Source: Bacteroidales bacterium (GTDB lineage: Bacteria; Bacteroidota; Bacteroidia; Bacteroidales; P3). From it: a DNA stretch of 64,000 nt. The notes below the pieces were generated by a model, which was given only the letters and a program-made list of their open reading frames with translations, did not search any database and was not told where the DNA came from. The translations under genes and the position numbers were made by a program. Where the stretch lies: contig JAFRTM010000028.1 of the NCBI GenBank assembly GCA_017439185.1, forward strand, positions 51,812 to 115,811, in the 5' to 3' direction. Within the stretch, counting starts at the first letter, position 1; each line of letters starts with the position of its first letter. Positions 1-64,000 of this stretch are shown here, piece after piece.

Positions 1-1
1 C

Positions 2-3000
2 GACTATGACGGCAGCGCTGTCAATACATATCAAATCGACACTCTCACTGGCGAAGGCTCGTTAAGTGATACTTATGACTTTCATATATATTCCCGTTCG
101 GGCGGCTTCAAGTTCACCCTCACAAGTGATGTGAGTAACAATAATGCAGGAGTGGAACTATACCTTAGTCAATTAAAACTCGACGAATGTCTGCCCTCCT
201 ACAACCCGAAGGCGGAGCGACGGCTGATGGACATCACTACCTACTATGTAATTACCGATGCCGGAATCTATGGATCCACCGCGGGCGACCGCGTGGTGGT
301 GAAGAAGACCAATGTGGCGACCAGCGCCATTGAGTACGACACCTTGACCCTGGAGATGTGGGACAACAGCATCGCCCTCAGTATAGAGCCCCAATACACC
401 ATGGACGTGCAGCTAGCACCTTTGTGCGGTTATGGCAATGCAACACAATGGAGCGACCCCATGCGCCTCAGCGCCTGCCAGATGCCGTATGACATCATCG
501 ACGGCGGCACCACTGAGACCAGCCAGCAGATTTCCTGGACCGGCGACGCCTCCAGCTATGTGGTAGGCTACCGCGTGGCCAACACCGACGAATGGAACTA
601 CGTCAGCACCCCCGACGCCACCACAGAGATAACTCTTACCGGCCTCTTCCCCGCCACCACCTATGAAGCTAAAGTAGCGTCGGTCTGCGGCGATGGCGAC
701 ACCAGCGTCTTCAGCGACGAACTCCAACCTGTCACCTTCCGCACCGGCTGCGGCTACACCCCGGGCCTCCCCGACGGCAACGCCCTCACCTCCATCCCCG
801 ACGTCCTCAACTTCGACCTGGCCGAGTCCTCGCTCACCTATCATTATGAGATGCCGGATTGCTGGAGCAGGATAGAGACCGTAGTGACCGATGCCACCGA
901 CGGTACCCAGAAACCTTATCCCCATGTGACCTATACCTATATCGGCCACGACCAGAACCAGAACCGCCTGGAGTTCTACTCCAACGCCAGCGACGACCAA
1001 TACGCCATAATGCCGCCCGTAATACTCCAAGACCAGGCCTCCAATTGGAACATCGCGTTCAACGCCAGCCTGGAGGATACCAACTGCGTGTATGACGGCC
1101 TCTACTTCCTGGAGTTCGGCGTGATGACCGATCCCTCCGACCCCACCACCTTCACCACCAGAAAGACTGTGGACCTCAGCACCTTCAACAGCGACGACGT
1201 CCTCTACAACTTCACTGAAAGCGACGTGGTGGGCGGCGACAAGATATATCCCGCCTTCAAGGTGGCGAAACGCATAGGCTGGAACTTCCACCACGCCCAC
1301 ATACTGCTCAACAGTGTGAAGTTTGTGCCGACCTACGGCCTGACCGCTCCCACCAACGTGCATGTTGCTCCCCATCCCACCCAGGACAACAACGTGGTTG
1401 TCTCGTGGGATGCCGTCGAGCTGCAAGGCTCCGACCGCACCTCGCTCCAGTATTCGCTCTCGGTGCAGCGCAACTCCAACCTTATAGATATCAACGACAC
1501 GACGATCATCACCACCGGCACCCAAGTGACGGTGCCTGCCGGCGAGGGAGTGACGGTGGCGGCTTCGGTGTCTGCCATGGTCAACGACGCATACTACAGC
1601 GCATTCAGCCCCTGGTACAGCAACCCCTCCGACACGGTGCTATATATGGTACCCCTCTATGACCGCCAGGTGGCCGACACCATCGGCGACCTCTCACTCG
1701 CCAATGCCGAAAACGCCGGGTCCGACTATCCCTTCCAATACGGTGGAAACGCCAGCGGCATCATGCTGATAAGCAGCAGCGAGCTGCAAAACGTGAGGAC
1801 CGTCAGCGCCATAGCCTTACTCCAGGCGCCCGATTGCGGAACGTCGGGATGGCAGAACCTGGAGGTCTATATGAAGGATGTTGACGTCAACAGTTTCTCC
1901 ACAACCTACACCGGCACCGGCTACACCATCGACAACGCTAGCGATTTCACCTTTACCTCAACCGATAGGATGTGGTACAATAACGTCATGGTGGAACCCG
2001 ACAACGACGGCTGGCTGGTCATACGTCCCGGCGACGGCGACAACACCTTTAACCACGACCCCGAGAAGAACCTGATGATAGGTATTGCAGGATGGGGTGG
2101 CGACTACCCCGAAGGCACCGTAAGGTTTATGACGGACAACTCTGCTGCCGGTGACAACATGGGTCTCTCCCTGGTCGGTGTTGACAATGTGCAGAACTTG
2201 CAATCCATGACTTTGTCGTCCGACCCGTTAGTCTCCCGTCCCCTGATTATGGTTATAGAGAACAAGAACTGCGTGGGCGACACCCTCGTCGTGGATACCA
2301 ACCTCTGTGAGAACGCCACCCTCGAATGGCGCGGCCAGACCATCGACCTCAACGCCTCCGACGCCGGCCTCCACTTCAACTCCGACCTCTACAGATTCAT
2401 CTATTACGACACCGTGCCCAACGCGGCCAACGGCGGCACCTGCGACAGCATCTATATGCTCCGCGTCACCAGGAAATACAACAAATATCCCGACGAGGAC
2501 GACCGCGTGAACAACTGCGGCCCCTACACCTGGCACGGCACCACCTACTTCCATAGCAACGGCGAGATGGTCAGCGTGGAAGTGACCCCCGGATGCTGGG
2601 AGACCGTTTGGCAAGGCACCGACCCCATCACCGACACGGTGAGAGGAGTGACCAGCGACGGCTGCGACAGTATCTACACTCTGAACCTCACCGTTGAAGC
2701 CTACAGCACCATCATCTTCGACAGCACTTACGCCGACGCTGGCACGGGCATGAGCGACCGGTATGTGTGTACCTCCTCCATGACGGTGCCCAACTGCACC
2801 ATGACCCGCCGCTACTACGACTTCGGCGCTTGGCTCTATGACGGCGACACCGTCTGGGCCAACGAGACCCTCCAGCTCACCGAGGACACCATAATCCTGC
2901 AACCTCTCTGGGAACCCGCCTGCTACAACTACACCGACTCACTCATGGTTGTGACCGATTACGAAGACTTCTGTATGACCAACAGCAGCTACACCTGGCA

Positions 3001-6000
3001 CGGCCACACCGTCGATTTCGCCTACCTGAGGGCTCACGGCTATGTGTTGCCGACCGTCTGGGGTGACTCTTACGACACCATCTATGTCGATGACACCATA
3101 GTCAACGCCGCCGGCGGAGTGTGCGACAGCATCTACCGCCTCAGGCTGACGGTGGGCGACAGGCTGATGGTTACCGACTACTTCTCTGAGAACGCTGATG
3201 CCGTGGTCTGCGGCGCCGGCTACACCTGGAGCGACGGCAACCACTACACCGCCGATACCGGATATTTCTGGTGGTCAGATCCCGACGACAGCGACCATTA
3301 CAGTTATGCTAACCTCAACTTCAATACGGCACCTTATTATATAGACTCCACCACCAACGCCGGATGCGGCACGCTCCACATGCTCGGTATTGCTGTTGAC
3401 GATACCGTGCCGGGCGTCACCGTGACATTTATAAAGTATTATCAGGAATATGCCACATCGCTCGACACGCTGTACTCTATGACCGCCAGCGTCTGCGAAG
3501 GGGTGGGCTATATAGTGCCCGACATGCCCGACTCGGTGACCCGCGAGGGCTACCGCTTCGACCACTGGACGGACAACCCCGCCTGCGGATGGACCGTGGA
3601 CCCGGGCGAAGAGAAAGTGCTGAGCAACGAATACCTGGTATTCTACGGAGTATGGGAGAGCACCTGCTCCGATGTGACAGTGGCCGACACCATGACGCTG
3701 TGCCCGAACGACACGATAGAGTGGTACGGCTACACCTGGAGAAGTCCCGAATTCTCGGTGGGTGTATATGATACCATAGTTACCCACTACGGCGTGATAC
3801 CCGGCGAGTGCGACAGCATATTCCACCTGAACATCGCCGTGCCCGACATCCCGACATTGTCGGTTGGTTCCGTCAAAAACGTAAGCTGCTCTGGCGACAA
3901 CGATGGTGAAATCACAGTCACTGTTCCAACTATCGTCAATATATACGACTACAATCTGACCTATCAGTTCAAATTAGACACATCCGAATACTCCACAGCC
4001 ATCAACACAAATAACTACTGGTGGGGACAACTTATGGCCGGCGAACATAAAGTGTATTTGAAAGACGGCTGCGGCCTGATGGACAGCACCACGGTGACCA
4101 TCACAGAGCCCGAACAGATAACTGTCAACATCGAATCGTACGGCGGCGAAGCCGTATGCTACTCCACAGTTATGGGAAAACAGCTTGATGCAACTGCTAC
4201 AGGCGGCAATGGTTATTACAACTACAAGTGGAACAACGATGCCACCCGCACATACGACACCCTCATGGTGTCGCTCAACGTGCCCGGCACCTTCCACGAC
4301 ACCGTCATAGTCACCGACTCCAACGGCTGTACCGGCATGGGCACCTACACCTACATAGTGTATGACACCCTTAAGGTGACCATCAACGGAGGCGACACCT
4401 CATATTGTAAGAATGCACCTTCGGTGCCACTCACCGTGACTGTCACGGGCGGCGACACCAACGGCTACACCTACCAGTGGTCTAACTACAGCCCCATCGA
4501 CACCGCCACCGGTCCTTCGTTCACGGTGCCTACCAGCGGTGGCTCAACCGTGCTGTATGACAACATCAGCGTGACGGTGACCAACGCCTGCGGCGAGAAG
4601 ACCGCACAAGGACCTGTCATCACGGTGCTCGACTCGATACGGATGAGCCCACAAGTGGATGATGTTAGCCTCTGTTTCGGCGCCAACATCGGACAGATGG
4701 AAGTGGACGTTCAGGGTGGCGGCGCCTTCACCGGCCAGTGGTATATGAACGGCACCGCCGTGACCGACCACAACCCCGGCGACGCCGACAACAAATACAC
4801 CCCACGCACCGACACCGCCGGCACCTTCAACTACAGCCTGAAGGTGACCTCCAACGCCGGATGCGGCAGCGACTCGGTACAGGTGAAGAACCTGACAGTG
4901 TATGACACCCTCGTGGTGACCTCGCTCAGCAGCGACACTACCATCTGCGTCTGGTCATCCGACACACTGCGTGTCAGCGTTGCAGGAGGAAGTGGCAGTT
5001 ACACCTACCAGTGGAAGAAAGACGACAGCGACATAGCCGACGCAACCCAAGAATTCTATCGCGTCTGGGCCGAAGATGCAGACACATCGGTATATTCGGT
5101 GCATGTAACCGACGTCAACGGCTGCGGCGACACAACGATAACCATAGCCACGGTGACTATACCCGAATACATTACGCTGACCACGTCTATGGTTGACACC
5201 ACCTACTGCTACGGAGCACAGGCAGCACCCATCACACTTAACCCAACTGGTGGCGACGGCACCTACACTTATCAGTGGATTGTCGCCAACAACGACGACA
5301 TGATGGGGTCCGAAACACTCTCGACCACCGGCAACAGCCACACCCCGACCACCGACTCGGCGGCATCCTACTACTACCGCGTGACCATCACCTCGGGAGT
5401 CTGCTCCACCGAACGCGATGTGGCGAGAATCTATGTAATGGACCAGGTGCGGATTAACCTCACCCCCGACACCAGCACCATCTGTTTCGGAAGCGAGGGC
5501 ACGACCTACGAACTGACCGACCACACCGACGGCGGTTATTATGGAGATTATACCTACCAATGGTATAAGAACGGCGAAGTGTTGACAGGCGAAGAGGGCG
5601 ACACCTACATGCCAGTTGGCACGACAGCCGGCACCTTCACCTACAGCGCCGTCGCCACCGACGAGATAGGCTGCCACAGCGACACCACAACGGTGGGCGT
5701 GCTGACGGTTTATAACGAGATAACGGCACCCACCGCATCGACCGACACAGCATTCTACTGCTTCGGTACCGCCATACCGCAGCTCACATCGGGCATTACC
5801 GGCGGTAGCGGCAGATTCTACTATTACTGGGAGCTGGATGGAGAGATGTTGGACGAGAACGGTGCAACCCTGACACTCGACTCGGCAGCAGGTATCTATC
5901 AATACTCAGTAAGTATTATGGACTCTGCAGGATGCGACGGTACAGCCCAGACCTTCCAACCGATAAGGATATATGAAGAGTTGAGAGTCGGATACAACTA

Positions 6001-9000
6001 CGCAGAGGCGGCCAACGGTACCGATTGTTCTCACACTGAGCTTGACAGTATAAGAGCTTATCCGATGGGCGGCAGCGGCGACGTTACCTACCAGTGGTAC
6101 ATGGACAGCGTGGCCATCGACGGAGCCACCGGGTGGTTCTACCGTCCCTCGGCCGATTCGGCTTCGTACAAATTCTATCACGTGGTAGTGACCGATGCCA
6201 ACGGATGTGAGCAGGTGAACCTTGGCGATGGAGTATATGTGAGCGTTGTGGATTCGTTGCGTTATAGCGGACATTTGGAGGTTCCAACCACACTCTGTCT
6301 TGGCAGCACCGTTACGGAAGCCAACCAGATACAGGTAAATACTACGGGAGGTGCCGGCACCTTCTATTATAGATGGTATATCAACGGAGAACCGGTAGCC
6401 GATACGGCGACAACCACTAATGTCATTATGCCGAGTACCGACGTGGCGGGTACATACTCCTATAGTGTGCAGATAACCGCAGCTGCCTGCGGTGCCGATT
6501 CGGTACACATAGTGGATCTTACTGTAAAAGCACCCACCACCACCTACGACACTCTGGCGGTGTGCGACAGCTTGCGCTGGATTGACGACAGCCTCTACAC
6601 GCTGGTCGATGAAGCCACTGGTAGAATCAACTCACAAGTATCAACTTACGGTCTGTCTCATACCGTCTCTGACCAGTACGGCTGCGACTCCACGGTATAT
6701 CTCAACCTTACGCTTAACCCGTCGGGATGGTTCTATGAAGGTCGCGGAGGAATGGCACCAGACACTAATAGCTACTGCTACGGCTCGTGGATCGACATCT
6801 ATACCGACTCTCAAAATCCCGATGTCTTTGCATATCAATGGTACAGGGACGGCGAGGCGATAGCCGATGCGACAGGATGGAGAGATTCCTCACTTGCCGA
6901 CACACCGGGTACGCACGTATATAGTCTAAAGGTGACGCCGTACAGCGGATGTGCCAGCGATTCGGCGGCCGTAAGGGTGGCCACCATCTATGAGCCGTTT
7001 GTGGTGACTTCTATGCAGATGGACACCGCCGGATGTATGGAAGACACGTACCTGCACCTGCCGTTTATTGACACCAATGCCACAGGCGGCAGCGGAAATA
7101 TATTCTCTAATTGGTATGAGATTGTTGGAAACGACACTATAGAATCTAATACGGTATATATGGATTCGGTAGGACCCGGCGAGTACAACTTTGTGATGAA
7201 AGAGACTGACACCTACGGCTGCGGCGAAGGCATAGCTATCTACACCACGGTGACGGTGGCCGAGAACTACACGGCTTCGTTCGTAAGCAACGAGGACGAC
7301 TCGACCACGATGAGCGACATCAGCGTGTGCGCCATCAAGGGGCTGGTGCTGCCCGATAACGAGTTCACCTATCCCAACTATAACTTCGTGGGATGGGGCA
7401 CCGCCACGGCGGCCGACACCCTGCAGCCGGGCGACACGGTGTACATCACCGGCAACACCACCTACTACACCCTCTGGGAGTTTGTGTGCCAGAACATAGA
7501 CACGACGGAGATAGCCCGCATCTGCGAAGGCAGCACAACGACTTGGCACGGCTACACGGTGGACGGCACGGTGGAAGCCTACGTCGATACGGTGACGGGA
7601 GTGGTCAACGACTTGTGCGACTCCATATATCACCTGCAGGTAGAGGTTGGCACGCCCAACGAGCACGACACCACGCTGACCGTGTGCGACAGCCTCACGT
7701 GGAACGGCACCCTCTACACCGAGACGCCCGACACCACGCTGGTGTATGTGCTGGCGAACGGCAACATGTACGGCTGCGACTCGACCGACAAGCTGACCCT
7801 CACGGTGATATACAGCGGACATGAATATGAAGTAGTGACAGCCTGCGACAGCTACACGATGGACAACACGATATATACCGAATCGACCGACCTGCCCACC
7901 ATCACGGGCGAGATGCCCAACGGCTGCCCGTTCTACACCCACATGAGCCTCACTATACACCACAGCTACTATGGTGACACCTCGGTGACGGCCTGCGTGG
8001 AATACACCTGGAACGACATGACGATGAGAGAGAGCGGCGAGCAGGAGTTCCGCGGACAGACCATAGAGGGCTGTGACTCGGTGGTGATGCTCAACCTCAC
8101 CATCAACCCGGCGACCTACGGCGTTGACGAGCAGGTGGTGTGCGACAGCCTGACCTGGCTGGACGGCAACACCTACTACGACGGCTTCGAGGCCGACTTC
8201 AACTTCATCACCTATACCTTCGAGGGCGCCAACCAGTACGGCTGCGACTCGATAGTGGCGCTGGGCATTACGATGATGGAGCATATCGACGTGGCGTTCC
8301 AGTCAGACTACGGCGAGGGCTGGATGGATCCCACCCAGACCTGCGAGAACACGCCGATGGTGGTTCCCGACTGTGACTATGAGAATCCCGGCTATCGCTT
8401 CGGCGGATGGCTCGACGTGGAGACCGGCGACACCATACAGCCGGGCGACACGGTGACTATGGAGAACGGACGTTCCTACATAGCTATATGGATTCCGATA
8501 TGCAACGACGCCTATGTGGTGACCGACACCGTGATGTGTACCGGCGACTCGCTGCTGTGGTGCGGCCAGCTGATGGCCGGCGACGACCTGGTGTCGGGCA
8601 GCTACGAGCACGTGGCCTACGACGTGATAGAGAACGCCTGCGACAGTATATATATGCTGAGGCTGACAGTCTATCCCACCGGCCATGCGGAATACTACGA
8701 CACGGTACACGGCGAATATATGTGGAACGGCGAGATATATTCCACCACCGGCGACTACACCGTGTGGGTGGGACGTAACCGCTGGGGCTGCGACTCACTG
8801 GAGACCCTACACCTGGTGGTGAACCTCGGCATCGACGACAGCGACCTCGACAACATGAAGCTCTACCCCAACCCGACGAGAGGCGACGTGAACATCGAAG
8901 GAGTGGAGGTGAAGAAAGTTGAGGTGCTGGATATGGTGGGCCGCACGGTGGCTACCTTCGAAGGCTCCAACCACATAGACATCACCGACCTGCCCTCGGG

Positions 9001-9067
9001 CACCTACACCCTTGCCATCACCACGATGGACGACCGACTGGTGACCCGCCGTGTGGCAAAACGCTAA
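2..9067 (+). CDS. Giant secreted multidomain surface protein with T9SS sorting domain, 5' partial
   Basis: The frame is open to the left edge (first codon at base 2), so this is the C-terminal 3021 residues of a larger protein; the GTG at 131 is internal. Order of modules: fibronectin III-like domains near 484-750 and 1330-1640; InlB/Listeria-Bacteroides-like units near 2700-2920, 3420-3660, 7260-7490 and 8280-8500, each ending in a W-E/x-P-x-C type turn; a SprB-like repeat near 3860-4110 (VSCSGDNDGEI); about ten Ig/PKD-like modules with a TYQW-x-NG core from 4130 to 7000; and eleven copies of a CDS-x3-L-x-LTV ending between 2449 and 8820. The last ~75 residues are a type A T9SS sorting domain (LYPNPTRGDV, VLDMVGR, LPSGTYTL, VTRRVAKR). 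Known for the family: such tails direct export through T9SS and anchoring or release at the surface. Adhesin-like role is inference; no catalytic domain is seen. Confidence 0.9.
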   Translation, partial: DYDGSAVNTYQIDTLTGEGSLSDTYDFHIYSRSGGFKFTLTSDVSNNNAGVELYLSQLKLDECLPSYNPKAERRLMDITTYYVITDAGIYGSTAGDRVVVKKTNVATSAIEYDTLTLEMWDNSIALSIEPQYTMDVQLAPLCGYGNATQWSDPMRLSACQMPYDIIDGGTTETSQQISWTGDASSYVVGYRVANTDEWNYVSTPDATTEITLTGLFPATTYEAKVASVCGDGDTSVFSDELQPVTFRTGCGYTPGLPDGNALTSIPDVLNFDLAESSLTYHYEMPDCWSRIETVVTDATDGTQKPYPHVTYTYIGHDQNQNRLEFYSNASDDQYAIMPPVILQDQASNWNIAFNASLEDTNCVYDGLYFLEFGVMTDPSDPTTFTTRKTVDLSTFNSDDVLYNFTESDVVGGDKIYPAFKVAKRIGWNFHHAHILLNSVKFVPTYGLTAPTNVHVAPHPTQDNNVVVSWDAVELQGSDRTSLQYSLSVQRNSNLIDINDTTIITTGTQVTVPAGEGVTVAASVSAMVNDAYYSAFSPWYSNPSDTVLYMVPLYDRQVADTIGDLSLANAENAGSDYPFQYGGNASGIMLISSSELQNVRTVSAIALLQAPDCGTSGWQNLEVYMKDVDVNSFSTTYTGTGYTIDNASDFTFTSTDRMWYNNVMVEPDNDGWLVIRPGDGDNTFNHDPEKNLMIGIAGWGGDYPEGTVRFMTDNSAAGDNMGLSLVGVDNVQNLQSMTLSSDPLVSRPLIMVIENKNCVGDTLVVDTNLCENATLEWRGQTIDLNASDAGLHFNSDLYRFIYYDTVPNAANGGTCDSIYMLRVTRKYNKYPDEDDRVNNCGPYTWHGTTYFHSNGEMVSVEVTPGCWETVWQGTDPITDTVRGVTSDGCDSIYTLNLTVEAYSTIIFDSTYADAGTGMSDRYVCTSSMTVPNCTMTRRYYDFGAWLYDGDTVWANETLQLTEDTIILQPLWEPACYNYTDSLMVVTDYEDFCMTNSSYTWHGHTVDFAYLRAHGYVLPTVWGDSYDTIYVDDTIVNAAGGVCDSIYRLRLTVGDRLMVTDYFSENADAVVCGAGYTWSDGNHYTADTGYFWWSDPDDSDHYSYANLNFNTAPYYIDSTTNAGCGTLHMLGIAVDDTVPGVTVTFIKYYQEYATSLDTLYSMTASVCEGVGYIVPDMPDSVTREGYRFDHWTDNPACGWTVDPGEEKVLSNEYLVFYGVWESTCSDVTVADTMTLCPNDTIEWYGYTWRSPEFSVGVYDTIVTHYGVIPGECDSIFHLNIAVPDIPTLSVGSVKNVSCSGDNDGEITVTVPTIVNIYDYNLTYQFKLDTSEYSTAINTNNYWWGQLMAGEHKVYLKDGCGLMDSTTVTITEPEQITVNIESYGGEAVCYSTVMGKQLDATATGGNGYYNYKWNNDATRTYDTLMVSLNVPGTFHDTVIVTDSNGCTGMGTYTYIVYDTLKVTINGGDTSYCKNAPSVPLTVTVTGGDTNGYTYQWSNYSPIDTATGPSFTVPTSGGSTVLYDNISVTVTNACGEKTAQGPVITVLDSIRMSPQVDDVSLCFGANIGQMEVDVQGGGAFTGQWYMNGTAVTDHNPGDADNKYTPRTDTAGTFNYSLKVTSNAGCGSDSVQVKNLTVYDTLVVTSLSSDTTICVWSSDTLRVSVAGGSGSYTYQWKKDDSDIADATQEFYRVWAEDADTSVYSVHVTDVNGCGDTTITIATVTIPEYITLTTSMVDTTYCYGAQAAPITLNPTGGDGTYTYQWIVANNDDMMGSETLSTTGNSHTPTTDSAASYYYRVTITSGVCSTERDVARIYVMDQVRINLTPDTSTICFGSEGTTYELTDHTDGGYYGDYTYQWYKNGEVLTGEEGDTYMPVGTTAGTFTYSAVATDEIGCHSDTTTVGVLTVYNEITAPTASTDTAFYCFGTAIPQLTSGITGGSGRFYYYWELDGEMLDENGATLTLDSAAGIYQYSVSIMDSAGCDGTAQTFQPIRIYEELRVGYNYAEAANGTDCSHTELDSIRAYPMGGSGDVTYQWYMDSVAIDGATGWFYRPSADSASYKFYHVVVTDANGCEQVNLGDGVYVSVVDSLRYSGHLEVPTTLCLGSTVTEANQIQVNTTGGAGTFYYRWYINGEPVADTATTTNVIMPSTDVAGTYSYSVQITAAACGADSVHIVDLTVKAPTTTYDTLAVCDSLRWIDDSLYTLVDEATGRINSQVSTYGLSHTVSDQYGCDSTVYLNLTLNPSGWFYEGRGGMAPDTNSYCYGSWIDIYTDSQNPDVFAYQWYRDGEAIADATGWRDSSLADTPGTHVYSLKVTPYSGCASDSAAVRVATIYEPFVVTSMQMDTAGCMEDTYLHLPFIDTNATGGSGNIFSNWYEIVGNDTIESNTVYMDSVGPGEYNFVMKETDTYGCGEGIAIYTTVTVAENYTASFVSNEDDSTTMSDISVCAIKGLVLPDNEFTYPNYNFVGWGTATAADTLQPGDTVYITGNTTYYTLWEFVCQNIDTTEIARICEGSTTTWHGYTVDGTVEAYVDTVTGVVNDLCDSIYHLQVEVGTPNEHDTTLTVCDSLTWNGTLYTETPDTTLVYVLANGNMYGCDSTDKLTLTVIYSGHEYEVVTACDSYTMDNTIYTESTDLPTITGEMPNGCPFYTHMSLTIHHSYYGDTSVTACVEYTWNDMTMRESGEQEFRGQTIEGCDSVVMLNLTINPATYGVDEQVVCDSLTWLDGNTYYDGFEADFNFITYTFEGANQYGCDSIVALGITMMEHIDVAFQSDYGEGWMDPTQTCENTPMVVPDCDYENPGYRFGGWLDVETGDTIQPGDTVTMENGRSYIAIWIPICNDAYVVTDTVMCTGDSLLWCGQLMAGDDLVSGSYEHVAYDVIENACDSIYMLRLTVYPTGHAEYYDTVHGEYMWNGEIYSTTGDYTVWVGRNRWGCDSLETLHLVVNLGIDDSDLDNMKLYPNPTRGDVNIEGVEVKKVEVLDMVGRTVATFEGSNHIDITDLPSGTYTLAITTMDDRLVTRRVAKR

Positions 9068-9116
9068 CGTGAAACTGTAAATATTAATAAGAACATATTA
9101 TTTTAATATACTACCG

Positions 9117-10502
9117 ATGAAAAAACTCATAATAGCAGCACTCGCACTGACACTGGCAGGCCTCGCCTGCCAGGCGCAGACACTGAAACAAGACGAGGTA
9201 AGCAAGCTCTACGGCTATGTGAACAGCAACGGAGCGTGGCAGATACAGCCAGAGTACCAGTATGCCTACCCCTTCGAGAAAGGCCGCAAGATATTCGCCG
9301 TGGTGAAACTCGACAATCATTTCGGATGTGTCGATAACCGCGGCGAGTTGATAGTGAGAAATATCTTCCCGACGAGGGAGGAAGCGTTGGAGTGTGGCCG
9401 CCAGTGGCAGACCGGCGACGAGCCGGGCAAGTGGCTCTACCCGCTGATGAACCCCACCGACAGGCAGTGGGGATTTGTGGACTACTACGGCAACTGGAAG
9501 TTCGAGCCCCAATATGAGGGAGCCGGCGAGTTTATCGGTACCGAGCCCAAGAGCTTCGCCCCGGTGAAACAGAACGACCGCTGGGGTTGCATAGACCGCA
9601 GGGGCGTGATGATCATAGCCGCCGTTTTTATGGACCAGGCTGACGCCACCGAGGCAGGTAAGCAGTGGATTCATGCTCTGCACTACACCACGTGGCTCTG
9701 CCCCACCATGAACGAACGCAGACGCTGGGGTTATGTCGATTACCTCGGCCGCTGGGTGGTGAGAGCCCAATACCAGGCTTGTATGAGGTTCGGCGACGAC
9801 AATATGTATCCCTACGCCCAGGTGCAGCGCACCGGTCGCTGGGGCAACGTGGACCGTAACGGCAAAGAGGTTACCTTCTGCATATTCTTCACACGCGACG
9901 ATGCGGCTTACGCCATGAGGCAGATCGCCAACGGCCGCGATGTGAAAGACTGGCGACTGCCGGTAACCGAGCCTACCACAGGACTCTGGGGCTGGGCCAA
10001 CCAGGAAGGGGAGTGGGCTATAAAACCCCAATACGAAGAGGTGTGCAACTTCCCCAACGACACCGGAGCCTTCGCCGCAGCCAAGCTGGACGGATTCTGG
10101 GGTGTGGTGGATGCCGACGGCGAGCTGCTCACCCGCCACGTGTTCACCCTCGCCAGCGAGGCCACGAAAGCCGGACAGGAGTGGGACACCCATCAGGAAC
10201 TGGGCCACTGGCTCTATCCCGTGATGAACCCCAAGACCGGCCACTGGGGCTATGTCAACTACAAAGGCATATACTCCATCGACCCGCTGTTCCAGGACGC
10301 CAAGACCTTCATCGAGACCTGGAACAACCGAGTGGCCCCCGCCAAGAAAGAAGGCAAGTGGGGCGGCATAGACCATACCGGCCAGTATGTGATACAGCCC
10401 ATCTACGAGACCTCCGCCGACGCCTACAAGGCTTGTCGCGAATGGGCCTCGAAGACCAAGTTCAACGCATACAAAGAGACCGAAGTGTTACAGACCTATT
10501 GA
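9117..10502 (+). CDS. Secreted WG-repeat protein
   Basis: 461 residues with an N-terminal signal peptide (residues 1-21, ending CQAQ). The remainder is made of WG repeats (WG-x-V/I-D-x2-G), about ten in all. They form five larger units of about 90 residues, each with one repeat followed by an EEAL-x2-GRQW-like helix and then a linker of the type LYPLMNPTDRQWG. No sorting domain or lipobox is present, so it is probably periplasmic. WG-repeat proteins have no assigned biochemical function. It begins 49 bp after the giant surface protein and is followed 13 bp later by dihydroorotase, so it may share transcription with either neighbour. Confidence 0.85.
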   Translation: MKKLIIAALALTLAGLACQAQTLKQDEVSKLYGYVNSNGAWQIQPEYQYAYPFEKGRKIFAVVKLDNHFGCVDNRGELIVRNIFPTREEALECGRQWQTGDEPGKWLYPLMNPTDRQWGFVDYYGNWKFEPQYEGAGEFIGTEPKSFAPVKQNDRWGCIDRRGVMIIAAVFMDQADATEAGKQWIHALHYTTWLCPTMNERRRWGYVDYLGRWVVRAQYQACMRFGDDNMYPYAQVQRTGRWGNVDRNGKEVTFCIFFTRDDAAYAMRQIANGRDVKDWRLPVTEPTTGLWGWANQEGEWAIKPQYEEVCNFPNDTGAFAAAKLDGFWGVVDADGELLTRHVFTLASEATKAGQEWDTHQELGHWLYPVMNPKTGHWGYVNYKGIYSIDPLFQDAKTFIETWNNRVAPAKKEGKWGGIDHTGQYVIQPIYETSADAYKACREWASKTKFNAYKETEVLQTY

Positions 10503-10515
10503 TAGACGACGAGCG

Positions 10516-11937
10516 ATGAGATACCTGATAAGGAATGCGAAGATAGTAAGCGAGGGCACGATACGCCAAGGCAACGTGCTGGTGGAGAACGGAAGGATAG
10601 CGGACATAGCCTTTACCGACGGGGAAGAGAAAAACGCGATGGGGTCGGTGTGGGCGTTGTCGGCGACTCTGTTGCATTCTGGTTCACAGATCATCGAAGC
10701 CGAAGGGAGTTACCTGCTGCCCGGCGTGATCGACACCCACGTCCATTTCCGCGACGGCGGCGACGGGGAGAACCCCGCCGGCGACATGGCCACCGAGTCG
10801 AGGGCCGCCCTGATGGGAGGAGTGACCTCGGTCATAGACATGCCCAACACCAATCCTACCACCACCACCCTCGAAGCCTTGGAGCAGAAAGAGGAGGCGG
10901 CGGCAGCGAAGATGGCGATGAACTACGGCTTTATGGTAGGCGCCACCAACGACAACATAGACATGCTCCTCGGGCTTTCGCCCGACCGCTACGCTGCGGT
11001 GAAGCTGTTCCTCGGCTCCTCGACCGGCAACATGCTCGTGAACGACGAGGCCGAGCTGGAGCGTCTGTTCCAGGAGAGCCGCAAGCTGATAGTGGCCCAC
11101 TGCGAGGAAGAGGCGGTGGTGCAGGCCAACCTCAGGACCTTCAGGGCTGAGTTTGAAGGCACCGAGAAAGAGACCGCCGCGCTGCATCCCCAGATACGCA
11201 ACACCGAGGCGTGCTACCTCTCGACCTACAAGGCGGTGGAGCGGGCCAGGAGGCATGGGACGAGGCTGCACATAGCCCATATATCCACCGCCACCGAGCT
11301 CGACCTGCTGAGCAACAAGGCGCTCGACGAGAAGAACATCACCGCCGAGGTGACACCCAACCACCTGTGGTTCGACGACAGGGACTACGACACGCTGGGT
11401 AACTTCATAAAGTGCAACCCCGCCATCAAGAGCAACAACGACCGCCTGGCGCTGTGGGCCGGACTCTTCGACGGCTTGATAGACACCATAGCCACAGACC
11501 ATGCACCCCATCTGCTGGCGGCGAAGCAGAAGCCCTACTTCCAGGCCCCCAGCGGCATACCGTCGATACAGCATTCACTGCTGACGATGCTCGAAGGGGT
11601 GTTCCACAACACCGCCGACGACTACGACGAGGTGCTGAACACGTGGCTGCCGCTGATAGTGGAGAAAATGTGCCACAACCCGGCCACCATCTTCGGCATA
11701 CAGGACAGAGGATTTATACGCAAAGGCGACTATGCCGACCTGGTGCTGGTGAGGCCCGACGAGAAGGGCCGTGAGGTGACGAGGAAGAGCCTGCTGTACA
11801 AGTGCGGCTGGAGTCCGCTCGAAGGAGCTACCTTCCACACCGAGATAACCCATGTGCTGGTCAACGGCAAGCTGGCCATGGCCGACGGCAACCTGCTGGA
11901 CACCACGGCGGCGAAGAAACTGCAATACACGAAATAG
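10516..11937 (+). CDS. pyrC: Dihydroorotase (amidohydrolase family)
   Basis: 473 residues; third step of pyrimidine synthesis, interconverting carbamoyl aspartate and dihydroorotate in the cytosol. Metal-binding DTHVHFRD lies at residues 73-80, and the late IATDHAPH motif near 326-333 carries the conserved Asp. HCEE (~195) and HISTA (~252) supply further metal-ligand histidines. It is class I-like in length and motif set, close to allantoinases and hydantoinases, but no purine-catabolism neighbours are visible. Residues ~36-58 look like a small insertion between the first beta strands and the usual GxYLLPGVID segment. ATG at 10516 is the only good start. Moderate-to-high confidence for dihydroorotase over a related cyclic amidohydrolase. 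Confidence 0.85.
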   Translation: MRYLIRNAKIVSEGTIRQGNVLVENGRIADIAFTDGEEKNAMGSVWALSATLLHSGSQIIEAEGSYLLPGVIDTHVHFRDGGDGENPAGDMATESRAALMGGVTSVIDMPNTNPTTTTLEALEQKEEAAAAKMAMNYGFMVGATNDNIDMLLGLSPDRYAAVKLFLGSSTGNMLVNDEAELERLFQESRKLIVAHCEEEAVVQANLRTFRAEFEGTEKETAALHPQIRNTEACYLSTYKAVERARRHGTRLHIAHISTATELDLLSNKALDEKNITAEVTPNHLWFDDRDYDTLGNFIKCNPAIKSNNDRLALWAGLFDGLIDTIATDHAPHLLAAKQKPYFQAPSGIPSIQHSLLTMLEGVFHNTADDYDEVLNTWLPLIVEKMCHNPATIFGIQDRGFIRKGDYADLVLVRPDEKGREVTRKSLLYKCGWSPLEGATFHTEITHVLVNGKLAMADGNLLDTTAAKKLQYTK

Positions 11938-11961
11938 TAACAAGTACCATTAATATACCCT

Positions 11962-12909
11962 ATGAACTTACCCAAGATACATTCCATAACCAAGAAAATC
12001 ACCGTAGCGTTGTTGGGGGGATTCCTCCTGGTGTTCCTCATGTTCCACGCGGCGGCCAACCTGCTCATACTCCTCGACGACGGTGGAGCGGCCTATGGCG
12101 CTTTCTGCCACTTTATGGGGAGCAACCCCCTGGTAAAGATAATGGAGGTGGTGCTGCTGGGAACAATAGTGCTTCATATAGTGATAACGCTATGGCTTGC
12201 TATAACCAATCGAATGGCCCGTCCGGTACAATATAAGCGACCGCAGAAAAGCAAGACCCATACCACCTCGAAACTGATGATCTGGAGCGGCATACTTATA
12301 ATAGTCTGCTTAGGAATACATTTGTATGATTTCTATATGGTGAAGCTCGGAGTGGTGAAAGGGGAATACATGGTGAAGACCGAAAAGGTGCAGAGCGACG
12401 AGTTGATGGGAGTGATACAGCTGGCAAGTCAGATGCAGATGTCGCCAGAAGAGATGATAGATAGTTTTGCAGGGCAGATAGATCCGCAAGACCAGGAGGC
12501 ACAAGACTATTTCGACAAGATGAAACGCAACGTCAAAGTTATAGGCATATTGCAAAGTGCGTATATGAATGGAAATGTCAGCGAAGACGGCAAGTGGATA
12601 AAGCATCTCAGCTATGACGACCGTAATGCACTGAAAGAGGCCTTGCCCGACTGTGGAGTGGAACCTGATTTTTACTATATGGCCAGAGAAAAGTTTTCAA
12701 AGTGGCATATAGTTTTAGGTTATCTTATATTTTTTGTGATACTCTTCATCCATCTTACACACGCCTTCCCGTCGGCATTCCAAACTCTCGGACTCAACAA
12801 CTACAAATACAACAAGCCGATCGAGATACTCGGAAAGATATATACATGGTTAGTATGCTTGGCATTTGCTTCAATACCGCTAATTGTATATTTCTTCAAG
12901 CTGCAATAG
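11962..12909 (+). CDS. sdhC: Succinate dehydrogenase/fumarate reductase cytochrome b subunit, enlarged
   Basis: 315 residues; the membrane anchor of the SdhCAB complex, carrying di-heme b and exchanging electrons with quinone. Helices are visible at about 12-35, 58-82, 103-124, 249-268 and 292-312. Candidate heme-ligand histidines are H29, H72, H120 and H264/H267, and HAFPSAFQTLGLNN matches the family's late motif. Between helix III and helix IV there is a hydrophilic segment (about 131-247) that the usual ~230-residue Bacteroidota subunit lacks; it is rich in Glu, Asp, Met and Gln. It is first in the operon, 24 bp before sdhA. Confidence 0.88.
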   Translation: MNLPKIHSITKKITVALLGGFLLVFLMFHAAANLLILLDDGGAAYGAFCHFMGSNPLVKIMEVVLLGTIVLHIVITLWLAITNRMARPVQYKRPQKSKTHTTSKLMIWSGILIIVCLGIHLYDFYMVKLGVVKGEYMVKTEKVQSDELMGVIQLASQMQMSPEEMIDSFAGQIDPQDQEAQDYFDKMKRNVKVIGILQSAYMNGNVSEDGKWIKHLSYDDRNALKEALPDCGVEPDFYYMAREKFSKWHIVLGYLIFFVILFIHLTHAFPSAFQTLGLNNYKYNKPIEILGKIYTWLVCLAFASIPLIVYFFKLQ

Positions 12910-12933
12910 TAAAAAACAAAATACTGATATAAT

Positions 12934-14871
12934 ATGAACTTAGACTCCAAGATACCCGAAGGTCCGCTCTCCGAGAAATGGACACGATATAAAGACAGTC
13001 AGCGTCTGGTAAATCCTGCCAACAAACGCAAGTTGAATATCATAGTGGTAGGTACCGGACTTGCCGGAAGTTCGGCAGCAGCCACTCTTGGCGCGCTCGG
13101 CTTCAATGTCGATGTTTTCTGTCTGCAGGATTCCCCCCGTAGGGCTCACAGCATAGCGGCTCAGGGCGGTATCAACGCCGCCAAGAACTACCAAAATGAC
13201 GGCGACAGTGTGGAACGTCTGTTCAAAGACACCATAAAAGGAGGAGACTATAGAGCAAGGGAAGCCAATGTGTATCGTCTTGCCGAAGTGAGTGGCAACA
13301 TCATAGACCAGTGTGTAGCACAGGGGGTGCCATTTGCGAGGGACTACAGCGGACTTCTCGACAACCGTTCGTTCGGAGGAGCACAGGTAAGCCGCACCTT
13401 CTATGCTCGCGGCCAGACGGGGCAGCAACTGCTGCTGGGCACCTACGGCGCTCTCTCGAGAGAGATAAGCCGTGGAACAGTGAAACTGCACACTCGCCAC
13501 GAGATGATGGATTTGGTGGTGGACAACGGAGTGGCGTGCGGCATCATAACCCGCAATCTCGAGACAGGTGCTATTGAGCGCTATGCTGCCCACGCTGTGG
13601 TGGTGGCTTCGGGTGGATACGGCAACGTCTATTACCTCTCCACCAACGCCATGAACTCTAACGTCAGCGCAGCCTGGGCCTGTCATAGGCAAGGGGCTTA
13701 TTTCGCCAATCCCTGCTATGTGCAGATCCACCCCACCTGTATTCCAGTCCACGGCGACTACCAGTCAAAGCTCACCCTTATGAGCGAGAGCTTGCGCAAC
13801 GACGGCCGTATCTGGGTGCCAAAGAAGAAAGAAGATGCCGAAGCTATACGTGCAGGACAGAAAGGCCCTCAAGATATAGCAGAGGAAGAAAGGGATTATT
13901 ACCTGGAACGCCGTTATCCAGCCTTCGGCAACTTGGTGCCACGAGATGTGGCTTCGCGTGCTGCCAAGGAACGCTGCGACGCCGGCTACGGGGTGGGGCC
14001 GACCGGATTGGCTGTCTATCTCGACTTCGCTTCGGCAATACAAAGGTTGGGACGCGAGGTCATAGAGCAACGCTATGGCAACCTCTTCCAGATGTACCAA
14101 AAAATCACAGACCAGAACCCCTACGAGGTTCCGATGATGATATATCCTGCAGTGCACTACACCATGGGAGGACTATGGGTTGATTACGAGCTGCAGACCA
14201 CAATACCGGGTCTCTTCGCCGCTGGCGAAGCCAACTTCAGCGACCACGGCGCCAATCGTCTTGGAGCCTCGGCTCTGATGCAGGGTTTGGCTGACGGATA
14301 CTTTGTGCTGCCCTATACACTGCAGAACTATCTCGCCGACAAGATCTACGACAAGGCTCCGTCGGTGGAAGGGGAGGCCTTTGTGGCGGCGGAAAACAGG
14401 TTGAAGGAACGTATAGTAAAACTTCTCGGGGTGAAAGGCCACCACAGCGTGGACCATTATCACAAAGAGTTGGGCAAGGTGATGTGGGAATACTGCGGCA
14501 TGGCGCGCAGCAAAGAGTCGCTCGCCATGGCAGCCAATGAAGTGGCACGGCTGGAGGCAGAGTTTGCTTCCGATGTCAACGTCCCCGGCACCAACGATGA
14601 ATTCAACCCCGAGTTGGAGAAGGCGTGCAGGCTGGCCGACTATTTCGAGTTGGCCAAGCTCATCATTGCAGACGCTACGCAGAGGGAGGAGTCGTGTGGC
14701 GGCCATTTCCGTGTGGAACACCAGACCGAAGACGGCGAGACCCGGCGCGACGACGACAACTTCATGTTTGTGGCGGCGTGGGAGTATCAAGGTCATTCGG
14801 CTCCAGAGACCCTCCACAAGGAGCAGTTGAACTACGAACATATACAAATCGTAAAGAGGAATTATAAATAG
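12934..14871 (+). CDS. sdhA: Succinate dehydrogenase/fumarate reductase flavoprotein subunit
   Basis: 645 residues. This subunit carries covalent FAD and catalyses succinate/fumarate interconversion on the inner face of the membrane. Dinucleotide fold: [10 protein letters not shown] near residues 35-44. The [10 protein letters not shown] motif (~72-81) includes the FAD-linking His. The catalytic region includes [12 protein letters not shown] (~270) and [10 protein letters not shown] (~408), and [18 protein letters not shown] (~430) binds FAD. The length fits the B-type enzymes of Bacteroidota. In an anaerobe of this phylum fumarate reduction is the likelier physiological direction, but the sequence does not decide it. 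Confidence 0.95.
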
Positions 14872-14876
14872 TGTTA

Positions 14877-14950
14877 AGCTGTGAGTCATAAGTTTTAAGT
14901 GGGCTGACGCGGCTACTTAAAACTCAAAACCTAAAACTCAAAACTCAGAA
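14877..14950. repeat. Palindromic 7-bp array element, copy 1 (sdhA-sdhB spacer)
   Basis: Two arrays of 7-mers face each other around a 14-bp centre (14901-14914, GGGCTGACGCGGCT). The left arm ends AGTTTTAAGT and the right arm begins ACTTAAAACT, an exact 10-bp inverted repeat; the right arm continues as ACTCAAA-type 7-mers. The same element in opposite orientation lies at 21031-21121. It would fold as a hairpin in the sdhA-sdhB transcript, where it could modulate stability or the A:B ratio (inference). Confidence 0.8.
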
Positions 14951-14954
14951 AAAT

Positions 14955-15713
14955 ATGAACTTCACACTACATATTTGGCGGCAGGAAAACCGCACGGCAA
15001 AAGGACATTTCGAGACCTATCAGATTAGCGAGATTTCGCCCGACTGCTCGTTCCTCGAGATGCTCGACCAGCTCAACGAGCGCCTCATCAACGACAATAT
15101 AGCACATCCGGTCTGCTTCGACAATGACTGCCGCGAGGGTATATGCGGCATGTGCGGACTCTACATCAACGGGCGTCCCCACGGCAACGACGACGGCGTC
15201 ACCACCTGCCAGCTCCACATGCGCAAGTTCGCCGACGGCGACGAGATTTGGATAGAACCCTGGCGGGCCAAGGCTTTCCCCGTGGTCAAGGACCTGGTGG
15301 TGGACCGTAGCGCCTTCGACAAAATTATACAGGCAGGAGGCTATGTGAGCGTGACCACCGGAGGTGTACCCGATGCCAACACCATAGCCATACCCAAGCA
15401 TATAGCCGATCAGGCTATGGATGCCGCCGAGTGCATAGGCTGTGGTGCCTGTGTGGCGGCTTGCAAGAACGCCAGTGCCATGCTCTTCGTGGGTGCCAAG
15501 ATATCCCATCTTGCCCTGCTGCCGCAAGGACAGGTGGAACACCTGGACAGGGCGCGCAACATGATCATCAAAATGGACGAATTGGGTTTCGGCGGCTGCA
15601 CCAACACCTACGCCTGCGAGGCCGAGTGCCCCAAACAGATAAAGCGTCAGAACATAGCCAGAATGAACCGCGAGTGGATAGGACAGCTGTTCGGCCGTGA
15701 CCGTAAGAATTAA
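14955..15713 (+). CDS. sdhB: Succinate dehydrogenase/fumarate reductase iron-sulfur subunit
   Basis: 252 residues, relaying electrons from FAD to the heme subunit. The N-terminal plant-ferredoxin-type 2Fe-2S domain shows [13 protein letters not shown] and a later TTC. The C-terminal domain has [11 protein letters not shown] (4Fe-4S) followed by [15 protein letters not shown], supplying the remaining cluster cysteines. The length is normal. It is third in the operon, separated from sdhA by an 83-bp spacer filled with the 7-bp palindromic array. Confidence 0.95.
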
Positions 15714-15716
15714 ACT

Positions 15717-16442
15717 GTGCTTTTCACCGACACCATAAACGCCTGCGCCGAAGTGGCGGGAATCCTGTGGCAGAAAGGATGGGCCGAACGCAACGGTGGC
15801 AACCTCGTGGTCAATATCACCGACGAGATTGACGACACCATGCGACGCCTGCCTCCCTTGGCTCCTGCCGTGAGGCTGGCAGTGCCGTTACCGGCATTGA
15901 CAGGCCGTTATTTCTATTGCAAAGGGACTGGCTGCCGCATGCGCGACCTGGCACGCAAGCCGATGGACAACGGCAGCATAATACGTATAGCACCCGATGG
16001 CGCGAGCTACGAGGTGATAGCCTGCAAGCCGATAATGCCCACCTCCGAGTTGCCGTCACATCTGGCGGTACACCACAAGTTGGTGGAGACGGGCAGCGAC
16101 AAGAAGGCGACGCTCCACACCCATCCCACCGAGCTCGTGGCACTCAGCCATCTGCCCCAATACGCCTCCACCGATGAACTGAGCCGCTGTCTCTGGGACA
16201 TGATTCCCGAGACGCGCCTGTTCTGCCCCAAGGGAATCGGAGTGCTGCCCTACGCCGAGCCCGGTAGCGAAGAACTGGCCGAAGGGACGCTGAGGCTCAT
16301 AGTCTCCCACGACGCGGTCCTGTGGGCCAAGCACGGAGTCTTCTCCATAGGTACCGACATCATCGACGCCTTCGACACGATAGACATCCTCAACAAGTCG
16401 GCACAAATACGCTGTAGTATATTGGTGGCCGGTAATCAGTAA
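15717..16442 (+). CDS. rhaD: Class II aldolase, rhamnulose-1-phosphate aldolase type
   Basis: 241 residues from a GTG start 3 bp after the sdhB stop; no ATG occurs before residue 42, and the aligned N-terminus (KGWAERNGGNL) requires the GTG. Family residues present: the catalytic Glu in PTSELPSH, the zinc pair HTHPTEL, a third zinc His in KHGVFSIG, and the DTIDILNKSAQ end helix. Known reaction: retro-aldol cleavage of L-rhamnulose-1-phosphate to dihydroxyacetone phosphate and L-lactaldehyde. It is shorter than the E. coli enzyme (274). No rhamnose kinase, isomerase or regulator is near, and its link to the sdh operon is unexplained. L-fuculose-phosphate aldolase is the main alternative, but the motif spacing favours RhaD. 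Confidence 0.8.
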   Translation: MLFTDTINACAEVAGILWQKGWAERNGGNLVVNITDEIDDTMRRLPPLAPAVRLAVPLPALTGRYFYCKGTGCRMRDLARKPMDNGSIIRIAPDGASYEVIACKPIMPTSELPSHLAVHHKLVETGSDKKATLHTHPTELVALSHLPQYASTDELSRCLWDMIPETRLFCPKGIGVLPYAEPGSEELAEGTLRLIVSHDAVLWAKHGVFSIGTDIIDAFDTIDILNKSAQIRCSILVAGNQ

Positions 16443-16477
16443 ACAGTGTGCAGAGGTGTGTGCCGGGGACACACTAT

Positions 16478-16526
16478 CTAGAAAATATAGTAACCCTAGA
16501 AAATCTAGTACTCCTAGAAATTCTAG
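16478..16526. repeat. Three 18-bp tandem units with palindromic CTAGAAA-N3-TAG cores
   Basis: Cores CTAGAAAATATAG, CTAGAAAATCTAG and CTAGAAATTCTAG start at 16478, 16496 and 16514, an exact 18-bp spacing. They lie between the convergent rhaD and yajC genes, directly before the yajC terminator. A short GTGT/ACAC inverted repeat sits just upstream, near 16458-16474. Possible protein-binding sites or small hairpins; function unknown. Confidence 0.75.
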
Positions 16527-16527
16527 C

Positions 16528-16553
16528 AAAAAAAAAGGAGCCGCAAGGCTCCC
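16528..16553 (-). terminator. Rho-independent terminator of the terC-yajC unit
   Basis: The stem GGAGCC/GGCTCC with a 4-nt loop (16537-16552) is followed on the minus strand by nine T residues (16536-16528), 19 bp after the yajC stop. Confidence 0.9.
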
Positions 16554-16571
16554 ATCTGACTACTGGACACT

Positions 16572-16895
16572 CTACCTCTTCTCCTCTTTGGGCTTGGGCC
16601 TCTCGGGAATGGGCTGCAGGGTGGAGGTCTGAACCTTCATGCGTACTCCCGGAGCCGCTTCAACCAGGGTTTTTTCCCCATCGACGCTGAGGATGGTCAC
16701 GTGAACCCCACCGAGGGTCATAGCCTTGTCGCCACGCTGGAGACTTTTGCGGTAGGCTTTCTCTTTCTTCGACTGGTCGGTTTGGGGCTTTATGAGGAAG
16801 AAGTAGAAGACGGCGATGATGAGCACCACCATCAATGTGGTCTTGGCCCAATTGGGGATGATGTCGTGGATGTTGAGAAGGATGAAATCTATCAT
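16572..16895 (-). CDS. yajC: Preprotein translocase accessory subunit YajC
   Basis: 107 residues. One transmembrane helix (~17-35) leads into the family signature FYFFLIKPQ, then a charged domain with GDKAMTLGGVHVTI, and a Lys/Pro/Glu-rich tail. YajC associates with SecDF at the inner membrane and assists protein export. It starts 13 bp after terC, so both are probably one transcript ending at the terminator near 16530. Confidence 0.92.
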   Translation of the reverse strand: MIDFILLNIHDIIPNWAKTTLMVVLIIAVFYFFLIKPQTDQSKKEKAYRKSLQRGDKAMTLGGVHVTILSVDGEKTLVEAAPGVRMKVQTSTLQPIPERPKPKEEKR

Positions 16896-16908
16896 GGTGA
16901 TATCGTTT

Positions 16909-17958
16909 TTATTCGGTTATTGTTTTTTTCTTGAATATAAGCGAGAGCAGTATGCTACCGACCAGTATGCCGAGGATGACCATTAGCGACACCATGGTGG
17001 TGATGTGCCAGTGGAATATCTCGTGGCCGATCATCTTCACGCCGATGAAGGCGAGAAGCAGGCCAAGACCGTATTTCAGCAGCCAGAACTTGTCGGTGAT
17101 GCCGGCCAAAAGGAAGAACAGAGACCTCAGACCCATGATGGCGAAGATGTTGGAGGTATATACTATCATAGAGTCTGTAGTTACCGAGAAAACAGCAGGG
17201 ATGGAATCAACAGCGAAGATGATGTCGGAAAACTCGATGACAAGCAACACAATGAAGAGGGGAGTGATGTAGCGTTTGCCGTCGATCTTGGTGAAGAAGT
17301 CGTGGCCGTGGCAGGTGGGAGTGGCTCTGAAATATTTCGAGGCGAAGCGCACTATGGGGTGTTTGGCGGTGTCAATCTGTCCGTCGTCTTTCTTCACCAC
17401 CATCTTCACGGCGCTGTAGATGAGTATAACGCCGAAGACGGCAAGCACCCACGAGACTTTTGCCACCAGGGCTCCCAGGGCGAAGATGAAGATGAACCTC
17501 AGCACTATGGCGCCCAATATGCCCCAGAAGAGTACGCGGTGGTAGTATTTCTTCTCGATGCCGAAACTCACGAATATCATGATCATCACGAAGATGTTGT
17601 CGATGGAGAGCGCCTTCTCGAGGAAGTAGCCGGCGAGATATTGGGTGAACATCTCTTTGCGGTAGATGGGCAGGGCCTCGTCGAGGGACATGGTGGAGGT
17701 TATGGCCCCTTCGATATCGGTGCCTTTGACTTTCGCGATAAGGTCGTCGATGGAGTCGATGCCGTGTATCCATTCGGCTTTGATGAGTATCAGCACACCG
17801 AAGAGAAGGGCCATCCCAATCCACACCACAGTCCATATCGCGGCCTCTTTAATCTTGATTTCGTGATCTTTCTTGTGGAAGACAAAAAGGTCTAACGCAA
17901 GCATTATCAGGATTAAAGCGAAGAATCCGATGAAAAAATATGGGTTTGCGTCTATCAT
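16909..17958 (-). CDS. TerC/Alx family integral membrane protein
   Basis: 349 residues from ATG at 17958 (MIDANPYFF). A longer frame reaches 18009 but would run across the neighbour's promoter and start codon, so it is rejected. About nine hydrophobic helices are visible. The two family signatures with acidic residues inside the membrane are present: SIDNIFVMIMIF and DIIFAVDSIPAVF. Family members are linked to tellurite resistance, manganese export or pH response; here the substrate is unknown. It is divergent from the chromate transporter pair and co-directional with yajC, 13 bp apart. Confidence 0.88.
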   Translation of the reverse strand: MIDANPYFFIGFFALILIMLALDLFVFHKKDHEIKIKEAAIWTVVWIGMALLFGVLILIKAEWIHGIDSIDDLIAKVKGTDIEGAITSTMSLDEALPIYRKEMFTQYLAGYFLEKALSIDNIFVMIMIFVSFGIEKKYYHRVLFWGILGAIVLRFIFIFALGALVAKVSWVLAVFGVILIYSAVKMVVKKDDGQIDTAKHPIVRFASKYFRATPTCHGHDFFTKIDGKRYITPLFIVLLVIEFSDIIFAVDSIPAVFSVTTDSMIVYTSNIFAIMGLRSLFFLLAGITDKFWLLKYGLGLLLAFIGVKMIGHEIFHWHITTMVSLMVILGILVGSILLSLIFKKKTITE

Positions 17959-17973
17959 TTTCAAAAAAATTAG

Positions 17974-17982
17974 TACCTTTGC
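17974..17982 (+). promoter_or_regulatory. -7 element TACCTTTGC for the chromate transporter pair
   Basis: Matches TAnnTTTGC and lies 20 bp before the ATG at 18003. A TTTG occurs at 17944 but at a spacing of 26 bp, so the -33 element is uncertain. Confidence 0.6.
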
Positions 17983-18002
17983 AAAATAATATAACGCAGG
18001 AA

Positions 18003-18563
18003 ATGGCAAAATATTGTGAGCTTTTTTATTCTTTTTTCAAAATCGGTGGATTTACCATAGGAGGGGGCTATGCCATGGTGCCTCTGATGGAGCACGAATT
18101 TGTCGACCGGCGTGGGTGGATGAGTGGCGACGAATTCCTGGAGTACCTCTCGTTGGCGCAGTCGATGCCGGGGGTTCTGGCGGTGAATATGGCCACGGTG
18201 GTGGGCTACCGTATGAGGGGAATCGCCGGTGCGTTGGTGTCCATCCTCGGCAATGTGGTACTTCCCATTTCCGTTATCGTGGGTTTGGCTATATTTTTCC
18301 GGTCGTTTAGGGACAACAGTGTTGTGAACAGCATATTTCTGGGCATAAGGCCGGCAGTGGTAGCGCTGATTGCCGCACCGGTGTTCTCGCTTGCCAAGCG
18401 GCAGCACCTCACGTGGCATACACTCTGGATGCCGATCTTGGCAGCAGTGCTGATATGGTTGTTGGGCATCAGCCCTATACTGGTGATACTTGCTGCTGCC
18501 TTGCTCGGATTCGCCTACGGCCGTTTATTCAAGAGACCAAAAACTGACAATAAAGACCAATGA
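18003..18563 (+). CDS. Chromate transporter half, first subunit
   Basis: 186 residues from the ATG at 18003, preceded by the promoter-like TACCTTTGC; upstream in-frame codons lie in the promoter. One CHR domain with KIGGFTIGGGYAMVPLMEHE, then SLAQSMPGVLAVNMATVVGYR and about five helices. Short CHR proteins work in pairs, each supplying one half of the long ChrA transporter. It overlaps the second half by 4 bp (ATGA), which implies translational coupling. Chromate efflux is the family name; the natural substrate here may be another oxyanion. Confidence 0.9.
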   Translation: MAKYCELFYSFFKIGGFTIGGGYAMVPLMEHEFVDRRGWMSGDEFLEYLSLAQSMPGVLAVNMATVVGYRMRGIAGALVSILGNVVLPISVIVGLAIFFRSFRDNSVVNSIFLGIRPAVVALIAAPVFSLAKRQHLTWHTLWMPILAAVLIWLLGISPILVILAAALLGFAYGRLFKRPKTDNKDQ

Positions 18564-19171
18564 TATACTTTAGGATATTCTGGGTGTTTCTGAAAATCGG
18601 CCTTTTTACCTTCGGCGGAGGCTACGCGATGGTGTCGCTGATAGAAAACGAGGTGGTGGAGAGGCAGCAGTGGCTCACGGCCGAAGAGTTTACCGACATC
18701 CTCGCGGTGAGTCAGATGACCCCCGGCCCTATAGGCATCAACACGGCTACATACGTCGGATACACGGCCACGGCTCAGGCGGGCTACGGCACCTGGGCGT
18801 CGGTAGGGGGTGCCGTGCTGGCCTCGTTCGCCGTCATTCTGTTGCCGGTGACCCTTATGCTGCTGGTGGTGCGGTTCCTTATGCGCCATCGGGGCAACCG
18901 CGACGTAGAGTCGGTGTTTGCCGCTTTGCGAATCACGGCGATAGGTCTGATAGCGGCGGCGGCGCTGTCGCTGTTCAACGTGGAGAGCTTCGGAAACTTC
19001 GGTTGGAACAGCCGCTTTGTGGCCAGCTGTGCCATATTTGCGGTAGTGTTCCTGCTGAGTTTGGTTCCCCGCAAGGGGTTGGGGAAAGGAAAACTTCGAC
19101 TGCCCAAGCTTTCGCCCATAGTGTTGATATTGGCGAGCGGCTTGGCCGGCTTCCTGATTTACGGCCTATGA
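18560..19171 (+). CDS. Chromate transporter half, second subunit
   Basis: 203 residues, homologous to the preceding protein: KIGLFTFGGGYAMVSLIENE, then SQMTPGPIGINTATYVGY, the same signature pair. About five to six helices end in a short hydrophobic tail. The start ATG overlaps the stop of the first half. Together the two proteins make the heterodimeric form of ChrA in the inner membrane. No regulator or other metal-resistance gene is adjacent apart from the divergent TerC-family gene. Confidence 0.9.
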   Translation: MIYFRIFWVFLKIGLFTFGGGYAMVSLIENEVVERQQWLTAEEFTDILAVSQMTPGPIGINTATYVGYTATAQAGYGTWASVGGAVLASFAVILLPVTLMLLVVRFLMRHRGNRDVESVFAALRITAIGLIAAAALSLFNVESFGNFGWNSRFVASCAIFAVVFLLSLVPRKGLGKGKLRLPKLSPIVLILASGLAGFLIYGL

Positions 19172-19220
19172 CGAGAGAAAGGTGTTTGGTTAGGAGGAGG
19201 ATATTCCTCGGGGAGGTGTG

Positions 19221-19934
19221 TTAGTTCTTTCCCTTATATTTTTTCTGGAATTCGCGTCGGGCCTGCTTCATGAGCTTTTGGAAGCGAGGGTCGGCATGCA
19301 GGCGCGCCACAGCCGCCGAGGCTGCCAGGCGTCCGGCATCGACGTCGCTCTGCCAGTGAAATCCCGCTATCACGCGGCTTTCGCCATACATATAGCCACG
19401 GGCGAGGATTGTGTCGGCCCGTTCGGGGTTGAGTTCGGTGAGCAGCAGGGCGGCACTCCAGCCGAGGATGGTATGGCCCGAGGGGTAGGAGCCGTTGTGG
19501 CTCAGCTCTTCCTCGTCGCCAGGCACTATGGTGGGCTCGTGGAAGAAAATGTAGGGGCGGGTGCGGTTGTAATGCTCTTTGGTTATCTTGCCCACCTGGT
19601 CGGTGGAGGCGAGGCCGACAGAGAGCAGACGGTATATGGCAGGAGTCCCGTCGGGGGTGATCTGCAGCCCGAAGGGCTCGCTGAACTCTTGGCAGATGGT
19701 GGAGACACCCCATACGGCATCGCGTACCGCTATCTCTTTGCGTTGGGGATTGTTGCGCTGCTCTTTCCCCCATCGGTATTGAGCCTGGTCGTAGTCGAAG
19801 GCGGCGCTGCCGGGGGCAGGGTAGGGGGGAAGGAAGTTCACCGGGTTGGGCATCTGCCGGGGCTGGAACAAAGGCTCTTGGGAGAAGGCCAGGAGCGGCA
19901 ACATTATGAGCAGTAGGGCAACAACTTTTTTCAT
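19221..19934 (-). CDS. Periplasmic class A acid phosphatase (PAP2 fold)
   Basis: 237 residues with a signal peptide (residues 1-18, LLAFSQ). The three-part PAP2 signature is complete: KEHYNRTRP, SYPSGHT, and ESRVIAGFHWQSDVDAGR, holding the catalytic His pair and Asp. It resembles PhoC-type non-specific acid phosphatases, which hydrolyse phosphomonoesters in the periplasm. It stands alone between the convergent chromate transporter pair and the etf operon terminator. Confidence 0.88.
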   Translation of the reverse strand: MKKVVALLLIMLPLLAFSQEPLFQPRQMPNPVNFLPPYPAPGSAAFDYDQAQYRWGKEQRNNPQRKEIAVRDAVWGVSTICQEFSEPFGLQITPDGTPAIYRLLSVGLASTDQVGKITKEHYNRTRPYIFFHEPTIVPGDEEELSHNGSYPSGHTILGWSAALLLTELNPERADTILARGYMYGESRVIAGFHWQSDVDAGRLAASAAVARLHADPRFQKLMKQARREFQKKYKGKN

Positions 19935-19960
19935 ATCGTATGGTTGTAAGATTTGATGGC

Positions 19961-20002
19961 AATTAAAAGATAGCGGCCTGCAGAAAACTGCAGACCGCTA
20001 TC
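19961..20002 (-). terminator. Terminator of the ridA-bcd-etfB-etfA unit
   Basis: A long stem (19969-20002, GATAGCGG and CTGCAG paired across an AAAA loop with one mismatch) is followed on the minus strand by TTTTAATT. It lies 17 bp after the etfA stop. Confidence 0.9.
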
Positions 20003-20018
20003 GTATGAGTGAGTCTGA

Positions 20019-21029
20019 TTATTTCTGCATAGATTTCAGACGCTCGGTGAGCATGGGTACGATCTTGTGGAGGTCGCCCACGATGCCGAGGTCGGCCACG
20101 CTGAATATAGGAGCGAATTTGTCTTTGTTGATGGCTATGATTAATTCGCTCTCCTCCATGCCGGCCAGGTGCTGGATGGCGCCGCTGATGCCGCAAGCCA
20201 TATAAAGTGCCGGACGGACAGTTTTGCCGGTCTGGCCTACTTGGCGAGACTGTGGCATAACGCCTGCATCGACCATGGCACGGCTGCTCGACACCTCACC
20301 ACCGAGCTCTTGAGCGAGGGCTTCGAGCTTGGCAAAGCCATCCTTGTTGCCTACTCCGCGGCCACCGGACACGAGAATCTTGGCAGCGGCGATGTCGGTG
20401 ACGGTCTTCTCTTCTTTCACGGTCTTGACGAGCTTCACGCGGGCGATTTTCTTCTCGTCGAACTGGACGGCATAATCGACCACTTCGCCTTTACGGCTTG
20501 GGTCGGCAGCCATCTTCTGCATCACGCCCGGACGTACCGTTGACATCTGGGGACGGTTGTTCTTGCAGAGGATGGTGGCCATCAGGTTGCCGCCGAAGGC
20601 GGGACGGGTCATGCGGAACTCGTGGGCCTCGTCGTCGCTGATTTCCAGCTTGGTGGCGTCGGCGGTGAGACCGGTCACGTTACGTGCCGACACTCTGGGA
20701 CCGAGGTCGCGTCCGATGGTGGTGGCACCGAGGAGCATGATGCTCGGCTTCTGCTCTTTGATGATCTGGGTGATGGCCTCGGTGTAAGGCTCGGTGAGGT
20801 AATGCTCCAACAGGTCGTGGTCAACCACGAGGACCTTGTCGGCACCGTGCTCGATGAGGGTCTGAGCTTTGTCCTTGATGCCCTTGCCCAGCAGCATCGC
20901 TACAACTTTCTCATTGTTGGCGTCGGCAAGCTCGCGGGCTTTGCCCAGGAGCTCGAGAGCCACATTCTGTATCTTGCCGTCGCGCTGTTCGGCAAATACA
21001 TATACGTCTTTATATTCTGCTAAATTCAT
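20019..21029 (-). CDS. etfA: Electron transfer flavoprotein, alpha subunit
   Basis: 336 residues, forming the FAD-binding ETF heterodimer with EtfB. The C-terminal FAD domain shows SGGRGVG, SRAMVDAGVMPQSRQVGQTG, ACGISGAIQHLAGM and AINKD, all EtfA hallmarks. It is third after bcd and etfB. The 95-bp spacer before it carries a palindromic 7-bp array. The pairing with an acyl-CoA dehydrogenase suggests electron transfer from, or bifurcation to, crotonyl/butyryl-CoA; whether it bifurcates cannot be decided by eye. Confidence 0.95.
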   Translation of the reverse strand: MNLAEYKDVYVFAEQRDGKIQNVALELLGKARELADANNEKVVAMLLGKGIKDKAQTLIEHGADKVLVVDHDLLEHYLTEPYTEAITQIIKEQKPSIMLLGATTIGRDLGPRVSARNVTGLTADATKLEISDDEAHEFRMTRPAFGGNLMATILCKNNRPQMSTVRPGVMQKMAADPSRKGEVVDYAVQFDEKKIARVKLVKTVKEEKTVTDIAAAKILVSGGRGVGNKDGFAKLEALAQELGGEVSSSRAMVDAGVMPQSRQVGQTGKTVRPALYMACGISGAIQHLAGMEESELIIAINKDKFAPIFSVADLGIVGDLHKIVPMLTERLKSMQK

Positions 21030-21030
21030 G

Positions 21031-21121
21031 ACTTTAAGTTTTAAGTTTTAAGTTTTGAGTTTTAAGTAGCAACGCAGGCCACGCCAGCCTACTTAAAACT
21101 TTCAACTCACAGCTTACAGCT
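21031..21121. repeat. Palindromic 7-bp array element, copy 2 (etfB-etfA spacer)
   Basis: The left arm is AGTTTTA-type 7-mers ending AGTTTTAAGTAG; the right arm begins CTACTTAAAACT, an exact 12-bp inverted repeat around a G/C-rich centre. Read on the minus strand it matches copy 1 at 14877-14950 in both arms and in the centre (GCTGGCGTGGC against GCTGACGCGGC). It fills the spacer between the two subunit genes. Confidence 0.8.
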
Positions 21122-21123
21122 AA

Positions 21124-21909
21124 TTATATAATATGTTTCTCTTTGAGTTTGTTGACGATCAACTCGACGGCCTCTTCGGGAGTTACCTCGAAGGTCTCGC
21201 CAGCGGGTTTCAGCTGTTTGGGGAAGGCTTTAAACACGCTGGTGGGAGAGCCGGTCTTTCCGATACGGTCCTCGGGAACGTTGATGCGGTCGGCACCCCA
21301 TACTTCAACCTCTTTGTCCCAAGCGGTGACGATGCCGCTCACGCTCATATAGCGAGGCTTTACAGCGCTGGCCAGTGCGGTGACTACGCAAGGAGCCTGC
21401 ATCTCGAGGATCTGGTAGCCGTCTTCGAGCTGTTTGCGGATGGTGAAAGTCTTGGTGGCTTCGTCGTACTGGAGGTCTTCCATATAGGAAACCTGCGGCA
21501 GGTCGAGATGTTCGGCGATCTGCGGTCCCACCTGTGCGGTGTCGCCGTCGATAGCCTGGCGGCCGGTGATGACGAGGTCGAAGTCCATGGTACGGAGAGC
21601 TCCGGCTATGGCGCTGGAGGTTGCCAGGGTGTCGGCTCCGCCGAGCTTGCGGTCGGTGAGCAGGATGGCACGGTCAACGCCCATGGCCAACGCTTCGCGC
21701 AGGATGGCTTCGGCTTGGGGCAGTCCCATGGTGATGACGGTCACGTGGGCACCGTATTTGTCTTTCAGCTGGAGGGCAAATTCGAGGCCTCCTTTGTCGT
21801 CGGGGTTCATAATGCTGGGAACACCCTCGCGGATAAGTGTGCCGGTCTGGGGATTGATTTTCACCTCAGTGGTATCGGGCACTTGCTTTATGCAAACTAC
21901 TATATTCAT
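21124..21909 (-). CDS. etfB: Electron transfer flavoprotein, beta subunit
   Basis: 261 residues. The N-terminus MNIVVCIKQVPDTTEVKI is canonical. Further EtfB features are NPDDKGGLEFALQLKD, GRQAIDGDTAQVGPQIAEHL (the nucleotide-binding segment), and a C-terminal PEEAVELIVNKLKE. The dimer with EtfA accepts electrons from the dehydrogenase encoded upstream. It is separated from bcd by a 91-bp spacer with another inverted repeat. Confidence 0.95.
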   Translation of the reverse strand: MNIVVCIKQVPDTTEVKINPQTGTLIREGVPSIMNPDDKGGLEFALQLKDKYGAHVTVITMGLPQAEAILREALAMGVDRAILLTDRKLGGADTLATSSAIAGALRTMDFDLVITGRQAIDGDTAQVGPQIAEHLDLPQVSYMEDLQYDEATKTFTIRKQLEDGYQILEMQAPCVVTALASAVKPRYMSVSGIVTAWDKEVEVWGADRINVPEDRIGKTGSPTSVFKAFPKQLKPAGETFEVTPEEAVELIVNKLKEKHII

Positions 21910-21928
21910 TCTTTATTTGTTTTGTGTG

Positions 21929-22000
21929 ATTAGTGAATTGTGAATAGTGATTTGACAAATGTAATGTCTATTCACTCATCACTTGTCACGATTCACTAAT
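21929..22000. repeat. Imperfect palindrome of ATTAGTGAAT units (bcd-etfB spacer)
   Basis: The first arm begins ATTAGTGAAT at 21929 and the second arm ends ATTCACTAAT at 22000; the intervening GTGA/AGTGAT and ATCACT/GTCAC blocks also pair. Same layout as the AGTTTTA elements but a different core sequence. A weaker relative (GATTAAGTG with CACTAATC) lies at 23183-23219 in the ridA-bcd spacer. Confidence 0.7.
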
Positions 22001-23140
22001 TTATTTAAACAACTTTCCAGCGATAACCATACGCTGAACCTCGCTGGTGCCTTCGTAGATCTCGGTGATCTTGGCATCGCGCATCATGCGCTCCACGGGG
22101 TATTCACGGGTGTAGCCGTATCCGCCGTGGAACTGCACGGCTTTTGTGGTTACCTCCATAGCTGTCTCGGCAGCGAACAGCTTGGCCATAGCGGCCTCGG
22201 CGCTGTAGGGTAGGCCGTGGTCCTTGTTATAGTGGGCTTTGCGGCAGAGCAAGCGAGCGGCCTGTACTTTGGTTTCGAGGTCGGCCATCTGGAACTGGGT
22301 GTTCTGGAACTGGCTGATGCTCTTGCCGAACTGTTTGCGTTCCTTGGTGTACTTGACCGTCTCGTCCATGGCGCCCTGAGCGATGCCGAGTGCCTGGCAG
22401 GCGATACCGATACGTCCACCGTCGAGGGTCTTCATGGCTAGGTTGAATCCCTTGCCGAGCTGACCGATCTGACGGTCTTTAGGTATGCGGCAGTCTTCGA
22501 ATATGAGTTCGGTGGTGGCGCTTCCGCGGATACCCATCTTCTTCTCCTTCTTTCCGATGCTGAAGCCGGGGTCGGTCTTTTCCACTATGAAGGCGCTGAT
22601 GCCTTTGGTGCCGAGGCTCTTGTCGGTCATGGCTATGATGATAAACACGTTGGCGTAGCTACCGTTGGTGATGAATATCTTGCTGCCGTTAAGCACCCAG
22701 CTGTCGCCGTCTTCCACGGCTATGGTCTGCTGGCCTGCTGCGTCGGTACCGGCGTTGGGCTCGGTGAGACCGAAGGCTCCGATCCACTCGCCGCTGGCGA
22801 GCTTGGGCAAGTATTTCATCTTCTGCTCCTCGGTGCCTGCTTCCAGTATGGGAGCAGCGCAGAGGCTGGTGTGGGCCGACAGTATGACGCCGGTGGTGGC
22901 GCAGACACGGCTCAACTCCTCGACGGCCATGCCGTACATGATGTTGGTGCCGCCGGCTCCGCCGTACTGTGTCGGGATAGGAATACCCATAAGTCCAATT
23001 TTTGCCATCTTTTCGACAGTCTCCATCGGGAAGCGTTCTTCTTCGTCCACTTCGGCTGCCAATGGCTTCACCTCCTTCTCTGCAAATTCACGTATCATCT
23101 GCAGGAAGAGCTCTTCTTGTTTTGTGAAACTGAAATCCAT
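22001..23140 (-). CDS. bcd: Short-chain acyl-CoA dehydrogenase (butyryl-CoA dehydrogenase type)
   Basis: 379 residues, the normal length. N-terminal helical domain MDFSFTKQEELFLQMIREFAE; central FAD/substrate motif GAFGLTEPNAGTDA; C-terminal QFHGGYGYTREYPVERMMRD and the catalytic Glu in ITEIYEGTSEVQ. Known reaction: oxidation of butyryl-CoA to crotonyl-CoA or the reverse with reduced ETF. Immediate linkage to etfB and etfA supports the butyryl-CoA assignment over a general acyl-CoA dehydrogenase. No thiolase or crotonase lies in the window. Confidence 0.92.
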   Translation of the reverse strand: MDFSFTKQEELFLQMIREFAEKEVKPLAAEVDEEERFPMETVEKMAKIGLMGIPIPTQYGGAGGTNIMYGMAVEELSRVCATTGVILSAHTSLCAAPILEAGTEEQKMKYLPKLASGEWIGAFGLTEPNAGTDAAGQQTIAVEDGDSWVLNGSKIFITNGSYANVFIIIAMTDKSLGTKGISAFIVEKTDPGFSIGKKEKKMGIRGSATTELIFEDCRIPKDRQIGQLGKGFNLAMKTLDGGRIGIACQALGIAQGAMDETVKYTKERKQFGKSISQFQNTQFQMADLETKVQAARLLCRKAHYNKDHGLPYSAEAAMAKLFAAETAMEVTTKAVQFHGGYGYTREYPVERMMRDAKITEIYEGTSEVQRMVIAGKLFK

Positions 23141-23219
23141 ATTATATTTGTTTTGTTATTATTCTTGGGTAATAGGTAAAGGCGATTAAGTGTGTATTGT
23201 CAACTCACAATCCACTAAT

Positions 23220-23597
23220 CTATTTGATGGCGATGGTCTCGATCTCCACCAGCGCGCCCATAGGCAGACCCTTCACCGCGAAGGCGGCACGGGCGGGGCA
23301 GTCCTTGCTGTAGTACTTGGCATAGACCTCGTTCATCGGTTTGAAATACTCCATGTCGGCCAGCAGGCAGGTACTCTTCACCACGTCGTCGAAGGTGAAG
23401 CCGGCCTCGTCGAGGATGGCTTTGATGTTCTTGAAAACTTGCTCGGTCTGCTCAGTGATACCGCCTTCCGCCAGTTTACCGGTGGCAGGGTCGATAGGTA
23501 CCTGGCCCGAGATGTAGAGGGTGTTGCCTGCCAAGATGGCCTGGCTGTAAGGTCCGATGGCTGCGGGAGCCTTGGGGGTGTTGATGACTTTCTTCAT
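23220..23597 (-). CDS. ridA: RidA family reactive intermediate deaminase
   Basis: 125 residues of the YjgF/YER057c/UK114 family. Motifs: GPYSQAI, SGQVPIDPATG, CLLADMEYF, and the C-terminal PARAAFAVKGLPMGALVEIE with the conserved active-site Arg and Glu. RidA hydrolyses reactive 2-aminoacrylate and related imines in the cytosol. A minus-strand TATTTTTGC promoter lies just upstream (23650-23642). It is first in the ridA-bcd-etfBA run; a 79-bp spacer with an inverted repeat separates it from bcd. Confidence 0.93.
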   Translation of the reverse strand: MKKVINTPKAPAAIGPYSQAILAGNTLYISGQVPIDPATGKLAEGGITEQTEQVFKNIKAILDEAGFTFDDVVKSTCLLADMEYFKPMNEVYAKYYSKDCPARAAFAVKGLPMGALVEIETIAIK

Positions 23598-23641
23598 AAT
23601 TTATAGTGTTTTATCTTTTCTTTTCAACGAGGAAATATTTT

Positions 23642-23650
23642 GCAAAAATA
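23642..23650 (-). promoter_or_regulatory. -7 element TATTTTTGC for ridA
   Basis: Matches TAnnTTTGC on the minus strand, 44 bp before the ridA ATG, in the divergent ridA/anmK region. No clear -33 element is seen. Confidence 0.55.
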
Positions 23651-23691
23651 ATATTTTTTTTTGATATATATGTAAAATATTTAAAAATAAG

Positions 23692-23700
23692 TAAATTTGC
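23692..23700 (+). promoter_or_regulatory. -7 element TAAATTTGC abutting the anmK start
   Basis: An exact TAnnTTTGC match that ends only 3 bp before the ATG at 23704. If used, transcription would start at or within a few bases of the initiation codon. Confidence 0.55.
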
Positions 23701-23703
23701 ATT

Positions 23704-24789
23704 ATGATTGAAAAGGATAAAACTATTATAATCGGCTTGATGTCAGGAACTTCACTTGATGGATTGGATATCGCCGCCTGCTCTTTCTCCGATTCCTCCG
23801 AAGGCCTCAAGTGGCAGCTTTTGGCAGCCGAAACGGTCAACTATGACTCCTCTTGGAAGGAAAAACTCTCGTCCCTTCCCTTTGCTTCGGCGTTCGACTA
23901 TGCCCTCGCCAGTGTCGAGCTCGGCCGTTATATGGGCGAACAGGTAAAAGCCTTCTGCGCCAGGCACGCTCTGGCTCCCGACTATGTGGCTTCTCACGGC
24001 CACACAGTATTCCACCGGCCGGAACTGCACCTCACCACCCAGATCGGCGACGGCGACGCACTCGCTGCCGCCTGCGGATTACCGGTGATATTCAACTTCC
24101 GTACGCTCGACGTAGCTCTCGGTGGCCAGGGCGCTCCTCTCGTCCCCATCGGAGACCGACTCCTCTTCTCCGCCTATGACGCCTGCCTCAACCTGGGCGG
24201 CATCGCCAACATCTCCTACGGCAAAGACGAGCGCACTGCCTTCGACATCTCACCCTGCAACATGCTCCTCAACTTCCTCGCACGCAAAGGGGGCAAAGAC
24301 TACGACGACGGCGGACTCCTCGCCCGTCAAGGAACTGTTATCCCTTCCTTGCTCAACAAACTGGACTCCTTGGACTATTACTCACGTCCCTTGCCCAAAA
24401 GCCTCGGCCGCGAGTGGTTCGACGCCGAATGTCTCCCGCTGGTTGAGAACTCGCTTTCCGGCAACAGCCTTCACGACGTGATGCGCACAGCCGTGGAACA
24501 TATAGCAGGGCAGATTGCCGCAGTCCTCAACAAAAACGGCCTCCACTCGCTCCTCGCTACAGGAGGCGGCGCCAAGAACACCTTCCTGATAGAAAACCTG
24601 CAATCCATTGCCCCCGAATGCCAAGTGGCGGTGCCGTCGGCCGACATCGTGGATTTCAAAGAAGCCATCATCTTCGCCCTACTCGGCTACCTCCGTCTTT
24701 GTCAGCGCCCCAACTGCCTCTCCTCAGTAACCGGAGCCCAACAAGACAACATAGGAGGTCAACTCTCAGGCCTACCGCCACGAAGTTGA
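23704..24789 (+). CDS. anmK: Anhydro-N-acetylmuramic acid kinase
   Basis: 361 residues. It phosphorylates and hydrolyses 1,6-anhydro-MurNAc to MurNAc-6-phosphate in peptidoglycan recycling. Motifs: GLMSGTSLDGLDIA at residues 14-27, SHGHTVFHRPE (~98), LNLGGIANIS, DISPCNMLLN, DDGGLLARQG, and ATGGGAKNTFLI near 282. The start is the ATG at 23704, because the next Met lies inside the conserved N-terminal motif. The promoter-like element ends 3 bp before it, so the mRNA may be leaderless. Confidence 0.93.
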   Translation: MIEKDKTIIIGLMSGTSLDGLDIAACSFSDSSEGLKWQLLAAETVNYDSSWKEKLSSLPFASAFDYALASVELGRYMGEQVKAFCARHALAPDYVASHGHTVFHRPELHLTTQIGDGDALAAACGLPVIFNFRTLDVALGGQGAPLVPIGDRLLFSAYDACLNLGGIANISYGKDERTAFDISPCNMLLNFLARKGGKDYDDGGLLARQGTVIPSLLNKLDSLDYYSRPLPKSLGREWFDAECLPLVENSLSGNSLHDVMRTAVEHIAGQIAAVLNKNGLHSLLATGGGAKNTFLIENLQSIAPECQVAVPSADIVDFKEAIIFALLGYLRLCQRPNCLSSVTGAQQDNIGGQLSGLPPRS

Positions 24790-24871
24790 ATAAGTAAGAT
24801 GGTTTAAGATTAATTCCTCGTCTTTTCCCGAACTTGCCACGAGCTTGTCTCCTATTTGCCTCGGCCCAAAC

Positions 24872-24915
24872 ATGGAGGAACCATGGAGTTGATATGGAGC
24901 AACCCTATTCAACCA
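24872..24915. repeat. 11-bp-period array between convergent genes
   Basis: Three units of the form ATGGAG-N5 at 24872, 24883 and 24894, and a fourth degenerate unit. A 19-bp stretch at 24888-24906 (GTTGATATGGAGCAACCCT) recurs exactly, reverse-complemented, at 41851-41869. The rest of the 153-bp spacer holds nothing recognised. Confidence 0.75.
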
Positions 24916-24942
24916 AGATATATAATCTATAGAATAGAAGTT

Positions 24943-26706
24943 TTACAAGTCAAACACTCCCTCCAGAGTCTTTACCTTATATATATTGGCATTACGCTCC
25001 AAAGTATATGTTTCGCTCTCCTTTAGGAGTTTTAGGTATTTGCTCAGAGTGTCGGCATAGCGTTGCAGCCGGGCCGAGTCGTCGTGCCACTCAATGTCGG
25101 ACTCTCGGCGGAATTTGTCGTAAAGCGTCCACAACTTGGTGTATATCTTGTACTGCTCCATTGCTGCCTGTAGAGTGTCTATACGATAGAGCAAATCGTA
25201 GTTGTGCGCGAATTGATACTGGAGGCTGTCAATCCTGTCCAGATCCGAGAGACGCACTGCTGCCTTGTTGGTACGGTCGTCCATCGCATCGGCAAAATAG
25301 CGTCCATACTCTTCAAACCAGTGCCGCATCAACACCGGCATTGTGTGACTATGCGACATTATCTCTGAATAGTGGTTGGCCAGCTGGCGTTCGCGATTAG
25401 CCACGGTGTCCCAGATGTTGGCTATACGCTGATAGCTGGCGGGGTTGAGCCGGCCGAGGAGGGTCGATCCCGACGTGTCGACTGACAAGGAGAGCTGCCA
25501 CGTGGAGAATCCTATGGAATCGGGAGCCTGCTTGTCAATCTGGCAAACGGCAGTATAGCCCTCGTATGGCCGCCAATTCACACTCTTGATGCGGCAGCCG
25601 AGCACTGGCGAGATGGGTGCCACCGCTTCGTGTCTCGCATTGGACTGGAGGTTTTGGGCAATGACCTTCTCCTGGTCTCGCTTCCATTGTTCCCTGACGA
25701 GTTTCGCCGACCGGCTGTTGAGGTAGCGGTTGCCGTAGCGCGTAGGATAATAGCCCTCGGTCATCAAGCGGTCATACTCTTTGGGCCGCTGGTCGTAGTA
25801 TTCCAGCCCTTTTTCGGCCGCTATGGTGTCTATCTCTTTCAGTATTCCGATTTTTATAGTATATTTAGGCACTCTGAAACGCATGGCGAACGCTCCCACT
25901 CTGGCATAACGGTCTATGTGCTCGGCATAGCGTGCCCATTGGGCGAGGAACCTTTCCTGCCACTCGATGGTATAGCCCTTGTCGTGAAGGGTAAAGATGT
26001 CTCCGTTGCCCGACAACACTTGCTCCACCATCTTCTTCTCTTTCTCTCCCGTCAGATGTTGTTCTCCGTCTATGTCAAAATAGATATTGGTTGCGACACC
26101 GTTTTTCAAGGTTACGGCGGTCGTCGTTTTCGGTCCTCCTTTTATGTCCCCCGTGCCGCTCGCCAGCCCTTTGTCGTCAATGTCGATGCGCTTGCCTGCG
26201 TGGTCCACTATTGTCACCGCCTTGCCCTCTTTGAACGTCACTGTCTCTGTCAGCTTGGTCGTCTCCTTTGTCCCGTCGTCGTTGTACAATGCCGTCAGCG
26301 ACAATTTCCACACTCCCGTGGGAATTCCGTTTTTGAAGTTGCCGTCGGCGGTGAATTTACGGTCGATCTTGTAACGTCCGCCGGCACGGCCGTAGCCGTT
26401 GTGGGTGTATTTTTGACGGAATGCTCCGTTCAGCATTCCTCCTACGTAGGTCCGTTGTTCCCAGTAGGTCTGGCTGTCGTCGTGCTGCCCGGCGTCCCAT
26501 GAGTCTTTTCCCTCTATGGTCAGAGTGCCGTCAACCTGCTTCACTCCGTCAATGGCCTTGTACGGCACGGTCTGCACACATCGTATCCCTCTCAGGTCTG
26601 CGTAGGGCGACTTCACCGTCACCGTGTCTTTCTTCACTGTTTGTGCATTGGTCCCAAAGGAAAGCAGCAGAGCCGCCAAGGCTATTATGATTGTATTAAC
26701 TCGCAT
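24943..26706 (-). CDS. Secreted protein of unknown function
   Basis: 587 residues from ATG at 26706 (an in-frame TTG three codons earlier is less likely). Signal peptide residues 1-21 (LLLSFGTNAQ). The N-terminal half has beta-rich repeats of the MORN/YwqK type (GNFKNGIPTGVWKLS, then KNGV and KEGKAV motifs). The C-terminal half is helical and charged, with many Tyr, Arg and Asp, and looks like a coiled stalk or scaffold. No lipobox, sorting domain or catalytic motif is seen. It lies 19 bp after meaB and is probably co-transcribed, but a functional link is not evident. Confidence 0.75.
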   Translation of the reverse strand: MRVNTIIIALAALLLSFGTNAQTVKKDTVTVKSPYADLRGIRCVQTVPYKAIDGVKQVDGTLTIEGKDSWDAGQHDDSQTYWEQRTYVGGMLNGAFRQKYTHNGYGRAGGRYKIDRKFTADGNFKNGIPTGVWKLSLTALYNDDGTKETTKLTETVTFKEGKAVTIVDHAGKRIDIDDKGLASGTGDIKGGPKTTTAVTLKNGVATNIYFDIDGEQHLTGEKEKKMVEQVLSGNGDIFTLHDKGYTIEWQERFLAQWARYAEHIDRYARVGAFAMRFRVPKYTIKIGILKEIDTIAAEKGLEYYDQRPKEYDRLMTEGYYPTRYGNRYLNSRSAKLVREQWKRDQEKVIAQNLQSNARHEAVAPISPVLGCRIKSVNWRPYEGYTAVCQIDKQAPDSIGFSTWQLSLSVDTSGSTLLGRLNPASYQRIANIWDTVANRERQLANHYSEIMSHSHTMPVLMRHWFEEYGRYFADAMDDRTNKAAVRLSDLDRIDSLQYQFAHNYDLLYRIDTLQAAMEQYKIYTKLWTLYDKFRRESDIEWHDDSARLQRYADTLSKYLKLLKESETYTLERNANIYKVKTLEGVFDL

Positions 26707-26725
26707 AATTCTCAACTTTCAATTT

Positions 26726-27832
26726 TCAGCTTTTCATCACGTCTCCCAGCAGCTCTTCCGCCGCCGCGTAGGCGCTTACCTTGTTTTCCAGTATCGACTT
26801 GGAAAATTCCTCTATCCGCTGCTCCATGCCCGGCAGGTTGTAGAATCGGTCTTTCAGCGTGTTCTCTATCGTCTCGTTCAGTATCCTCAGGTTCTGCTGC
26901 TGCCGCTTCTGGTAGAAATAGCCGTTCGCCTTGGTAAACGCCACATATTCCATCACGTTGTTCCAGATGTCCTGTATTCCAAGCATGGTGTATGCCGAGC
27001 ACAGCATCACCTTTACCTCCCAGCCCGACTCGGGCATCGGGAACAGATGCAGCGCGTTGCGGAACTGCCCGGCCGCCAGTTCGCTCTTGTGCTGGTCTAT
27101 GTCGGCCTTGTTGATGGCAATCATGTCGGCCATCTCCATGATGCCGCGCTTGATGCCTTGTAGCTCGTCGCCGGTGTTGGCCAGCTGCAGCAGCAGGAAG
27201 AAATCCACCATCGAATGGGCTGCCACCTCGCTCTGGCCTACACCAACCGTCTCCACTATTATCACGTCGAAGCCTGCCGCTTCGCACAGCAGTATGATCT
27301 CCCTTGTCTTCCTCGCAACTCCGCCCAGCGAACCGGCCGACGGACTGGGACGGATAAACGCGTTGGGGTCGACACTCAGCTGCTCCATTCTCGTCTTGTC
27401 GCCGAGGATGCTCCCCTTCGAACGCTCCGACGACGGGTCTATGGCCAGCACCGCCACCTTGTGGTTGTGGCTCGTCAGCATGGTCCCCATCGACTCTATC
27501 ACTGTGCTTTTCCCGGCCCCCGGAACTCCCGTGATGCCGAGCCTTATCGACTTCCCGCTATAAGGCAGACAGCGTTCTATCACCTCCTGCGCCTTCTTCT
27601 GGTGTTCGTACAATGAGCTCTCTACCAGCGTTATGGCACGGCTCAGCATCGTGCGGTCGCCGTGCAGGATCCCGTCAACCAGTTCCTCCACATTATAGTC
27701 CTTGCGCCTCATCGCCCTAACCCTCTCTACATAGCTATTGCTCACTTGCTCAGGCTGTTGAACTCCTTGTTTGACTTCCAAGGCACTTTCGTATTCAAAA
27801 TTGCTGTATAATTTCTTGTCGTCGGGGGTCAT
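26726..27832 (-). CDS. meaB: Methylmalonyl-CoA mutase-associated GTPase MeaB
   Basis: 368 residues, a G3E-family P-loop GTPase. Walker A GVPGAGKST near residue 100, switch-region AIDPSSERSKGSILGDKTRM, then ETVGVGQSE, and the base-specificity motif NKAD. MeaB protects and reloads adenosylcobalamin on methylmalonyl-CoA mutase, the enzyme that turns succinyl-CoA toward propionate. The mutase genes are outside the window. Together with SdhCAB it suggests succinate-to-propionate metabolism. Confidence 0.93.
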   Translation of the reverse strand: MTPDDKKLYSNFEYESALEVKQGVQQPEQVSNSYVERVRAMRRKDYNVEELVDGILHGDRTMLSRAITLVESSLYEHQKKAQEVIERCLPYSGKSIRLGITGVPGAGKSTVIESMGTMLTSHNHKVAVLAIDPSSERSKGSILGDKTRMEQLSVDPNAFIRPSPSAGSLGGVARKTREIILLCEAAGFDVIIVETVGVGQSEVAAHSMVDFFLLLQLANTGDELQGIKRGIMEMADMIAINKADIDQHKSELAAGQFRNALHLFPMPESGWEVKVMLCSAYTMLGIQDIWNNVMEYVAFTKANGYFYQKRQQQNLRILNETIENTLKDRFYNLPGMEQRIEEFSKSILENKVSAYAAAEELLGDVMKS

Positions 27833-27910
27833 GTTACATGAAATTTGTAGTCCATTACATAACGGAATTATCTAATATTTAGTATGTAAAATATTTTTTT
27901 TCTAAAAAAA

Positions 27911-27942
27911 TTTGTCAGTTTCAAAAAAAGTTGTACTTTTGC
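27911..27942 (+). promoter_or_regulatory. Promoter of tRNA-Met
   Basis: TTTG at 27911-27914, a 19-bp spacer, and TACTTTTGC at 27934-27942: the full Bacteroidetes promoter, 22 bp before the tRNA. Confidence 0.85.
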
Positions 27943-27964
27943 ACCCGATTTCGATAGCAGAAAT

Positions 27965-28038
27965 GGCGGGGTAGCTCAGTTGGTTAGAGCGTCGGATTCA
28001 TAACCCGGAGGTCACGAGTTCAATTCTCGTCCCCGCTA
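27965..28038 (+). tRNA. tRNA-Met (anticodon CAT)
   Basis: 74 nt. The acceptor stem GGCGGGG pairs with CCCCGCT, with discriminator A; CCA is not encoded. The D arm GCTCAGTTGGTTAGAGC is standard, the anticodon loop TTCATAA gives CAT, and the T arm is CACGAGTTCAATTCTCGT-like. The anticodon stem has one A-C mismatch next to the loop. CAT could also be read by tRNA-Ile2 (lysidine-modified), but the body fits elongator Met better. The strong promoter upstream and terminator downstream make it a single-gene unit. Confidence 0.93.
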
Positions 28039-28047
28039 CAAGTCTCA

Positions 28048-28077
28048 AAGTTCCTGTCAAAAACAGGGACTTTTTTC
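28048..28077 (+). terminator. Terminator of the tRNA-Met unit
   Basis: The 9-bp stem AAGTTCCTG/CAGGGACTT (one G-T pair) is followed by TTTTTT, 10 bp after the tRNA. Confidence 0.88.
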
Positions 28078-28154
28078 TTACCCGAAAACTCGCTGCTCTT
28101 AGTAAGGGATTTTAACATATTTTAACATACACAATGCAACATAGGCCTCTCTCG

Positions 28155-28198
28155 AATTTACCCTTAATTTGCCCTTAATATGCCCTTAATGTGAAACG
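28155..28198. repeat. 11-bp-period array upstream of hemW
   Basis: Four units at 28155, 28166, 28177 and 28188, three of them of the form AAT-N3-CCCTT. A/T-rich triplets recur once per helical turn, as in bent DNA. The array ends 40 bp before the hemW start. The rest of 28080-28238 is A/T-rich, with no promoter match. Confidence 0.75.
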
Positions 28199-28238
28199 GC
28201 CAGGAAACGCACAATAAATTAAGATATTTTAACAATCT

Positions 28239-29348
28239 ATTTCGCCTATCCTCTACCTCCATATTCCATATTGCCATCACCGCTGCACCTATTGCGCTTT
28301 CCACTCCCGGGCCGCCCGGAAGGTGCCCGACTCTTATGTCGAGGCGCTCTGCCGTGAGATTCGTTCCCGCGGCGACCGCCACAGGGTTTCCACCGTCTAT
28401 TTCGGCGGCGGCACTCCGTCTCTGCTCTCCCTCGGTCAGCTCTCTGCGATACTTGCTGCTCTCGCCGACTCGTTCGACCTCTCTGCGGTGGAAGAGGCAA
28501 CCCTGGAAGCCAACCCCGAGCACCTCTCACCAGAATTCCTTGCCGAACTCTCCGGACTTCGGTTCTTCAACCGTCTAAGCATCGGTGTCCAGTCTTTCTC
28601 CGACCATGAACTCCGTGCCATAAACCGCTCCCATACCGCCGCCCAGGCCATACGGGCGGTAAATGATTCCTATTCCGCAGGGTTCCATAACATCTCCGTC
28701 GATCTTATCTACGGCTTGCCTGGGCAGACCGGCGGCCATTGGCTTGCCAATCTGCGGCAGGCGGCAGTTTTGCCGGTGTCGCACCTCTCGTGCTACACTC
28801 TCTCGGTGGAACCGGGCACTATGCTGCAAAAGCAGGTAGAATCGGGCAAAATCGCTCTCCCCGACGAGGAGACCGTGCTCAAAGACTATGAAACTCTCCT
28901 CCGTTGGGCTCCGGAACACCGTTTCGTACAATACGAAATCTCCAACTTCGCACAGGAAGGTTTCCGCTCGCGCCACAACAGCCGTTATTGGGATCGCTCG
29001 CCATATTTCGGCTTCGGGGCTTCGGCCCACTCGTTCGACGGCTCTTCCCGCCGCTGGAATATCGCCGACAACGAAAGCTACATCAAAAACGTCTTGAGCA
29101 ACATAACCTATTGCGAGCAAGAGAATCTTACTCCTGCCGATGCCTACAACGAATTGGTCATGACTTCCCTCCGGACCACCGCCGGTATCGCCAAAGCGTC
29201 AATTCCTCAAGCGTTTTACGGCCATTTGCGGCAGTCGGTGGCTAAATATATCGAGGAAGGGCTTATCGTCGAAACGGCCTCTCACTATGTTCCCACGACC
29301 AAAGGCCTTCTCCAAGCCGACGGCATAGCAGCCGACCTCTTTATCTAA
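28239..29348 (+). CDS. hemW: Radical SAM heme chaperone HemW, apparent ATT start
   Basis: 369 residues if started at ATT 28239. The first canonical codon, GTG at 28323, would delete the radical SAM centre. The open frame between the stop at 28230 and that GTG encodes LYLHIPYC (to 28274) followed by HHRCTYC, giving the CX3CX2C cluster motif (28272-28295), then YFGGGTPSLL, SIGVQSF, DLIYGLPGQT, CYTLSVEPGT and YEISNFA, all HemW/HemN hallmarks. No ATG, GTG or TTG exists in that stretch; ATT 28239 places the cluster Cys at residue 12, as in homologues. ATC at 28248 is the alternative. HemW inserts heme into respiratory enzymes, compatible with the heme b subunit SdhC. Confidence 0.85.
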   Translation: MSPILYLHIPYCHHRCTYCAFHSRAARKVPDSYVEALCREIRSRGDRHRVSTVYFGGGTPSLLSLGQLSAILAALADSFDLSAVEEATLEANPEHLSPEFLAELSGLRFFNRLSIGVQSFSDHELRAINRSHTAAQAIRAVNDSYSAGFHNISVDLIYGLPGQTGGHWLANLRQAAVLPVSHLSCYTLSVEPGTMLQKQVESGKIALPDEETVLKDYETLLRWAPEHRFVQYEISNFAQEGFRSRHNSRYWDRSPYFGFGASAHSFDGSSRRWNIADNESYIKNVLSNITYCEQENLTPADAYNELVMTSLRTTAGIAKASIPQAFYGHLRQSVAKYIEEGLIVETASHYVPTTKGLLQADGIAADLFI

Positions 29349-29364
29349 ATTTGCGAAGCAAAAA

Positions 29365-29402
29365 ACTCAAAACTCAAGACTCAAGACTCAAGACTCAAAA
29401 CT
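29365..29402. repeat. Array of ACTCAAG/ACTCAAA 7-mers
   Basis: Five consecutive 7-bp units between the hemW stop and the stop codon of the convergent SPOR gene. Similar in style to the right arm of the element at 14877-14950, but here without an opposing arm. Confidence 0.7.
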
Positions 29403-29862
29403 ACTCATTAGCATCATCGTCAGTCTCCGGCACCAGCTCTTCCACTTCCAGCTTGGTCGGATAAATATTGTCAGGAACTATAGTCCCGGAATATTTCCCT
29501 TTCATCTTCTGCAGAAAAGCGTAGGCGTCGAGGCGGCTCCTGAAGTCTCCAACCTTCACTACAAAGTTGGGCTCGTCGAATATTATGTAGGCCGCTGTCT
29601 CGGGAAAGTCTGCGATAAACTTGCTCTTTGTGGCAAATGCCTGATTTTTAGAGTTTGTCCCCGATAATTTCGCTATGCAAATCCTGTATCCTTGTATGGT
29701 TTGAACCCTCTCGTTGAACTCTATATGCTTCTCCACCAGCTGTTGGGCGTTAATATCTCCCTCTATGATGTGGTTACCTTTCCTAATGGTTTTGTCCTGT
29801 GCCCAAAGAAGGCTTCCGTGTAAAATGGTGACAGCCAGTAGTATAATAGATTTTTTTATCAT
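29401..29862 (-). CDS. Secreted SPOR-domain protein
   Basis: 153 residues from ATG at 29862. A longer frame to 29910 would start upstream of the TATCTTTGC promoter element and is rejected. Signal peptide residues 1-21 (GSLLWAQ). The C-terminal ~75 residues form a SPOR fold (GYRICIAKLSG, then DEPNFVVKVGDFRSRLDAYAFLQKMK), known to bind denuded septal peptidoglycan glycans. The tail is acidic (EELVPETDDDANE). Cell-division or envelope role by family. Confidence 0.85.
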   Translation of the reverse strand: MIKKSIILLAVTILHGSLLWAQDKTIRKGNHIIEGDINAQQLVEKHIEFNERVQTIQGYRICIAKLSGTNSKNQAFATKSKFIADFPETAAYIIFDEPNFVVKVGDFRSRLDAYAFLQKMKGKYSGTIVPDNIYPTKLEVEELVPETDDDANE

Positions 29863-29884
29863 TTTCACAACATTTTTTGCGACT

Positions 29885-29893
29885 GCAAAGATA
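29885..29893 (-). promoter_or_regulatory. -7 element TATCTTTGC of the SPOR gene
   Basis: Perfect match on the minus strand, 22 bp before the ATG at 29862; no clear TTTG at the -33 position. Confidence 0.65.
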
Positions 29894-29958
29894 CATAAAG
29901 TTTTCAACATTTAACATTTTTCTTGAGCATTTTAACATTAAATAAAAAAAATATGTGT

Positions 29959-29966
29959 ACTTTTGT
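29959..29966 (+). promoter_or_regulatory. -7 element TACTTTTG of the 12-repeat surface protein
   Basis: Matches TAnnTTTG, 25 bp before the ATG at 29992; divergent from the SPOR promoter 65 bp away. Confidence 0.6.
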
Positions 29967-29991
29967 ACTTTATTCATCAAAAAAGTAAAGC

Positions 29992-32900
29992 ATGAAAAAA
30001 ATCTTTATCACACTGAGTATCATAGCTTTAATGCTGGTTGGGTTTAATATCCAAGCTCAGACAAATTATCAATTAGTAAATAACGATTTTGAAAGTTGGA
30101 ATAGTACATCAAGCACTGCAATCCCGACCGGTTGGCACTCGTTTAGTGAGGCAAACTGTGGCCTTACTGGATTAGCTTCACTTGGTTGTTCGTCGATTAA
30201 GACCAACCACCACTATAGACGTAGCGGATCGCGACCAGGCGGAACAGGAAGCACTTTCGTAGAGCTTTACACGAAAACAACTTGGGGGCATCTTGCAAAC
30301 GGTAACATGACAAATGGTCAAATCCAGGTTTGCTCCTCGGATGCAGAATCAACTGAAAATAACAACAAAACTGTAAGAGGATCCTATTGCCAGACATTTA
30401 CCGCAACACCAGACTCTGTCTATTTCTGGTATTCTTACTACGCAGCCTCGTCGGATTCCAGGGCAAGCGTGCGTGTATATATTCACGATAACTACGACTT
30501 TGTTGACCATGTGAATGTAGATATGTCTGCTCACACTAACCGTAAAATTGTAAGAAGTTTAACACGCACAGTTTCAACTAGAAACACATACTCCTGGGTT
30601 CAGGTGAAGGAACCGTTTGTGCTGGGTACGGCTTCCGCAAATTACGTGTTGGTATCGCTGGCTAGTAATGAGGTCCCAGAAGGTGGTTCTGAAAACGATG
30701 CTCTGTCTATCGACGACATCGTGTTTATCTATAGCGCCTGGGCTACGGGCATTGACTTTGCAGGACAATCGGTTCCCAACTTCAGCAAGTCGAACTTCAA
30801 CTACGTTACCACTGTAGAATATGTCAGCGACTTGGCAGGCATCACCACTGAGAGTTTCAACGTCTTCACCGAAGTTTCTGACGTTACAAAGAATATCACC
30901 ATTACTGATGCCACCTACGAAGGTCGTCCCGCCAAGGAGGCTACCATCACCATCACTGCCGAAGACCGCGTTACTACTAAGGTATATCATGTTATAATAT
31001 ACGCGCTCAATGACGACCCGGTGTACTACAATGTTACCGCTTCGGCAAATCCAACCGCTGGCGGCTCTGTTAGTCCTGCAAGTGGAACCTATCCTGGAGG
31101 CTCTACCGTCACATTGACTGCTACTCCCTCTACTTGTTATTCGTTCACCCAGTGGAGCGACGGTGTTACAACCAATCCTCGTCCTGTGACGGTCTCCCGT
31201 GACAGTACCCTTGTCGCTCAGTTCGCCAGACTGCAATATACTATCACTGCAGAGGCTTCTCCTGCTGGTGGTGGCATGGTGTCCGGCTCGGGTACCTACA
31301 ACTGCGACTCTGTAGTATTTTTGGAAGCTAATCCCAGCACGGGCTATGAGTTTGTGGAATGGCAGGACGGCAACACCGACAACCCTCGTCAAATTTCAGT
31401 AACCGGCGACGCTACCTATACCGCAACATTCCAAGTTAAAAATTATACGGTCACCGCTGTGCCGAACAATGCCCTTTGGGGTTCGGTCTCTGGTGCTGGC
31501 ACATACGCCCACGGCGCTTCGGTAACTGTCGAGGCTACGCCTGCTACCGACTACCACTTTGTCCGTTGGAGCAACAACTTGACTGTCAACCCGTACACCT
31601 TTACGGTGACCGACAATGTGAACCTCACCGCTTTCTTCGAGATGGACGACATCAACTACTATGATGTCATGGTCCTCTCGGACAACACTACCATGGGTAC
31701 CGCTGAGGGTACGGCATCGGTTCGCGAAGGTTACACCACCGTCATCTCCGCTACGCCCAACACGGGCTACCACTTCACTCAGTGGAACGACGGCAACACC
31801 GATAATCCTCGCACTGTTACCGTAACGGGCGATGTGACCTATACCGCTTCCTTCGCTCCTAACTCTTACACCATCACCGCCCTCTCGGCCAACGAGACTA
31901 TGGGAACAGTCGATGGTACTGACTCTTACAACTATGGCACCACGGCTACCTTGACGGCGAATGCCGCTACGGGTTACCAGTTCACTCAGTGGAACGACGG
32001 CAACACCTCCAACCCCCGTGAGGTCTCTGTGGCTTCCGACTCTACGTTCACTGCCTATTTCGAGCGCATCTCTTTCACCGTGACTGCTCTTTCCAGCAAC
32101 AATCTCTTTGGTACGACAACTGGTAGCGACTCCTACTTCTACGGCGAGACTGCTACACTCCTTGCTACAGCTGAGGATGGTTATCACTTCGTCCGTTGGA
32201 ACAACGGTGTAACCGACAATCCTTATATATTTGAGGTATATGAGAACGTGACCGTCACCGCTCTCTTCGAGGAGGACGGCGTCCTTATCAACTACTATAC
32301 CGTAACGGCAACCTCTGCCACCCCGACCATGGGTAGCGTGACAGGTGGTGGTGAATATGAGGAGAACACATCGGCTGTCCTCACGGCAATCCCGGCCACC
32401 GGCCACGAGTTTGTTGCTTGGAACGACGGCAACACCGACAATCCCCGTACCATAACCGTGGTATCTGACACCAGTTTCTCCGCCACCTTCCAGCCGATGA
32501 GCTTCCAGATTTCTGTGACCGCTAACCCGACGGTAGGCGGTGTGGTCACTGGCGAGGGCACATACACCTACGGTCAGACTGCCACTTTGACCGCCACTCC
32601 TAATAACGGCTATGAGTTCACCCGTTGGAGCGATGGCAATCTCAACGCTACTCGTACTGTTAACGTAACGGGCAATGCGTCTTACGAGGCTATCTTCACC
32701 CAGCAGCAGTACACCATCAATATCACAGTCAATAATGCTAATTTCGGTTCGGCTACCGGCTCTGGCGTCTATCACTATGGTGACCAAGTCACTGCTACTG
32801 CCACTCCGGCAACCGGCTACCAGTTCGTACGTTGGAGCAACAACGAGACGGCTAACCCCTACACCTTCGAAGCTCAGGGCGACTTGACGCTCATCGCTAC

Positions 32901-33786
32901 TTTCGCTGCACAGGCTGTAGAGTACTACACCGTTACGGCTTCTTCTGAGGATGCTGCAATGGGTGAGGTTACCGGTGGCGGCGTTTATACTTCTGGTTCG
33001 ACTGCAACATTGACTGCAGTACCCAGCACCGGTTATCACTTTGTGGCTTGGAATGACGGCAACACCGACAATCCTCGCACTGTGACTGTGACATCGGACA
33101 CCACTCTCTCGGCTTCCTTTGCAATTAACACTTATACCGTACAGCTCGTGGTCAACGACCCGGCAATGGGTTCGGTTGATGGCGAAGGTACTTATACTTA
33201 CCTCGAGCAGGTTACCATCTCGGCAACGCCCAACCCGGGTTACCACTTCGTGGCATGGGACAACGGCGTGGCTCAAGAGACCTACACCTTCCCGATCACT
33301 GGCGATGTGACTCTCACGGCTGTGTTTGCCGAGGATGAGGCTGTCACTTATACCATCACTGTGACGAGCGCTGACGAGAACCGCGGCCAGGCCTACGGCG
33401 GCGGCACATTTAACGCTGGCGACACTATCGAGATCTACGCAGTGGCTGCTCCTCAGTATGCGTTCCTCCGCTGGCACGACGGCAATACCTCTAACCCACG
33501 TACAATCGTTGTCACAGGCTCGGCCTCGTACATCGCTTTCTTCCAACTCGCCTCGGCAATATTCGAAGCCCCGGAGGCTCATGTGAGGGCTTGGAGCGAA
33601 TATGGCCGCCTCTATGTCAACGGCGTCGAGCACCACAATGTGATAGTTACCGATATGATGGGTCGTGTGCTTTATCGTCAGAACGACTGCCAGTTCGACT
33701 CGTTCAATATCGCAGTGCCGACCACTGGAATCTATCTGGTACACGCCGACGGCGTCTCCACCAAGAAGGTCCTTGTGAAGAAATAA
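29992..33786 (+). CDS. Secreted protein with twelve divergent InlB-type repeats and T9SS tail
   Basis: 1264 residues. Signal peptide residues 1-23 (GFNIQAQ). Residues ~24-245 form a jelly-roll-like N-terminal domain (W-x-S-F-S-E, then DDIVFIYSAW). A cadherin-like linker (~245-340) precedes twelve repeats of about 66-78 residues from nucleotide 31021 to 33545, each with the pattern TVTA-x-GSVxGxGTY, ATP-x-GYHFxxW-x-DGNTxNPRTVTV, and TATF. The C-terminal ~65 residues (RLYVNGVEHHNV, VTDMMGRVLY, TTGIYLVHADG, KKVLVKK) form a T9SS sorting domain. Likely a surface adhesin or stalk. Codons are more T-rich than in the first surface protein. Confidence 0.9.
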   Translation: MKKIFITLSIIALMLVGFNIQAQTNYQLVNNDFESWNSTSSTAIPTGWHSFSEANCGLTGLASLGCSSIKTNHHYRRSGSRPGGTGSTFVELYTKTTWGHLANGNMTNGQIQVCSSDAESTENNNKTVRGSYCQTFTATPDSVYFWYSYYAASSDSRASVRVYIHDNYDFVDHVNVDMSAHTNRKIVRSLTRTVSTRNTYSWVQVKEPFVLGTASANYVLVSLASNEVPEGGSENDALSIDDIVFIYSAWATGIDFAGQSVPNFSKSNFNYVTTVEYVSDLAGITTESFNVFTEVSDVTKNITITDATYEGRPAKEATITITAEDRVTTKVYHVIIYALNDDPVYYNVTASANPTAGGSVSPASGTYPGGSTVTLTATPSTCYSFTQWSDGVTTNPRPVTVSRDSTLVAQFARLQYTITAEASPAGGGMVSGSGTYNCDSVVFLEANPSTGYEFVEWQDGNTDNPRQISVTGDATYTATFQVKNYTVTAVPNNALWGSVSGAGTYAHGASVTVEATPATDYHFVRWSNNLTVNPYTFTVTDNVNLTAFFEMDDINYYDVMVLSDNTTMGTAEGTASVREGYTTVISATPNTGYHFTQWNDGNTDNPRTVTVTGDVTYTASFAPNSYTITALSANETMGTVDGTDSYNYGTTATLTANAATGYQFTQWNDGNTSNPREVSVASDSTFTAYFERISFTVTALSSNNLFGTTTGSDSYFYGETATLLATAEDGYHFVRWNNGVTDNPYIFEVYENVTVTALFEEDGVLINYYTVTATSATPTMGSVTGGGEYEENTSAVLTAIPATGHEFVAWNDGNTDNPRTITVVSDTSFSATFQPMSFQISVTANPTVGGVVTGEGTYTYGQTATLTATPNNGYEFTRWSDGNLNATRTVNVTGNASYEAIFTQQQYTINITVNNANFGSATGSGVYHYGDQVTATATPATGYQFVRWSNNETANPYTFEAQGDLTLIATFAAQAVEYYTVTASSEDAAMGEVTGGGVYTSGSTATLTAVPSTGYHFVAWNDGNTDNPRTVTVTSDTTLSASFAINTYTVQLVVNDPAMGSVDGEGTYTYLEQVTISATPNPGYHFVAWDNGVAQETYTFPITGDVTLTAVFAEDEAVTYTITVTSADENRGQAYGGGTFNAGDTIEIYAVAAPQYAFLRWHDGNTSNPRTIVVTGSASYIAFFQLASAIFEAPEAHVRAWSEYGRLYVNGVEHHNVIVTDMMGRVLYRQNDCQFDSFNIAVPTTGIYLVHADGVSTKKVLVKK

Positions 33787-33806
33787 ACATTGTAACATAA
33801 TTTGAG

Positions 33807-33838
33807 GTAAGGGCAGTCCCGAACGGGACTGCCCTTAC
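33807..33838 (+). terminator. Hairpin after the 12-repeat gene
   Basis: Perfect 14-bp stem GTAAGGGCAGTCCC with a GAAC loop, 20 bp after the stop codon. No T-run follows on the plus strand, so it may act as a 3' stabiliser rather than an intrinsic terminator. Confidence 0.6.
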
Positions 33839-33870
33839 TGATTATATACGTCAGACAAATGTTGTGTTAT

Positions 33871-33900
33871 AAGAAAAGCCTGCCAAGTGCGGCAGGCTTC
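33871..33900 (-). terminator. Terminator after the small crAss001_48-like gene
   Basis: The stem AAGCCTGCC/GGCAGGCTT with a 6-nt loop is followed on the minus strand by TTTTCTT. It lies ~120 bp after the stop of the gene at 34018-34263. Confidence 0.75.
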
Positions 33901-34017
33901 CTTGAGTTATAGTATCGTACGTTTGTGGTTAAACGATATACTGTTTCAAGAAATAATTTAGAGCAAATCCTTCTATAAAAAGTGTTGCATCTTCTTGCTG
34001 TGAAGGATAAGTCTAAC

Positions 34018-34263
34018 TTAGAGAACGATGTTCTCCATCTTGGCGCGTGCCTCGAGGATTGCCATATAGTCTTTCATTGCGCGGAGCTGCAGGTCGTAGA
34101 TGCTGCGAGGGCAGTCGGGAACGAAAGGCAGTTTGCCACTATCCCAGAGTTTGAGAACTGCTTCAAGGTTTTCACGGCGGTTCTGCACATGATAATACTC
34201 GCCTTTCATTCTTTCTTTGTAATCGGATGAAAGCATTAAGGTTGTGATACTCTGTAAATCCAT
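34018..34263 (-). CDS. Small protein resembling the crAss001_48-related family
   Basis: 81 residues, mostly helical: DYKERMKGEYYHVQNRREN, WDSGKLPFVPDCPRS, then LQLRAMKDYMAILEARAKME. This order (YKERM helix, WDxGxLxFxPxCP turn, LxxQLxxMxxYLxxLExRA helix) is that of small proteins found in crAss-like phages and many Bacteroidales genomes. Function unknown. No other phage genes are adjacent. Assignment is from pattern memory, hence moderate confidence for the family and high for a real gene (terminator downstream, good coding pattern). Confidence 0.65.
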   Translation of the reverse strand: MDLQSITTLMLSSDYKERMKGEYYHVQNRRENLEAVLKLWDSGKLPFVPDCPRSIYDLQLRAMKDYMAILEARAKMENIVL

Positions 34264-34339
34264 AGCGGTAAAATTTTAAGGGTTTATATTTTCTCCTATA
34301 ACGCAAAATTTGATGGTTTATTGTGCAAGGTCCGAAATA

Positions 34340-34531
34340 TTATGTGTTTTTGAAGAATTCCAACCAGCCTTCTCCTGTGCCATAGTGCGACGGGAACAGT
34401 AACATCAGGCAGAACATCAGGGCCAGCCCCACCAATCCCACAACCACCACAATGCCGAGCACTTTTATCAAAATGTCGGTTTTTCTGCCTTTGCCTTTGT
34501 TGGCTTTGTATTCGTCGTATTCTTTTGTCAT
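34340..34531 (-). CDS. Small single-pass membrane protein
   Basis: 63 residues from ATG 34531. A frame reaching 34573 overlaps the glyA terminator and is rejected. Lys-rich N-terminus (KANKGKGRKTD), one long hydrophobic helix (~20-46), then a short outer tail with GYT/GEGWLEFF character. Not recognised; it could be a DUF-type small envelope protein. It lies immediately downstream of the glyA terminator on the same strand. Confidence 0.6.
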   Translation of the reverse strand: MTKEYDEYKANKGKGRKTDILIKVLGIVVVVGLVGLALMFCLMLLFPSHYGTGEGWLEFFKNT

Positions 34532-34537
34532 GGTATT

Positions 34538-34580
34538 ATAAAAATCCGACTTGCCTGACTTTCTGTCGGGCAAGCCGGAT
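34538..34580 (-). terminator. Terminator of glyA
   Basis: The long stem ATCCGACTTGCC/GGCAAGCCGGAT (34544-34580) is followed on the minus strand by TTTTTATAA, 18 bp after the glyA stop. Confidence 0.9.
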
Positions 34581-34597
34581 GCTACATTGTATAAATC

Positions 34598-35878
34598 TTA
34601 CCAGGCGAAGAGAGGACGGTTCTGCATCATCTCGTTGACCTGGCCGGTAATCTTGGCGCGAACTGCCTCGTCGGTCGGGTTGCAGAGCACGGTGTCGATC
34701 ATATCGACAATCACGGGCATGTCTGCCTCTTTCAGACCGCGGGTGGTGATGGCCGGAGTTCCTACGCGCAAGCCGCTGGTCTTGAAAGCGCTGCGGCTGT
34801 CGAAGGGAACCATGTTCTTGTTCACCGTGATGTCGGCCGCCACCAGTGCGTTCTCGGCTTCCTTACCGGTGAGCTCGGGGAACTTGGTGCGCAGGTCTAT
34901 AAGCATCAGGTGGTTGTCGGTGCCGCCGCTGATGACCTTGTAGCCCTTGTTGACAAAAGCTTCGCACATCACTTTGGCGTTCTTCATCACCTGCTGTATG
35001 TACTGGTCGTAGCTGTCGGTCAGTGCCTCGCCGAGTGCCACTGCCTTGGCTGCGATGACGTGCTCGAGGGGACCGCCCTGGGTGCCGGGGAACACAGCGC
35101 TGTCGAGCAGTGCGCTCATCTTCTTGATTTCGCCCTTAGGAGTGGTCTTGCCCCATGGGTTGTCGAAATCCTGTCCCATCAGTATCATACCGCCGCGAGG
35201 TCCGCGGAGGGTCTTGTGGGTGGTGGTGGTTACGATGTGGCAATATTTCACTGCGTTGTTCAGGTAACCTTTGGCGATAAGTCCGCTGGGGTGGCTGATG
35301 TCACCCATCAGGATGGCTCCCACCTTGTCGGCGATGGCGCGCATACGCTCCCAATCCCAGTCACGGCTGTAAGCGCTTCCGCCTCCGATGATGATCTTGG
35401 GCTTGTGCTCGAGGGCTTTCTTCTCCATGTCTTCGTAGTCCACCGTGCCGGTCTCTTCCTTGACCTGGTATCCCACCACCTTATACATCAGGCCCGAGAA
35501 GTTCACCGGGCTGCCGTGGCTCAGGTGTCCGCCGTGGTTGAGGTCCATGCCCATAAAGGTGTCGCCGGCGTTCATGCATGCCAGGAACACTGCCATATTG
35601 GCTTGTGCTCCGCTGTGGGGCTGCACGTTGGCCCAGCAGGCTCCATAGAGCTGCTTGGCTCGCTCGATGGCGATGGTCTCGCTCTGGTCAACTACCTGGC
35701 ATCCGCCATAGTAGCGTTTTCCGGGGTATCCCTCGGCATATTTGTTGGTCATCACCGAACCCATAGCTTCCATCACCTGGTCGCTGACAAAGTTCTCGGA
35801 GGCAATCAGTTCGATGCCCTTGGTCTGACGTTCTCTCTCCTTCTGGATGAGGTCGAAAATTGCTGTATCTCTTTGCAT
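34598..35878 (-). CDS. glyA: Serine hydroxymethyltransferase
   Basis: 426 residues from ATG 35878 ([11 protein letters not shown]). An upstream in-frame TTG at 35923 is part of the promoter's TTTGC and cannot be the start. PLP enzyme converting serine and tetrahydrofolate to glycine and methylene-tetrahydrofolate. Motifs: [46 protein letters not shown], and the PLP lysine in [17 protein letters not shown]. The minus-strand promoter TATATTTGC lies at 35928-35920, and a strong terminator follows the stop; it is a single-gene unit. Confidence 0.96.
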
Positions 35879-35919
35879 ATCAGTTATTTTGTTAAGATTA
35901 TTATCATCTATACGGAATT

Positions 35920-35928
35920 GCAAATATA
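35920..35928 (-). promoter_or_regulatory. -7 element TATATTTGC of glyA
   Basis: Matches TAnnTTTGC on the minus strand, 41 bp before the ATG at 35878. Its position fixes the glyA start downstream of the TTG at 35923. Confidence 0.7.
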
Positions 35929-36110
35929 CAAATAAATAATGTATTATATATAAAAAGAAAATATTTTTTTTGTATCTGCTGAAAATGTGTCATTTGGAAC
36001 CCCGGTTCTTGACGAAACGCCTCGGTCGGTTGCCCGTCTTTTTTGTCAATTTTCCCAACCGAAATGTTCCCTCCGTTCCTTTTCAAATTTGCCTCGATTC
36101 TCAGTAAAAT

Positions 36111-36176
36111 TTACCATAGACTTACCATAGAGTTGATACCTAGTTGAGTGCTAGTTGTCAGCTAGTTAGCTTATGG
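36111..36176. repeat. 11-bp-period array between divergent glyA and DUF4153 genes
   Basis: Six consecutive 11-mers with consensus TT-N6-TAG at 36111, 36122, 36133, 36144, 36155 and 36166. The first three are nearly identical to units at 53593-53625. The rest of the 390-bp intergenic region is A/T-rich and holds only the two promoters. Confidence 0.8.
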
Positions 36177-36316
36177 CAAAAAATGCGTCCTCTCAATTTT
36201 TTGCAAAAAAAAGTAATAGTTTGCTAATATATTGATAATCAATAATTATTCATTAAATTCGGTTGTCTGGCAAAAAAAATATAGGATGGAAGGCTCCCTA
36301 TGTGGGAAAATGTATG

Positions 36317-36325
36317 TATCTTTGC
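36317..36325 (+). promoter_or_regulatory. -7 element TATCTTTGC of the DUF4153 gene
   Basis: Perfect match 24 bp before the ATG at 36350; -33 element not evident. Confidence 0.65.
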
Positions 36326-36349
36326 ACTTGAATTCCAATCTTGTGGTCA

Positions 36350-38044
36350 ATGGTTAAGGAAAAGATAAACAACTGGTTTGTAAATATTTGGTCTGGAATT
36401 AAAAGCCATCCGGTGGAGCTGGGCGTGCTGCTGCATTTGGCGGCGGTGCTGATAGCCAATACCGAGAGCACCCATGCCGGCTGGTGGGACAAACCTGCCC
36501 CCTATGGGATCTTCGCCTTCGTGGCAGCGTTGTGCCTTTCGTTCTACCGCGACAGGAGGTGGGTCAAGATAGTTTACTGGCTGATATTGCCGATCTATGC
36601 CCTTTGCGTCTTTCTGCCCGAAGGGTGGCCGCCTGAAATTCATGTACTTTACGCCATAGTGCCGCTGGTCTATCTTCTGGCACGGGGGAAATACACCACC
36701 GACGGTTTCCGCGGACTGGCATTCGGTTCCGTGCGCTCGTTTGTGATAGCCATCGGTATCGGCGGTCTGGTGGAGCTGTTGCTGGGATTGATTTATTTGT
36801 CGATATGCGCGTTGTTCGACGTGAGCGGCGAACGCCCTGTCGAGATTTTCAGCATCATCGTGGCGGCTTTGCTGATTCCGATATTGTTCATCGGCATGGA
36901 AAGCGGACGAAGGGAGTTGATTCCCAGCCGTCTGGAAGGCGTGTTGGTGAACTACGTGCTGATGCCGGCGGTGATGATATACAATCTTGTGCTTTACATC
37001 TATCTGGCCATGATAGCCATCCGTTGGGACTTGCCGAAAGGGTCGGTGGCGGTGATGGTCACGGTCTATATGTTTATGCTGGTGTTGGTGGGGTGGTTGC
37101 GACAACCGCTGAAGAAGCAGCCTCTCAAGTGGTATTTCCGTTGGTCGGGCTTGTTTGCGTTGCCGTTGGTTGTGCTCTTCTGGGTGGCAGTCGGCTACAG
37201 GGTCGGGCAGTACGGCTTGACGATAGACAGGTGCCTGCTTGTCGGTATCGGAGTTGTAATGGTCGTCTATGTGGTGTTCTCGCTCCTGCGGCCGAGAAAG
37301 ATTAGTTACGACGCCATATTTGCCGGGGTGATAGTGCTGCTGGGTATGGTGCTGGCGTTGGGCGGCCCTCTGTCGGCGCGGCAGTTCTCGAAGCGGTCGC
37401 AGATGGCTCTGCTGCGGCAGAGCGCCGAGAAGATTGGAATCCTCACCGAAGAGGGAACGCTGAACATTGCCGCTCCCAACGACAGCGATTCTCTCTACAG
37501 AACCGAACACCGCACAATCTATCAGGCGCTGAAGTATATCGACAATGATTTGAAATGCGACGTGAAAGCGAAATTCGCCATGTCTGACGAAGAATATCTG
37601 GACAAACTCTCCACCAATACTGCAAGATATGTCCAGAAACGGGTTGCCGACGACGGCAAGGTGGAACTCGAGCCGGATGTGGATCTTTGGGACGAAGGTT
37701 CGGAGATTTCAGTCTCCAACGATTACGCACCTATGGAATTGATCGACATCGACGGCTATAACCGATTATACACTAATATTCGTATTGAGGACTACAAGCT
37801 AGAGGACTTCGGAGCCGCGGCCATCGACCTGGATTCGGTGCTGGCAACTCAGCTGGCGTCGGTAGGTCTGTCGAGGAACAGCACCTTGAAGTGGGGTGAT
37901 TTCAACGACTGTTCTGGCGAGTTTTGTACCTACCGGTCGCCCGACGGGCAAATGATTATTATATTCGATTACCTGAATATCATTCAGACTTCCAAAGGAA
38001 ACCGGATTGAATCGGGACGTATCGGTTTTCTCCTGCTGAAATGA
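36350..38044 (+). CDS. DUF4153-type polytopic membrane protein
   Basis: 564 residues from ATG 36350. A TTG three codons upstream is less likely given the promoter at 36317. The N-terminal ~350 residues carry about ten hydrophobic helices with short loops. The C-terminal ~200 residues are soluble and acidic, with repeated tyrosines and YLDKLSTNTARYVQKR and FGAAAIDLDSVLA-like segments. Layout and the early HPVELGVLL motif match DUF4153 proteins of Bacteroidota; their function is unknown. It has its own promoter and no operon partner. Confidence 0.75.
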   Translation: MVKEKINNWFVNIWSGIKSHPVELGVLLHLAAVLIANTESTHAGWWDKPAPYGIFAFVAALCLSFYRDRRWVKIVYWLILPIYALCVFLPEGWPPEIHVLYAIVPLVYLLARGKYTTDGFRGLAFGSVRSFVIAIGIGGLVELLLGLIYLSICALFDVSGERPVEIFSIIVAALLIPILFIGMESGRRELIPSRLEGVLVNYVLMPAVMIYNLVLYIYLAMIAIRWDLPKGSVAVMVTVYMFMLVLVGWLRQPLKKQPLKWYFRWSGLFALPLVVLFWVAVGYRVGQYGLTIDRCLLVGIGVVMVVYVVFSLLRPRKISYDAIFAGVIVLLGMVLALGGPLSARQFSKRSQMALLRQSAEKIGILTEEGTLNIAAPNDSDSLYRTEHRTIYQALKYIDNDLKCDVKAKFAMSDEEYLDKLSTNTARYVQKRVADDGKVELEPDVDLWDEGSEISVSNDYAPMELIDIDGYNRLYTNIRIEDYKLEDFGAAAIDLDSVLATQLASVGLSRNSTLKWGDFNDCSGEFCTYRSPDGQMIIIFDYLNIIQTSKGNRIESGRIGFLLLK

Positions 38045-38129
38045 CGTGGCAGTAGGCCGTAAAGTTCCTTTGGCAAAGCGTGGGAGAAGGGATTTTTCTG
38101 GCGTCGAAAAAAATATTGTTGCAGAAACT

Positions 38130-38161
38130 TTTGCTGTTTCAAAAAAAATGTGTATCTTTGC
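38130..38161 (+). promoter_or_regulatory. Promoter of the EF-hand membrane protein gene
   Basis: TTTG at 38130-38133, 19-bp spacer, TATCTTTGC at 38153-38161: full consensus, 67 bp before the ATG. Confidence 0.85.
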
Positions 38162-38228
38162 ATTTTGTTTGCAACGCACTCTTGGTGTGGGCAATCTGTC
38201 CTAAATAGAAGAATAAAACATTAATAAT

Positions 38229-40508
38229 ATGGCAAAAAAAGAGAAACAGAAAGGCTATCCTTGGAAATTTAGCACCGTAGGCGGTGTCACGCGTGTGAAT
38301 ATCGAGACGGGCGAAGATGTGGCGCATCTTAACGAGTTGGATCAGAAACTATGGACGGTCCTCAGTTGTCCGGTCAACGGCTTGGAGTTCGATGCAAAAA
38401 CACTCAAACTGATGGATGCTGATGGCGACGGCAAGATTCGTGTGAATGAGGTGGTGGCCGCGGCGGAATGGCTCAAGAAGGTTCTGAAGGATATGGAGTA
38501 CCTTCTCGAAGGCAACGACCATATCGCCTTTGCCGATGTGCAGTGCGACACCGAGGAGGGCAAAGTGGTGATGGATGCCACCAACCTTATTCTCAGCAAG
38601 CTGGGAGTGGAGAAAGACGGAATATCGCTTGCCGATGTCGATGAATATATGACGATTTATGAGGAGAAATGCCGTGCAGAGTATGTCGCCAACGAGGAGG
38701 AACCGTTCACTCCGCCTTACGGCGAGGCAAGCGACGATGCAGAAGCGGCTGTGATCGACGTGAAGTCCAAGATTGACGACTATTTTATGCGTTGCAAGCT
38801 GGCCCAGTTCGACGAGGAGGCGACTCCCGTCCTCGACGTGCAGGTGGAGAAGATTGCAGCCATCAGCGACGGCGACCTCAGCAAGAACACCGAAGAGATT
38901 GCCTCCTACCCGATAGCCCGCCCCTCAAAAGAAGGTCTGTTGCCACTCACCGTGGGTGTCAATCCCGCATGGCAGGCGGCAGTGGCCAAGCTGAAAGCGC
39001 TCGTGGTCACTCCCGACTTCGGCGAGGAGAAGACCACCCTGACCGAGGAGGAGTGGAAAGGCATCGAGGCCAAGATCGACGCCTACGTCACATGGAAAGC
39101 TGCTGGCGAGACCAAGATGAACGAGACCATCGCCGAACAGCTGGCAACCCATGCTGCCGCCATCGCCCCGGTGGAGAGACTTGTGCGCTATTGCCGCGAT
39201 TTCTTCAAACTTCTCCACAACTATGTTGTGTTCCGTGACTTTTATAAGCGCGACGAGAACTGCTTGGCGGTGTTCCAGGCAGGAAAACTGTATATAGACC
39301 AGCGTTGCTGTGACCTCTGCATTAAGGTGTCCGACATGGGCAAGCAGACGGCTATGGCAGGCTTCAGCGGATTGTATCTGCTCTACTGCACCTGCACTTC
39401 TAAAGTGAAAGGCGAGAAAATGGATATAGTGGCGGCTCTTACTGACGGCGACGTGGACAGCCTGCGCGAGGGGCAGAACGCCATATTCTATGACCGCAAT
39501 GGACTGGACTGGGATGCTACGGTGACCAAGATTATAGACAACCCCATAAGCATACGCCAGGCATTCTGGAGCCCCTACCGCAAATTCGGCAATTGGGTCT
39601 CGGAGAAGATAACCAAGACGGCGAGCGAGAAGGAGAGCGCACAGTTCGACAAGATGACGTCGCAGGCCAACGACACCACCGCCGACCTTGCCACCAAGAT
39701 GGCAAAGGTGAAAGACGCGCAGGACAATCCGGGTGCCAAGAAGACTCCGTTCGACATCGCCAAGTTCGCCGGTATCTTTGCCGCCATCGGCATGGCTATC
39801 GGCTTCATAAGCTCGGCACTTGTGAGCGTGGCGAAAGGGGCTACGGCCAACTGGTACAACGCTCCTCTTATGATTATTGCCATTATCTTGGTGATTAGCG
39901 GGCCTTCGATGCTTCTAGCATGGCTGAAACTGAGGAAGCGCAACCTCGGCCCGGTGCTCAACGCCAATGGATGGGCAATCAACTCGAAGATCCGCATCAA
40001 CACTACGTTTGGCGCTACGCTGACCAGCCTCGCCAAATATCCCAAGATTGTGGCCAAAGACCCGTTTGCCGACAAGAAGACTCCATGGTGGAAGAAGACG
40101 CTGTATTGGCTCCTGTTTATTGTGGTTGTGGCATTCATAGTTCTCTATGCGATGAAATATCTGCCTTGGCAGGCACCTAAGATGAAGGTGACCTCTATGC
40201 CTGTGAGCACGGCAACAGCCAAGGACGGCAGCCTGAAGGTGAAGATAAGCAAAGGTACTCCAGACTACCAATACAGAATAGGCAGAACTGCTGAATGGCA
40301 AGATGTGACGCTCGACAGCACCAAGACTTTCTTTGTTGTGGAAGGACTGACAATGGGTGAGGATACTCTCTGGGTGAAAGACTCGCACGGCCTGAAACGC
40401 TCCAAACCGTTCAAGGTTTCGGACAAAGAGGTCATAGAGGAACCCGAAGAAGAGCCTGTCACCGATTCGGTGACGGCTCCAGAGGCAGAGGTTCCGGCAG
40501 CGGAATAA
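38229..40508 (+). CDS. Large membrane protein with EF-hand-like motif, function unknown
   Basis: 759 residues. Residues 63-74 (DADGDGKIRVNE) form a canonical EF-hand calcium loop, followed by an acidic helical domain up to ~500. Hydrophobic helices at about 512-535, 543-563 and 624-643. The C-terminal part (~650-735) looks like a small beta-sandwich with a GTPDYQYRI segment of the kind seen in SprB/PKD-like modules, then an acidic tail rich in Glu, Pro and Val. I do not recognise a named family. It is followed 24 bp later by a secreted protein gene, probably in one operon. Confidence 0.75.
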   Translation: MAKKEKQKGYPWKFSTVGGVTRVNIETGEDVAHLNELDQKLWTVLSCPVNGLEFDAKTLKLMDADGDGKIRVNEVVAAAEWLKKVLKDMEYLLEGNDHIAFADVQCDTEEGKVVMDATNLILSKLGVEKDGISLADVDEYMTIYEEKCRAEYVANEEEPFTPPYGEASDDAEAAVIDVKSKIDDYFMRCKLAQFDEEATPVLDVQVEKIAAISDGDLSKNTEEIASYPIARPSKEGLLPLTVGVNPAWQAAVAKLKALVVTPDFGEEKTTLTEEEWKGIEAKIDAYVTWKAAGETKMNETIAEQLATHAAAIAPVERLVRYCRDFFKLLHNYVVFRDFYKRDENCLAVFQAGKLYIDQRCCDLCIKVSDMGKQTAMAGFSGLYLLYCTCTSKVKGEKMDIVAALTDGDVDSLREGQNAIFYDRNGLDWDATVTKIIDNPISIRQAFWSPYRKFGNWVSEKITKTASEKESAQFDKMTSQANDTTADLATKMAKVKDAQDNPGAKKTPFDIAKFAGIFAAIGMAIGFISSALVSVAKGATANWYNAPLMIIAIILVISGPSMLLAWLKLRKRNLGPVLNANGWAINSKIRINTTFGATLTSLAKYPKIVAKDPFADKKTPWWKKTLYWLLFIVVVAFIVLYAMKYLPWQAPKMKVTSMPVSTATAKDGSLKVKISKGTPDYQYRIGRTAEWQDVTLDSTKTFFVVEGLTMGEDTLWVKDSHGLKRSKPFKVSDKEVIEEPEEEPVTDSVTAPEAEVPAAE

Positions 40509-40532
40509 GCAATGACTAATACCAATGTAAAT

Positions 40533-41804
40533 ATGAAAAAGTTTTTAGCATTCGTGGCGGCGGCACTGTTCTCGGCAATGACGCTGCAGGCTGTGGCCCA
40601 GGAGGAGACTGGTGTGGTGGATACTACGGAACCGCATTTCATGGTTCCGGATTACCAAAAAATCGAGAGGGAGTCGCAAAACAAGAAGAGCCAATGGTAT
40701 TTCGACAAGTTGGCTGTGCGCGTGGCGGTGGGCGACACGACTCTCACCACGGAGGACCTTCAGATGTTCTACTTCGGTCAGAGCTACCGCAAAGGCTTTA
40801 GCCAGTATGCTAGCCCTGCGCAGCTCGACGAGATAAGGAAGATTCTCAACGAGAAGGAGTCGCTCACGAAGGCTGACGCCAAGAAGATAATAGATCTTGC
40901 CGACGACGGGATAAAGAAAGAACCCGCCAACCCGCAGCTCTACTACTACAAGCTTTTAGGCACTTATGTGCTGGCGAGCAAGTATGGTGAAAGCGAGGAA
41001 CCCTACTGGCAGACGCGTCTGCAGCTGAACATGCTGCTCCACGCCATGGGTAGCACCGGCAACGGAATGGACCAGGAACATGCTATACACGTGGTCAGGG
41101 TGAGTCACGAGTATTTCATGATGAACCTGGAGAACATCGAGCCGTTACAGCAGTCACTCATCTTTGGCGACGACGGCACTCCTTACGACCTGTTCAAGGC
41201 TATTGCCCATAATCCGGGGAACGAAGAGGAGTCGGCAGAGCTGGAGACGGAAGTGGACACCATGGAGATTTGGTTCAACATCACACGTGTATGGGCCAAG
41301 ACCACCGAGTGGAACTTGGGAGGCGACAAGAAAAGCAAGAAGGACAAAGGAAAAGGCGCGGTCAAGGAGATAGAGGAGATGCCGCTGGCGCTGATAAAGG
41401 AGGGGACGGAGGTTGCGATGGCTTTCGGCTCGCAGTTCGACATAGAAATCGTGAAGCTCAACGACAAGAAGAGCAAGATGAAGATAGTAGAAATAAAGCC
41501 GTACAACGACACTCTCGTGGGAACCGACGCGCTGCAAAAGACGGAGGTGAAACCGGGACATATAGTTGGCTATTTCTGCTACTACAAAATGAGCGAGAGC
41601 AGCGACTGGGTGCAGAGGTGCCTTGTGTGCAAGCCAAACACCAGCGTGGGCGCTCTCGGGTATGAGAGTTTTATCATGACTGAGCGAATCCCGCAGTGGA
41701 CACCAACTTCCAACGACGGAATGTTCAACGGCGCCGTGGGAGTGGAGATGTGGTCGGACAAGCTGACGGCAATCAAGATAAGCAATCTGAGGTCTATAAA
41801 ATAG
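40533..41804 (+). CDS. Secreted protein, DUF4919-like
   Basis: 423 residues from ATG 40533 (MKKFLAFVAAAL); an ATG at 40512 would place seven extra residues before the signal peptide. Signal peptide to about residue 23 (LQAVAQ). Central helical segment resembles DUF4919 (RKGFSQY, LYYYKLLGTYVLASKYG, HAIHVVRVSHEY). C-terminal beta-rich part with VWAKTTEWNLGG and VQRCLVCKP. No lipobox or sorting tail. Its partner upstream is the EF-hand membrane protein; a shared envelope function is inference. Confidence 0.7.
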   Translation: MKKFLAFVAAALFSAMTLQAVAQEETGVVDTTEPHFMVPDYQKIERESQNKKSQWYFDKLAVRVAVGDTTLTTEDLQMFYFGQSYRKGFSQYASPAQLDEIRKILNEKESLTKADAKKIIDLADDGIKKEPANPQLYYYKLLGTYVLASKYGESEEPYWQTRLQLNMLLHAMGSTGNGMDQEHAIHVVRVSHEYFMMNLENIEPLQQSLIFGDDGTPYDLFKAIAHNPGNEEESAELETEVDTMEIWFNITRVWAKTTEWNLGGDKKSKKDKGKGAVKEIEEMPLALIKEGTEVAMAFGSQFDIEIVKLNDKKSKMKIVEIKPYNDTLVGTDALQKTEVKPGHIVGYFCYYKMSESSDWVQRCLVCKPNTSVGALGYESFIMTERIPQWTPTSNDGMFNGAVGVEMWSDKLTAIKISNLRSIK

Positions 41805-41855
41805 ATCGTTGCGGATATAGTGCAGGGTGTTGCGAGGATTGGTATGGGACAGGGT

Positions 41856-41943
41856 TGCTCCATATCAACGCCGTGTTAACTCCGTATCAAGTCCATATCA
41901 ACACCAATACAACACCGACTCAAGTTCGACTCAACTTCGAGGG
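41856..41943. repeat. Eight-unit 11-bp-period array upstream of thrS
   Basis: 88 bp made of exactly eight 11-mers, units such as AACTCCGTATC and AACACCAATAC, with consensus AA(C/G)-N-CC-N4-C. The first 19 bp at 41851-41869 are the reverse complement of 24888-24906. The array ends 73 bp before the thrS -33 element. Confidence 0.85.
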
Positions 41944-42015
41944 TTGTCTTGAGCCGTGATTGGTTAAGGGTGAAGTAAGGGTAAAGCCTAGAAAATGAAA
42001 AAAAATGGCAAAAAG

Positions 42016-42047
42016 TTTGCCAGTTATAAAAAATGTTGTATCTTTGC
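42016..42047 (+). promoter_or_regulatory. Promoter of the thrS-infC-rpmI-rplT operon
   Basis: TTTG at 42016-42019, 19-bp spacer, TATCTTTGC at 42039-42047: full consensus, 32 bp before the thrS ATG. Confidence 0.88.
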
Positions 42048-42079
42048 AAATTCTAAATATAATAGCAAATAATAAAAAT

Positions 42080-44017
42080 ATGAGCATAAATATCACATTA
42101 CCAGACGGTTCGGTTCGCCAGTATGAGGCGGGGGTGACCGCTTTGGATATAGCAAAAAGCATCAGCGAGGGTTTGGCGAGGAACGTTTTGGCTGCGAAAG
42201 TGGACGACAAGGTGGTTGAGTTGAACCGCGCGATAAACGGCGACGCGAGAGTGCAGCTGCTGACGTGGAACGACCCGGAGGGAAAATCTACGTTCTGGCA
42301 CACGAGCGCCCACTTGCTGGCTACGGCTTTGCAGGAGCTCTACCCGGGCATCAAGTTCGGTATCGGCCCTTCGATTGAGACGGGTTTCTACTACGACATA
42401 GATTTCGGAAAATACGAGGTGAGCAGCGACGACTTCGGCAAGATAGAGAAGAAGATGATGGAGCTGGTGCAGGCCAAGACTCCCATCACGAGGAGGGAAG
42501 TGTCGAAGGCTGAAGCCCTGAAGGTGTTCGGCGAGAGAGGCGAGGTTTACAAGGTGGAGCTTATAGAAGCGCTGGAGGACGGCACGATTTCGTTCTACGA
42601 CAGCGGCTCGTTCACCGACCTCTGCCGCGGTCCTCACCTGACGGATTTTTCGCCGATCAAGGCTGTGAAGCTTATCAACCTGGCTGGAGCCTACTGGAGA
42701 GGCGACGAGCACAGACCCCAGCTGACGAGGGTTTATGCCGTGTCGTTCCCGAAAAAGAAGGAGCTCGACGAATACCTCACGATGCTGGAAGAGGCCAAGA
42801 AGCGCGACCACAGGAAGATCGGCAAGGAGTTGGGACTGTATATGTTCAGCGAGACGGTGGGCAAGGGCTTGCCTATCTGGCTGCCCAAGGGCACCGAGCT
42901 GAGGCTGAGACTGCAGGACTACCTGACGAAGATACAGAAGCGCTACGGCTACGAGCAGGTCATCACTCCGCACATCGGAGGCAAGACGCTGTATGAGACG
43001 TCGGGCCACTGGCAGCACTACGGCGAGGACAGCTTCCGTCCGATCACCACTCCGGAAGAGGGAGAGGTCTATCTGCTGAAACCCATGAACTGCCCCCATC
43101 ACTGCATGATATACAAGAACGAGCCGCGTTCGTATAAAGACCTGCCGCTGAGGCTGGCCGAGTTCGGAACGGTTTACCGTTACGAGCAGAGCGGCGAGTT
43201 GCACGGCCTGACGAGGGTTCGCTCGTTCACGCAGGACGACGCCCACATCTTCTGCCGTCCCGACCAGGTGAAAGAGGAGTTTATCAAGGTGATGGAAATC
43301 ATCCAGACGATATTCAAGGCTTTGAGTTTCGAGCAGTGGGAGGCACAGATCTCGCTGAGAGACCCGGCGAACACCACGAAATATGTGGGAACCGACGAGA
43401 ACTGGGAGAAAGCCGAGACCGCCATCAAGGAGGCGTGTGCCGAGAAAGGCATCAACGCGAAGGTGGAGCTGGGCGAGGCTGCCTTCTACGGTCCCAAGCT
43501 CGACTTCATGGTGAAAGACGCCCTCGGACGCCGCTGGCAGCTGGGAACCATACAGGTGGACTACAACCTGCCCGAGCGTTTCGAGCTGGAATACATAGGC
43601 AGCGACGGACAGAAACACCGTCCGGTGATGATTCACCGTGCGCCGTTCGGCTCGATGGAGCGTTTCTGTGCCGTGCTGATAGAGCATACGGCCGGCAAGT
43701 TCCCGCTGTGGCTGACCCCCGAGCAGTTTATCATACTGCCCGTGAGCGAGAAGTATGTCGATGAGGCCAAGGCCATGAAGATAAAGCTCGAAGAGCTCAA
43801 CCTGCGCGGCACTATCGATATGCGAGACGAGAAGATCGGCCGCAAGATACGCGACGCCGAACTGGCCAAGTATCCCTTCATGCTCATCCTGGGCGAGAAA
43901 GAGGTGGCCGACGGCACGCTGAGCGTAAGGCGTCAGGGCGCCGGCGACCTCGGCACGATGAAGCCCGAAGAGTTTGCCGCGATGATAGAAAAGGAAATTG
44001 CCGAAGTGATGGCATAA
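42080..44017 (+). CDS. thrS: Threonyl-tRNA synthetase
   Basis: 645 residues from ATG 42080 ([18 protein letters not shown]); an upstream in-frame ATG at 42005 precedes the promoter and is rejected. Domains in order: TGS (1-60), editing domain with [11 protein letters not shown] and DLCRGPHL (~73-220), class II catalytic core with zinc ligands in MNCPHHC and DAHIF and motif-2 RVRSFTQ, anticodon-binding domain from ~545. Charges tRNA-Thr in the cytosol. First gene of the conserved thrS-infC-rpmI-rplT order. Confidence 0.97.
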
Positions 44018-44073
44018 ACATTAATAAAGGAATAATAAACATTAGTAAAAACTTAATATAGGAGATCCAAGTT

Positions 44074-44652
44074 ATAGCAGCACCATTCAAAACGAACGGA
44101 GGAGCCCCCAACAAAGACCGTAACAAAGGGCACGGACCAGTCAAGAAAGAACCCGACCACCTCATCAACGAGGCAATCACTACGCCGGTAGTGCGAGTAG
44201 TGGGGGAGGGGATGGAACCGACCATCTACAACACGCGCGACGCGCTGAAGATGGCATACGACGAAGGTCTGGATCTGGTGATGATATCGCCCACCGCCAA
44301 CCCGCCGGTCTGCAAGATTATCGAGTACCAGAAGTTTCTCTACGAGCTGAAGAAGAAAGAGAAAGAACGCAAGTCCAACTCGTCGAAAGTGGTGGTGAAG
44401 GAGATAAGGCTGAGCCCGCAGATCGACCAGCACGACTTCGACTTCAAGCTCAACCACGCCAAAGGATTCCTCAAAGAGGGCAACAAGGTGAGGGTTGACG
44501 TGTTCTTCAAAGGCCGTTCGATAATGTACAAGGAGCAGGGCGAGCAGCAGCTGCTGAAATTTGCCGAGGCGTTGCTGGAGTTCGGAAAACCCGAGCAGAT
44601 GCCGCGACTCGAAGGAAAGAGGATGATCATGATTATCGCACCCAAGAAATAA
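44074..44652 (+). CDS. infC: Translation initiation factor IF-3, apparent ATA start
   Basis: 192 residues if begun at ATA 44074, 9 bp after an AGGAG Shine-Dalgarno (44060-44064). The first ATG/GTG/TTG in frame is GTG 44191, which would cut off the conserved EPDHLINEAI segment (44151-44180). An in-frame stop at 44059-44061 limits the region, and within it only ATA 44074 or ATC 44065 are near-cognate with sensible spacing. Body motifs are canonical: GLDLVMISPTANPPVC, IIEYQKFLYELKKKEK, VKEIRLSPQIDQHD, GRSIMYKEQG. Non-AUG starts on infC allow autoregulation because IF-3 rejects them, as known for the AUU start in E. coli. Confidence 0.92.
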   Translation: MAAPFKTNGGAPNKDRNKGHGPVKKEPDHLINEAITTPVVRVVGEGMEPTIYNTRDALKMAYDEGLDLVMISPTANPPVCKIIEYQKFLYELKKKEKERKSNSSKVVVKEIRLSPQIDQHDFDFKLNHAKGFLKEGNKVRVDVFFKGRSIMYKEQGEQQLLKFAEALLEFGKPEQMPRLEGKRMIMIIAPKK

Positions 44653-44703
44653 AGAAAAGGTTTATCGTAAAAATATAGTCTAACTTATTAAAACAGTAAA
44701 GTA

Positions 44704-44898
44704 ATGCCAAAAATGAAAACTAAAGCCGCCGCCAAGAAACGCTTTGCGTTCACCGGCACCGGCAAGATCAAGAGGAAGCATGCTTATCACAGTCACATTC
44801 TGACGAAGAAAGAGACGACGCAGAAACGTAATCTCGACCACACCGCACTGGTGAGCCGCGACGACGAGAAGCGAGTGAAAAGAATGCTGTTGAACTAA
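44704..44898 (+). CDS. rpmI: 50S ribosomal protein L35
   Basis: 64 residues; [20 protein letters not shown], then KRKHAYHSH and KKRxL-like basic helices ending VKRMLLN. Normal length. In the infC-rpmI-rplT block, 51 bp after infC. Confidence 0.96.
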
Positions 44899-45007
44899 GA
44901 TTCAACGAAGAAAAAGGAGTTATTAACCATTGTTTAGAGCACAAAAGAACGGCAAAGAAAACAATTGAAGAAATTGGCCGTCGCTTAAACGAAAAACAAA
45001 TTAAATT

Positions 45008-45355
45008 ATGCCAAGATCAGTAAACGCTGTTGCTTCAAGAGCACGCAGAAAAAAGATCCTCAACCGCACCAAAGGATATTGGGGCAGAGGAAAAAACGTA
45101 TGGACCGTAGCCAAAAACAAATGGGAAAAGGGTCAAACCTATGCCTATCGCGACCGTAAGGCCAAGAAAAGAGAGTTCCGCTCGCTGTGGATCAATCGTA
45201 TCAACGCCGGTTGCCGCATAAACGGGATTTCCTATTCTGTTTTTATGGGCGAACTGCACAAGAACAACATAGAGCTCAACCGTAAAGTTCTCGCCGACCT
45301 GGCGATGAACAACCCCGAGGCTTTCGCCGCCGTGGTAAAGATGGTCAAAAAATGA
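45008..45355 (+). CDS. rplT: 50S ribosomal protein L20
   Basis: 115 residues; [28 protein letters not shown], then [21 protein letters not shown] and [17 protein letters not shown]20 binds 23S rRNA early in assembly and in many bacteria represses its own operon. The 109-bp leader before it (44899-45007) is purine-rich and unassigned; an operator is possible but not demonstrated. Confidence 0.97.
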
Positions 45356-45398
45356 GCCGAGAGAAACTGAGTAGTAAAACCTTTAATACAGAAAAGAT

Positions 45399-45752
45399 AT
45401 GGGAAAGACAGAATTAATGCAATTTGTTGAGAGTTTGGCGGAGCGCAAAGAGTTCCCCGAATTTAAGGCTGGCGATACCATCACGGTCCACTATAAAATT
45501 AAAGAAGGAAACAAGGAGAGAATCCAGAACTTCCAAGGCGTTGTGCTGCAACGCAGCGGAAGTGGAGCTACCGAGACCTTTACTGTGCGTAAGATTACTA
45601 ACGGAGTAGGTGTGGAGAGAATATTCCCCATCGCTTCCCCGTTTATCGAACAGATCGACGTCAACAAACGTGGAGCTGTTCGCAGAGCTAGAATCTTCTA
45701 CCTCCGTAACCTTACAGGTAAGAAAGCCCGTATTAAGGAGAAAAGACACTAG
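45399..45752 (+). CDS. rplS: 50S ribosomal protein L19
   Basis: 117 residues; [53 protein letters not shown], and the basic end [20 protein letters not shown]. Lies 43 bp after rplT and is followed by a strong terminator, so it closes the ribosomal operon. Confidence 0.97.
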
Positions 45753-45829
45753 TGTTTGTCAGAGGCGAGCCTAAGGCAGCCGAGACGACGAGGGACTTCG
45801 ATCCTGAGAATTACGATAGACCAAAGTTG

Positions 45830-45865
45830 GGCGGCGAAGCGCAAGCTTCGCCGCCTGGCTTTTTT
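45830..45865 (+). terminator. Terminator of the ribosomal operon
   Basis: Perfect 11-bp stem GGCGGCGAAGC with GCAA tetraloop, followed by TTTTTT, ~80 bp after the rplS stop. Confidence 0.93.
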
Positions 45866-46027
45866 AGGGGAGCAAATAAGAACTTCATTTCCAAAGTTGG
45901 CTGATTTTTATTACCGGAGTTGGCACCCTACAATATCGAAATCAGCAACCTCGGTTTTGCCAGTCTGACTAACGGAAGACCATACTATTTGGCTTATATC
46001 CAACATCTCCTTGGGTTATAGTTGCCC

Positions 46028-46071
46028 AAAACGGGAACAGAACGGGAGCAAAAGGGGAGCAAAACCAATAG
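46028..46071. repeat. 11-bp-period array upstream of the structured RNA
   Basis: Four units at 46028, 46039, 46050 and 46061, of the form AAAACGGG-N3, with A-tracts once per turn. The surrounding 45866-46170 stretch holds no recognised gene; an inverted repeat (GCTGATTT with AAATCAGC, ~45899-45947) is the only other structure. Confidence 0.8.
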
Positions 46072-46170
46072 ACATGTATATAACTAACTATTAGGTACAT
46101 ACAACCCCGCCACAAGCAAGCCCTTTCCCTCCCCGCTTGCGAAAAACATTGAAAAAATGTTGCAATAATT

Positions 46171-46202
46171 TTTGTGGGAATAAAAATTGTTCGTATCTTT
46201 GC
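46171..46202 (+). promoter_or_regulatory. Promoter of the structured RNA
   Basis: TTTG at 46171-46174, 19-bp spacer, TATCTTTGC at 46194-46202: full consensus. Predicted transcription start near 46208. Confidence 0.85.
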
Positions 46203-46207
46203 ACTCG

Positions 46208-46395
46208 ATTTCTAGAGCGAAATCACGAAGCGTTATGCCTTTGTCTTGCGAGTAGAAACGTAGGAAACTTCTATGAAAAGCAAGTATGGGTATAGTGGTT
46301 CGCGCTAATAGCGTGGACTGTTCTCATTTCTACTTTTCAAGGTTATTCCTACGACCTCTACTCGGAGAAGTGGTGTGCAGTGCCACGCTTCTTTA
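46208..46395 (+). ncRNA. Structured RNA candidate, rod-like (Bacteroidales-1 / 6S-like)
   Basis: About 188 nt from the predicted start to a T-rich end. Nested pairings form one long rod: GAAGCG (46227-46232) with CGCTTC (46386-46391); CGAGTAGA (46249-46256) with TCTACTCG (~46357-46364); GTAGGAA with TTCCTAC inside it; GAAAAG with CTTTTC further in; and an apical hairpin around CGCTAATAGCG. A large asymmetric internal loop lies between the first two stems, as in 6S RNA. Known context: the Bacteroidales-1 RNA motif is reported near L20 genes with a Bacteroidetes promoter; here rplT-rplS lie just upstream. Family naming is from memory and needs a covariance search. A 5' leader of the next gene is the alternative. 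Confidence 0.65.
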
Positions 46396-46450
46396 TTGTT
46401 TGGGTTGTCTGCTACGGCACTGGCGGACAAAAAGTAAAACGGAATTAAAA

Positions 46451-48274
46451 ATGAAGAAAACATTATGCTTTTTTGCAGTGCTGCTTATGTCGGCGATGGC
46501 GATAGGCCAAAGTATTGTGGTAACCTTCACCGGTCGCAACCAGAACGGCAACTATCACCCGTTCACCAGTGTTAGTGTGCAAAACCAGACTCGCGGATGG
46601 TCGCAGACGCTCACCTATCCCGACACGACTCTTATACTTAATGTCACGCAGGGAATTGCCGATGTTGACCGGCAGTTGAACGGACTTTCCGCGGTTGCTC
46701 CCAATCCGTTTGTGGGAACGGCAACGGCTACCCTCGCCCTTGCTGATGCTGAGCGGGTGTCCTTTGAGGTTGTAAGGATTAACGGCCAACGGATAGTTGC
46801 GAAGGATCTGGACTTGCCGGCTGGCAGTCACCAGATCGCTCTTTCGCTTGTCGAGACACAGGTGGCGTTCCTTGTGGTGAAGACTCCCACCCAGCGCTAT
46901 GTGGCGAAACTTGCCAACAAAGGCAACGGTGGTGGCAATGACATCAGGCTCCTTGGCTCGACTGAGAATATTCCTCAGCGCAAGGCAGTCGCCGAAGGAG
47001 ACTTCCAAGTGGGCGACTTGATGAGCTATGTAGGATTGAGCGGCGATGGCGGTACAAGTACTGCGGTGGCGAAATCACAGCAGGCTAGCGAACTTATTTC
47101 TTTGGTGTTTACAGATGAAGATCAGACTACCGGTCTACCAACTGTTATAACATTGGATGTCAGTAATATTACAGCGTACTCAGCTACCTGCGGTGGCAAT
47201 GTTACCGATGACGGTAATACCACAGTTACAGAGAGGGGAGTTTGCTGGAGTACCAGCCACAATCCCACCGTCAGCGGCAGCCATACCACCGACGGGAGCG
47301 GTACGGGCAGTTTCCCCAGCAGTATCACCGGCTTGACGGCCAACACAACCTATTATGTGCGTGCTTATGCTAGAAATGCTCGAGGAATTGCATATGGGGC
47401 TGAGAATACTTTTACAACAGGCGTTGGTGGATTTGACGCCAACGGGGCATCCAACTGCGTTTTCTCAGTAAGTTCAACTAAACAAGTCAGGTTTTCTAAA
47501 GGCAACCTGCAGTATCAGGCGAGTACCGGAACGTGGCGTTTTGCTGAGAATCAGACAGATTGCATTGGAGATGGTAATACCAATATTTCTTCCTCTTATA
47601 ATGGTTGGATAGATCTTTTCGGTTGGGGTACCAGTGGATGGAATTCCGGTGCCAATGCTTATCAGCCATGGTCTACAAGCACCACGGATAACCATTATCA
47701 ACCAGGTGGCGGTTATTCCAACGACCTCACCGGCACATACGCCAATGCCGACTGGGGAGTATATAATGCCATTTCCAACGGTGGCAATCAGGCTGGAATG
47801 TGGCGCACACTCACGAAAGACGAATGGGATTACCTTATATTTTATCGCAGTTATTACTCATATAGCTATGTTAAAGCCACAGTGAACGGAGTTAAAGGAA
47901 TTATTGTCTTTCCAGATAATTTTACAGTACCATCAGGTGTTGTTGTGACAGGATACAATACAACTAGTATAGAATCTACAGCCAACGTATACAGTCAGGT
48001 TAGTTGGACAACTCTTCAAAATGCCGGTTGTATATTTCTTCCTTTTGCGGGTACCCGCTGGGGAACAGATGTTCTTGATGGGCAAGTCTCATTTGGTGGT
48101 TCATATTGGTCGAGTACACACAGCAATGAATCCCCATACTATTGCCAAGCATGGGCCTTCAGTTTTGGTGATATAAATGTTGACTACGGCACAGATCACA
48201 GCTCTGTGGAAATGGACGGCGCAATGCGGAAATGCGGTGGTTATTCGGTCCGCCTGGTCCAGGACGCGAATTAA
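46451..48274 (+). CDS. Secreted FISUMP-type surface protein with N-terminal sorting-like module
   Basis: 607 residues from ATG 46451 (MKKTLCFFAVLLMSAMAIGQ signal peptide); an upstream frame to 46286 covers the structured RNA and is rejected. Residues ~20-70 form a small beta domain (VTFTGRNQNGNYHPF). Residues ~75-160 resemble a T9SS sorting domain placed internally (VAPNPFVGTATA, VVRINGQRIV, LPAGSHQIALSL, QRYVAKLANKG). Then a fibronectin-like domain with VTERGVCWSTSHNPTVSG and YYVRAYARN (~225-310). The C-terminal FISUMP/DUF1566-like domain (~318-607) includes FSKGNLQYQASTGTWRFAE, FGWGTSGWN, MWRTLTKDEWDYL, LPFAGTRW and YWSST. It ends GGYSVRLVQDAN. Surface role inferred. Confidence 0.85.
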   Translation: MKKTLCFFAVLLMSAMAIGQSIVVTFTGRNQNGNYHPFTSVSVQNQTRGWSQTLTYPDTTLILNVTQGIADVDRQLNGLSAVAPNPFVGTATATLALADAERVSFEVVRINGQRIVAKDLDLPAGSHQIALSLVETQVAFLVVKTPTQRYVAKLANKGNGGGNDIRLLGSTENIPQRKAVAEGDFQVGDLMSYVGLSGDGGTSTAVAKSQQASELISLVFTDEDQTTGLPTVITLDVSNITAYSATCGGNVTDDGNTTVTERGVCWSTSHNPTVSGSHTTDGSGTGSFPSSITGLTANTTYYVRAYARNARGIAYGAENTFTTGVGGFDANGASNCVFSVSSTKQVRFSKGNLQYQASTGTWRFAENQTDCIGDGNTNISSSYNGWIDLFGWGTSGWNSGANAYQPWSTSTTDNHYQPGGGYSNDLTGTYANADWGVYNAISNGGNQAGMWRTLTKDEWDYLIFYRSYYSYSYVKATVNGVKGIIVFPDNFTVPSGVVVTGYNTTSIESTANVYSQVSWTTLQNAGCIFLPFAGTRWGTDVLDGQVSFGGSYWSSTHSNESPYYCQAWAFSFGDINVDYGTDHSSVEMDGAMRKCGGYSVRLVQDAN

Positions 48275-48290
48275 AAATCCATAAAACATA

Positions 48291-48325
48291 AAGCGGACAG
48301 TAACCCTGTCCGCTTGCTGTTTTTA
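48291..48325 (+). terminator. Terminator of the FISUMP-type gene
   Basis: The stem AAGCGGACAG/CTGTCCGCTT with a TAACC loop, then GCTG and TTTTT, 16 bp after the stop. Confidence 0.88.
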
Positions 48326-48338
48326 TAGGTCTTATGCT

Positions 48339-49181
48339 TTATTCCACGCTGCGCAGCCAGGCTATCTCCTCTTTCCACCTGGTGGGGTCGGGCGTCTCGA
48401 GGATGATGGGCATGTCGTTGAAGCGGTCGTCTTTCATAAAACGTTCGAAGAAGGCTTTGCCGAGCATCCCTTCGCCGATGCACTCGTGGCGGTCCACATG
48501 GCTGCCGGCGCCTTTCTTGCTGTCGTTGAGGTGTATGGCTCGCAAGTACTGGAAGCCGATGACCCGCTCAAACTCTTCCATCGTGAAGTCGTAGCCCATC
48601 GTGGTGCTGAGGTCGTAGCCTGCCGCCAGGGTGTGGCAGGTGTCTATGCACACGCCCACTCGGCTTTTGTCCTCCACACCGGCAATAATCCTCGCAATAT
48701 GCTCGAACTTCCATCCGAGGTTGGTGCCCTGTCCGGCGGTGTTTTCTATCACGGCGGTGACCCCTTGGGTCTTGTCCAGCACGAGGTTCAGCTCGCGGGC
48801 AATCTGGTCGAGGCATTCCTCTTCGCCGATCTTGCCCAGGTGGCTTCCGGGGTGGAAGTTGACCATCGTCAGGCCCAGCTGCTCGGCTCGCTTCATCTCG
48901 TCGAAGAAGGCGGCACGGCTCTTCTGCAACATCTCCTCGTCGGGGTTTCCGAGGTTTATAAGGTAGCTGTCGTGGGGCAGCACATATCTCGCCTCGAAGC
49001 CTCGCTCGGCGAGCAACATCTGAAATCCGTGAATTTCTTCGGTGGTGAGCGGCTTGCTGGTCCAGCTCTTCTGGTTGCGGGTGAAGAGGGCGAAAGCGTC
49101 GGCTCCAATGGCCTCGGCGTTGAGGATGGCGTTGCTCACTCCGCCACTGGCACTCACGTGGGCTCCTATGTGTTTTGCCAT
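48339..49181 (-). CDS. nfo: Deoxyribonuclease IV (endonuclease IV)
   Basis: 280 residues from ATG 49181 ([14 protein letters not shown]); the longer frame to 49232 runs through a terminator hairpin. TIM-barrel AP endonuclease with three zinc ions: [74 protein letters not shown] and IILETPD are all present. Cuts at abasic sites in base-excision repair. It is downstream of the aminotransferase terminator. Confidence 0.96.
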
Positions 49182-49193
49182 ATCTGTCTGTTT

Positions 49194-49230
49194 AATAAAA
49201 GCAGGGAATCCGCCATGGCGGACTCCCTGC
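49194..49230 (-). terminator. Terminator of the TPR-porD-aminotransferase unit
   Basis: The stem GCAGGGAATCCGCC pairs with the segment to 49230 around an ATGG loop (one mismatch), followed on the minus strand by TTTTATT; 18 bp after the aminotransferase stop. Confidence 0.9.
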
Positions 49231-49247
49231 ATGGTGTAAGGTCGTGT

Positions 49248-50564
49248 TTATTTCACCGGGTGGTCGGCGTGGAACTTCTCCAACCTCTCTTTAAGGTCGG
49301 GGAACTGCTCCCTCTGAACCAGAGCCACGCAGGCGCGTATGCCCTGTTTGTGGCTGCCCGTGATGTCGAGGGCTATGGCGCTGACGCCGTAGCGGATAAG
49401 CTCGTTGAGCAGGTCCACCCCGTCGTAGCCGGGATAGCAGAAGGTGAAGTAGAATCCGTCGCCGATGTCCTCGCCCATGTCTTTGTCATAGACGATATAG
49501 AATCCGTTGTCGGTGAAGAGCTTCTTCATCACGTGGGCTTTCTCGCCGTATTCCTTGATGTCTTTTACGAAGTTGAACGTGCCGTCGTTGGCGCCTTTCA
49601 GCATGGCTGCCATGGCATATTGCACGCTGTGGGCGGTGCCGGAGGAGAGGCAGTATAGGGTGCCGAAGATGAGGGCGCGGCCCAGCTGGGTCTGGCTGTA
49701 GTAGCGTCCGAGGTCGGGACATTCCATATTGTAGAGCTTCGGGCTGCAGACGAGCATGGCTATTCTCTCGCCGGCATAGCTGAAGCTCTTCGAGCCGCTG
49801 ATCATGAGCACGTAGTTGTCGGTATATTTCGCCACGGTGGGCTGGAAGGGTGCCTGGCCGGGCACGCTGTAGTCTTTCCTGAAGTCCATCAGGAAGTAGG
49901 CGTCGTCCTCGAGCACCACCACGCCGTATTTGTTGGCCATCTCGCCGATGATCTGCAGTTCGTGGTCGGTGAAGCAGAACCAGGCGGGGTTGTTGGGCGA
50001 GCTGTAGATGAGGCAAGCCACGTCGCCGTCTTTCAGCTCCTCTTCGAGTTTGTCGCGCAGCTTGTCGCCACGATATTCATAGACGTCGAACGTCTTCATC
50101 GGAATGCCGAGCACGCGGCATTGCTGTTTCTGCACGGGGAATCCGGGGTCGATGAACAGCACCTTGGTCTTCTTGGCGTCGTAGCGGCTGAGGGTGAGGA
50201 AACTGGCAAAGCCTGCCTGCATGCTTCCCACGGTGGGCACGCAGCAGTCGGGGGTCACGTCGATGTCGAGGAAGTTCTTGACAAAGCGTGCGGCCTCTTT
50301 CTTGAAGCCGGCGGTGCCGTAGATTTCGGGGTAGATGGAAGCCACGCCGTTTTTCAAAGCCTCAATCTGAGCTTCTACTCCGATTTTGGGAGCCGGCAAT
50401 CCGGGGATGCCCATCTCCATCTTTACAAATCTGATGCCGGTCTCGCCTTCGATGTCCTGGATCATCTTGCGCATCTCGCGTATCGACGCTTTTCCGGGGT
50501 TGGCAATCTTGTTTTCGGCGGCTATCCGGTCCACCACTTCTTTCTGTATAGGAATATTCATCAT
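49248..50564 (-). CDS. PLP-dependent aminotransferase, class I/II fold
   Basis: 438 residues. Fold-type I motifs: EIYGTAGFKKEAARF (substrate-side loop), IYSSPNNPAW, VLEDDAYF, the PLP lysine in ISGSKSFSYAGERIA, and the C-terminal Arg in GIRACVALV. Transfers an amino group between an amino acid and a 2-oxo acid; the substrate cannot be assigned from motifs. It lies 20 bp after porD and ends at a terminator, so it closes the TPR-porD unit. Confidence 0.85.
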   Translation of the reverse strand: MMNIPIQKEVVDRIAAENKIANPGKASIREMRKMIQDIEGETGIRFVKMEMGIPGLPAPKIGVEAQIEALKNGVASIYPEIYGTAGFKKEAARFVKNFLDIDVTPDCCVPTVGSMQAGFASFLTLSRYDAKKTKVLFIDPGFPVQKQQCRVLGIPMKTFDVYEYRGDKLRDKLEEELKDGDVACLIYSSPNNPAWFCFTDHELQIIGEMANKYGVVVLEDDAYFLMDFRKDYSVPGQAPFQPTVAKYTDNYVLMISGSKSFSYAGERIAMLVCSPKLYNMECPDLGRYYSQTQLGRALIFGTLYCLSSGTAHSVQYAMAAMLKGANDGTFNFVKDIKEYGEKAHVMKKLFTDNGFYIVYDKDMGEDIGDGFYFTFCYPGYDGVDLLNELIRYGVSAIALDITGSHKQGIRACVALVQREQFPDLKERLEKFHADHPVK

Positions 50565-50584
50565 TTTTATTGTGTTTTAGGTTG

Positions 50585-51523
50585 TTATCGTGTGTTGAAG
50601 CCTTGCAGCTTGGGAATGTTGATGGGGCACACTTCGCGCACCACCAGGTAAACCTCTTTCTGCTCCTCGGGCGGGGCAGGGGTGAAGATGGAGACGATCT
50701 CCGACATCTTGGCGTCGAAGAAGGCCTGCACCGACAGGAGGTTGGTCCTCGTCTTGTGCACCTGCTGGATCAGCTTGAGCGCGGCTATGATGTTCTGCCT
50801 TGCCTGCTGCTGGTCTTTGGTCATCATGTCGAGCCCCATGCGGTTGTACTGGTAGTAGGCCACCCTCAGGTTGGCGTAGGCGCTGTTCACGTGGTTCTCC
50901 ATAAACCAGTAGCGGGCTTTCTGGCTGTCCGATGACTTCCACCCTTTGTAGCCGTGGTCGGCTGCGGTCTGGCACACCTGCTGCGCCACTTCGTAGAAGG
51001 GCTCGCCGCCCATCTGCCCGAAGGAGTCGAAATAGAGTCCCAGCATCACATAGACGTAGAAGCCCAGCGCCGACGACAGGTTGCCGTAGAAGGTGTTGAG
51101 GTCGAAGTCCAGCGGCTGCCCTTCGGTGTAGGAGAAGATGAAGTCGTTGTTCTCGATGTAGTTGAACAAGCCGGTGGTGTAGTTGGAGTTATAGACCGGC
51201 CTCTTCAGCTGTATAGACAGCTGCCCTTTGAAGTCGGTGGCCGACGAGCGCTCGCTGAGAATCAGGCTGATGCCGCATTCTATCATCTCGTTCGACTCCA
51301 GCTGCAGGTTGGTCCATTTCCGTGAGTTCACGAAGTCTTCGATCGCCTGCTTCATGTTGTCGAACACCTTGCGGTCGTCCGACGAATAACTCTGGTTGGT
51401 GGTAAGAAGTTTCTGATAGTTCACACTCACGGCACAGCGTAGCTCCTGGGAGTGCGCCTCCACACCCAGCAGAAGCAATCCTGCCAGAACTGCAATGTTC
51501 ACTATCAGGCGTTTCGGCTTCAT
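50585..51523 (-). CDS. porD: Type IX secretion system protein PorD (DUF4835)
   Basis: 312 residues. Signal peptide to ~25 (GVEAHSQ), then the family opening ELRCAVSVNYQKL, DNMKQAIEDFVNSRKWT, LSIQLKRPVYNSNYTT, FNYIENNDFIF, and the later GWKSSDSQKARYWFMENH. PorD is a periplasmic or outer-membrane-associated component needed for T9SS cargo secretion. Adjacent to a TPR protein (3 bp) and an aminotransferase (20 bp). Confidence 0.85.
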   Translation of the reverse strand: MKPKRLIVNIAVLAGLLLLGVEAHSQELRCAVSVNYQKLLTTNQSYSSDDRKVFDNMKQAIEDFVNSRKWTNLQLESNEMIECGISLILSERSSATDFKGQLSIQLKRPVYNSNYTTGLFNYIENNDFIFSYTEGQPLDFDLNTFYGNLSSALGFYVYVMLGLYFDSFGQMGGEPFYEVAQQVCQTAADHGYKGWKSSDSQKARYWFMENHVNSAYANLRVAYYQYNRMGLDMMTKDQQQARQNIIAALKLIQQVHKTRTNLLSVQAFFDAKMSEIVSIFTPAPPEEQKEVYLVVREVCPINIPKLQGFNTR

Positions 51524-51526
51524 CGT

Positions 51527-53392
51527 TTATTCGGCAGTGTTCATCGTGGCTCTTACCCTTGCGGCATCCTCTGCTTTGCCCTGCTTGTCGTAGGTCACGG
51601 CGATCTTCTCCAGCAGTTCTTTGCGTTCAGGCTGGTATTTCATGATCTCTTCATAGTTGCCTCTGGCGTCTTTGTATTTCTCGGCTACCATATTGGCTTC
51701 GGCCCAGTTCTCATAGACTTTCACGATGGTGGCCTTGATAGTGGCGTTCTCGCTGTCTACTTTCAATGCCGCCTTGCAGGCTTTCTCGGCGTCTTTGTAT
51801 TTCGACAGGCCGAGGAGGTCGTTGGCCATACGGTCGTATGCCGTTATCATGCGTGTTCTCGCTTCGGCGTTGTCGGGATCGTATTTTCTAACCTTTTCGT
51901 ATTGGTCTATCGCTTTGTCGTATTTTGCCTGGCTCATCATTTCGTCGGCTATCTTGAAGTAGCATTCGGTCATTCCTGTTCTTGCCTCGCCGTAGTTGGC
52001 GTTCTCTTTCAACGCCTTTTCATACGAGCTGATAGCATCGCTGTATTTTCCTTCGTTCTTGGAGTTTGCAGCCATCTGCATGTACGACTTTACTATCCCG
52101 TCCAATGCCTTCTGGTTGTTGGCATCGGTTTTTCTGGCCGACTCGTAGGCACTTACGGCTCCTTTGTAGTCACCTCCTGCAAATAGCGCATCTCCTTTCT
52201 GGTTGTAGGCCGAAACTATTCCGTCGAAAGCTCTCCTGCTCGTGCCGTCCACTTCGGTTGCTTTCTTGTAGGCTTTTGCGGCATCGTCGAATTTGGCATT
52301 GGCCATGGCCTCTTCGGCTTGTGCAAAATACACGTTCATAATCTCCGTTACGGCTTGCTTGTTGTTCGGGTCGTTTTTCAGGGCTTTCTCATAGGCCGCC
52401 ACCGCCGCACCGTATTTCTTTGCGGCCAGCTCCGACTCGCCCATCCTCATATAGGCATTCGAAATTCCCTTCTGAGCTATCGTGTTGTTGGCATCTCTCT
52501 TCAGGGCCTTCTCATACGACGATACTGCCCCCTTATAGTCTGACGCGGCTATCTGGCTCTCACCCCAGCGGTTGTATGCCTCTACAATCTGTCTCGGAGC
52601 TACACTGTTCGAGGATTCCACTTTCAGGGCTTCCTCATACTGGTTTACGGCTTCTTTGTATTTTGACTGTGCCATCATGTCGTCACCCATCTTCAGGTAG
52701 CATGTTGCCATGCCCGGACGGGCGTCGCTGTTCGACGGGTCTTCGCTGAGCATGTTTTTGTATGCTCCGATAGCTCCCTTGTAGTCACTTCCGGCCATCA
52801 GGTTCTCGGCCATCAGTTTATAGGCGTTCACTATAGCTGGCCTCGTGTCGCCGTTGGCGGGGTCCAGCTTCTTCACCTCTTCATACGACTTCACTCCATC
52901 TTTATATTTTCCCTGGCTCACCAGGTCGTCGCCTATTGACATCGCAAGCCTCACCACGTTCTGCTTCGCCTCCACGTTCATCGCGTTGTCTTTCAGTATC
53001 TTGCTGTACTGTGCCTTGGCGTCAACCTTCTTGCCCATGTCCTCGTAGATCTTCGCCACCATGTTGATGACCTCCACGTTCTTCGGGTCAATCTTCAGCG
53101 CCTTGTTACCATAGTCCAGCGCATCTTTTTGCTTGCCCATTGCCTGATAGGTCTGGCTCATACCTACTAGCGCGCCAAAGTCTTTCTTGTCCATCTTGTT
53201 GGCCTGCTTGTAGTACTTCAGTGCCTCGTTGGGGTTGTTCTGTTCCAGAAGTGCCTTGCCCTGGTCGCAATATTCTTTGGGTGTGCTGTAAACCGGCAAA
53301 TCCTGGCCACAAGCCTGTGTGCCACATGCCACCATGGCGCCAAACATCGACGCTAACACCATAGCTTTTAGTCCGATAACTTTATTCTTCAT
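51527..53392 (-). CDS. Secreted tetratricopeptide-repeat protein
   Basis: 621 residues. Signal peptide ~1-21; the MVACG at 19-23 could be a lipobox, making it an envelope lipoprotein. The rest is about fifteen TPR units of ~36-39 residues, each with a pattern like YKGAVSAYEKALK-x-D-x-NN, closely similar to one another. Such solenoids bind protein partners. The stop lies 3 bp before porD, so translation is likely coupled, and a role in T9SS or outer-membrane assembly is inferred. A full Bacteroidetes promoter precedes it (53449-53418). Confidence 0.88.
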   Translation of the reverse strand: MKNKVIGLKAMVLASMFGAMVACGTQACGQDLPVYSTPKEYCDQGKALLEQNNPNEALKYYKQANKMDKKDFGALVGMSQTYQAMGKQKDALDYGNKALKIDPKNVEVINMVAKIYEDMGKKVDAKAQYSKILKDNAMNVEAKQNVVRLAMSIGDDLVSQGKYKDGVKSYEEVKKLDPANGDTRPAIVNAYKLMAENLMAGSDYKGAIGAYKNMLSEDPSNSDARPGMATCYLKMGDDMMAQSKYKEAVNQYEEALKVESSNSVAPRQIVEAYNRWGESQIAASDYKGAVSSYEKALKRDANNTIAQKGISNAYMRMGESELAAKKYGAAVAAYEKALKNDPNNKQAVTEIMNVYFAQAEEAMANAKFDDAAKAYKKATEVDGTSRRAFDGIVSAYNQKGDALFAGGDYKGAVSAYESARKTDANNQKALDGIVKSYMQMAANSKNEGKYSDAISSYEKALKENANYGEARTGMTECYFKIADEMMSQAKYDKAIDQYEKVRKYDPDNAEARTRMITAYDRMANDLLGLSKYKDAEKACKAALKVDSENATIKATIVKVYENWAEANMVAEKYKDARGNYEEIMKYQPERKELLEKIAVTYDKQGKAEDAARVRATMNTAE

Positions 53393-53417
53393 AATGTTTG
53401 CTATTTACAAATATTTT

Positions 53418-53449
53418 GCAAAGATACGAAATATTTATTATATAGCAAA
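53418..53449 (-). promoter_or_regulatory. Promoter of the TPR-porD-aminotransferase unit
   Basis: On the minus strand TTTG (53449-53446), 19-bp spacer, TATCTTTGC (53426-53418): full consensus, 25 bp before the ATG at 53392. Confidence 0.85.
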
Positions 53450-53524
53450 CATTTTATATATATTTTTTTCAAACCCCGCCCTCCGGCACCCGACCCCCGA
53501 TTCCCATTTTCCGATTCTGGGTCT

Positions 53525-53658
53525 ATTAATATCCCATTAATGTTTCATTCGTGTTTGATTCAACTCAGAAAGCTCTCTTTTCTATCCAAAATTAACCATA
53601 GACTTACCATAGAGTTGATACCTATTTGAGTCCTATGTATCAGTAACTTAGCGTTTGG
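53525..53658. repeat. Two 11-bp-period arrays in the divergent TPR/gyrB region
   Basis: First array 53525-53568: four units beginning ATT (e.g. ATTAATGTTTC). Second array 53593-53658: six units with consensus TT-N6-TA, nearly identical to 36111-36143 over its first 33 bp. Otherwise the ~420 bp between the two promoters is A/T-rich and without a recognised gene. Confidence 0.8.
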
Positions 53659-53868
53659 CTAAAATTGCCGTTCCTCCTCTTTTTTATCCCCAAAATATCA
53701 TTTCGTATAACATTCGTATAATCAGTGGGTTATTGCTGGTTTTAATATTTCTCGTCCCTCGTCGCCGATTATCCGTCTCTCGACATAGTCTCAATCGACA
53801 TCTTTTTGCTGGCATTACGCTGGTTTTTAGTTAATTAACAAAATGTTGAAAACTTCCCGTACCTTTTT

Positions 53869-53900
53869 TTTGCCAATCCAAAATTTTTGAGTATCTTTGC
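53869..53900 (+). promoter_or_regulatory. Promoter of gyrB
   Basis: TTTG at 53869-53872, 19-bp spacer, TATCTTTGC at 53892-53900: full consensus, 50 bp before the ATG. Confidence 0.88.
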
Positions 53901-53950
53901 ACTTTAATTTATAAAGAAATAAACAATATAAAATATTAGAAATAAGGAAT

Positions 53951-55906
53951 ATGAGCGAAGAAATCAAAAACCAGGCAGCCTACAGTGCAAGTAACATTAC
54001 CGTTTTGGAAGGCCTTGAAGCCGTCCGCGTACGTCCCGCCATGTACATCGGCGACGTGAACTTCCGCGGCATGCACCACCTCGTTTACGAAGTGGTGGAC
54101 AACTCCATCGACGAAGCACTCGCCGGCTACTGCACCAAAATCGACGTGACCATTACCACCGACAACAGCATAATCGTGGAAGACAACGGACGCGGTATCC
54201 CTGTCGATATGCACGAAAAAGAGCACCGCTCGGCCCTCGAGGTCGTCATGACCGTCCTCCACGCCGGCGGAAAGTTCGACAAAGGCTCCTACAAGGTCTC
54301 CGGCGGTCTCCACGGCGTCGGCGTCAGCTGCGTCAACGCACTCTCCGACCACATGACTGCCCAGGTCTTCCGCAACGGAAAAATCTACCAGCAGGAATAC
54401 TCCAAAGGCAAGCCGCTCTACGCCGTCAAGGAAATCGGCACCACCGACAAGCGCGGCACTCGCATCGAGTTTCACCCCGACCCCGAAATCTTCACCGTCT
54501 CGGAATACGACTATCCCACACTCGCCAACCGTCTCCGCGAGCTTGCCTTCCTCAATAAAGGCATCGAGTTGAATATCAAGGACCTCCGTCCGCTTGACGA
54601 TGGCACCTTCCAGTCCGACCGCTTCTATTCCGAGCAGGGCCTCCGCGATTTCCTCGCCTACCTCGACGCCAACCGTCAGAGCATCATGCCGGAACCTATC
54701 TACATCGAAGGCGAGAAACAGGGGATTCCCATCGAGATCGCCCTTCAGTACAACAACTCCTTCTCGGAGAACCTCCACTCCTACGTCAACAACATCAACA
54801 CCCATGAAGGCGGCACCCACCTCGCCGGCTTCCGCAGCGGCCTCACCCGTACCCTCAAGAACTACGCCGACACCAACAACCTCCTCCAGAGCAAGAAGAA
54901 AAAGAACGAGAAGATCGATGTTGCTCCCGATGACTTCCGTGAAGGCCTCACCGCCGTCATATCGGTAAAAGTTGCCGAACCCCAGTTCGAAGGCCAGACC
55001 AAGACCAAACTCGGTAATACCGAGGTGCGTGGTGCTGTGGACAAGGCCGTCAGCGAGATGATGGAAGCCTATCTCGAGGAACACCCCAACGAGGCTAAGA
55101 CCATCGTCGCCAAGGTGGTGCTCGCCGCCGAAGCCCGTATTGCAGCTCGCGACGCCCGCGACAAGGTCCAGCGATCCACTGTCTTCTCATCACAAGGCCT
55201 CCCTGGAAAACTGGCCGACTGCCAGGACAACGACCCGTCGGTTTGCGAGATATACTTCGTCGAGGGTGACTCGGCAGGCGGATCGGCCAAAACCGGACGT
55301 AACCGCAAGTTCCAGGCCATTCTCCCCCTGAAAGGTAAAATCCTCAACGTCGAGAAAGCCAGCGTTGACCGTGCTTTCGACAGCGAAGCCATACGCGACA
55401 TCTACACAGCCCTCGGAGTCCACAAAGGCACTGCCGAAGACCCCAAGGCCCTGAATATCGAAAAGCTCCGCTACCACAAGATCATAATCATGACCGATGC
55501 CGATGTCGATGGCGCTCACATCGACACCCTCATGCTCACCTTCTTCTACCGCTACATGCCCGAACTTATCGAGAACGGCTACGTCTATCTCGCCACTCCT
55601 CCTCTCTACCTCGTCAAGAAAGGCAACCGCTCCATCTACTGCTGGAGCGAGGACGACCGCGAGCGTGCTCTCCTCGAGTTCGGCGACAAGGGCATCCACG
55701 TGCAGCGTTACAAAGGTCTCGGTGAGATGAACGCCGAGCAGCTCTGGGAGACCACCATGAATCCCGAGAACCGCCAGCTCCGTCAGGTGACCATCGAGAA
55801 CGCCGCCGCCGCCGACTACATCATCTCCATGCTCATGGGCGACGACGTGCCCCCACGCCGCGAGTTCATCGAAAAGAACGCCACCTATGCCAACATCGAC
55901 GCGTAA
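53951..55906 (+). CDS. gyrB: DNA gyrase subunit B
   Basis: 651 residues. GHKL ATPase: RVRPAMYIGD, EVVDNSIDEALAG, DNGRGIPVDMH, GLHGVGVSCVNALS. Toprim: EGDSAGGSA and DADVDGAHI. C-terminal RYKGLGEMNAEQLWETTM. GyrB rather than ParE by length and the KTGRNRKFQAILPLKGKI segment. With GyrA it introduces negative supercoils. The array of GTTGATAT units begins directly after the stop codon. Confidence 0.97.
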   Translation: MSEEIKNQAAYSASNITVLEGLEAVRVRPAMYIGDVNFRGMHHLVYEVVDNSIDEALAGYCTKIDVTITTDNSIIVEDNGRGIPVDMHEKEHRSALEVVMTVLHAGGKFDKGSYKVSGGLHGVGVSCVNALSDHMTAQVFRNGKIYQQEYSKGKPLYAVKEIGTTDKRGTRIEFHPDPEIFTVSEYDYPTLANRLRELAFLNKGIELNIKDLRPLDDGTFQSDRFYSEQGLRDFLAYLDANRQSIMPEPIYIEGEKQGIPIEIALQYNNSFSENLHSYVNNINTHEGGTHLAGFRSGLTRTLKNYADTNNLLQSKKKKNEKIDVAPDDFREGLTAVISVKVAEPQFEGQTKTKLGNTEVRGAVDKAVSEMMEAYLEEHPNEAKTIVAKVVLAAEARIAARDARDKVQRSTVFSSQGLPGKLADCQDNDPSVCEIYFVEGDSAGGSAKTGRNRKFQAILPLKGKILNVEKASVDRAFDSEAIRDIYTALGVHKGTAEDPKALNIEKLRYHKIIIMTDADVDGAHIDTLMLTFFYRYMPELIENGYVYLATPPLYLVKKGNRSIYCWSEDDRERALLEFGDKGIHVQRYKGLGEMNAEQLWETTMNPENRQLRQVTIENAAAADYIISMLMGDDVPPRREFIEKNATYANIDA

Positions 55907-55912
55907 TGTGTT

Positions 55913-56030
55913 GTTGATATGTGGATAGGTTGATATGTGGATAGGTTGATATGTTGGGTGTTGATAGGTTGATAAGTTGGGTGTTGATATGTGGATATGT
56001 TGGGCGTTGATAGGTTGATACTATGATATG
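55913..56030 (+). repeat. Left array of the four-helix-bundle element
   Basis: About fourteen 7-8 bp units of the GTTGATAT type (variants GTGGATAG, GTTGGGT, GTTGATAG, GTTGATAA) run head-to-tail from just after the gyrB stop to ~34 bp before the four-helix-bundle gene. The opposing array (56447-56541) carries the complementary unit, so the two can pair across the gene. Confidence 0.85.
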
Positions 56031-56063
56031 ATAGAATATAACTGACCAATACGAATCGTAAAT

Positions 56064-56441
56064 ATGGCTTTTTTCGAAGAACTGGAGGTATGGAAAGACG
56101 CAAAACTATTGACGGTATCAATTTACAAGATGATGAGAGAAAACCGTGACTACGGATTTCGGGACCAAATACAACGAGCATCGGTGTCAATAATGAACAA
56201 CATCGCAGAGGGTAGTGAATCGGGCTCCGATTTGACAAACGTCAGGTTCCTTCATATAGCAAAGGGTAGTTGTGCCGAAGTACGGAGTATGTTATACTTG
56301 GCATTAGAGTTGGGTTATTGCACGTCGGAACAGCAAATAGAGCTATTAAGTTTAACCAGAAAGATAAGTGCATACATAAACAAACTTATAGCTTATGTAA
56401 GATCCCGACAAGACATAATTAATCCCGACAAAACAACATAA
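56064..56441 (+). CDS. Four-helix-bundle protein (23S rRNA intervening-sequence / S23 family)
   Basis: 125 residues, the usual length. Family pattern: FFEELEVWKDAKLLTVSIYKM, QIQRASVSIMNNIAEGS, then FLHIAKGSCAEVRSMLYLALELG and a last helix ending in KLIAYVRS. Homologues are encoded inside 23S rRNA intervening sequences of several bacteria and are related to Avd of diversity-generating retroelements; they are basic, homo-oligomeric, and of unclear function. Here no rRNA flanks the gene; instead inverted repeat arrays do. Codon use is more A/T-rich than gyrB and pepE, suggesting transfer. Confidence 0.9.
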   Translation: MAFFEELEVWKDAKLLTVSIYKMMRENRDYGFRDQIQRASVSIMNNIAEGSESGSDLTNVRFLHIAKGSCAEVRSMLYLALELGYCTSEQQIELLSLTRKISAYINKLIAYVRSRQDIINPDKTT

Positions 56442-56446
56442 CACAA

Positions 56447-56541
56447 GTCAACAAAAAACACATCAACAAAAAGGCATATCAACATAAAACGTATCAACAA
56501 AAAAAACATATCAACGTTAAACATATCAACATATCAACATT
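56447..56541 (-). repeat. Right array of the four-helix-bundle element
   Basis: About eight copies of CATATCAAC-type units (reverse complement of GTTGATATG) separated by A-rich 6-8 bp linkers, ending 3 bp before the pepE ATG. Opposite in orientation to the array at 55913-56030. Confidence 0.85.
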
Positions 56542-56544
56542 AAA

Positions 56545-57294
56545 ATGGATAAGAGAAATTTATTGCTCATCAGCAACAGCACAATGCGCGGCGAGGCTTA
56601 CCTCGGTTGGTGCAAAGACATGATCGCAGACTTCTGCCGCCGTCATAATGTCAAACGGGTACTCTTCATCCCTTACGCCGGCGTCTCCCTCGCCGAAGGC
56701 GGACTCACCAAGTCCTACGACGCCTACGAGCGCAAAGTGGCTGCGGTATATAAAGAATTCGGAGTGAAACTCACCTCCGTGCACCACAAGGCTCTCCCCG
56801 TCAACGCGGTCTATGACACCGACTGCGTGGCTGTTGGCGGTGGCAATACTTTCCATCTGGTCAAGGAACTCCACCGTACCGGACTGATGCAGGCTATCCG
56901 CCAGCGTGCTTTCGACGGCATGCCCTATATGGGCTGGAGTGCCGGCAGCAACGTGGCTGGCCCCACCCTCTGCACCACCAACGACATGCCCATCGTCATG
57001 CCTCCTTCGTTCGATTGCATGGGAATTGTCCCGTTCCAGATCAATCCCCACTACACCGACTTCTTCGATCCCAAACACGGCGGCGAGACCCGTGACGACC
57101 GTCTGAAGGAATACATCATGGTCAACCCCAAGGCTACGGTCGCCGCCATACGCGAGGCTACGGCACTCCTCCTCGAGGACGGCAACCTCTCGCTCATCGG
57201 CAAGCCCAACAAGATGAAGGTCTTCAAGACCAAGATGGAGAACACCAAGGAGTTCGGCCTTCAGGACAATATCAACTTCCTCCTAAAAGCATAA
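56545..57294 (+). CDS. pepE: Dipeptidase E (peptidase E, aspartyl dipeptidase)
   Basis: 249 residues. Class I glutamine amidotransferase-like fold; LLLISNSTMRGEAYL start, FIPYAGVSL, VGGGNTFHLVKELHRTG, the nucleophile Ser in MGWSAGSNVAGPT, and INPHYTDFFDP. Hydrolyses Asp-X dipeptides in the cytosol. Its ATG lies 3 bp after the right-hand repeat array, so transcription must cross or start within that array. Confidence 0.92.
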   Translation: MDKRNLLLISNSTMRGEAYLGWCKDMIADFCRRHNVKRVLFIPYAGVSLAEGGLTKSYDAYERKVAAVYKEFGVKLTSVHHKALPVNAVYDTDCVAVGGGNTFHLVKELHRTGLMQAIRQRAFDGMPYMGWSAGSNVAGPTLCTTNDMPIVMPPSFDCMGIVPFQINPHYTDFFDPKHGGETRDDRLKEYIMVNPKATVAAIREATALLLEDGNLSLIGKPNKMKVFKTKMENTKEFGLQDNINFLLKA

Positions 57295-57299
57295 CACCG

Positions 57300-57704
57300 A
57301 TGGCGGAAAGACCTCAATATACGCCGGAGTTCATCAACCATCTTGAGCCTGGCGAGATTTTCGTGTTCGGCTCCAACCTCGCAGGAATGCACGGCGGCGG
57401 TGCCGCCCGTGCCGCAATGAATCATTTTGGCGCAATATGGGGGCAGGGGGTAGGTCTGCAAGGCCAATCGTACGCCATCCCTACAATGCAAGGACCGGTA
57501 CCCACGATAAAACCGTTCGTTGACCAGTTCATAGACTTTGCCCGTCAGCATACGGAGCTGACTTTTTATGTGACTCGTATAGGCTGCGGTATTGCCGGTT
57601 TCCACGATTCGGAGATGGCTCCGCTGTTTCGCGATGCTCTACCGTTGCCCAACGTGATATTGCCCGAGTCGTTCGCCCGGATACTCAACAATCTTGCCGA
57701 CTGA
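57300..57704 (+). CDS. Macro-like protein of the phage-associated A1S_2505 type
   Basis: 134 residues. FVFGSNLAGMHGGGAARAAMNHFGA, then GVGLQGQSYAIPT and VTRIGCGIAGFHDSEMAPLF match small proteins found in phages and many bacteria, with a macro-domain-like nucleotide-binding arrangement (GSN-x-AG-x-HGGGAA). Function unknown; ADP-ribose or nucleotide handling is plausible from the fold. Starts 5 bp after pepE; probably co-transcribed. Family name from memory. Confidence 0.75.
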   Translation: MAERPQYTPEFINHLEPGEIFVFGSNLAGMHGGGAARAAMNHFGAIWGQGVGLQGQSYAIPTMQGPVPTIKPFVDQFIDFARQHTELTFYVTRIGCGIAGFHDSEMAPLFRDALPLPNVILPESFARILNNLAD

Positions 57705-57707
57705 CCT

Positions 57708-58586
57708 TTATTGCAGCCTCAACACTTTCTTGCCGTAGTCTGTCATATACGGCAGCAAGTCTTTCAGAGGGATGTCCAATCTCACCATTCCCGCAGCTCC
57801 GCAGTCTATCTCGTATTTGTCATAGATGAAGCTGCACGTCTTCTCGGAAATCACTATGTTGTGAGAAATCCTCTTCACTTTCCACATCTCGTCGGCGTCT
57901 TCCTCGAAGTCGCCGTGGTCTTTCTGCAGCCGTTTCATGATATAGTCGTTGGCCTTCTCCACGAACAAGTCGTCGTAGTGAACCACATTGTCGGCTCTCA
58001 CGTCAAATATCACCACCGTGTCGAACGGTAAGGCACAGCCGCCCATACCACATCCCATATAGTGGAAGCCGGTCATCTCGTAGATTGCCAAATCGGGATT
58101 CTTGTCATATTTCAGTCGCTCGATCTGTACACCTCCGTTGGGAGCCCACGGCTGTTCGTAGGGTTCTTCCATCATTTCCGAGTTCTCGTCATCCGAGATA
58201 TTGGGCTTCTTGTTGACTTTCTTCCACAAGGCGGTGGGGAAGAGGGCTGTGTAGTCTTCTTTTATCTTCTTCTCGATGTCACCGTCGCCGCCGCAAAGGG
58301 CTATCTGCAGTTTTGTAAGGTCAAAACCTTCGCACTTCTCTGGCCAGTTAACGGTCACGGTATAGTCTCCATAGTGGGGAATCTCCGCTTGAGTCGCAAT
58401 GAAGTAGTAAGTCTTGCTTATTTTCCTCTCTTCGATGTTCACCTCCTTGGGAGCCTCTTCTACAATTACACTGTCTTCTTTTGCTGTGCAGCTGTCGGGG
58501 GCATTCTTGGTTGAGTCGCCGCCTTTGCAGCTGGTCGTCATTATCGTTGCCAGCAGTAATACTGCCATTGTCATCGTGTATTTCAT
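57708..58586 (-). CDS. Lipoprotein with DUF3298/RsiV-like C-terminal domain
   Basis: 292 residues. Lipobox MTTSC at ~16-20. An acidic linker follows, then a two-part domain: ~57-180 with YTVTVNWPEKCEGFD and ~185-292 with FDVRADNVVHYDDLFVEKANDYI and the end CSFIYDKYEIDCGAAGMVRLDIPL. The pattern FxYxxYEIxxxAxGxVxLxIP is typical of DUF3298. Extra cysteines (YMGCGMGGCAL) are unusual. Role unknown; outer-membrane or periplasmic. Confidence 0.78.
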   Translation of the reverse strand: MKYTMTMAVLLLATIMTTSCKGGDSTKNAPDSCTAKEDSVIVEEAPKEVNIEERKISKTYYFIATQAEIPHYGDYTVTVNWPEKCEGFDLTKLQIALCGGDGDIEKKIKEDYTALFPTALWKKVNKKPNISDDENSEMMEEPYEQPWAPNGGVQIERLKYDKNPDLAIYEMTGFHYMGCGMGGCALPFDTVVIFDVRADNVVHYDDLFVEKANDYIMKRLQKDHGDFEEDADEMWKVKRISHNIVISEKTCSFIYDKYEIDCGAAGMVRLDIPLKDLLPYMTDYGKKVLRLQ

Positions 58587-58613
58587 AGTCGTGCTTTTTT
58601 CTGTTTTACAATT

Positions 58614-59315
58614 CTACTCGTGGAAAGAATGGAGCTCCACCTCATATATAAGGGCAGTATAAGGCGGAATGTTTTCCGATCCCTTGGCGCCGAAAGCCAG
58701 TGCCGAGGGTATGTAGAAGCGGTAGATGCTTCCGGCGTTCATCTGGGTCAGTCCGAGCCTCAAGCCTTCGAACATGCTGCCGCCCACCAGATGAGATATG
58801 GGGTCGCGCACACCGTAGGTCTGGTCGATTGGCGTGCCGTCGAGCTTGAATCCTTTGTAGTCGAATACAGCCACCTCGCCTTCTTTCACATTGGGGCCCT
58901 TGCCGGCCTTTAGGACCTTGTAATAGTAGCCGGCGTCAGCCTTCTTTATGTCGGGGTCTTTGTCGGTCAACTCTTTGAAGGCAGCCGCTTCTTGTGCGGC
59001 GGCATTGGCGTTCTGCTCTTTCATCTTGGCCATATAGTTCTCCTGCATGGAGAGGGCTATGTTTGCCAGTATGCGTTGGTAGGTGGCGTCGTCCATCGGT
59101 TGCTCCTTGCCTTTCATCGTGTGCTTGAAAGCCCGCAGCACCATGTCTTCGTCGTAGGTGATGCCCATCTGTTTCAGTCCGAGTGCGGTATTTTCGCCCA
59201 GTGCCCAGCTCACGCTATCGACAGAGGTCGTCAGTTTCACATTGTCGCTGTTTTTGCAGCTTGACAGCAGCATAACAAGAGCTGCGGTCGTCAGAATGGT
59301 AATAGTCTTTTGCAT
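58614..59315 (-). CDS. FKBP-type peptidyl-prolyl isomerase, lipoprotein
   Basis: 233 residues. Lipobox LLSSC at ~16-20. N-terminal helical dimerisation region (~30-115) typical of FkpA/Mip proteins, then an FKBP domain (~128-231): GPNVKEGEVAVFDYKG, GTPIDQTYG, VGGSMFEGLRLGLTQM, YRFYIPSALAFGAKG, NIPPYTALIYEVEL. Catalyses proline isomerisation in the periplasm and acts as a chaperone for envelope proteins. Confidence 0.93.
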   Translation of the reverse strand: MQKTITILTTAALVMLLSSCKNSDNVKLTTSVDSVSWALGENTALGLKQMGITYDEDMVLRAFKHTMKGKEQPMDDATYQRILANIALSMQENYMAKMKEQNANAAAQEAAAFKELTDKDPDIKKADAGYYYKVLKAGKGPNVKEGEVAVFDYKGFKLDGTPIDQTYGVRDPISHLVGGSMFEGLRLGLTQMNAGSIYRFYIPSALAFGAKGSENIPPYTALIYEVELHSFHE

Positions 59316-59334
59316 ATCTTTTATTCCTTATATT

Positions 59335-60753
59335 CTATTTTCCTCTGCCTTGGATGATGATGATCACCGTGTATAGCAGTATTTTTATGTCTGTCGTGAT
59401 CGACATGTTTTCCAGATAGAGCAGGTCGTATTGGCTCCGCTCCAGCATCTCGTCCACATTTTCAGCGTATCCGTACTTTACCTGTCCCCACGAGGTGATG
59501 CCGGGCTTTACGCGTTGGAGCAGCAGGTATTCGGGCTTCCGCGCCACTATCTGGTCTATGTAATATTGCCGCTCGGGACGGGGACCGACAAGACTCATGG
59601 TTCCTTTCAGCACGTTGTAGAATTGTGGGATTTCGTCGAGTCTCACTTTGCGCATAAACCTCCCGAAGGGGGTTATCCTGGGGTCTCCGTCGTGAGCCAG
59701 TGCAGGTCCGTGCTGTTCGGCATCGACATACATGCTCCTGAATTTGTGCATCTTGAACGGCTTGCCCAAGTAGCCGATGCGCTCCTGGGCGTAGAATACC
59801 GGTCCTTTGCTGGTGGCCTTTATCGTAATAGCGGTGATAAGATATACGGGCGAAAGTAGAATCATGGCGAAGAGCGAGCATACTATGTCGAACAGCCGTT
59901 TCACGCTGTACTGCCACTCTTCCATCAAGCGGTTGTTGATGGTGATGAGGGGCGAGTGGAAGATGCTGTTGATTTTCACGCTTCCCACGATGATGTCCCT
60001 CGCGTCGGGCGTTATCCTTATTATAAGGTCGCCGCAGCCGTTCACGATTCTGAGAATCTGGCTTATATGGTCTTTTGTGCGGTCTTCGACGGCTATTATC
60101 ACCTCTTCCACATTGTGCTTCTCCACCAGTCTTTTAAGGTCTTGGAGCTGCCCCAGGTCGGCCATCACCCCTTTCAGCTTCTCATCGACCTTGTCGCCCG
60201 GCTCTTTCACGAAGCCTACAAACAGGTTGCCGCTGTAAACCTCCTGGTTTTCCAGGTCGAGATAGGTCCTATAGGCTTTGTCGCCCGAGCCTATCATGAT
60301 TGTGGGGAATCCTATCTGCCGTTTGTGGACTTTGTGGACGGTGCTGGAGGTGAGGATGACTCTCAGGGTGTAGGTTATGGCGAAATGTACTGCCAGCAGG
60401 AACAGCACACTCAGATAGTAGTGTTTGTACGACCTGATTTCGTCGTCGAGTATCAAGGTGAAGAAGATTACCAGTACGCCGATAAAGGTGGCTATGGTGG
60501 TGTGCTGGAACTCTTTCAGCCTCGACTTGCGCAGCACTTTGCGGTAGGTTCCCTGCATAAAATACAGCAGCACCCATCCGATGGGGACGACCACTATGCC
60601 CCACCAGAAGTTGGCGTCGTCGAACATCGTGGAGAGCTGGCTCCACGGAAGCCCTTCCAGCGCTATCTTGCGGAATACGAAGAGCAGGGCCCACGCCACA
60701 GCCGCACTGGCCAGGTCGCAAATCAGGTATTTTATTGCCATCCGTCGTTCCAT
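59335..60753 (-). CDS. Polyprenyl glycosylphosphotransferase (WcaJ/initiating sugar transferase)
   Basis: 472 residues. Four N-terminal helices, a Rossmann-like domain (~125-265, GFPTIMIGSGDKAY, VEEVIIAVEDR), then a re-entrant helix KRLFDIVCSLFAMILLSPVYL and the catalytic bacterial sugar transferase domain: GPVFYAQERIGYLGKPFKMHKFRSM, DPRITPFGRFMRKVRLDEIPQF, MSLVGPRPERQYY, RVKPGITSWGQV. Transfers a sugar-1-phosphate to undecaprenyl phosphate to begin exopolysaccharide or O-glycan synthesis. No other glycan genes are near. Confidence 0.93.
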   Translation of the reverse strand: MERRMAIKYLICDLASAAVAWALLFVFRKIALEGLPWSQLSTMFDDANFWWGIVVVPIGWVLLYFMQGTYRKVLRKSRLKEFQHTTIATFIGVLVIFFTLILDDEIRSYKHYYLSVLFLLAVHFAITYTLRVILTSSTVHKVHKRQIGFPTIMIGSGDKAYRTYLDLENQEVYSGNLFVGFVKEPGDKVDEKLKGVMADLGQLQDLKRLVEKHNVEEVIIAVEDRTKDHISQILRIVNGCGDLIIRITPDARDIIVGSVKINSIFHSPLITINNRLMEEWQYSVKRLFDIVCSLFAMILLSPVYLITAITIKATSKGPVFYAQERIGYLGKPFKMHKFRSMYVDAEQHGPALAHDGDPRITPFGRFMRKVRLDEIPQFYNVLKGTMSLVGPRPERQYYIDQIVARKPEYLLLQRVKPGITSWGQVKYGYAENVDEMLERSQYDLLYLENMSITTDIKILLYTVIIIIQGRGK

Positions 60754-60763
60754 CTGCCTGCTT

Positions 60764-61723
60764 TTAGATTGTCAGCAATTTAACATTGTCGAGATACACA
60801 TATCCGTCAACGCCGTCGCTGTTGATGGCGGAGAACACCACATGGAACGTGGAGTTGTAGTTGAACTGGCTCCAGAGTCTTCCCAGGTTGATGTAAATCT
60901 TGCGCCATTTGCCGTTGGTCTCATAGAGCGTTATGGCGCTCTGGGTGTCCTCGGTGCCGCCGGTGCGGTAGCTGCTGCGCATCCCCACGCTCAGCTTGAC
61001 ATCGGTGCGGTAGTCCATCTCCAGGTAGAGGTTCTTGGTCGGGTCGCTCACCTCGATGGTCTTGTCAATCTCGAAGTCGATGGCGTCTTTGTCACGTGTG
61101 ACGTGAACCATTCCCGAGCCCGTGCCGGTCCTTACGTCGGCATTGTCCACTATTCTCTCCATCGGGCTGGTGAACAATATGGAGTATTGGATCTTCTCGA
61201 AATACTCTTCCGCCATAACGGTTATGAGGGTGTCGGAGCTTCCGGTGTTGCTTGCCGACCATTGGCGCCAGGGTTTGTATTCGGTCGAGAGGACCCAGAT
61301 GCCGGTGCTGTCCTGAGTGCCAAGATTGGTGGTGCTGTCGGCGGCCAGTGGCACGTCGGTCAGGTACACATATTTGAAGTAGGGGTATTCTATGCGTGTG
61401 GCGGCGATGCCGTTCTGTTTTATGACCGGCACCACGTCGAGGCGGGTTATCGTCTCGTTACGCATGACGGGGATGGTGCACGGCAGTTGGAACGTGCCGA
61501 GGATGGTCTCGGCTTCGTCGCCGTCCCAATAGGCTATGAGTTGCACCGCGTCGATCTCGCTGGTGAAGAATCCGGCAGGGGCTCCGCTACCCGATTTGTC
61601 CACCACGTCCATCTTGTCGAGGTGCAGGTAGGCCGGTATGTCGGAATAGTTGTGCTTCTTGCAGCCCGTCACCAGCAGGAGGGCTGCCGCCAGCAGTATG
61701 GTCCGTTTCAGTGTGTCTATCAT
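60764..61723 (-). CDS. Lipoprotein with two beta-sandwich domains, unknown
   Basis: 319 residues from ATG 61723; the longer frame to 61792 adds a segment before the signal peptide. Lipobox LLVTGC at ~16-21. N-terminal half beta-rich with repeated Tyr/Thr; C-terminal half resembles a carbohydrate-binding/concanavalin-like fold (LYLEMDYRTDVKLSVGM, WRKIYINLGRLW, YVYLDNVKLL). It starts the operon leading to the sugar transferase (10 bp apart). Surface-glycan binding is inference. Confidence 0.75.
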   Translation of the reverse strand: MIDTLKRTILLAAALLLVTGCKKHNYSDIPAYLHLDKMDVVDKSGSGAPAGFFTSEIDAVQLIAYWDGDEAETILGTFQLPCTIPVMRNETITRLDVVPVIKQNGIAATRIEYPYFKYVYLTDVPLAADSTTNLGTQDSTGIWVLSTEYKPWRQWSASNTGSSDTLITVMAEEYFEKIQYSILFTSPMERIVDNADVRTGTGSGMVHVTRDKDAIDFEIDKTIEVSDPTKNLYLEMDYRTDVKLSVGMRSSYRTGGTEDTQSAITLYETNGKWRKIYINLGRLWSQFNYNSTFHVVFSAINSDGVDGYVYLDNVKLLTI

Positions 61724-61901
61724 AGATAATGTTATAATATAATAACAATAAATAAACGTCTGTGGTCTGTTTTTATTGCATGGCGGGGACAATTTTTTTT
61801 AAATAGGGGGAGTTCGACTGTTGGGAACGGCTGCCTTTTCAGTGGGGGCATTTTGCCTGAGGCATGTATATGGCAACTCTGTGGCACGGCTGTGGTGATA
61901 A

Positions 61902-61932
61902 GTGGTCAGTGGTCGGTGGTCAGTGGTCAGTG
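61902..61932 (+). repeat. Array of GTGGTCA 7-mers
   Basis: Four consecutive 7-bp units (GTGGTCA, one GTGGTCG) in the spacer upstream of the lipoprotein gene, just before the 185-bp repeat copy 1. Same size class as the other heptamer arrays. The remaining 61724-61970 shows no promoter or gene. Confidence 0.7.
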
Positions 61933-61970
61933 TTTTTTGCTGTGCGGAAGGAGGCGAAAAAAATAGAAAA

Positions 61971-62155
61971 GTGTGTCCGAAAAGGGGTGGGTGAGGACTC
62001 CAGTGGATGGAGGGGGCAACTATAAGCGACCGACGGGAGTCGGGCGGACACTGCCGTCGAGGCAGAGAGAGCTTTGACATATTAGAGAAAGGTAAGGGAC
62101 GAGGCGTTATCCCGACGGAAAGGATGAAAGGCAGTCCCGCCCTGCCCCGGCAGGG
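61971..62155 (+). repeat. 185-bp direct repeat, copy 1
   Basis: G-rich, with 181 of 185 bases identical to copy 2 (63513-63697). Internal pairings: GTGTCCG with CGGACAC, GGACTCC with GGGAGTC, CTGCC-N5-GGCAG, and a final CCCTGCC/GGCAGGG hairpin. It ends 2 bp before the stop codon of the ATPase gene on the other strand. Confidence 0.92.
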
Positions 62156-62157
62156 GA

Positions 62158-63342
62158 TTAGAATAGTTTATGGGGAGAAAGCGTCAGGAATTCTTCCGCA
62201 CTTATGCCACCGTCACCGACTATGAGTGACAGTTTGGGGTTGAACTGTTCACTGAAGGCTTCTAATCCCGAAGTCCGTTTTTCTGCGTTGCTCTTGACTT
62301 CGATGGCCACGACAGAGCCTTTCTTCCTCAGGATGAAATCCACTTCGTCGTTGCGGTCACGCCAATAAAACACCTCAAAACGATGGACGAAAGACTGGCT
62401 GACCAAATAGGCACCAATCCCAGACTCAAAGATGTGGCCCCACGAGCTGCGGTTGATCAGGGCTTGGTTGAAAGAGAGTGGGCTGAATATGACTTTCAGT
62501 GCATTGTTATACACTTGGAATTTTGGTATGCTTGATTTTCGGCGTGCAAAATCAAGGCTGTATTTCTGCAGACCGCAAAGCATACCGCACTCGTCCAGCA
62601 GGTGTATATAGCCAGCCAGGGTGGATGTGTTGCCGGCATCCTGCAGGCTGCCTATCATCTTGTTGAGTGATAGCAGTTGTCCGGAATAGGCCGACGCAAG
62701 TTCGAAAGTCTGCCTAAGCAGTGGCGGTTTGCCTATGGGAGTGTCCAGCAATATATCTTTGTTGAGCGTCGCTTCTACGATAGATGACTGGATGTATTGT
62801 TCCCAACGGTCCGCATCATCTATCAGGTGCGCCGCTCCCGGATAGCCTCCAAAGAATATGTACTGGTCCAGATTGAAACCGAAACATTCTTTCATTTCGC
62901 CATAGCTCCAATGGGTCATCCTTATTTCCTCAAACCGTCCCGACAGCGATTCCGACAATCCCCGTTCCAGTAGCACTCGGCTGCTGCCGAGCAACAACAC
63001 TTTTATGTTGCGGTTGTGGAAAGTGTCGGAATCCCACTCCTTCTTCACGGCCTCGCTCCAATTGGATATCTTTTGTATTTCATCGATGACAAGTATATAT
63101 GAGGCGAGGCCTTGTTGTGCCATAATACTGCGTGTCGCTTCCCAGCAGTTGGAAATCCATGAATTGTTAAATGCTGTCGGTTGGTCAGCCGAAAAGAACC
63201 GGAAGGGTATGTCAATATCTTCCAACACTTGTTTTACCACGGTGGATTTGCCTACCTGACGGGGGCCCATGACAACCTGTATAAACTTGCGGGGTTCTTT
63301 TAACCGCTCTGTAATAAGTTTATATTCAATCTTTTTGTACAT
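62158..63342 (-). CDS. AAA-type ATPase with DUF4143 domain
   Basis: 394 residues. Walker A GPRQVGKST at ~26-34; Walker B YILVIDEIQKISNW at ~83-96; LLLGSSRVLLERGLSESLSGRF is the arginine/sensor region. C-terminal DUF4143 with WGHIFESGIGAYLV and a PD-(D/E)XK-like DEVDFIL, then VAIEVKSN nuclease signature. Members are common mobile orphans in Bacteroidota with no settled role. It sits alone between two 185-bp direct repeats with its own promoter. Confidence 0.92.
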   Translation of the reverse strand: MYKKIEYKLITERLKEPRKFIQVVMGPRQVGKSTVVKQVLEDIDIPFRFFSADQPTAFNNSWISNCWEATRSIMAQQGLASYILVIDEIQKISNWSEAVKKEWDSDTFHNRNIKVLLLGSSRVLLERGLSESLSGRFEEIRMTHWSYGEMKECFGFNLDQYIFFGGYPGAAHLIDDADRWEQYIQSSIVEATLNKDILLDTPIGKPPLLRQTFELASAYSGQLLSLNKMIGSLQDAGNTSTLAGYIHLLDECGMLCGLQKYSLDFARRKSSIPKFQVYNNALKVIFSPLSFNQALINRSSWGHIFESGIGAYLVSQSFVHRFEVFYWRDRNDEVDFILRKKGSVVAIEVKSNAEKRTSGLEAFSEQFNPKLSLIVGDGGISAEEFLTLSPHKLF

Positions 63343-63405
63343 CGTTTTACATTTTACGCAGTGTGGTGCGTATTTTTACGCAATGCACCAAGTGCTTTTC
63401 AGATT

Positions 63406-63414
63406 GCAAAGATA
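63406..63414 (-). promoter_or_regulatory. -7 element TATCTTTGC of the ATPase gene
   Basis: Perfect minus-strand match, 64 bp before the ATG at 63342. The -33 position reads ATTG rather than TTTG. Confidence 0.65.
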
Positions 63415-63512
63415 AGGATAATTTTTATTCTGGCAATATTTTTCTCTGAAAATTGAATATTGTCTTTGACTATAATGCTGAGAATTAGAATGTTTTGTTG
63501 TTTTTTTTAGGA

Positions 63513-63697
63513 GTGTGTCCGAAAAGGGGTGGGTGAGGACTCCAGTGGATGGAGGGGGCAACTATAAGCGACAGGCGGGAGTCGGGCGGACACTGCCGTC
63601 GAGGCAGAGAGTGATTTGACATATTAGAGAAAGGTAAGGGACGAGGCGTTATCCCGACGGAAAGGATGAAAGGCAGTCCCGCCCTGCCCCGGCAGGG
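63513..63697 (+). repeat. 185-bp direct repeat, copy 2
   Basis: Same orientation as copy 1; four substitutions, in two pairs (near 63573-63575 and 63612-63614), none inside the predicted stems. It lies ~170 bp upstream of the ATPase start. The remaining 63415-63862 region holds the barrel-gene terminator and no other recognised gene. Confidence 0.92.
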
Positions 63698-63741
63698 TTA
63701 GAAAGGTAGAGCGGTTACTTGAGTTATGAGGCGAAAGGGAC

Positions 63742-63777
63742 AAGAAAAAGGGCTGCGGAGGAGTCTCCGCAGCCCTT
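63742..63777 (-). terminator. Terminator of the partial beta-barrel gene
   Basis: The 13-bp stem AAGGGCTGCGGAG/CTCCGCAGCCCTT with a GAGT loop is followed on the minus strand by TTTTTCTT, 86 bp after the stop at 63863. Confidence 0.88.
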
Positions 63778-63862
63778 GTGCCAGTTTTTATAGTTTCTTA
63801 CTTGTGCGGGAATTTTTGGCTTTAGCCGTTGCCGGCAGCCAGAGTAGGCCGCTCTCGCTGGA

Positions 63863-64000
63863 TTAGAATCTAAACGACACTCCACATTTCATCAATGAGT
63901 TGCCTCCCACCAGATATTCCAAACTTGGGGCATTGTATCTGAAATGACCCCAATCATATTCGGCGAATAGTCCGAAGCATTTGGCCGGGTACCATGTCGC
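63863..64000 (-). CDS. Outer-membrane beta-barrel protein, C-terminal fragment
   Basis: The last 45 codons of a minus-strand gene cut by the right edge. Alternating aromatic/polar residues (AEYDWGHFRYN, LEYLVGGNSLMKCGVSFRF) and the terminal Phe are typical of the last two strands of an outer-membrane barrel inserted by the Bam complex. Stop TAA at 63865-63863; terminator follows. No more can be said about its function. Confidence 0.8.
   Translation of the reverse strand, partial: ATWYPAKCFGLFAEYDWGHFRYNAPSLEYLVGGNSLMKCGVSFRF

Follow-up and report, generated by a model that had tools for sequence, protein, structure and literature searches.

The gyrB–pepE spacer of the window

In the window, the 64,000-nucleotide stretch of Bacteroidales DNA that was analysed, the spacer between gyrB and pepE is occupied by one gene and two arrays of short repeats in opposite orientation:

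55907..56544, + strand: whole element, the entire gyrB–pepE spacer (gyrB ends at 55906, pepE starts at 56545)
55912..56020, + strand: left arm, 14 tandem GTTGATAT-like 8-mers with GTTGATA, GTGGATA and GTTGGG variants, 5 nt past the gyrB stop
56064..56441, + strand: IVP gene, 125 aa, four-helix bundle (PF05635/TIGR02436), co-stranded with gyrB and pepE
56442..56540, - strand: right arm, 7 reverse-complement units of the left-arm word (ATATCAAC type) with A-rich spacers, ending 4 nt short of the pepE start

A preliminary description of this DNA had placed an IVP-type gene between inverted complementary arrays that together fill the spacer, and this layout was confirmed. The protein encoded at 56064–56441 matched PF05635 (E value 6.6e-32) and TIGR02436, and its solved relatives in the PDB are 2gsc (XCC0516) and 2rld. 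Alignment of the left flank of the gene (locus L001) to the reverse complement of the right flank scored 51, compared to 22 for the best of 50 shuffles and 15 in direct orientation; the inverted arms provide the element with terminal inverted repeats. Fourteen unit starts lie between 55913 and 56014, and TRF reports 14.0 copies of TGTTGATA at 55912–56020. The earlier estimate of about 14 left-hand units was therefore borne out, whereas the right array, previously put at about eight, contains seven complementary units within 56448–56540.

As also noted beforehand, the gene is more A/T-rich (GC 0.40) than gyrB (0.575) and pepE (0.56), and the arrays have GC contents of 0.37 and 0.27. No recognised transposase is located between the arms, where the IVP gene (PF05635) is the sole gene, and positions 55700–56700 gave no Rfam match. 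When treated as RNA, the stretch yields a folding z of -5.1 (20 shuffles), with much of the left array pairing with the right array around the gene, and the long stem with the ORF in its loop that had been envisaged is possible.

Inverted arms around other IVP genes

The arrangement is general beyond the window, and IVP genes with inverted arms form a class of element. PF05635 was found above the family cut-off in 126 of 148 related genomes, including the window's own, and in 0 of 14 control genomes, and IVP genes are found in many phyla. The preliminary description had proposed inspecting four-helix-bundle genes elsewhere for flanking inverted arrays. At each locus, 220 nt on the left were locally aligned to the reverse-complemented 220 nt on the right, alongside 50 shuffles. 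In the related-genome set, 77 of 95 loci scored at least 30 and 81 of 95 beat the best of 50 shuffles, although these loci include orthologues and are therefore not independent, and were drawn mainly from the best-ranked family matches. The 95 represent 98 hits after removal of L034, a duplicate of L001, and of two loci with a right flank below 100 nt. Their median inverted score was 45; direct orientation gave 18, and flanks taken from two different loci gave 17. A locus's own right flank ranked first of 95 in 37 cases and among the top three in 67.

Among the 77 is L003 (G000:C13:36721-36933), a weak IVP match in the window's own genome with chiefly direct arrays (72 vs 33). Its open frame is longer and is flanked by 9-bp TATAGAATT arrays; similar weak PF05635 hits of 200–270 aa exist.

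A second set, drawn from titled genome records of Bacteroidota, Deltaproteobacteria, Verrucomicrobia, Acidobacteria, Chloroflexi, candidate phyla and others, gave scores of at least 30 at 52 of 80 loci, these being the best 80 of a longer list and leaning to the window's subfamily. Sixty of the 80 beat their shuffles and 8 of 80 reached 30 in direct orientation; four loci with a shortened ORF (L178, L184, L207 and L220) are included. Further IVP genes of 14 followed-up genomes scored at least 30 at 33 of 42 loci and beat shuffles at 37 of 42 (L352, which is without a left flank, was excluded). Control ORFs distant from IVP genes, a set that leaves out 86 ORFs close to one, reached 30 in inverted orientation in 0 of 127 cases, beat shuffles in 2 of 127 and had direct repeats scoring at least 30 in 4 of 127. 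Inverted flanks above shuffles were also present at 4 of 12 IVP loci on viral contigs and at 5 of the 8 plasmid loci examined, out of 19 records.

Whether other family members lack the arrays had been raised at the outset, and the result differs between two classes: arrays are present around most tested loci of the ~120-aa class and absent around an IVP paralogue of ~150 aa (L002, L355-L370), in which 0 of 16 loci scored at least 30 and 1 of 16 beat its shuffles. The four-helix fold alone was rejected as the cause of the arrays on the basis of this paralogue. It occurs without arrays in each of the 14 followed-up genomes, and is possibly a resident, non-mobile relative.

The repeat units mostly measure 7 to 12 bp, and their words vary by locus, as in TAGTGGG/CTACCCA, TTAGCGG/CGCTAAC and AGGGAGTGAA/CCTCTCACTC. 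In the left arms of the related set, G exceeds C at 72 loci and falls below it at 4; AGT was found as a triplet in 63 of 77 left arms, versus 6 for its complement. Within the many-phyla set, G prevails over C in 40 left arms versus 9.

Word changes in the two arms of a locus tend to go hand in hand, in most groups tested. In four orthologous groups, the left arm on average matched its own right arm better than the right arms of its relatives (48 versus 28, 50 versus 25, 36 versus 16, and 48 versus 34), and in a fifth group, which has one common word, the values were 58.5 and 54.5. In 16 of 28 rows (5/10, 3/4, 4/4, 4/4 and 0/6), the own right arm scored highest. At gyrB–pepE itself, the window, G011, G079, G034 and G021 have a GTTGATAT-like word, and G069 has a GGTTTTAA-like one in both arms. 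The arms also covary with the protein. Across 76 loci with arms (L002, L003 and L034 excluded), arm similarity at different loci correlated with protein identity with a Spearman coefficient of 0.26 over 2741 non-independent pairs, rising from 0.17 at 30–50% protein identity to 0.51 at 80% or more; at the same locus, the corresponding similarities were 0.13–0.20 and 0.66. The arms thus track protein lineage more than place.

Occupied sites, empty sites and copies without the gene

Of 87 genomes, 77 have pepE; 50 of these pepE loci were examined and 43 gyrB–pepE junctions resolved. Six of the 43 hold an IVP element (the window, G011, G069, G079, G034 and G021), the copy in G034 carrying an in-frame stop. 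Gene-less inverted arms of other words occupy two (G002 and G062), and one retains a right-array remnant alone (G018). These counts, together with the same layout around most relatives, uphold the initial view of a discrete element outside rRNA. In 20 of the 43, the spacer measures 16–40 nt, and exactly 16 nt in L044, L062, L126 and L140; in L041, L051, L059 and L130, it comprises ~400–680 nt of other sequence without an IVP gene. Several short spacers hold one-sided AATTGAAA arrays, which may be single arms, since the same word flanks IVP genes of other genomes (L350, L354). The comparison of related junctions that had been suggested shows presence and absence clearly. Empty sites were observed, and at gyrB–pepE and two other junctions neither a consistent target-site duplication nor a recurrent border could be defined. 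A TAAAAC repeat borders one mini-element (L134), and the other mini-elements are without such a repeat.

Similar copies are found at unrelated loci. Among IVP pairs at least 80% identical, with L002, L003 and L034 left out, both flanks are common to the pair in 35 and neither in 17; the 17 amount to about eight separate cases, one of which is a tandem neighbour within one contig. Both long residence and arrival at new sites occur, the latter through within-lineage movement or between-genome transfer.

Copies without the gene were identified with strict patterns of inverted arms and a 15–45 nt loop in the 87 genomes. Four patterns returned 29 such mini-elements in 15 genomes, and the reversed patterns returned 0. 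Three arm variants have 12, 7 and 9 sites, in 6, 3 and 5 genomes respectively, with 1 site for the fourth pattern; the three variants never co-occur in a genome (14 genomes), which genome relatedness may explain in part. The inner ends GACAATA and CATTTGTC were found in 23 of the 27 mini-elements read, and also in several full elements. Arm strings were compared with 68 IVP loci from the 14 genomes that carry these mini-elements, a subset of their IVPs, and an identical string was found at an IVP flank in 7 of the 14. None was present among the flanks examined in G019, G023, G025, G053 and G081, which represent a partial IVP set; an IVP carrying the AGTTAAGACAA string was found in G062 and G066, whose mini-elements are of the AGTTAAAGACAA type. 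One intergenic site is occupied in G055 and G002 by different arms, each like an IVP arm of its own genome; 27 other loci were resolved for this site, of which 17 have 20–27 nt and the rest contain no such pair.

Arrays also occur on one side only. The window's word, as GTTGATANGTTGATA, gave 1627 overlapping matches in the 87 genomes versus 2 for the reversed pattern, and 61 versus 0 in G000, the window's own genome. Five genomes with a same-word IVP at gyrB–pepE contain 61, 140, 41, 218 and 226 matches (median 140), compared to a median of 1 in the other 82 (p 1.3e-4, which ignores phylogeny). G067 contains 93 matches and has a cognate IVP at another locus (L318); G049 contains 182, and the one examined of its 5 IVPs has another word (L088); G040 contains 82, with just 2 weak IVP hits (best E 4.8e-12). 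Of 20 sampled regions with the window's word, 2 have paired arrays and 18 have an array on one side only; none of the 5 regions from G000 is paired. The distributions of gene and arrays, whose possible independence had been considered in the preliminary description, are independent in part, as one-sided arrays are also found where no same-word IVP was seen.

Within the window, two further intervals resemble gene-less copies:

21929..22000, + strand: tentative gene-less mini-element of another unit family, with inverted GTGAAT-type arms, a 26 nt loop and inner end GACAAATG
21033..21107, + strand: possible second gene-less mini-element, a TTTTAAGT array whose inverted counterpart is weaker (score 24)

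The GACAAATG inner end of the former is also found in mini-elements of other genomes. Hairpins of this kind number 2 in the window and 0, 0 and 1 in three block-shuffled windows, so that the hairpin alone is within chance. TRF also reports one-sided short-period arrays, among them those at 14915–14947, 29362–29402 and 61901–61932 (ACTCAAA, AAAACTC and AGTGGTC), which may represent isolated arms whose IVP elements were not detected in G000.

A proposed model for dispersal, and its alternatives

A simple model would describe these loci as a dispersing element class, a REPIN/RAYT-like system in which the IVP protein, and not a transposase, recognises its own repeat; we regard this reading with belief and doubt in roughly equal measure. 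Each IVP lineage would have a characteristic short word, mostly of 7–12 bp, arrayed in two inverted arms around the gene, and the protein would recognise this word in DNA. The same word would be kept in both arms because one protein recognises both, with the consequences that word and protein would drift together and that elements of one genome could be orthogonal. The relocating unit would be the inverted arm pair, with or without the gene (full element and mini-element, respectively), and one-sided arrays would be remnants or by-products. Gene-bearing copies would persist mostly where they are read in sense from an upstream gene, which would generate an orientation bias, whereas mini-elements would be free of that need. 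The architecture and its generality, the coupling of the arms in most groups, their covariation with the protein, presence and absence, similar copies at unrelated loci, and gene-less and one-sided copies are observed; we infer the recognition by IVP, the use of DNA and not RNA as the substrate, and the driving of dispersal by IVP alone or with a host enzyme. Several observations weigh against the model: 7 of the 14 mini-element genomes showed no IVP with the identical arm string, G040 and G049 have many window-word matches but no cognate IVP among those examined, most sampled copies of this word are one-sided, no consistent target-site duplication was detected, and 12 of the 14 mini-element genomes have a Y1 transposase hit. 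Binding of its own repeats is a plausible candidate role for the IVP protein, in which we know of no catalytic residues. A relative, XCC0516, assembles as a pentamer of four-helix bundles, and S23/IVP proteins are described in the same source as being of unknown function (PMC4990558).

The nearest model by anatomy is REPIN/RAYT (TnpA-REP; Bertels and Rainey 2011, PMC3116915), with which the IVP elements have in common a repeat-flanked gene, gene-less inverted doublets, singlets and intergenic dispersal, and in which, according to that paper, REP repeat and RAYT protein are thought to co-evolve. In contrast to RAYT, IVP is a four-helix bundle and not a Y1 tyrosine transposase; in contrast to REPINs, the ends are arrays of a short word and not one palindrome, and a genome may contain several IVPs with different words. 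Inverted doublets, a defining trait of REPIN/RAYT, were found at 29 sites for other words, and in 2 of 20 sampled regions for the window's word. The mini-elements also resemble MITEs, which lack the gene of a full element but preserve its inner ends, in that they retain full-element inner ends; they differ in that the full element is without a transposase and has no established target-site duplication.

Alternatively, the system could be non-mobile, with IVP as a resident DNA-binding protein and the arrays as operators, insulators or chromosome-organising sites that spread by slippage and recombination. This is the best of the alternatives, although we consider it improbable. Purifying selection on the protein is suggested by median dN/dS values of 0.05–0.13 over 12 usable pairs (many others were saturated, and one recent pair gave 0.45), and a resident regulator would be consistent with these few pairs, with the 35 of 52 closely similar pairs that keep the same flanks, and with arrays that have no detected cognate gene, as in G040 and five mini-element genomes. 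The 17 pairs at unrelated flanks and the presence and absence of the element at gyrB–pepE argue against it, as do the gene-less inverted-arm copies with common inner ends at many sites, which look like dispersal of a unit.

A second alternative, which ranks next and is likewise unlikely, is an element that acts at the RNA level like the 23S rRNA intervening sequence: the arms would pair in a read-through transcript, RNase III would trim the hairpin, and IVP would bind or protect the double-stranded RNA. IVP genes are known within rRNA insertions (PMC4990558, PMC11270868), and the intervening sequences described in PMC4990558 likewise have a PF05635 gene between complementary, pairing ends. The folding of the window stretch (z -5.1) and a strong sense orientation of gene-bearing elements are consistent with such a role. 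Among 95 loci of the related set, 63 lie in sense, 5 antisense, 15 convergent and 5 divergent to their neighbours, with 7 lacking close neighbours; among 76 loci of a second set, the corresponding numbers are 50, 3, 8, 6 and 9. The oriented mini-elements, in contrast, are without sense bias (7 sense, 6 antisense and 7 convergent). Mismatches between the arms, counted at loci scoring at least 30 (77 of 95 and 52 of 80), comprise 80 G-U and 93 A-C in the related set, 48 and 72 in the many-phyla set, and 9 and 18 in mini-elements, compared to 10 and 0 in ten tRNA acceptor stems, a small control in which the best register was chosen for each tRNA and which flatters the stems. Because G-U is not tolerated more than A-C, an RNA stem is not supported as the selected form of the arms, nor is the proposal that the arms act as an RNA stem in the manner of 23S intervening sequences. 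Many arrays, moreover, are unpaired, and the window interval searched against Rfam had no match. The window element further differs from 23S rRNA intervening sequences in lying outside rRNA and in having arms that are arrays of a locus-specific short word, and the class differs in showing no sign of an RNA pairing constraint and in its dispersed gene-less and one-sided copies.

DNA-level recognition would fit these mismatches better than an RNA stem. We read the sense bias as read-through expression of a predicted promoterless gene, with dispersal at the DNA level; it is important to note that the bias alone would equally suit an RNA-level role.

In a third alternative, less probable again, the arms would be acted on by an enzyme encoded elsewhere in the genome (Y1/RAYT, IS or reverse transcriptase), and IVP would be cargo or a regulator. 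Y1 transposase hits (E <= 0.001) were obtained for 56 of the 87 genomes from the genus, including 12 of the 14 with mini-elements, and IVP belongs to a family homologous to Avd, the accessory protein of the reverse-transcriptase system of diversity-generating retroelements (PMC10053308). Searches with the Y1_Tnp profile, Y1 being the one enzyme type searched, gave no hit in G000 (92% complete), G019 (81%) and G066 (93%), and a Y1 transposase is therefore not supported as an obligatory partner; the covariation of the arms with the IVP protein also argues against a passenger role. Finally, chance arrays in repeat-rich intergenic DNA, to which the many short-period arrays of the window and the one-sided arrays in IVP-less gyrB–pepE spacers might point, are very improbable and for the class as a whole ruled out, given that 0 of 127 control ORFs reached the threshold, that direct orientation matches background and that the pattern recurs across phyla.

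More generally, and more doubtfully than the dispersing-element model itself, non-rRNA IVPs might be the sequence-specific recognition and mobilising factors of a bacteria-wide class of DNA elements, selfish or domesticated, that have no classical transposase, with 23S intervening sequences and Avd as offshoots and many orphan intergenic tandem repeats as footprints. Searches of the open-licence literature of PubMed Central returned no account of IVP genes flanked by inverted arrays, and the data point to a previously undescribed kind of mobile or dispersing DNA element. Most such IVP genes carry their own candidate binding word, and orthologous sites with different words exist. If the model is correct, it would represent a non-transposase route of DNA dispersal, and would suggest a possible origin of rRNA intervening sequences and of the Avd protein.

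The class could also account for many intergenic short tandem repeats. Cyanobacterial STRR heptamers form short tandem arrays in intergenic DNA. TAACTGA heptamer repeats, reported from Beggiatoaceae, some Cyanobacteria and Bacteroidetes, likewise form short intergenic tandem arrays; as described in that report, such repeats are almost all direct, and unlike the IVP arms are not paired around an IVP gene (PMC4679880).

The reported association of IVP with cas genes could be recast as well. 23S_rRNA_IVP has been described as linked to cas loci (PMC3936711, PMC10910872). In three cyanobacterial plasmids, IVP genes located in sense within cas operons, flanked either by cas6 and cas4 or by cas10 and a Cmr3-type gene, have inverted flanks above shuffles (L384, L385 and L390, with scores of 50, 57 and 29), the direct repeat of L384 being stronger than the inverted one. 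Array-bounded elements inserted in cas operons may explain part of the link between IVP and CRISPR.

Other repeats were observed at some loci. In L017 and L026, a different repeat, extending from a ACCTCTAAAAAT start to an AGAGGT end, sits between the left array and the IVP gene. In L225, L226, L229-L232, L234 and L235, a GC-rich palindrome of the ATCGCGCTTCGCGCTAG type breaks AAGTTAAAG-type arms at similar positions.
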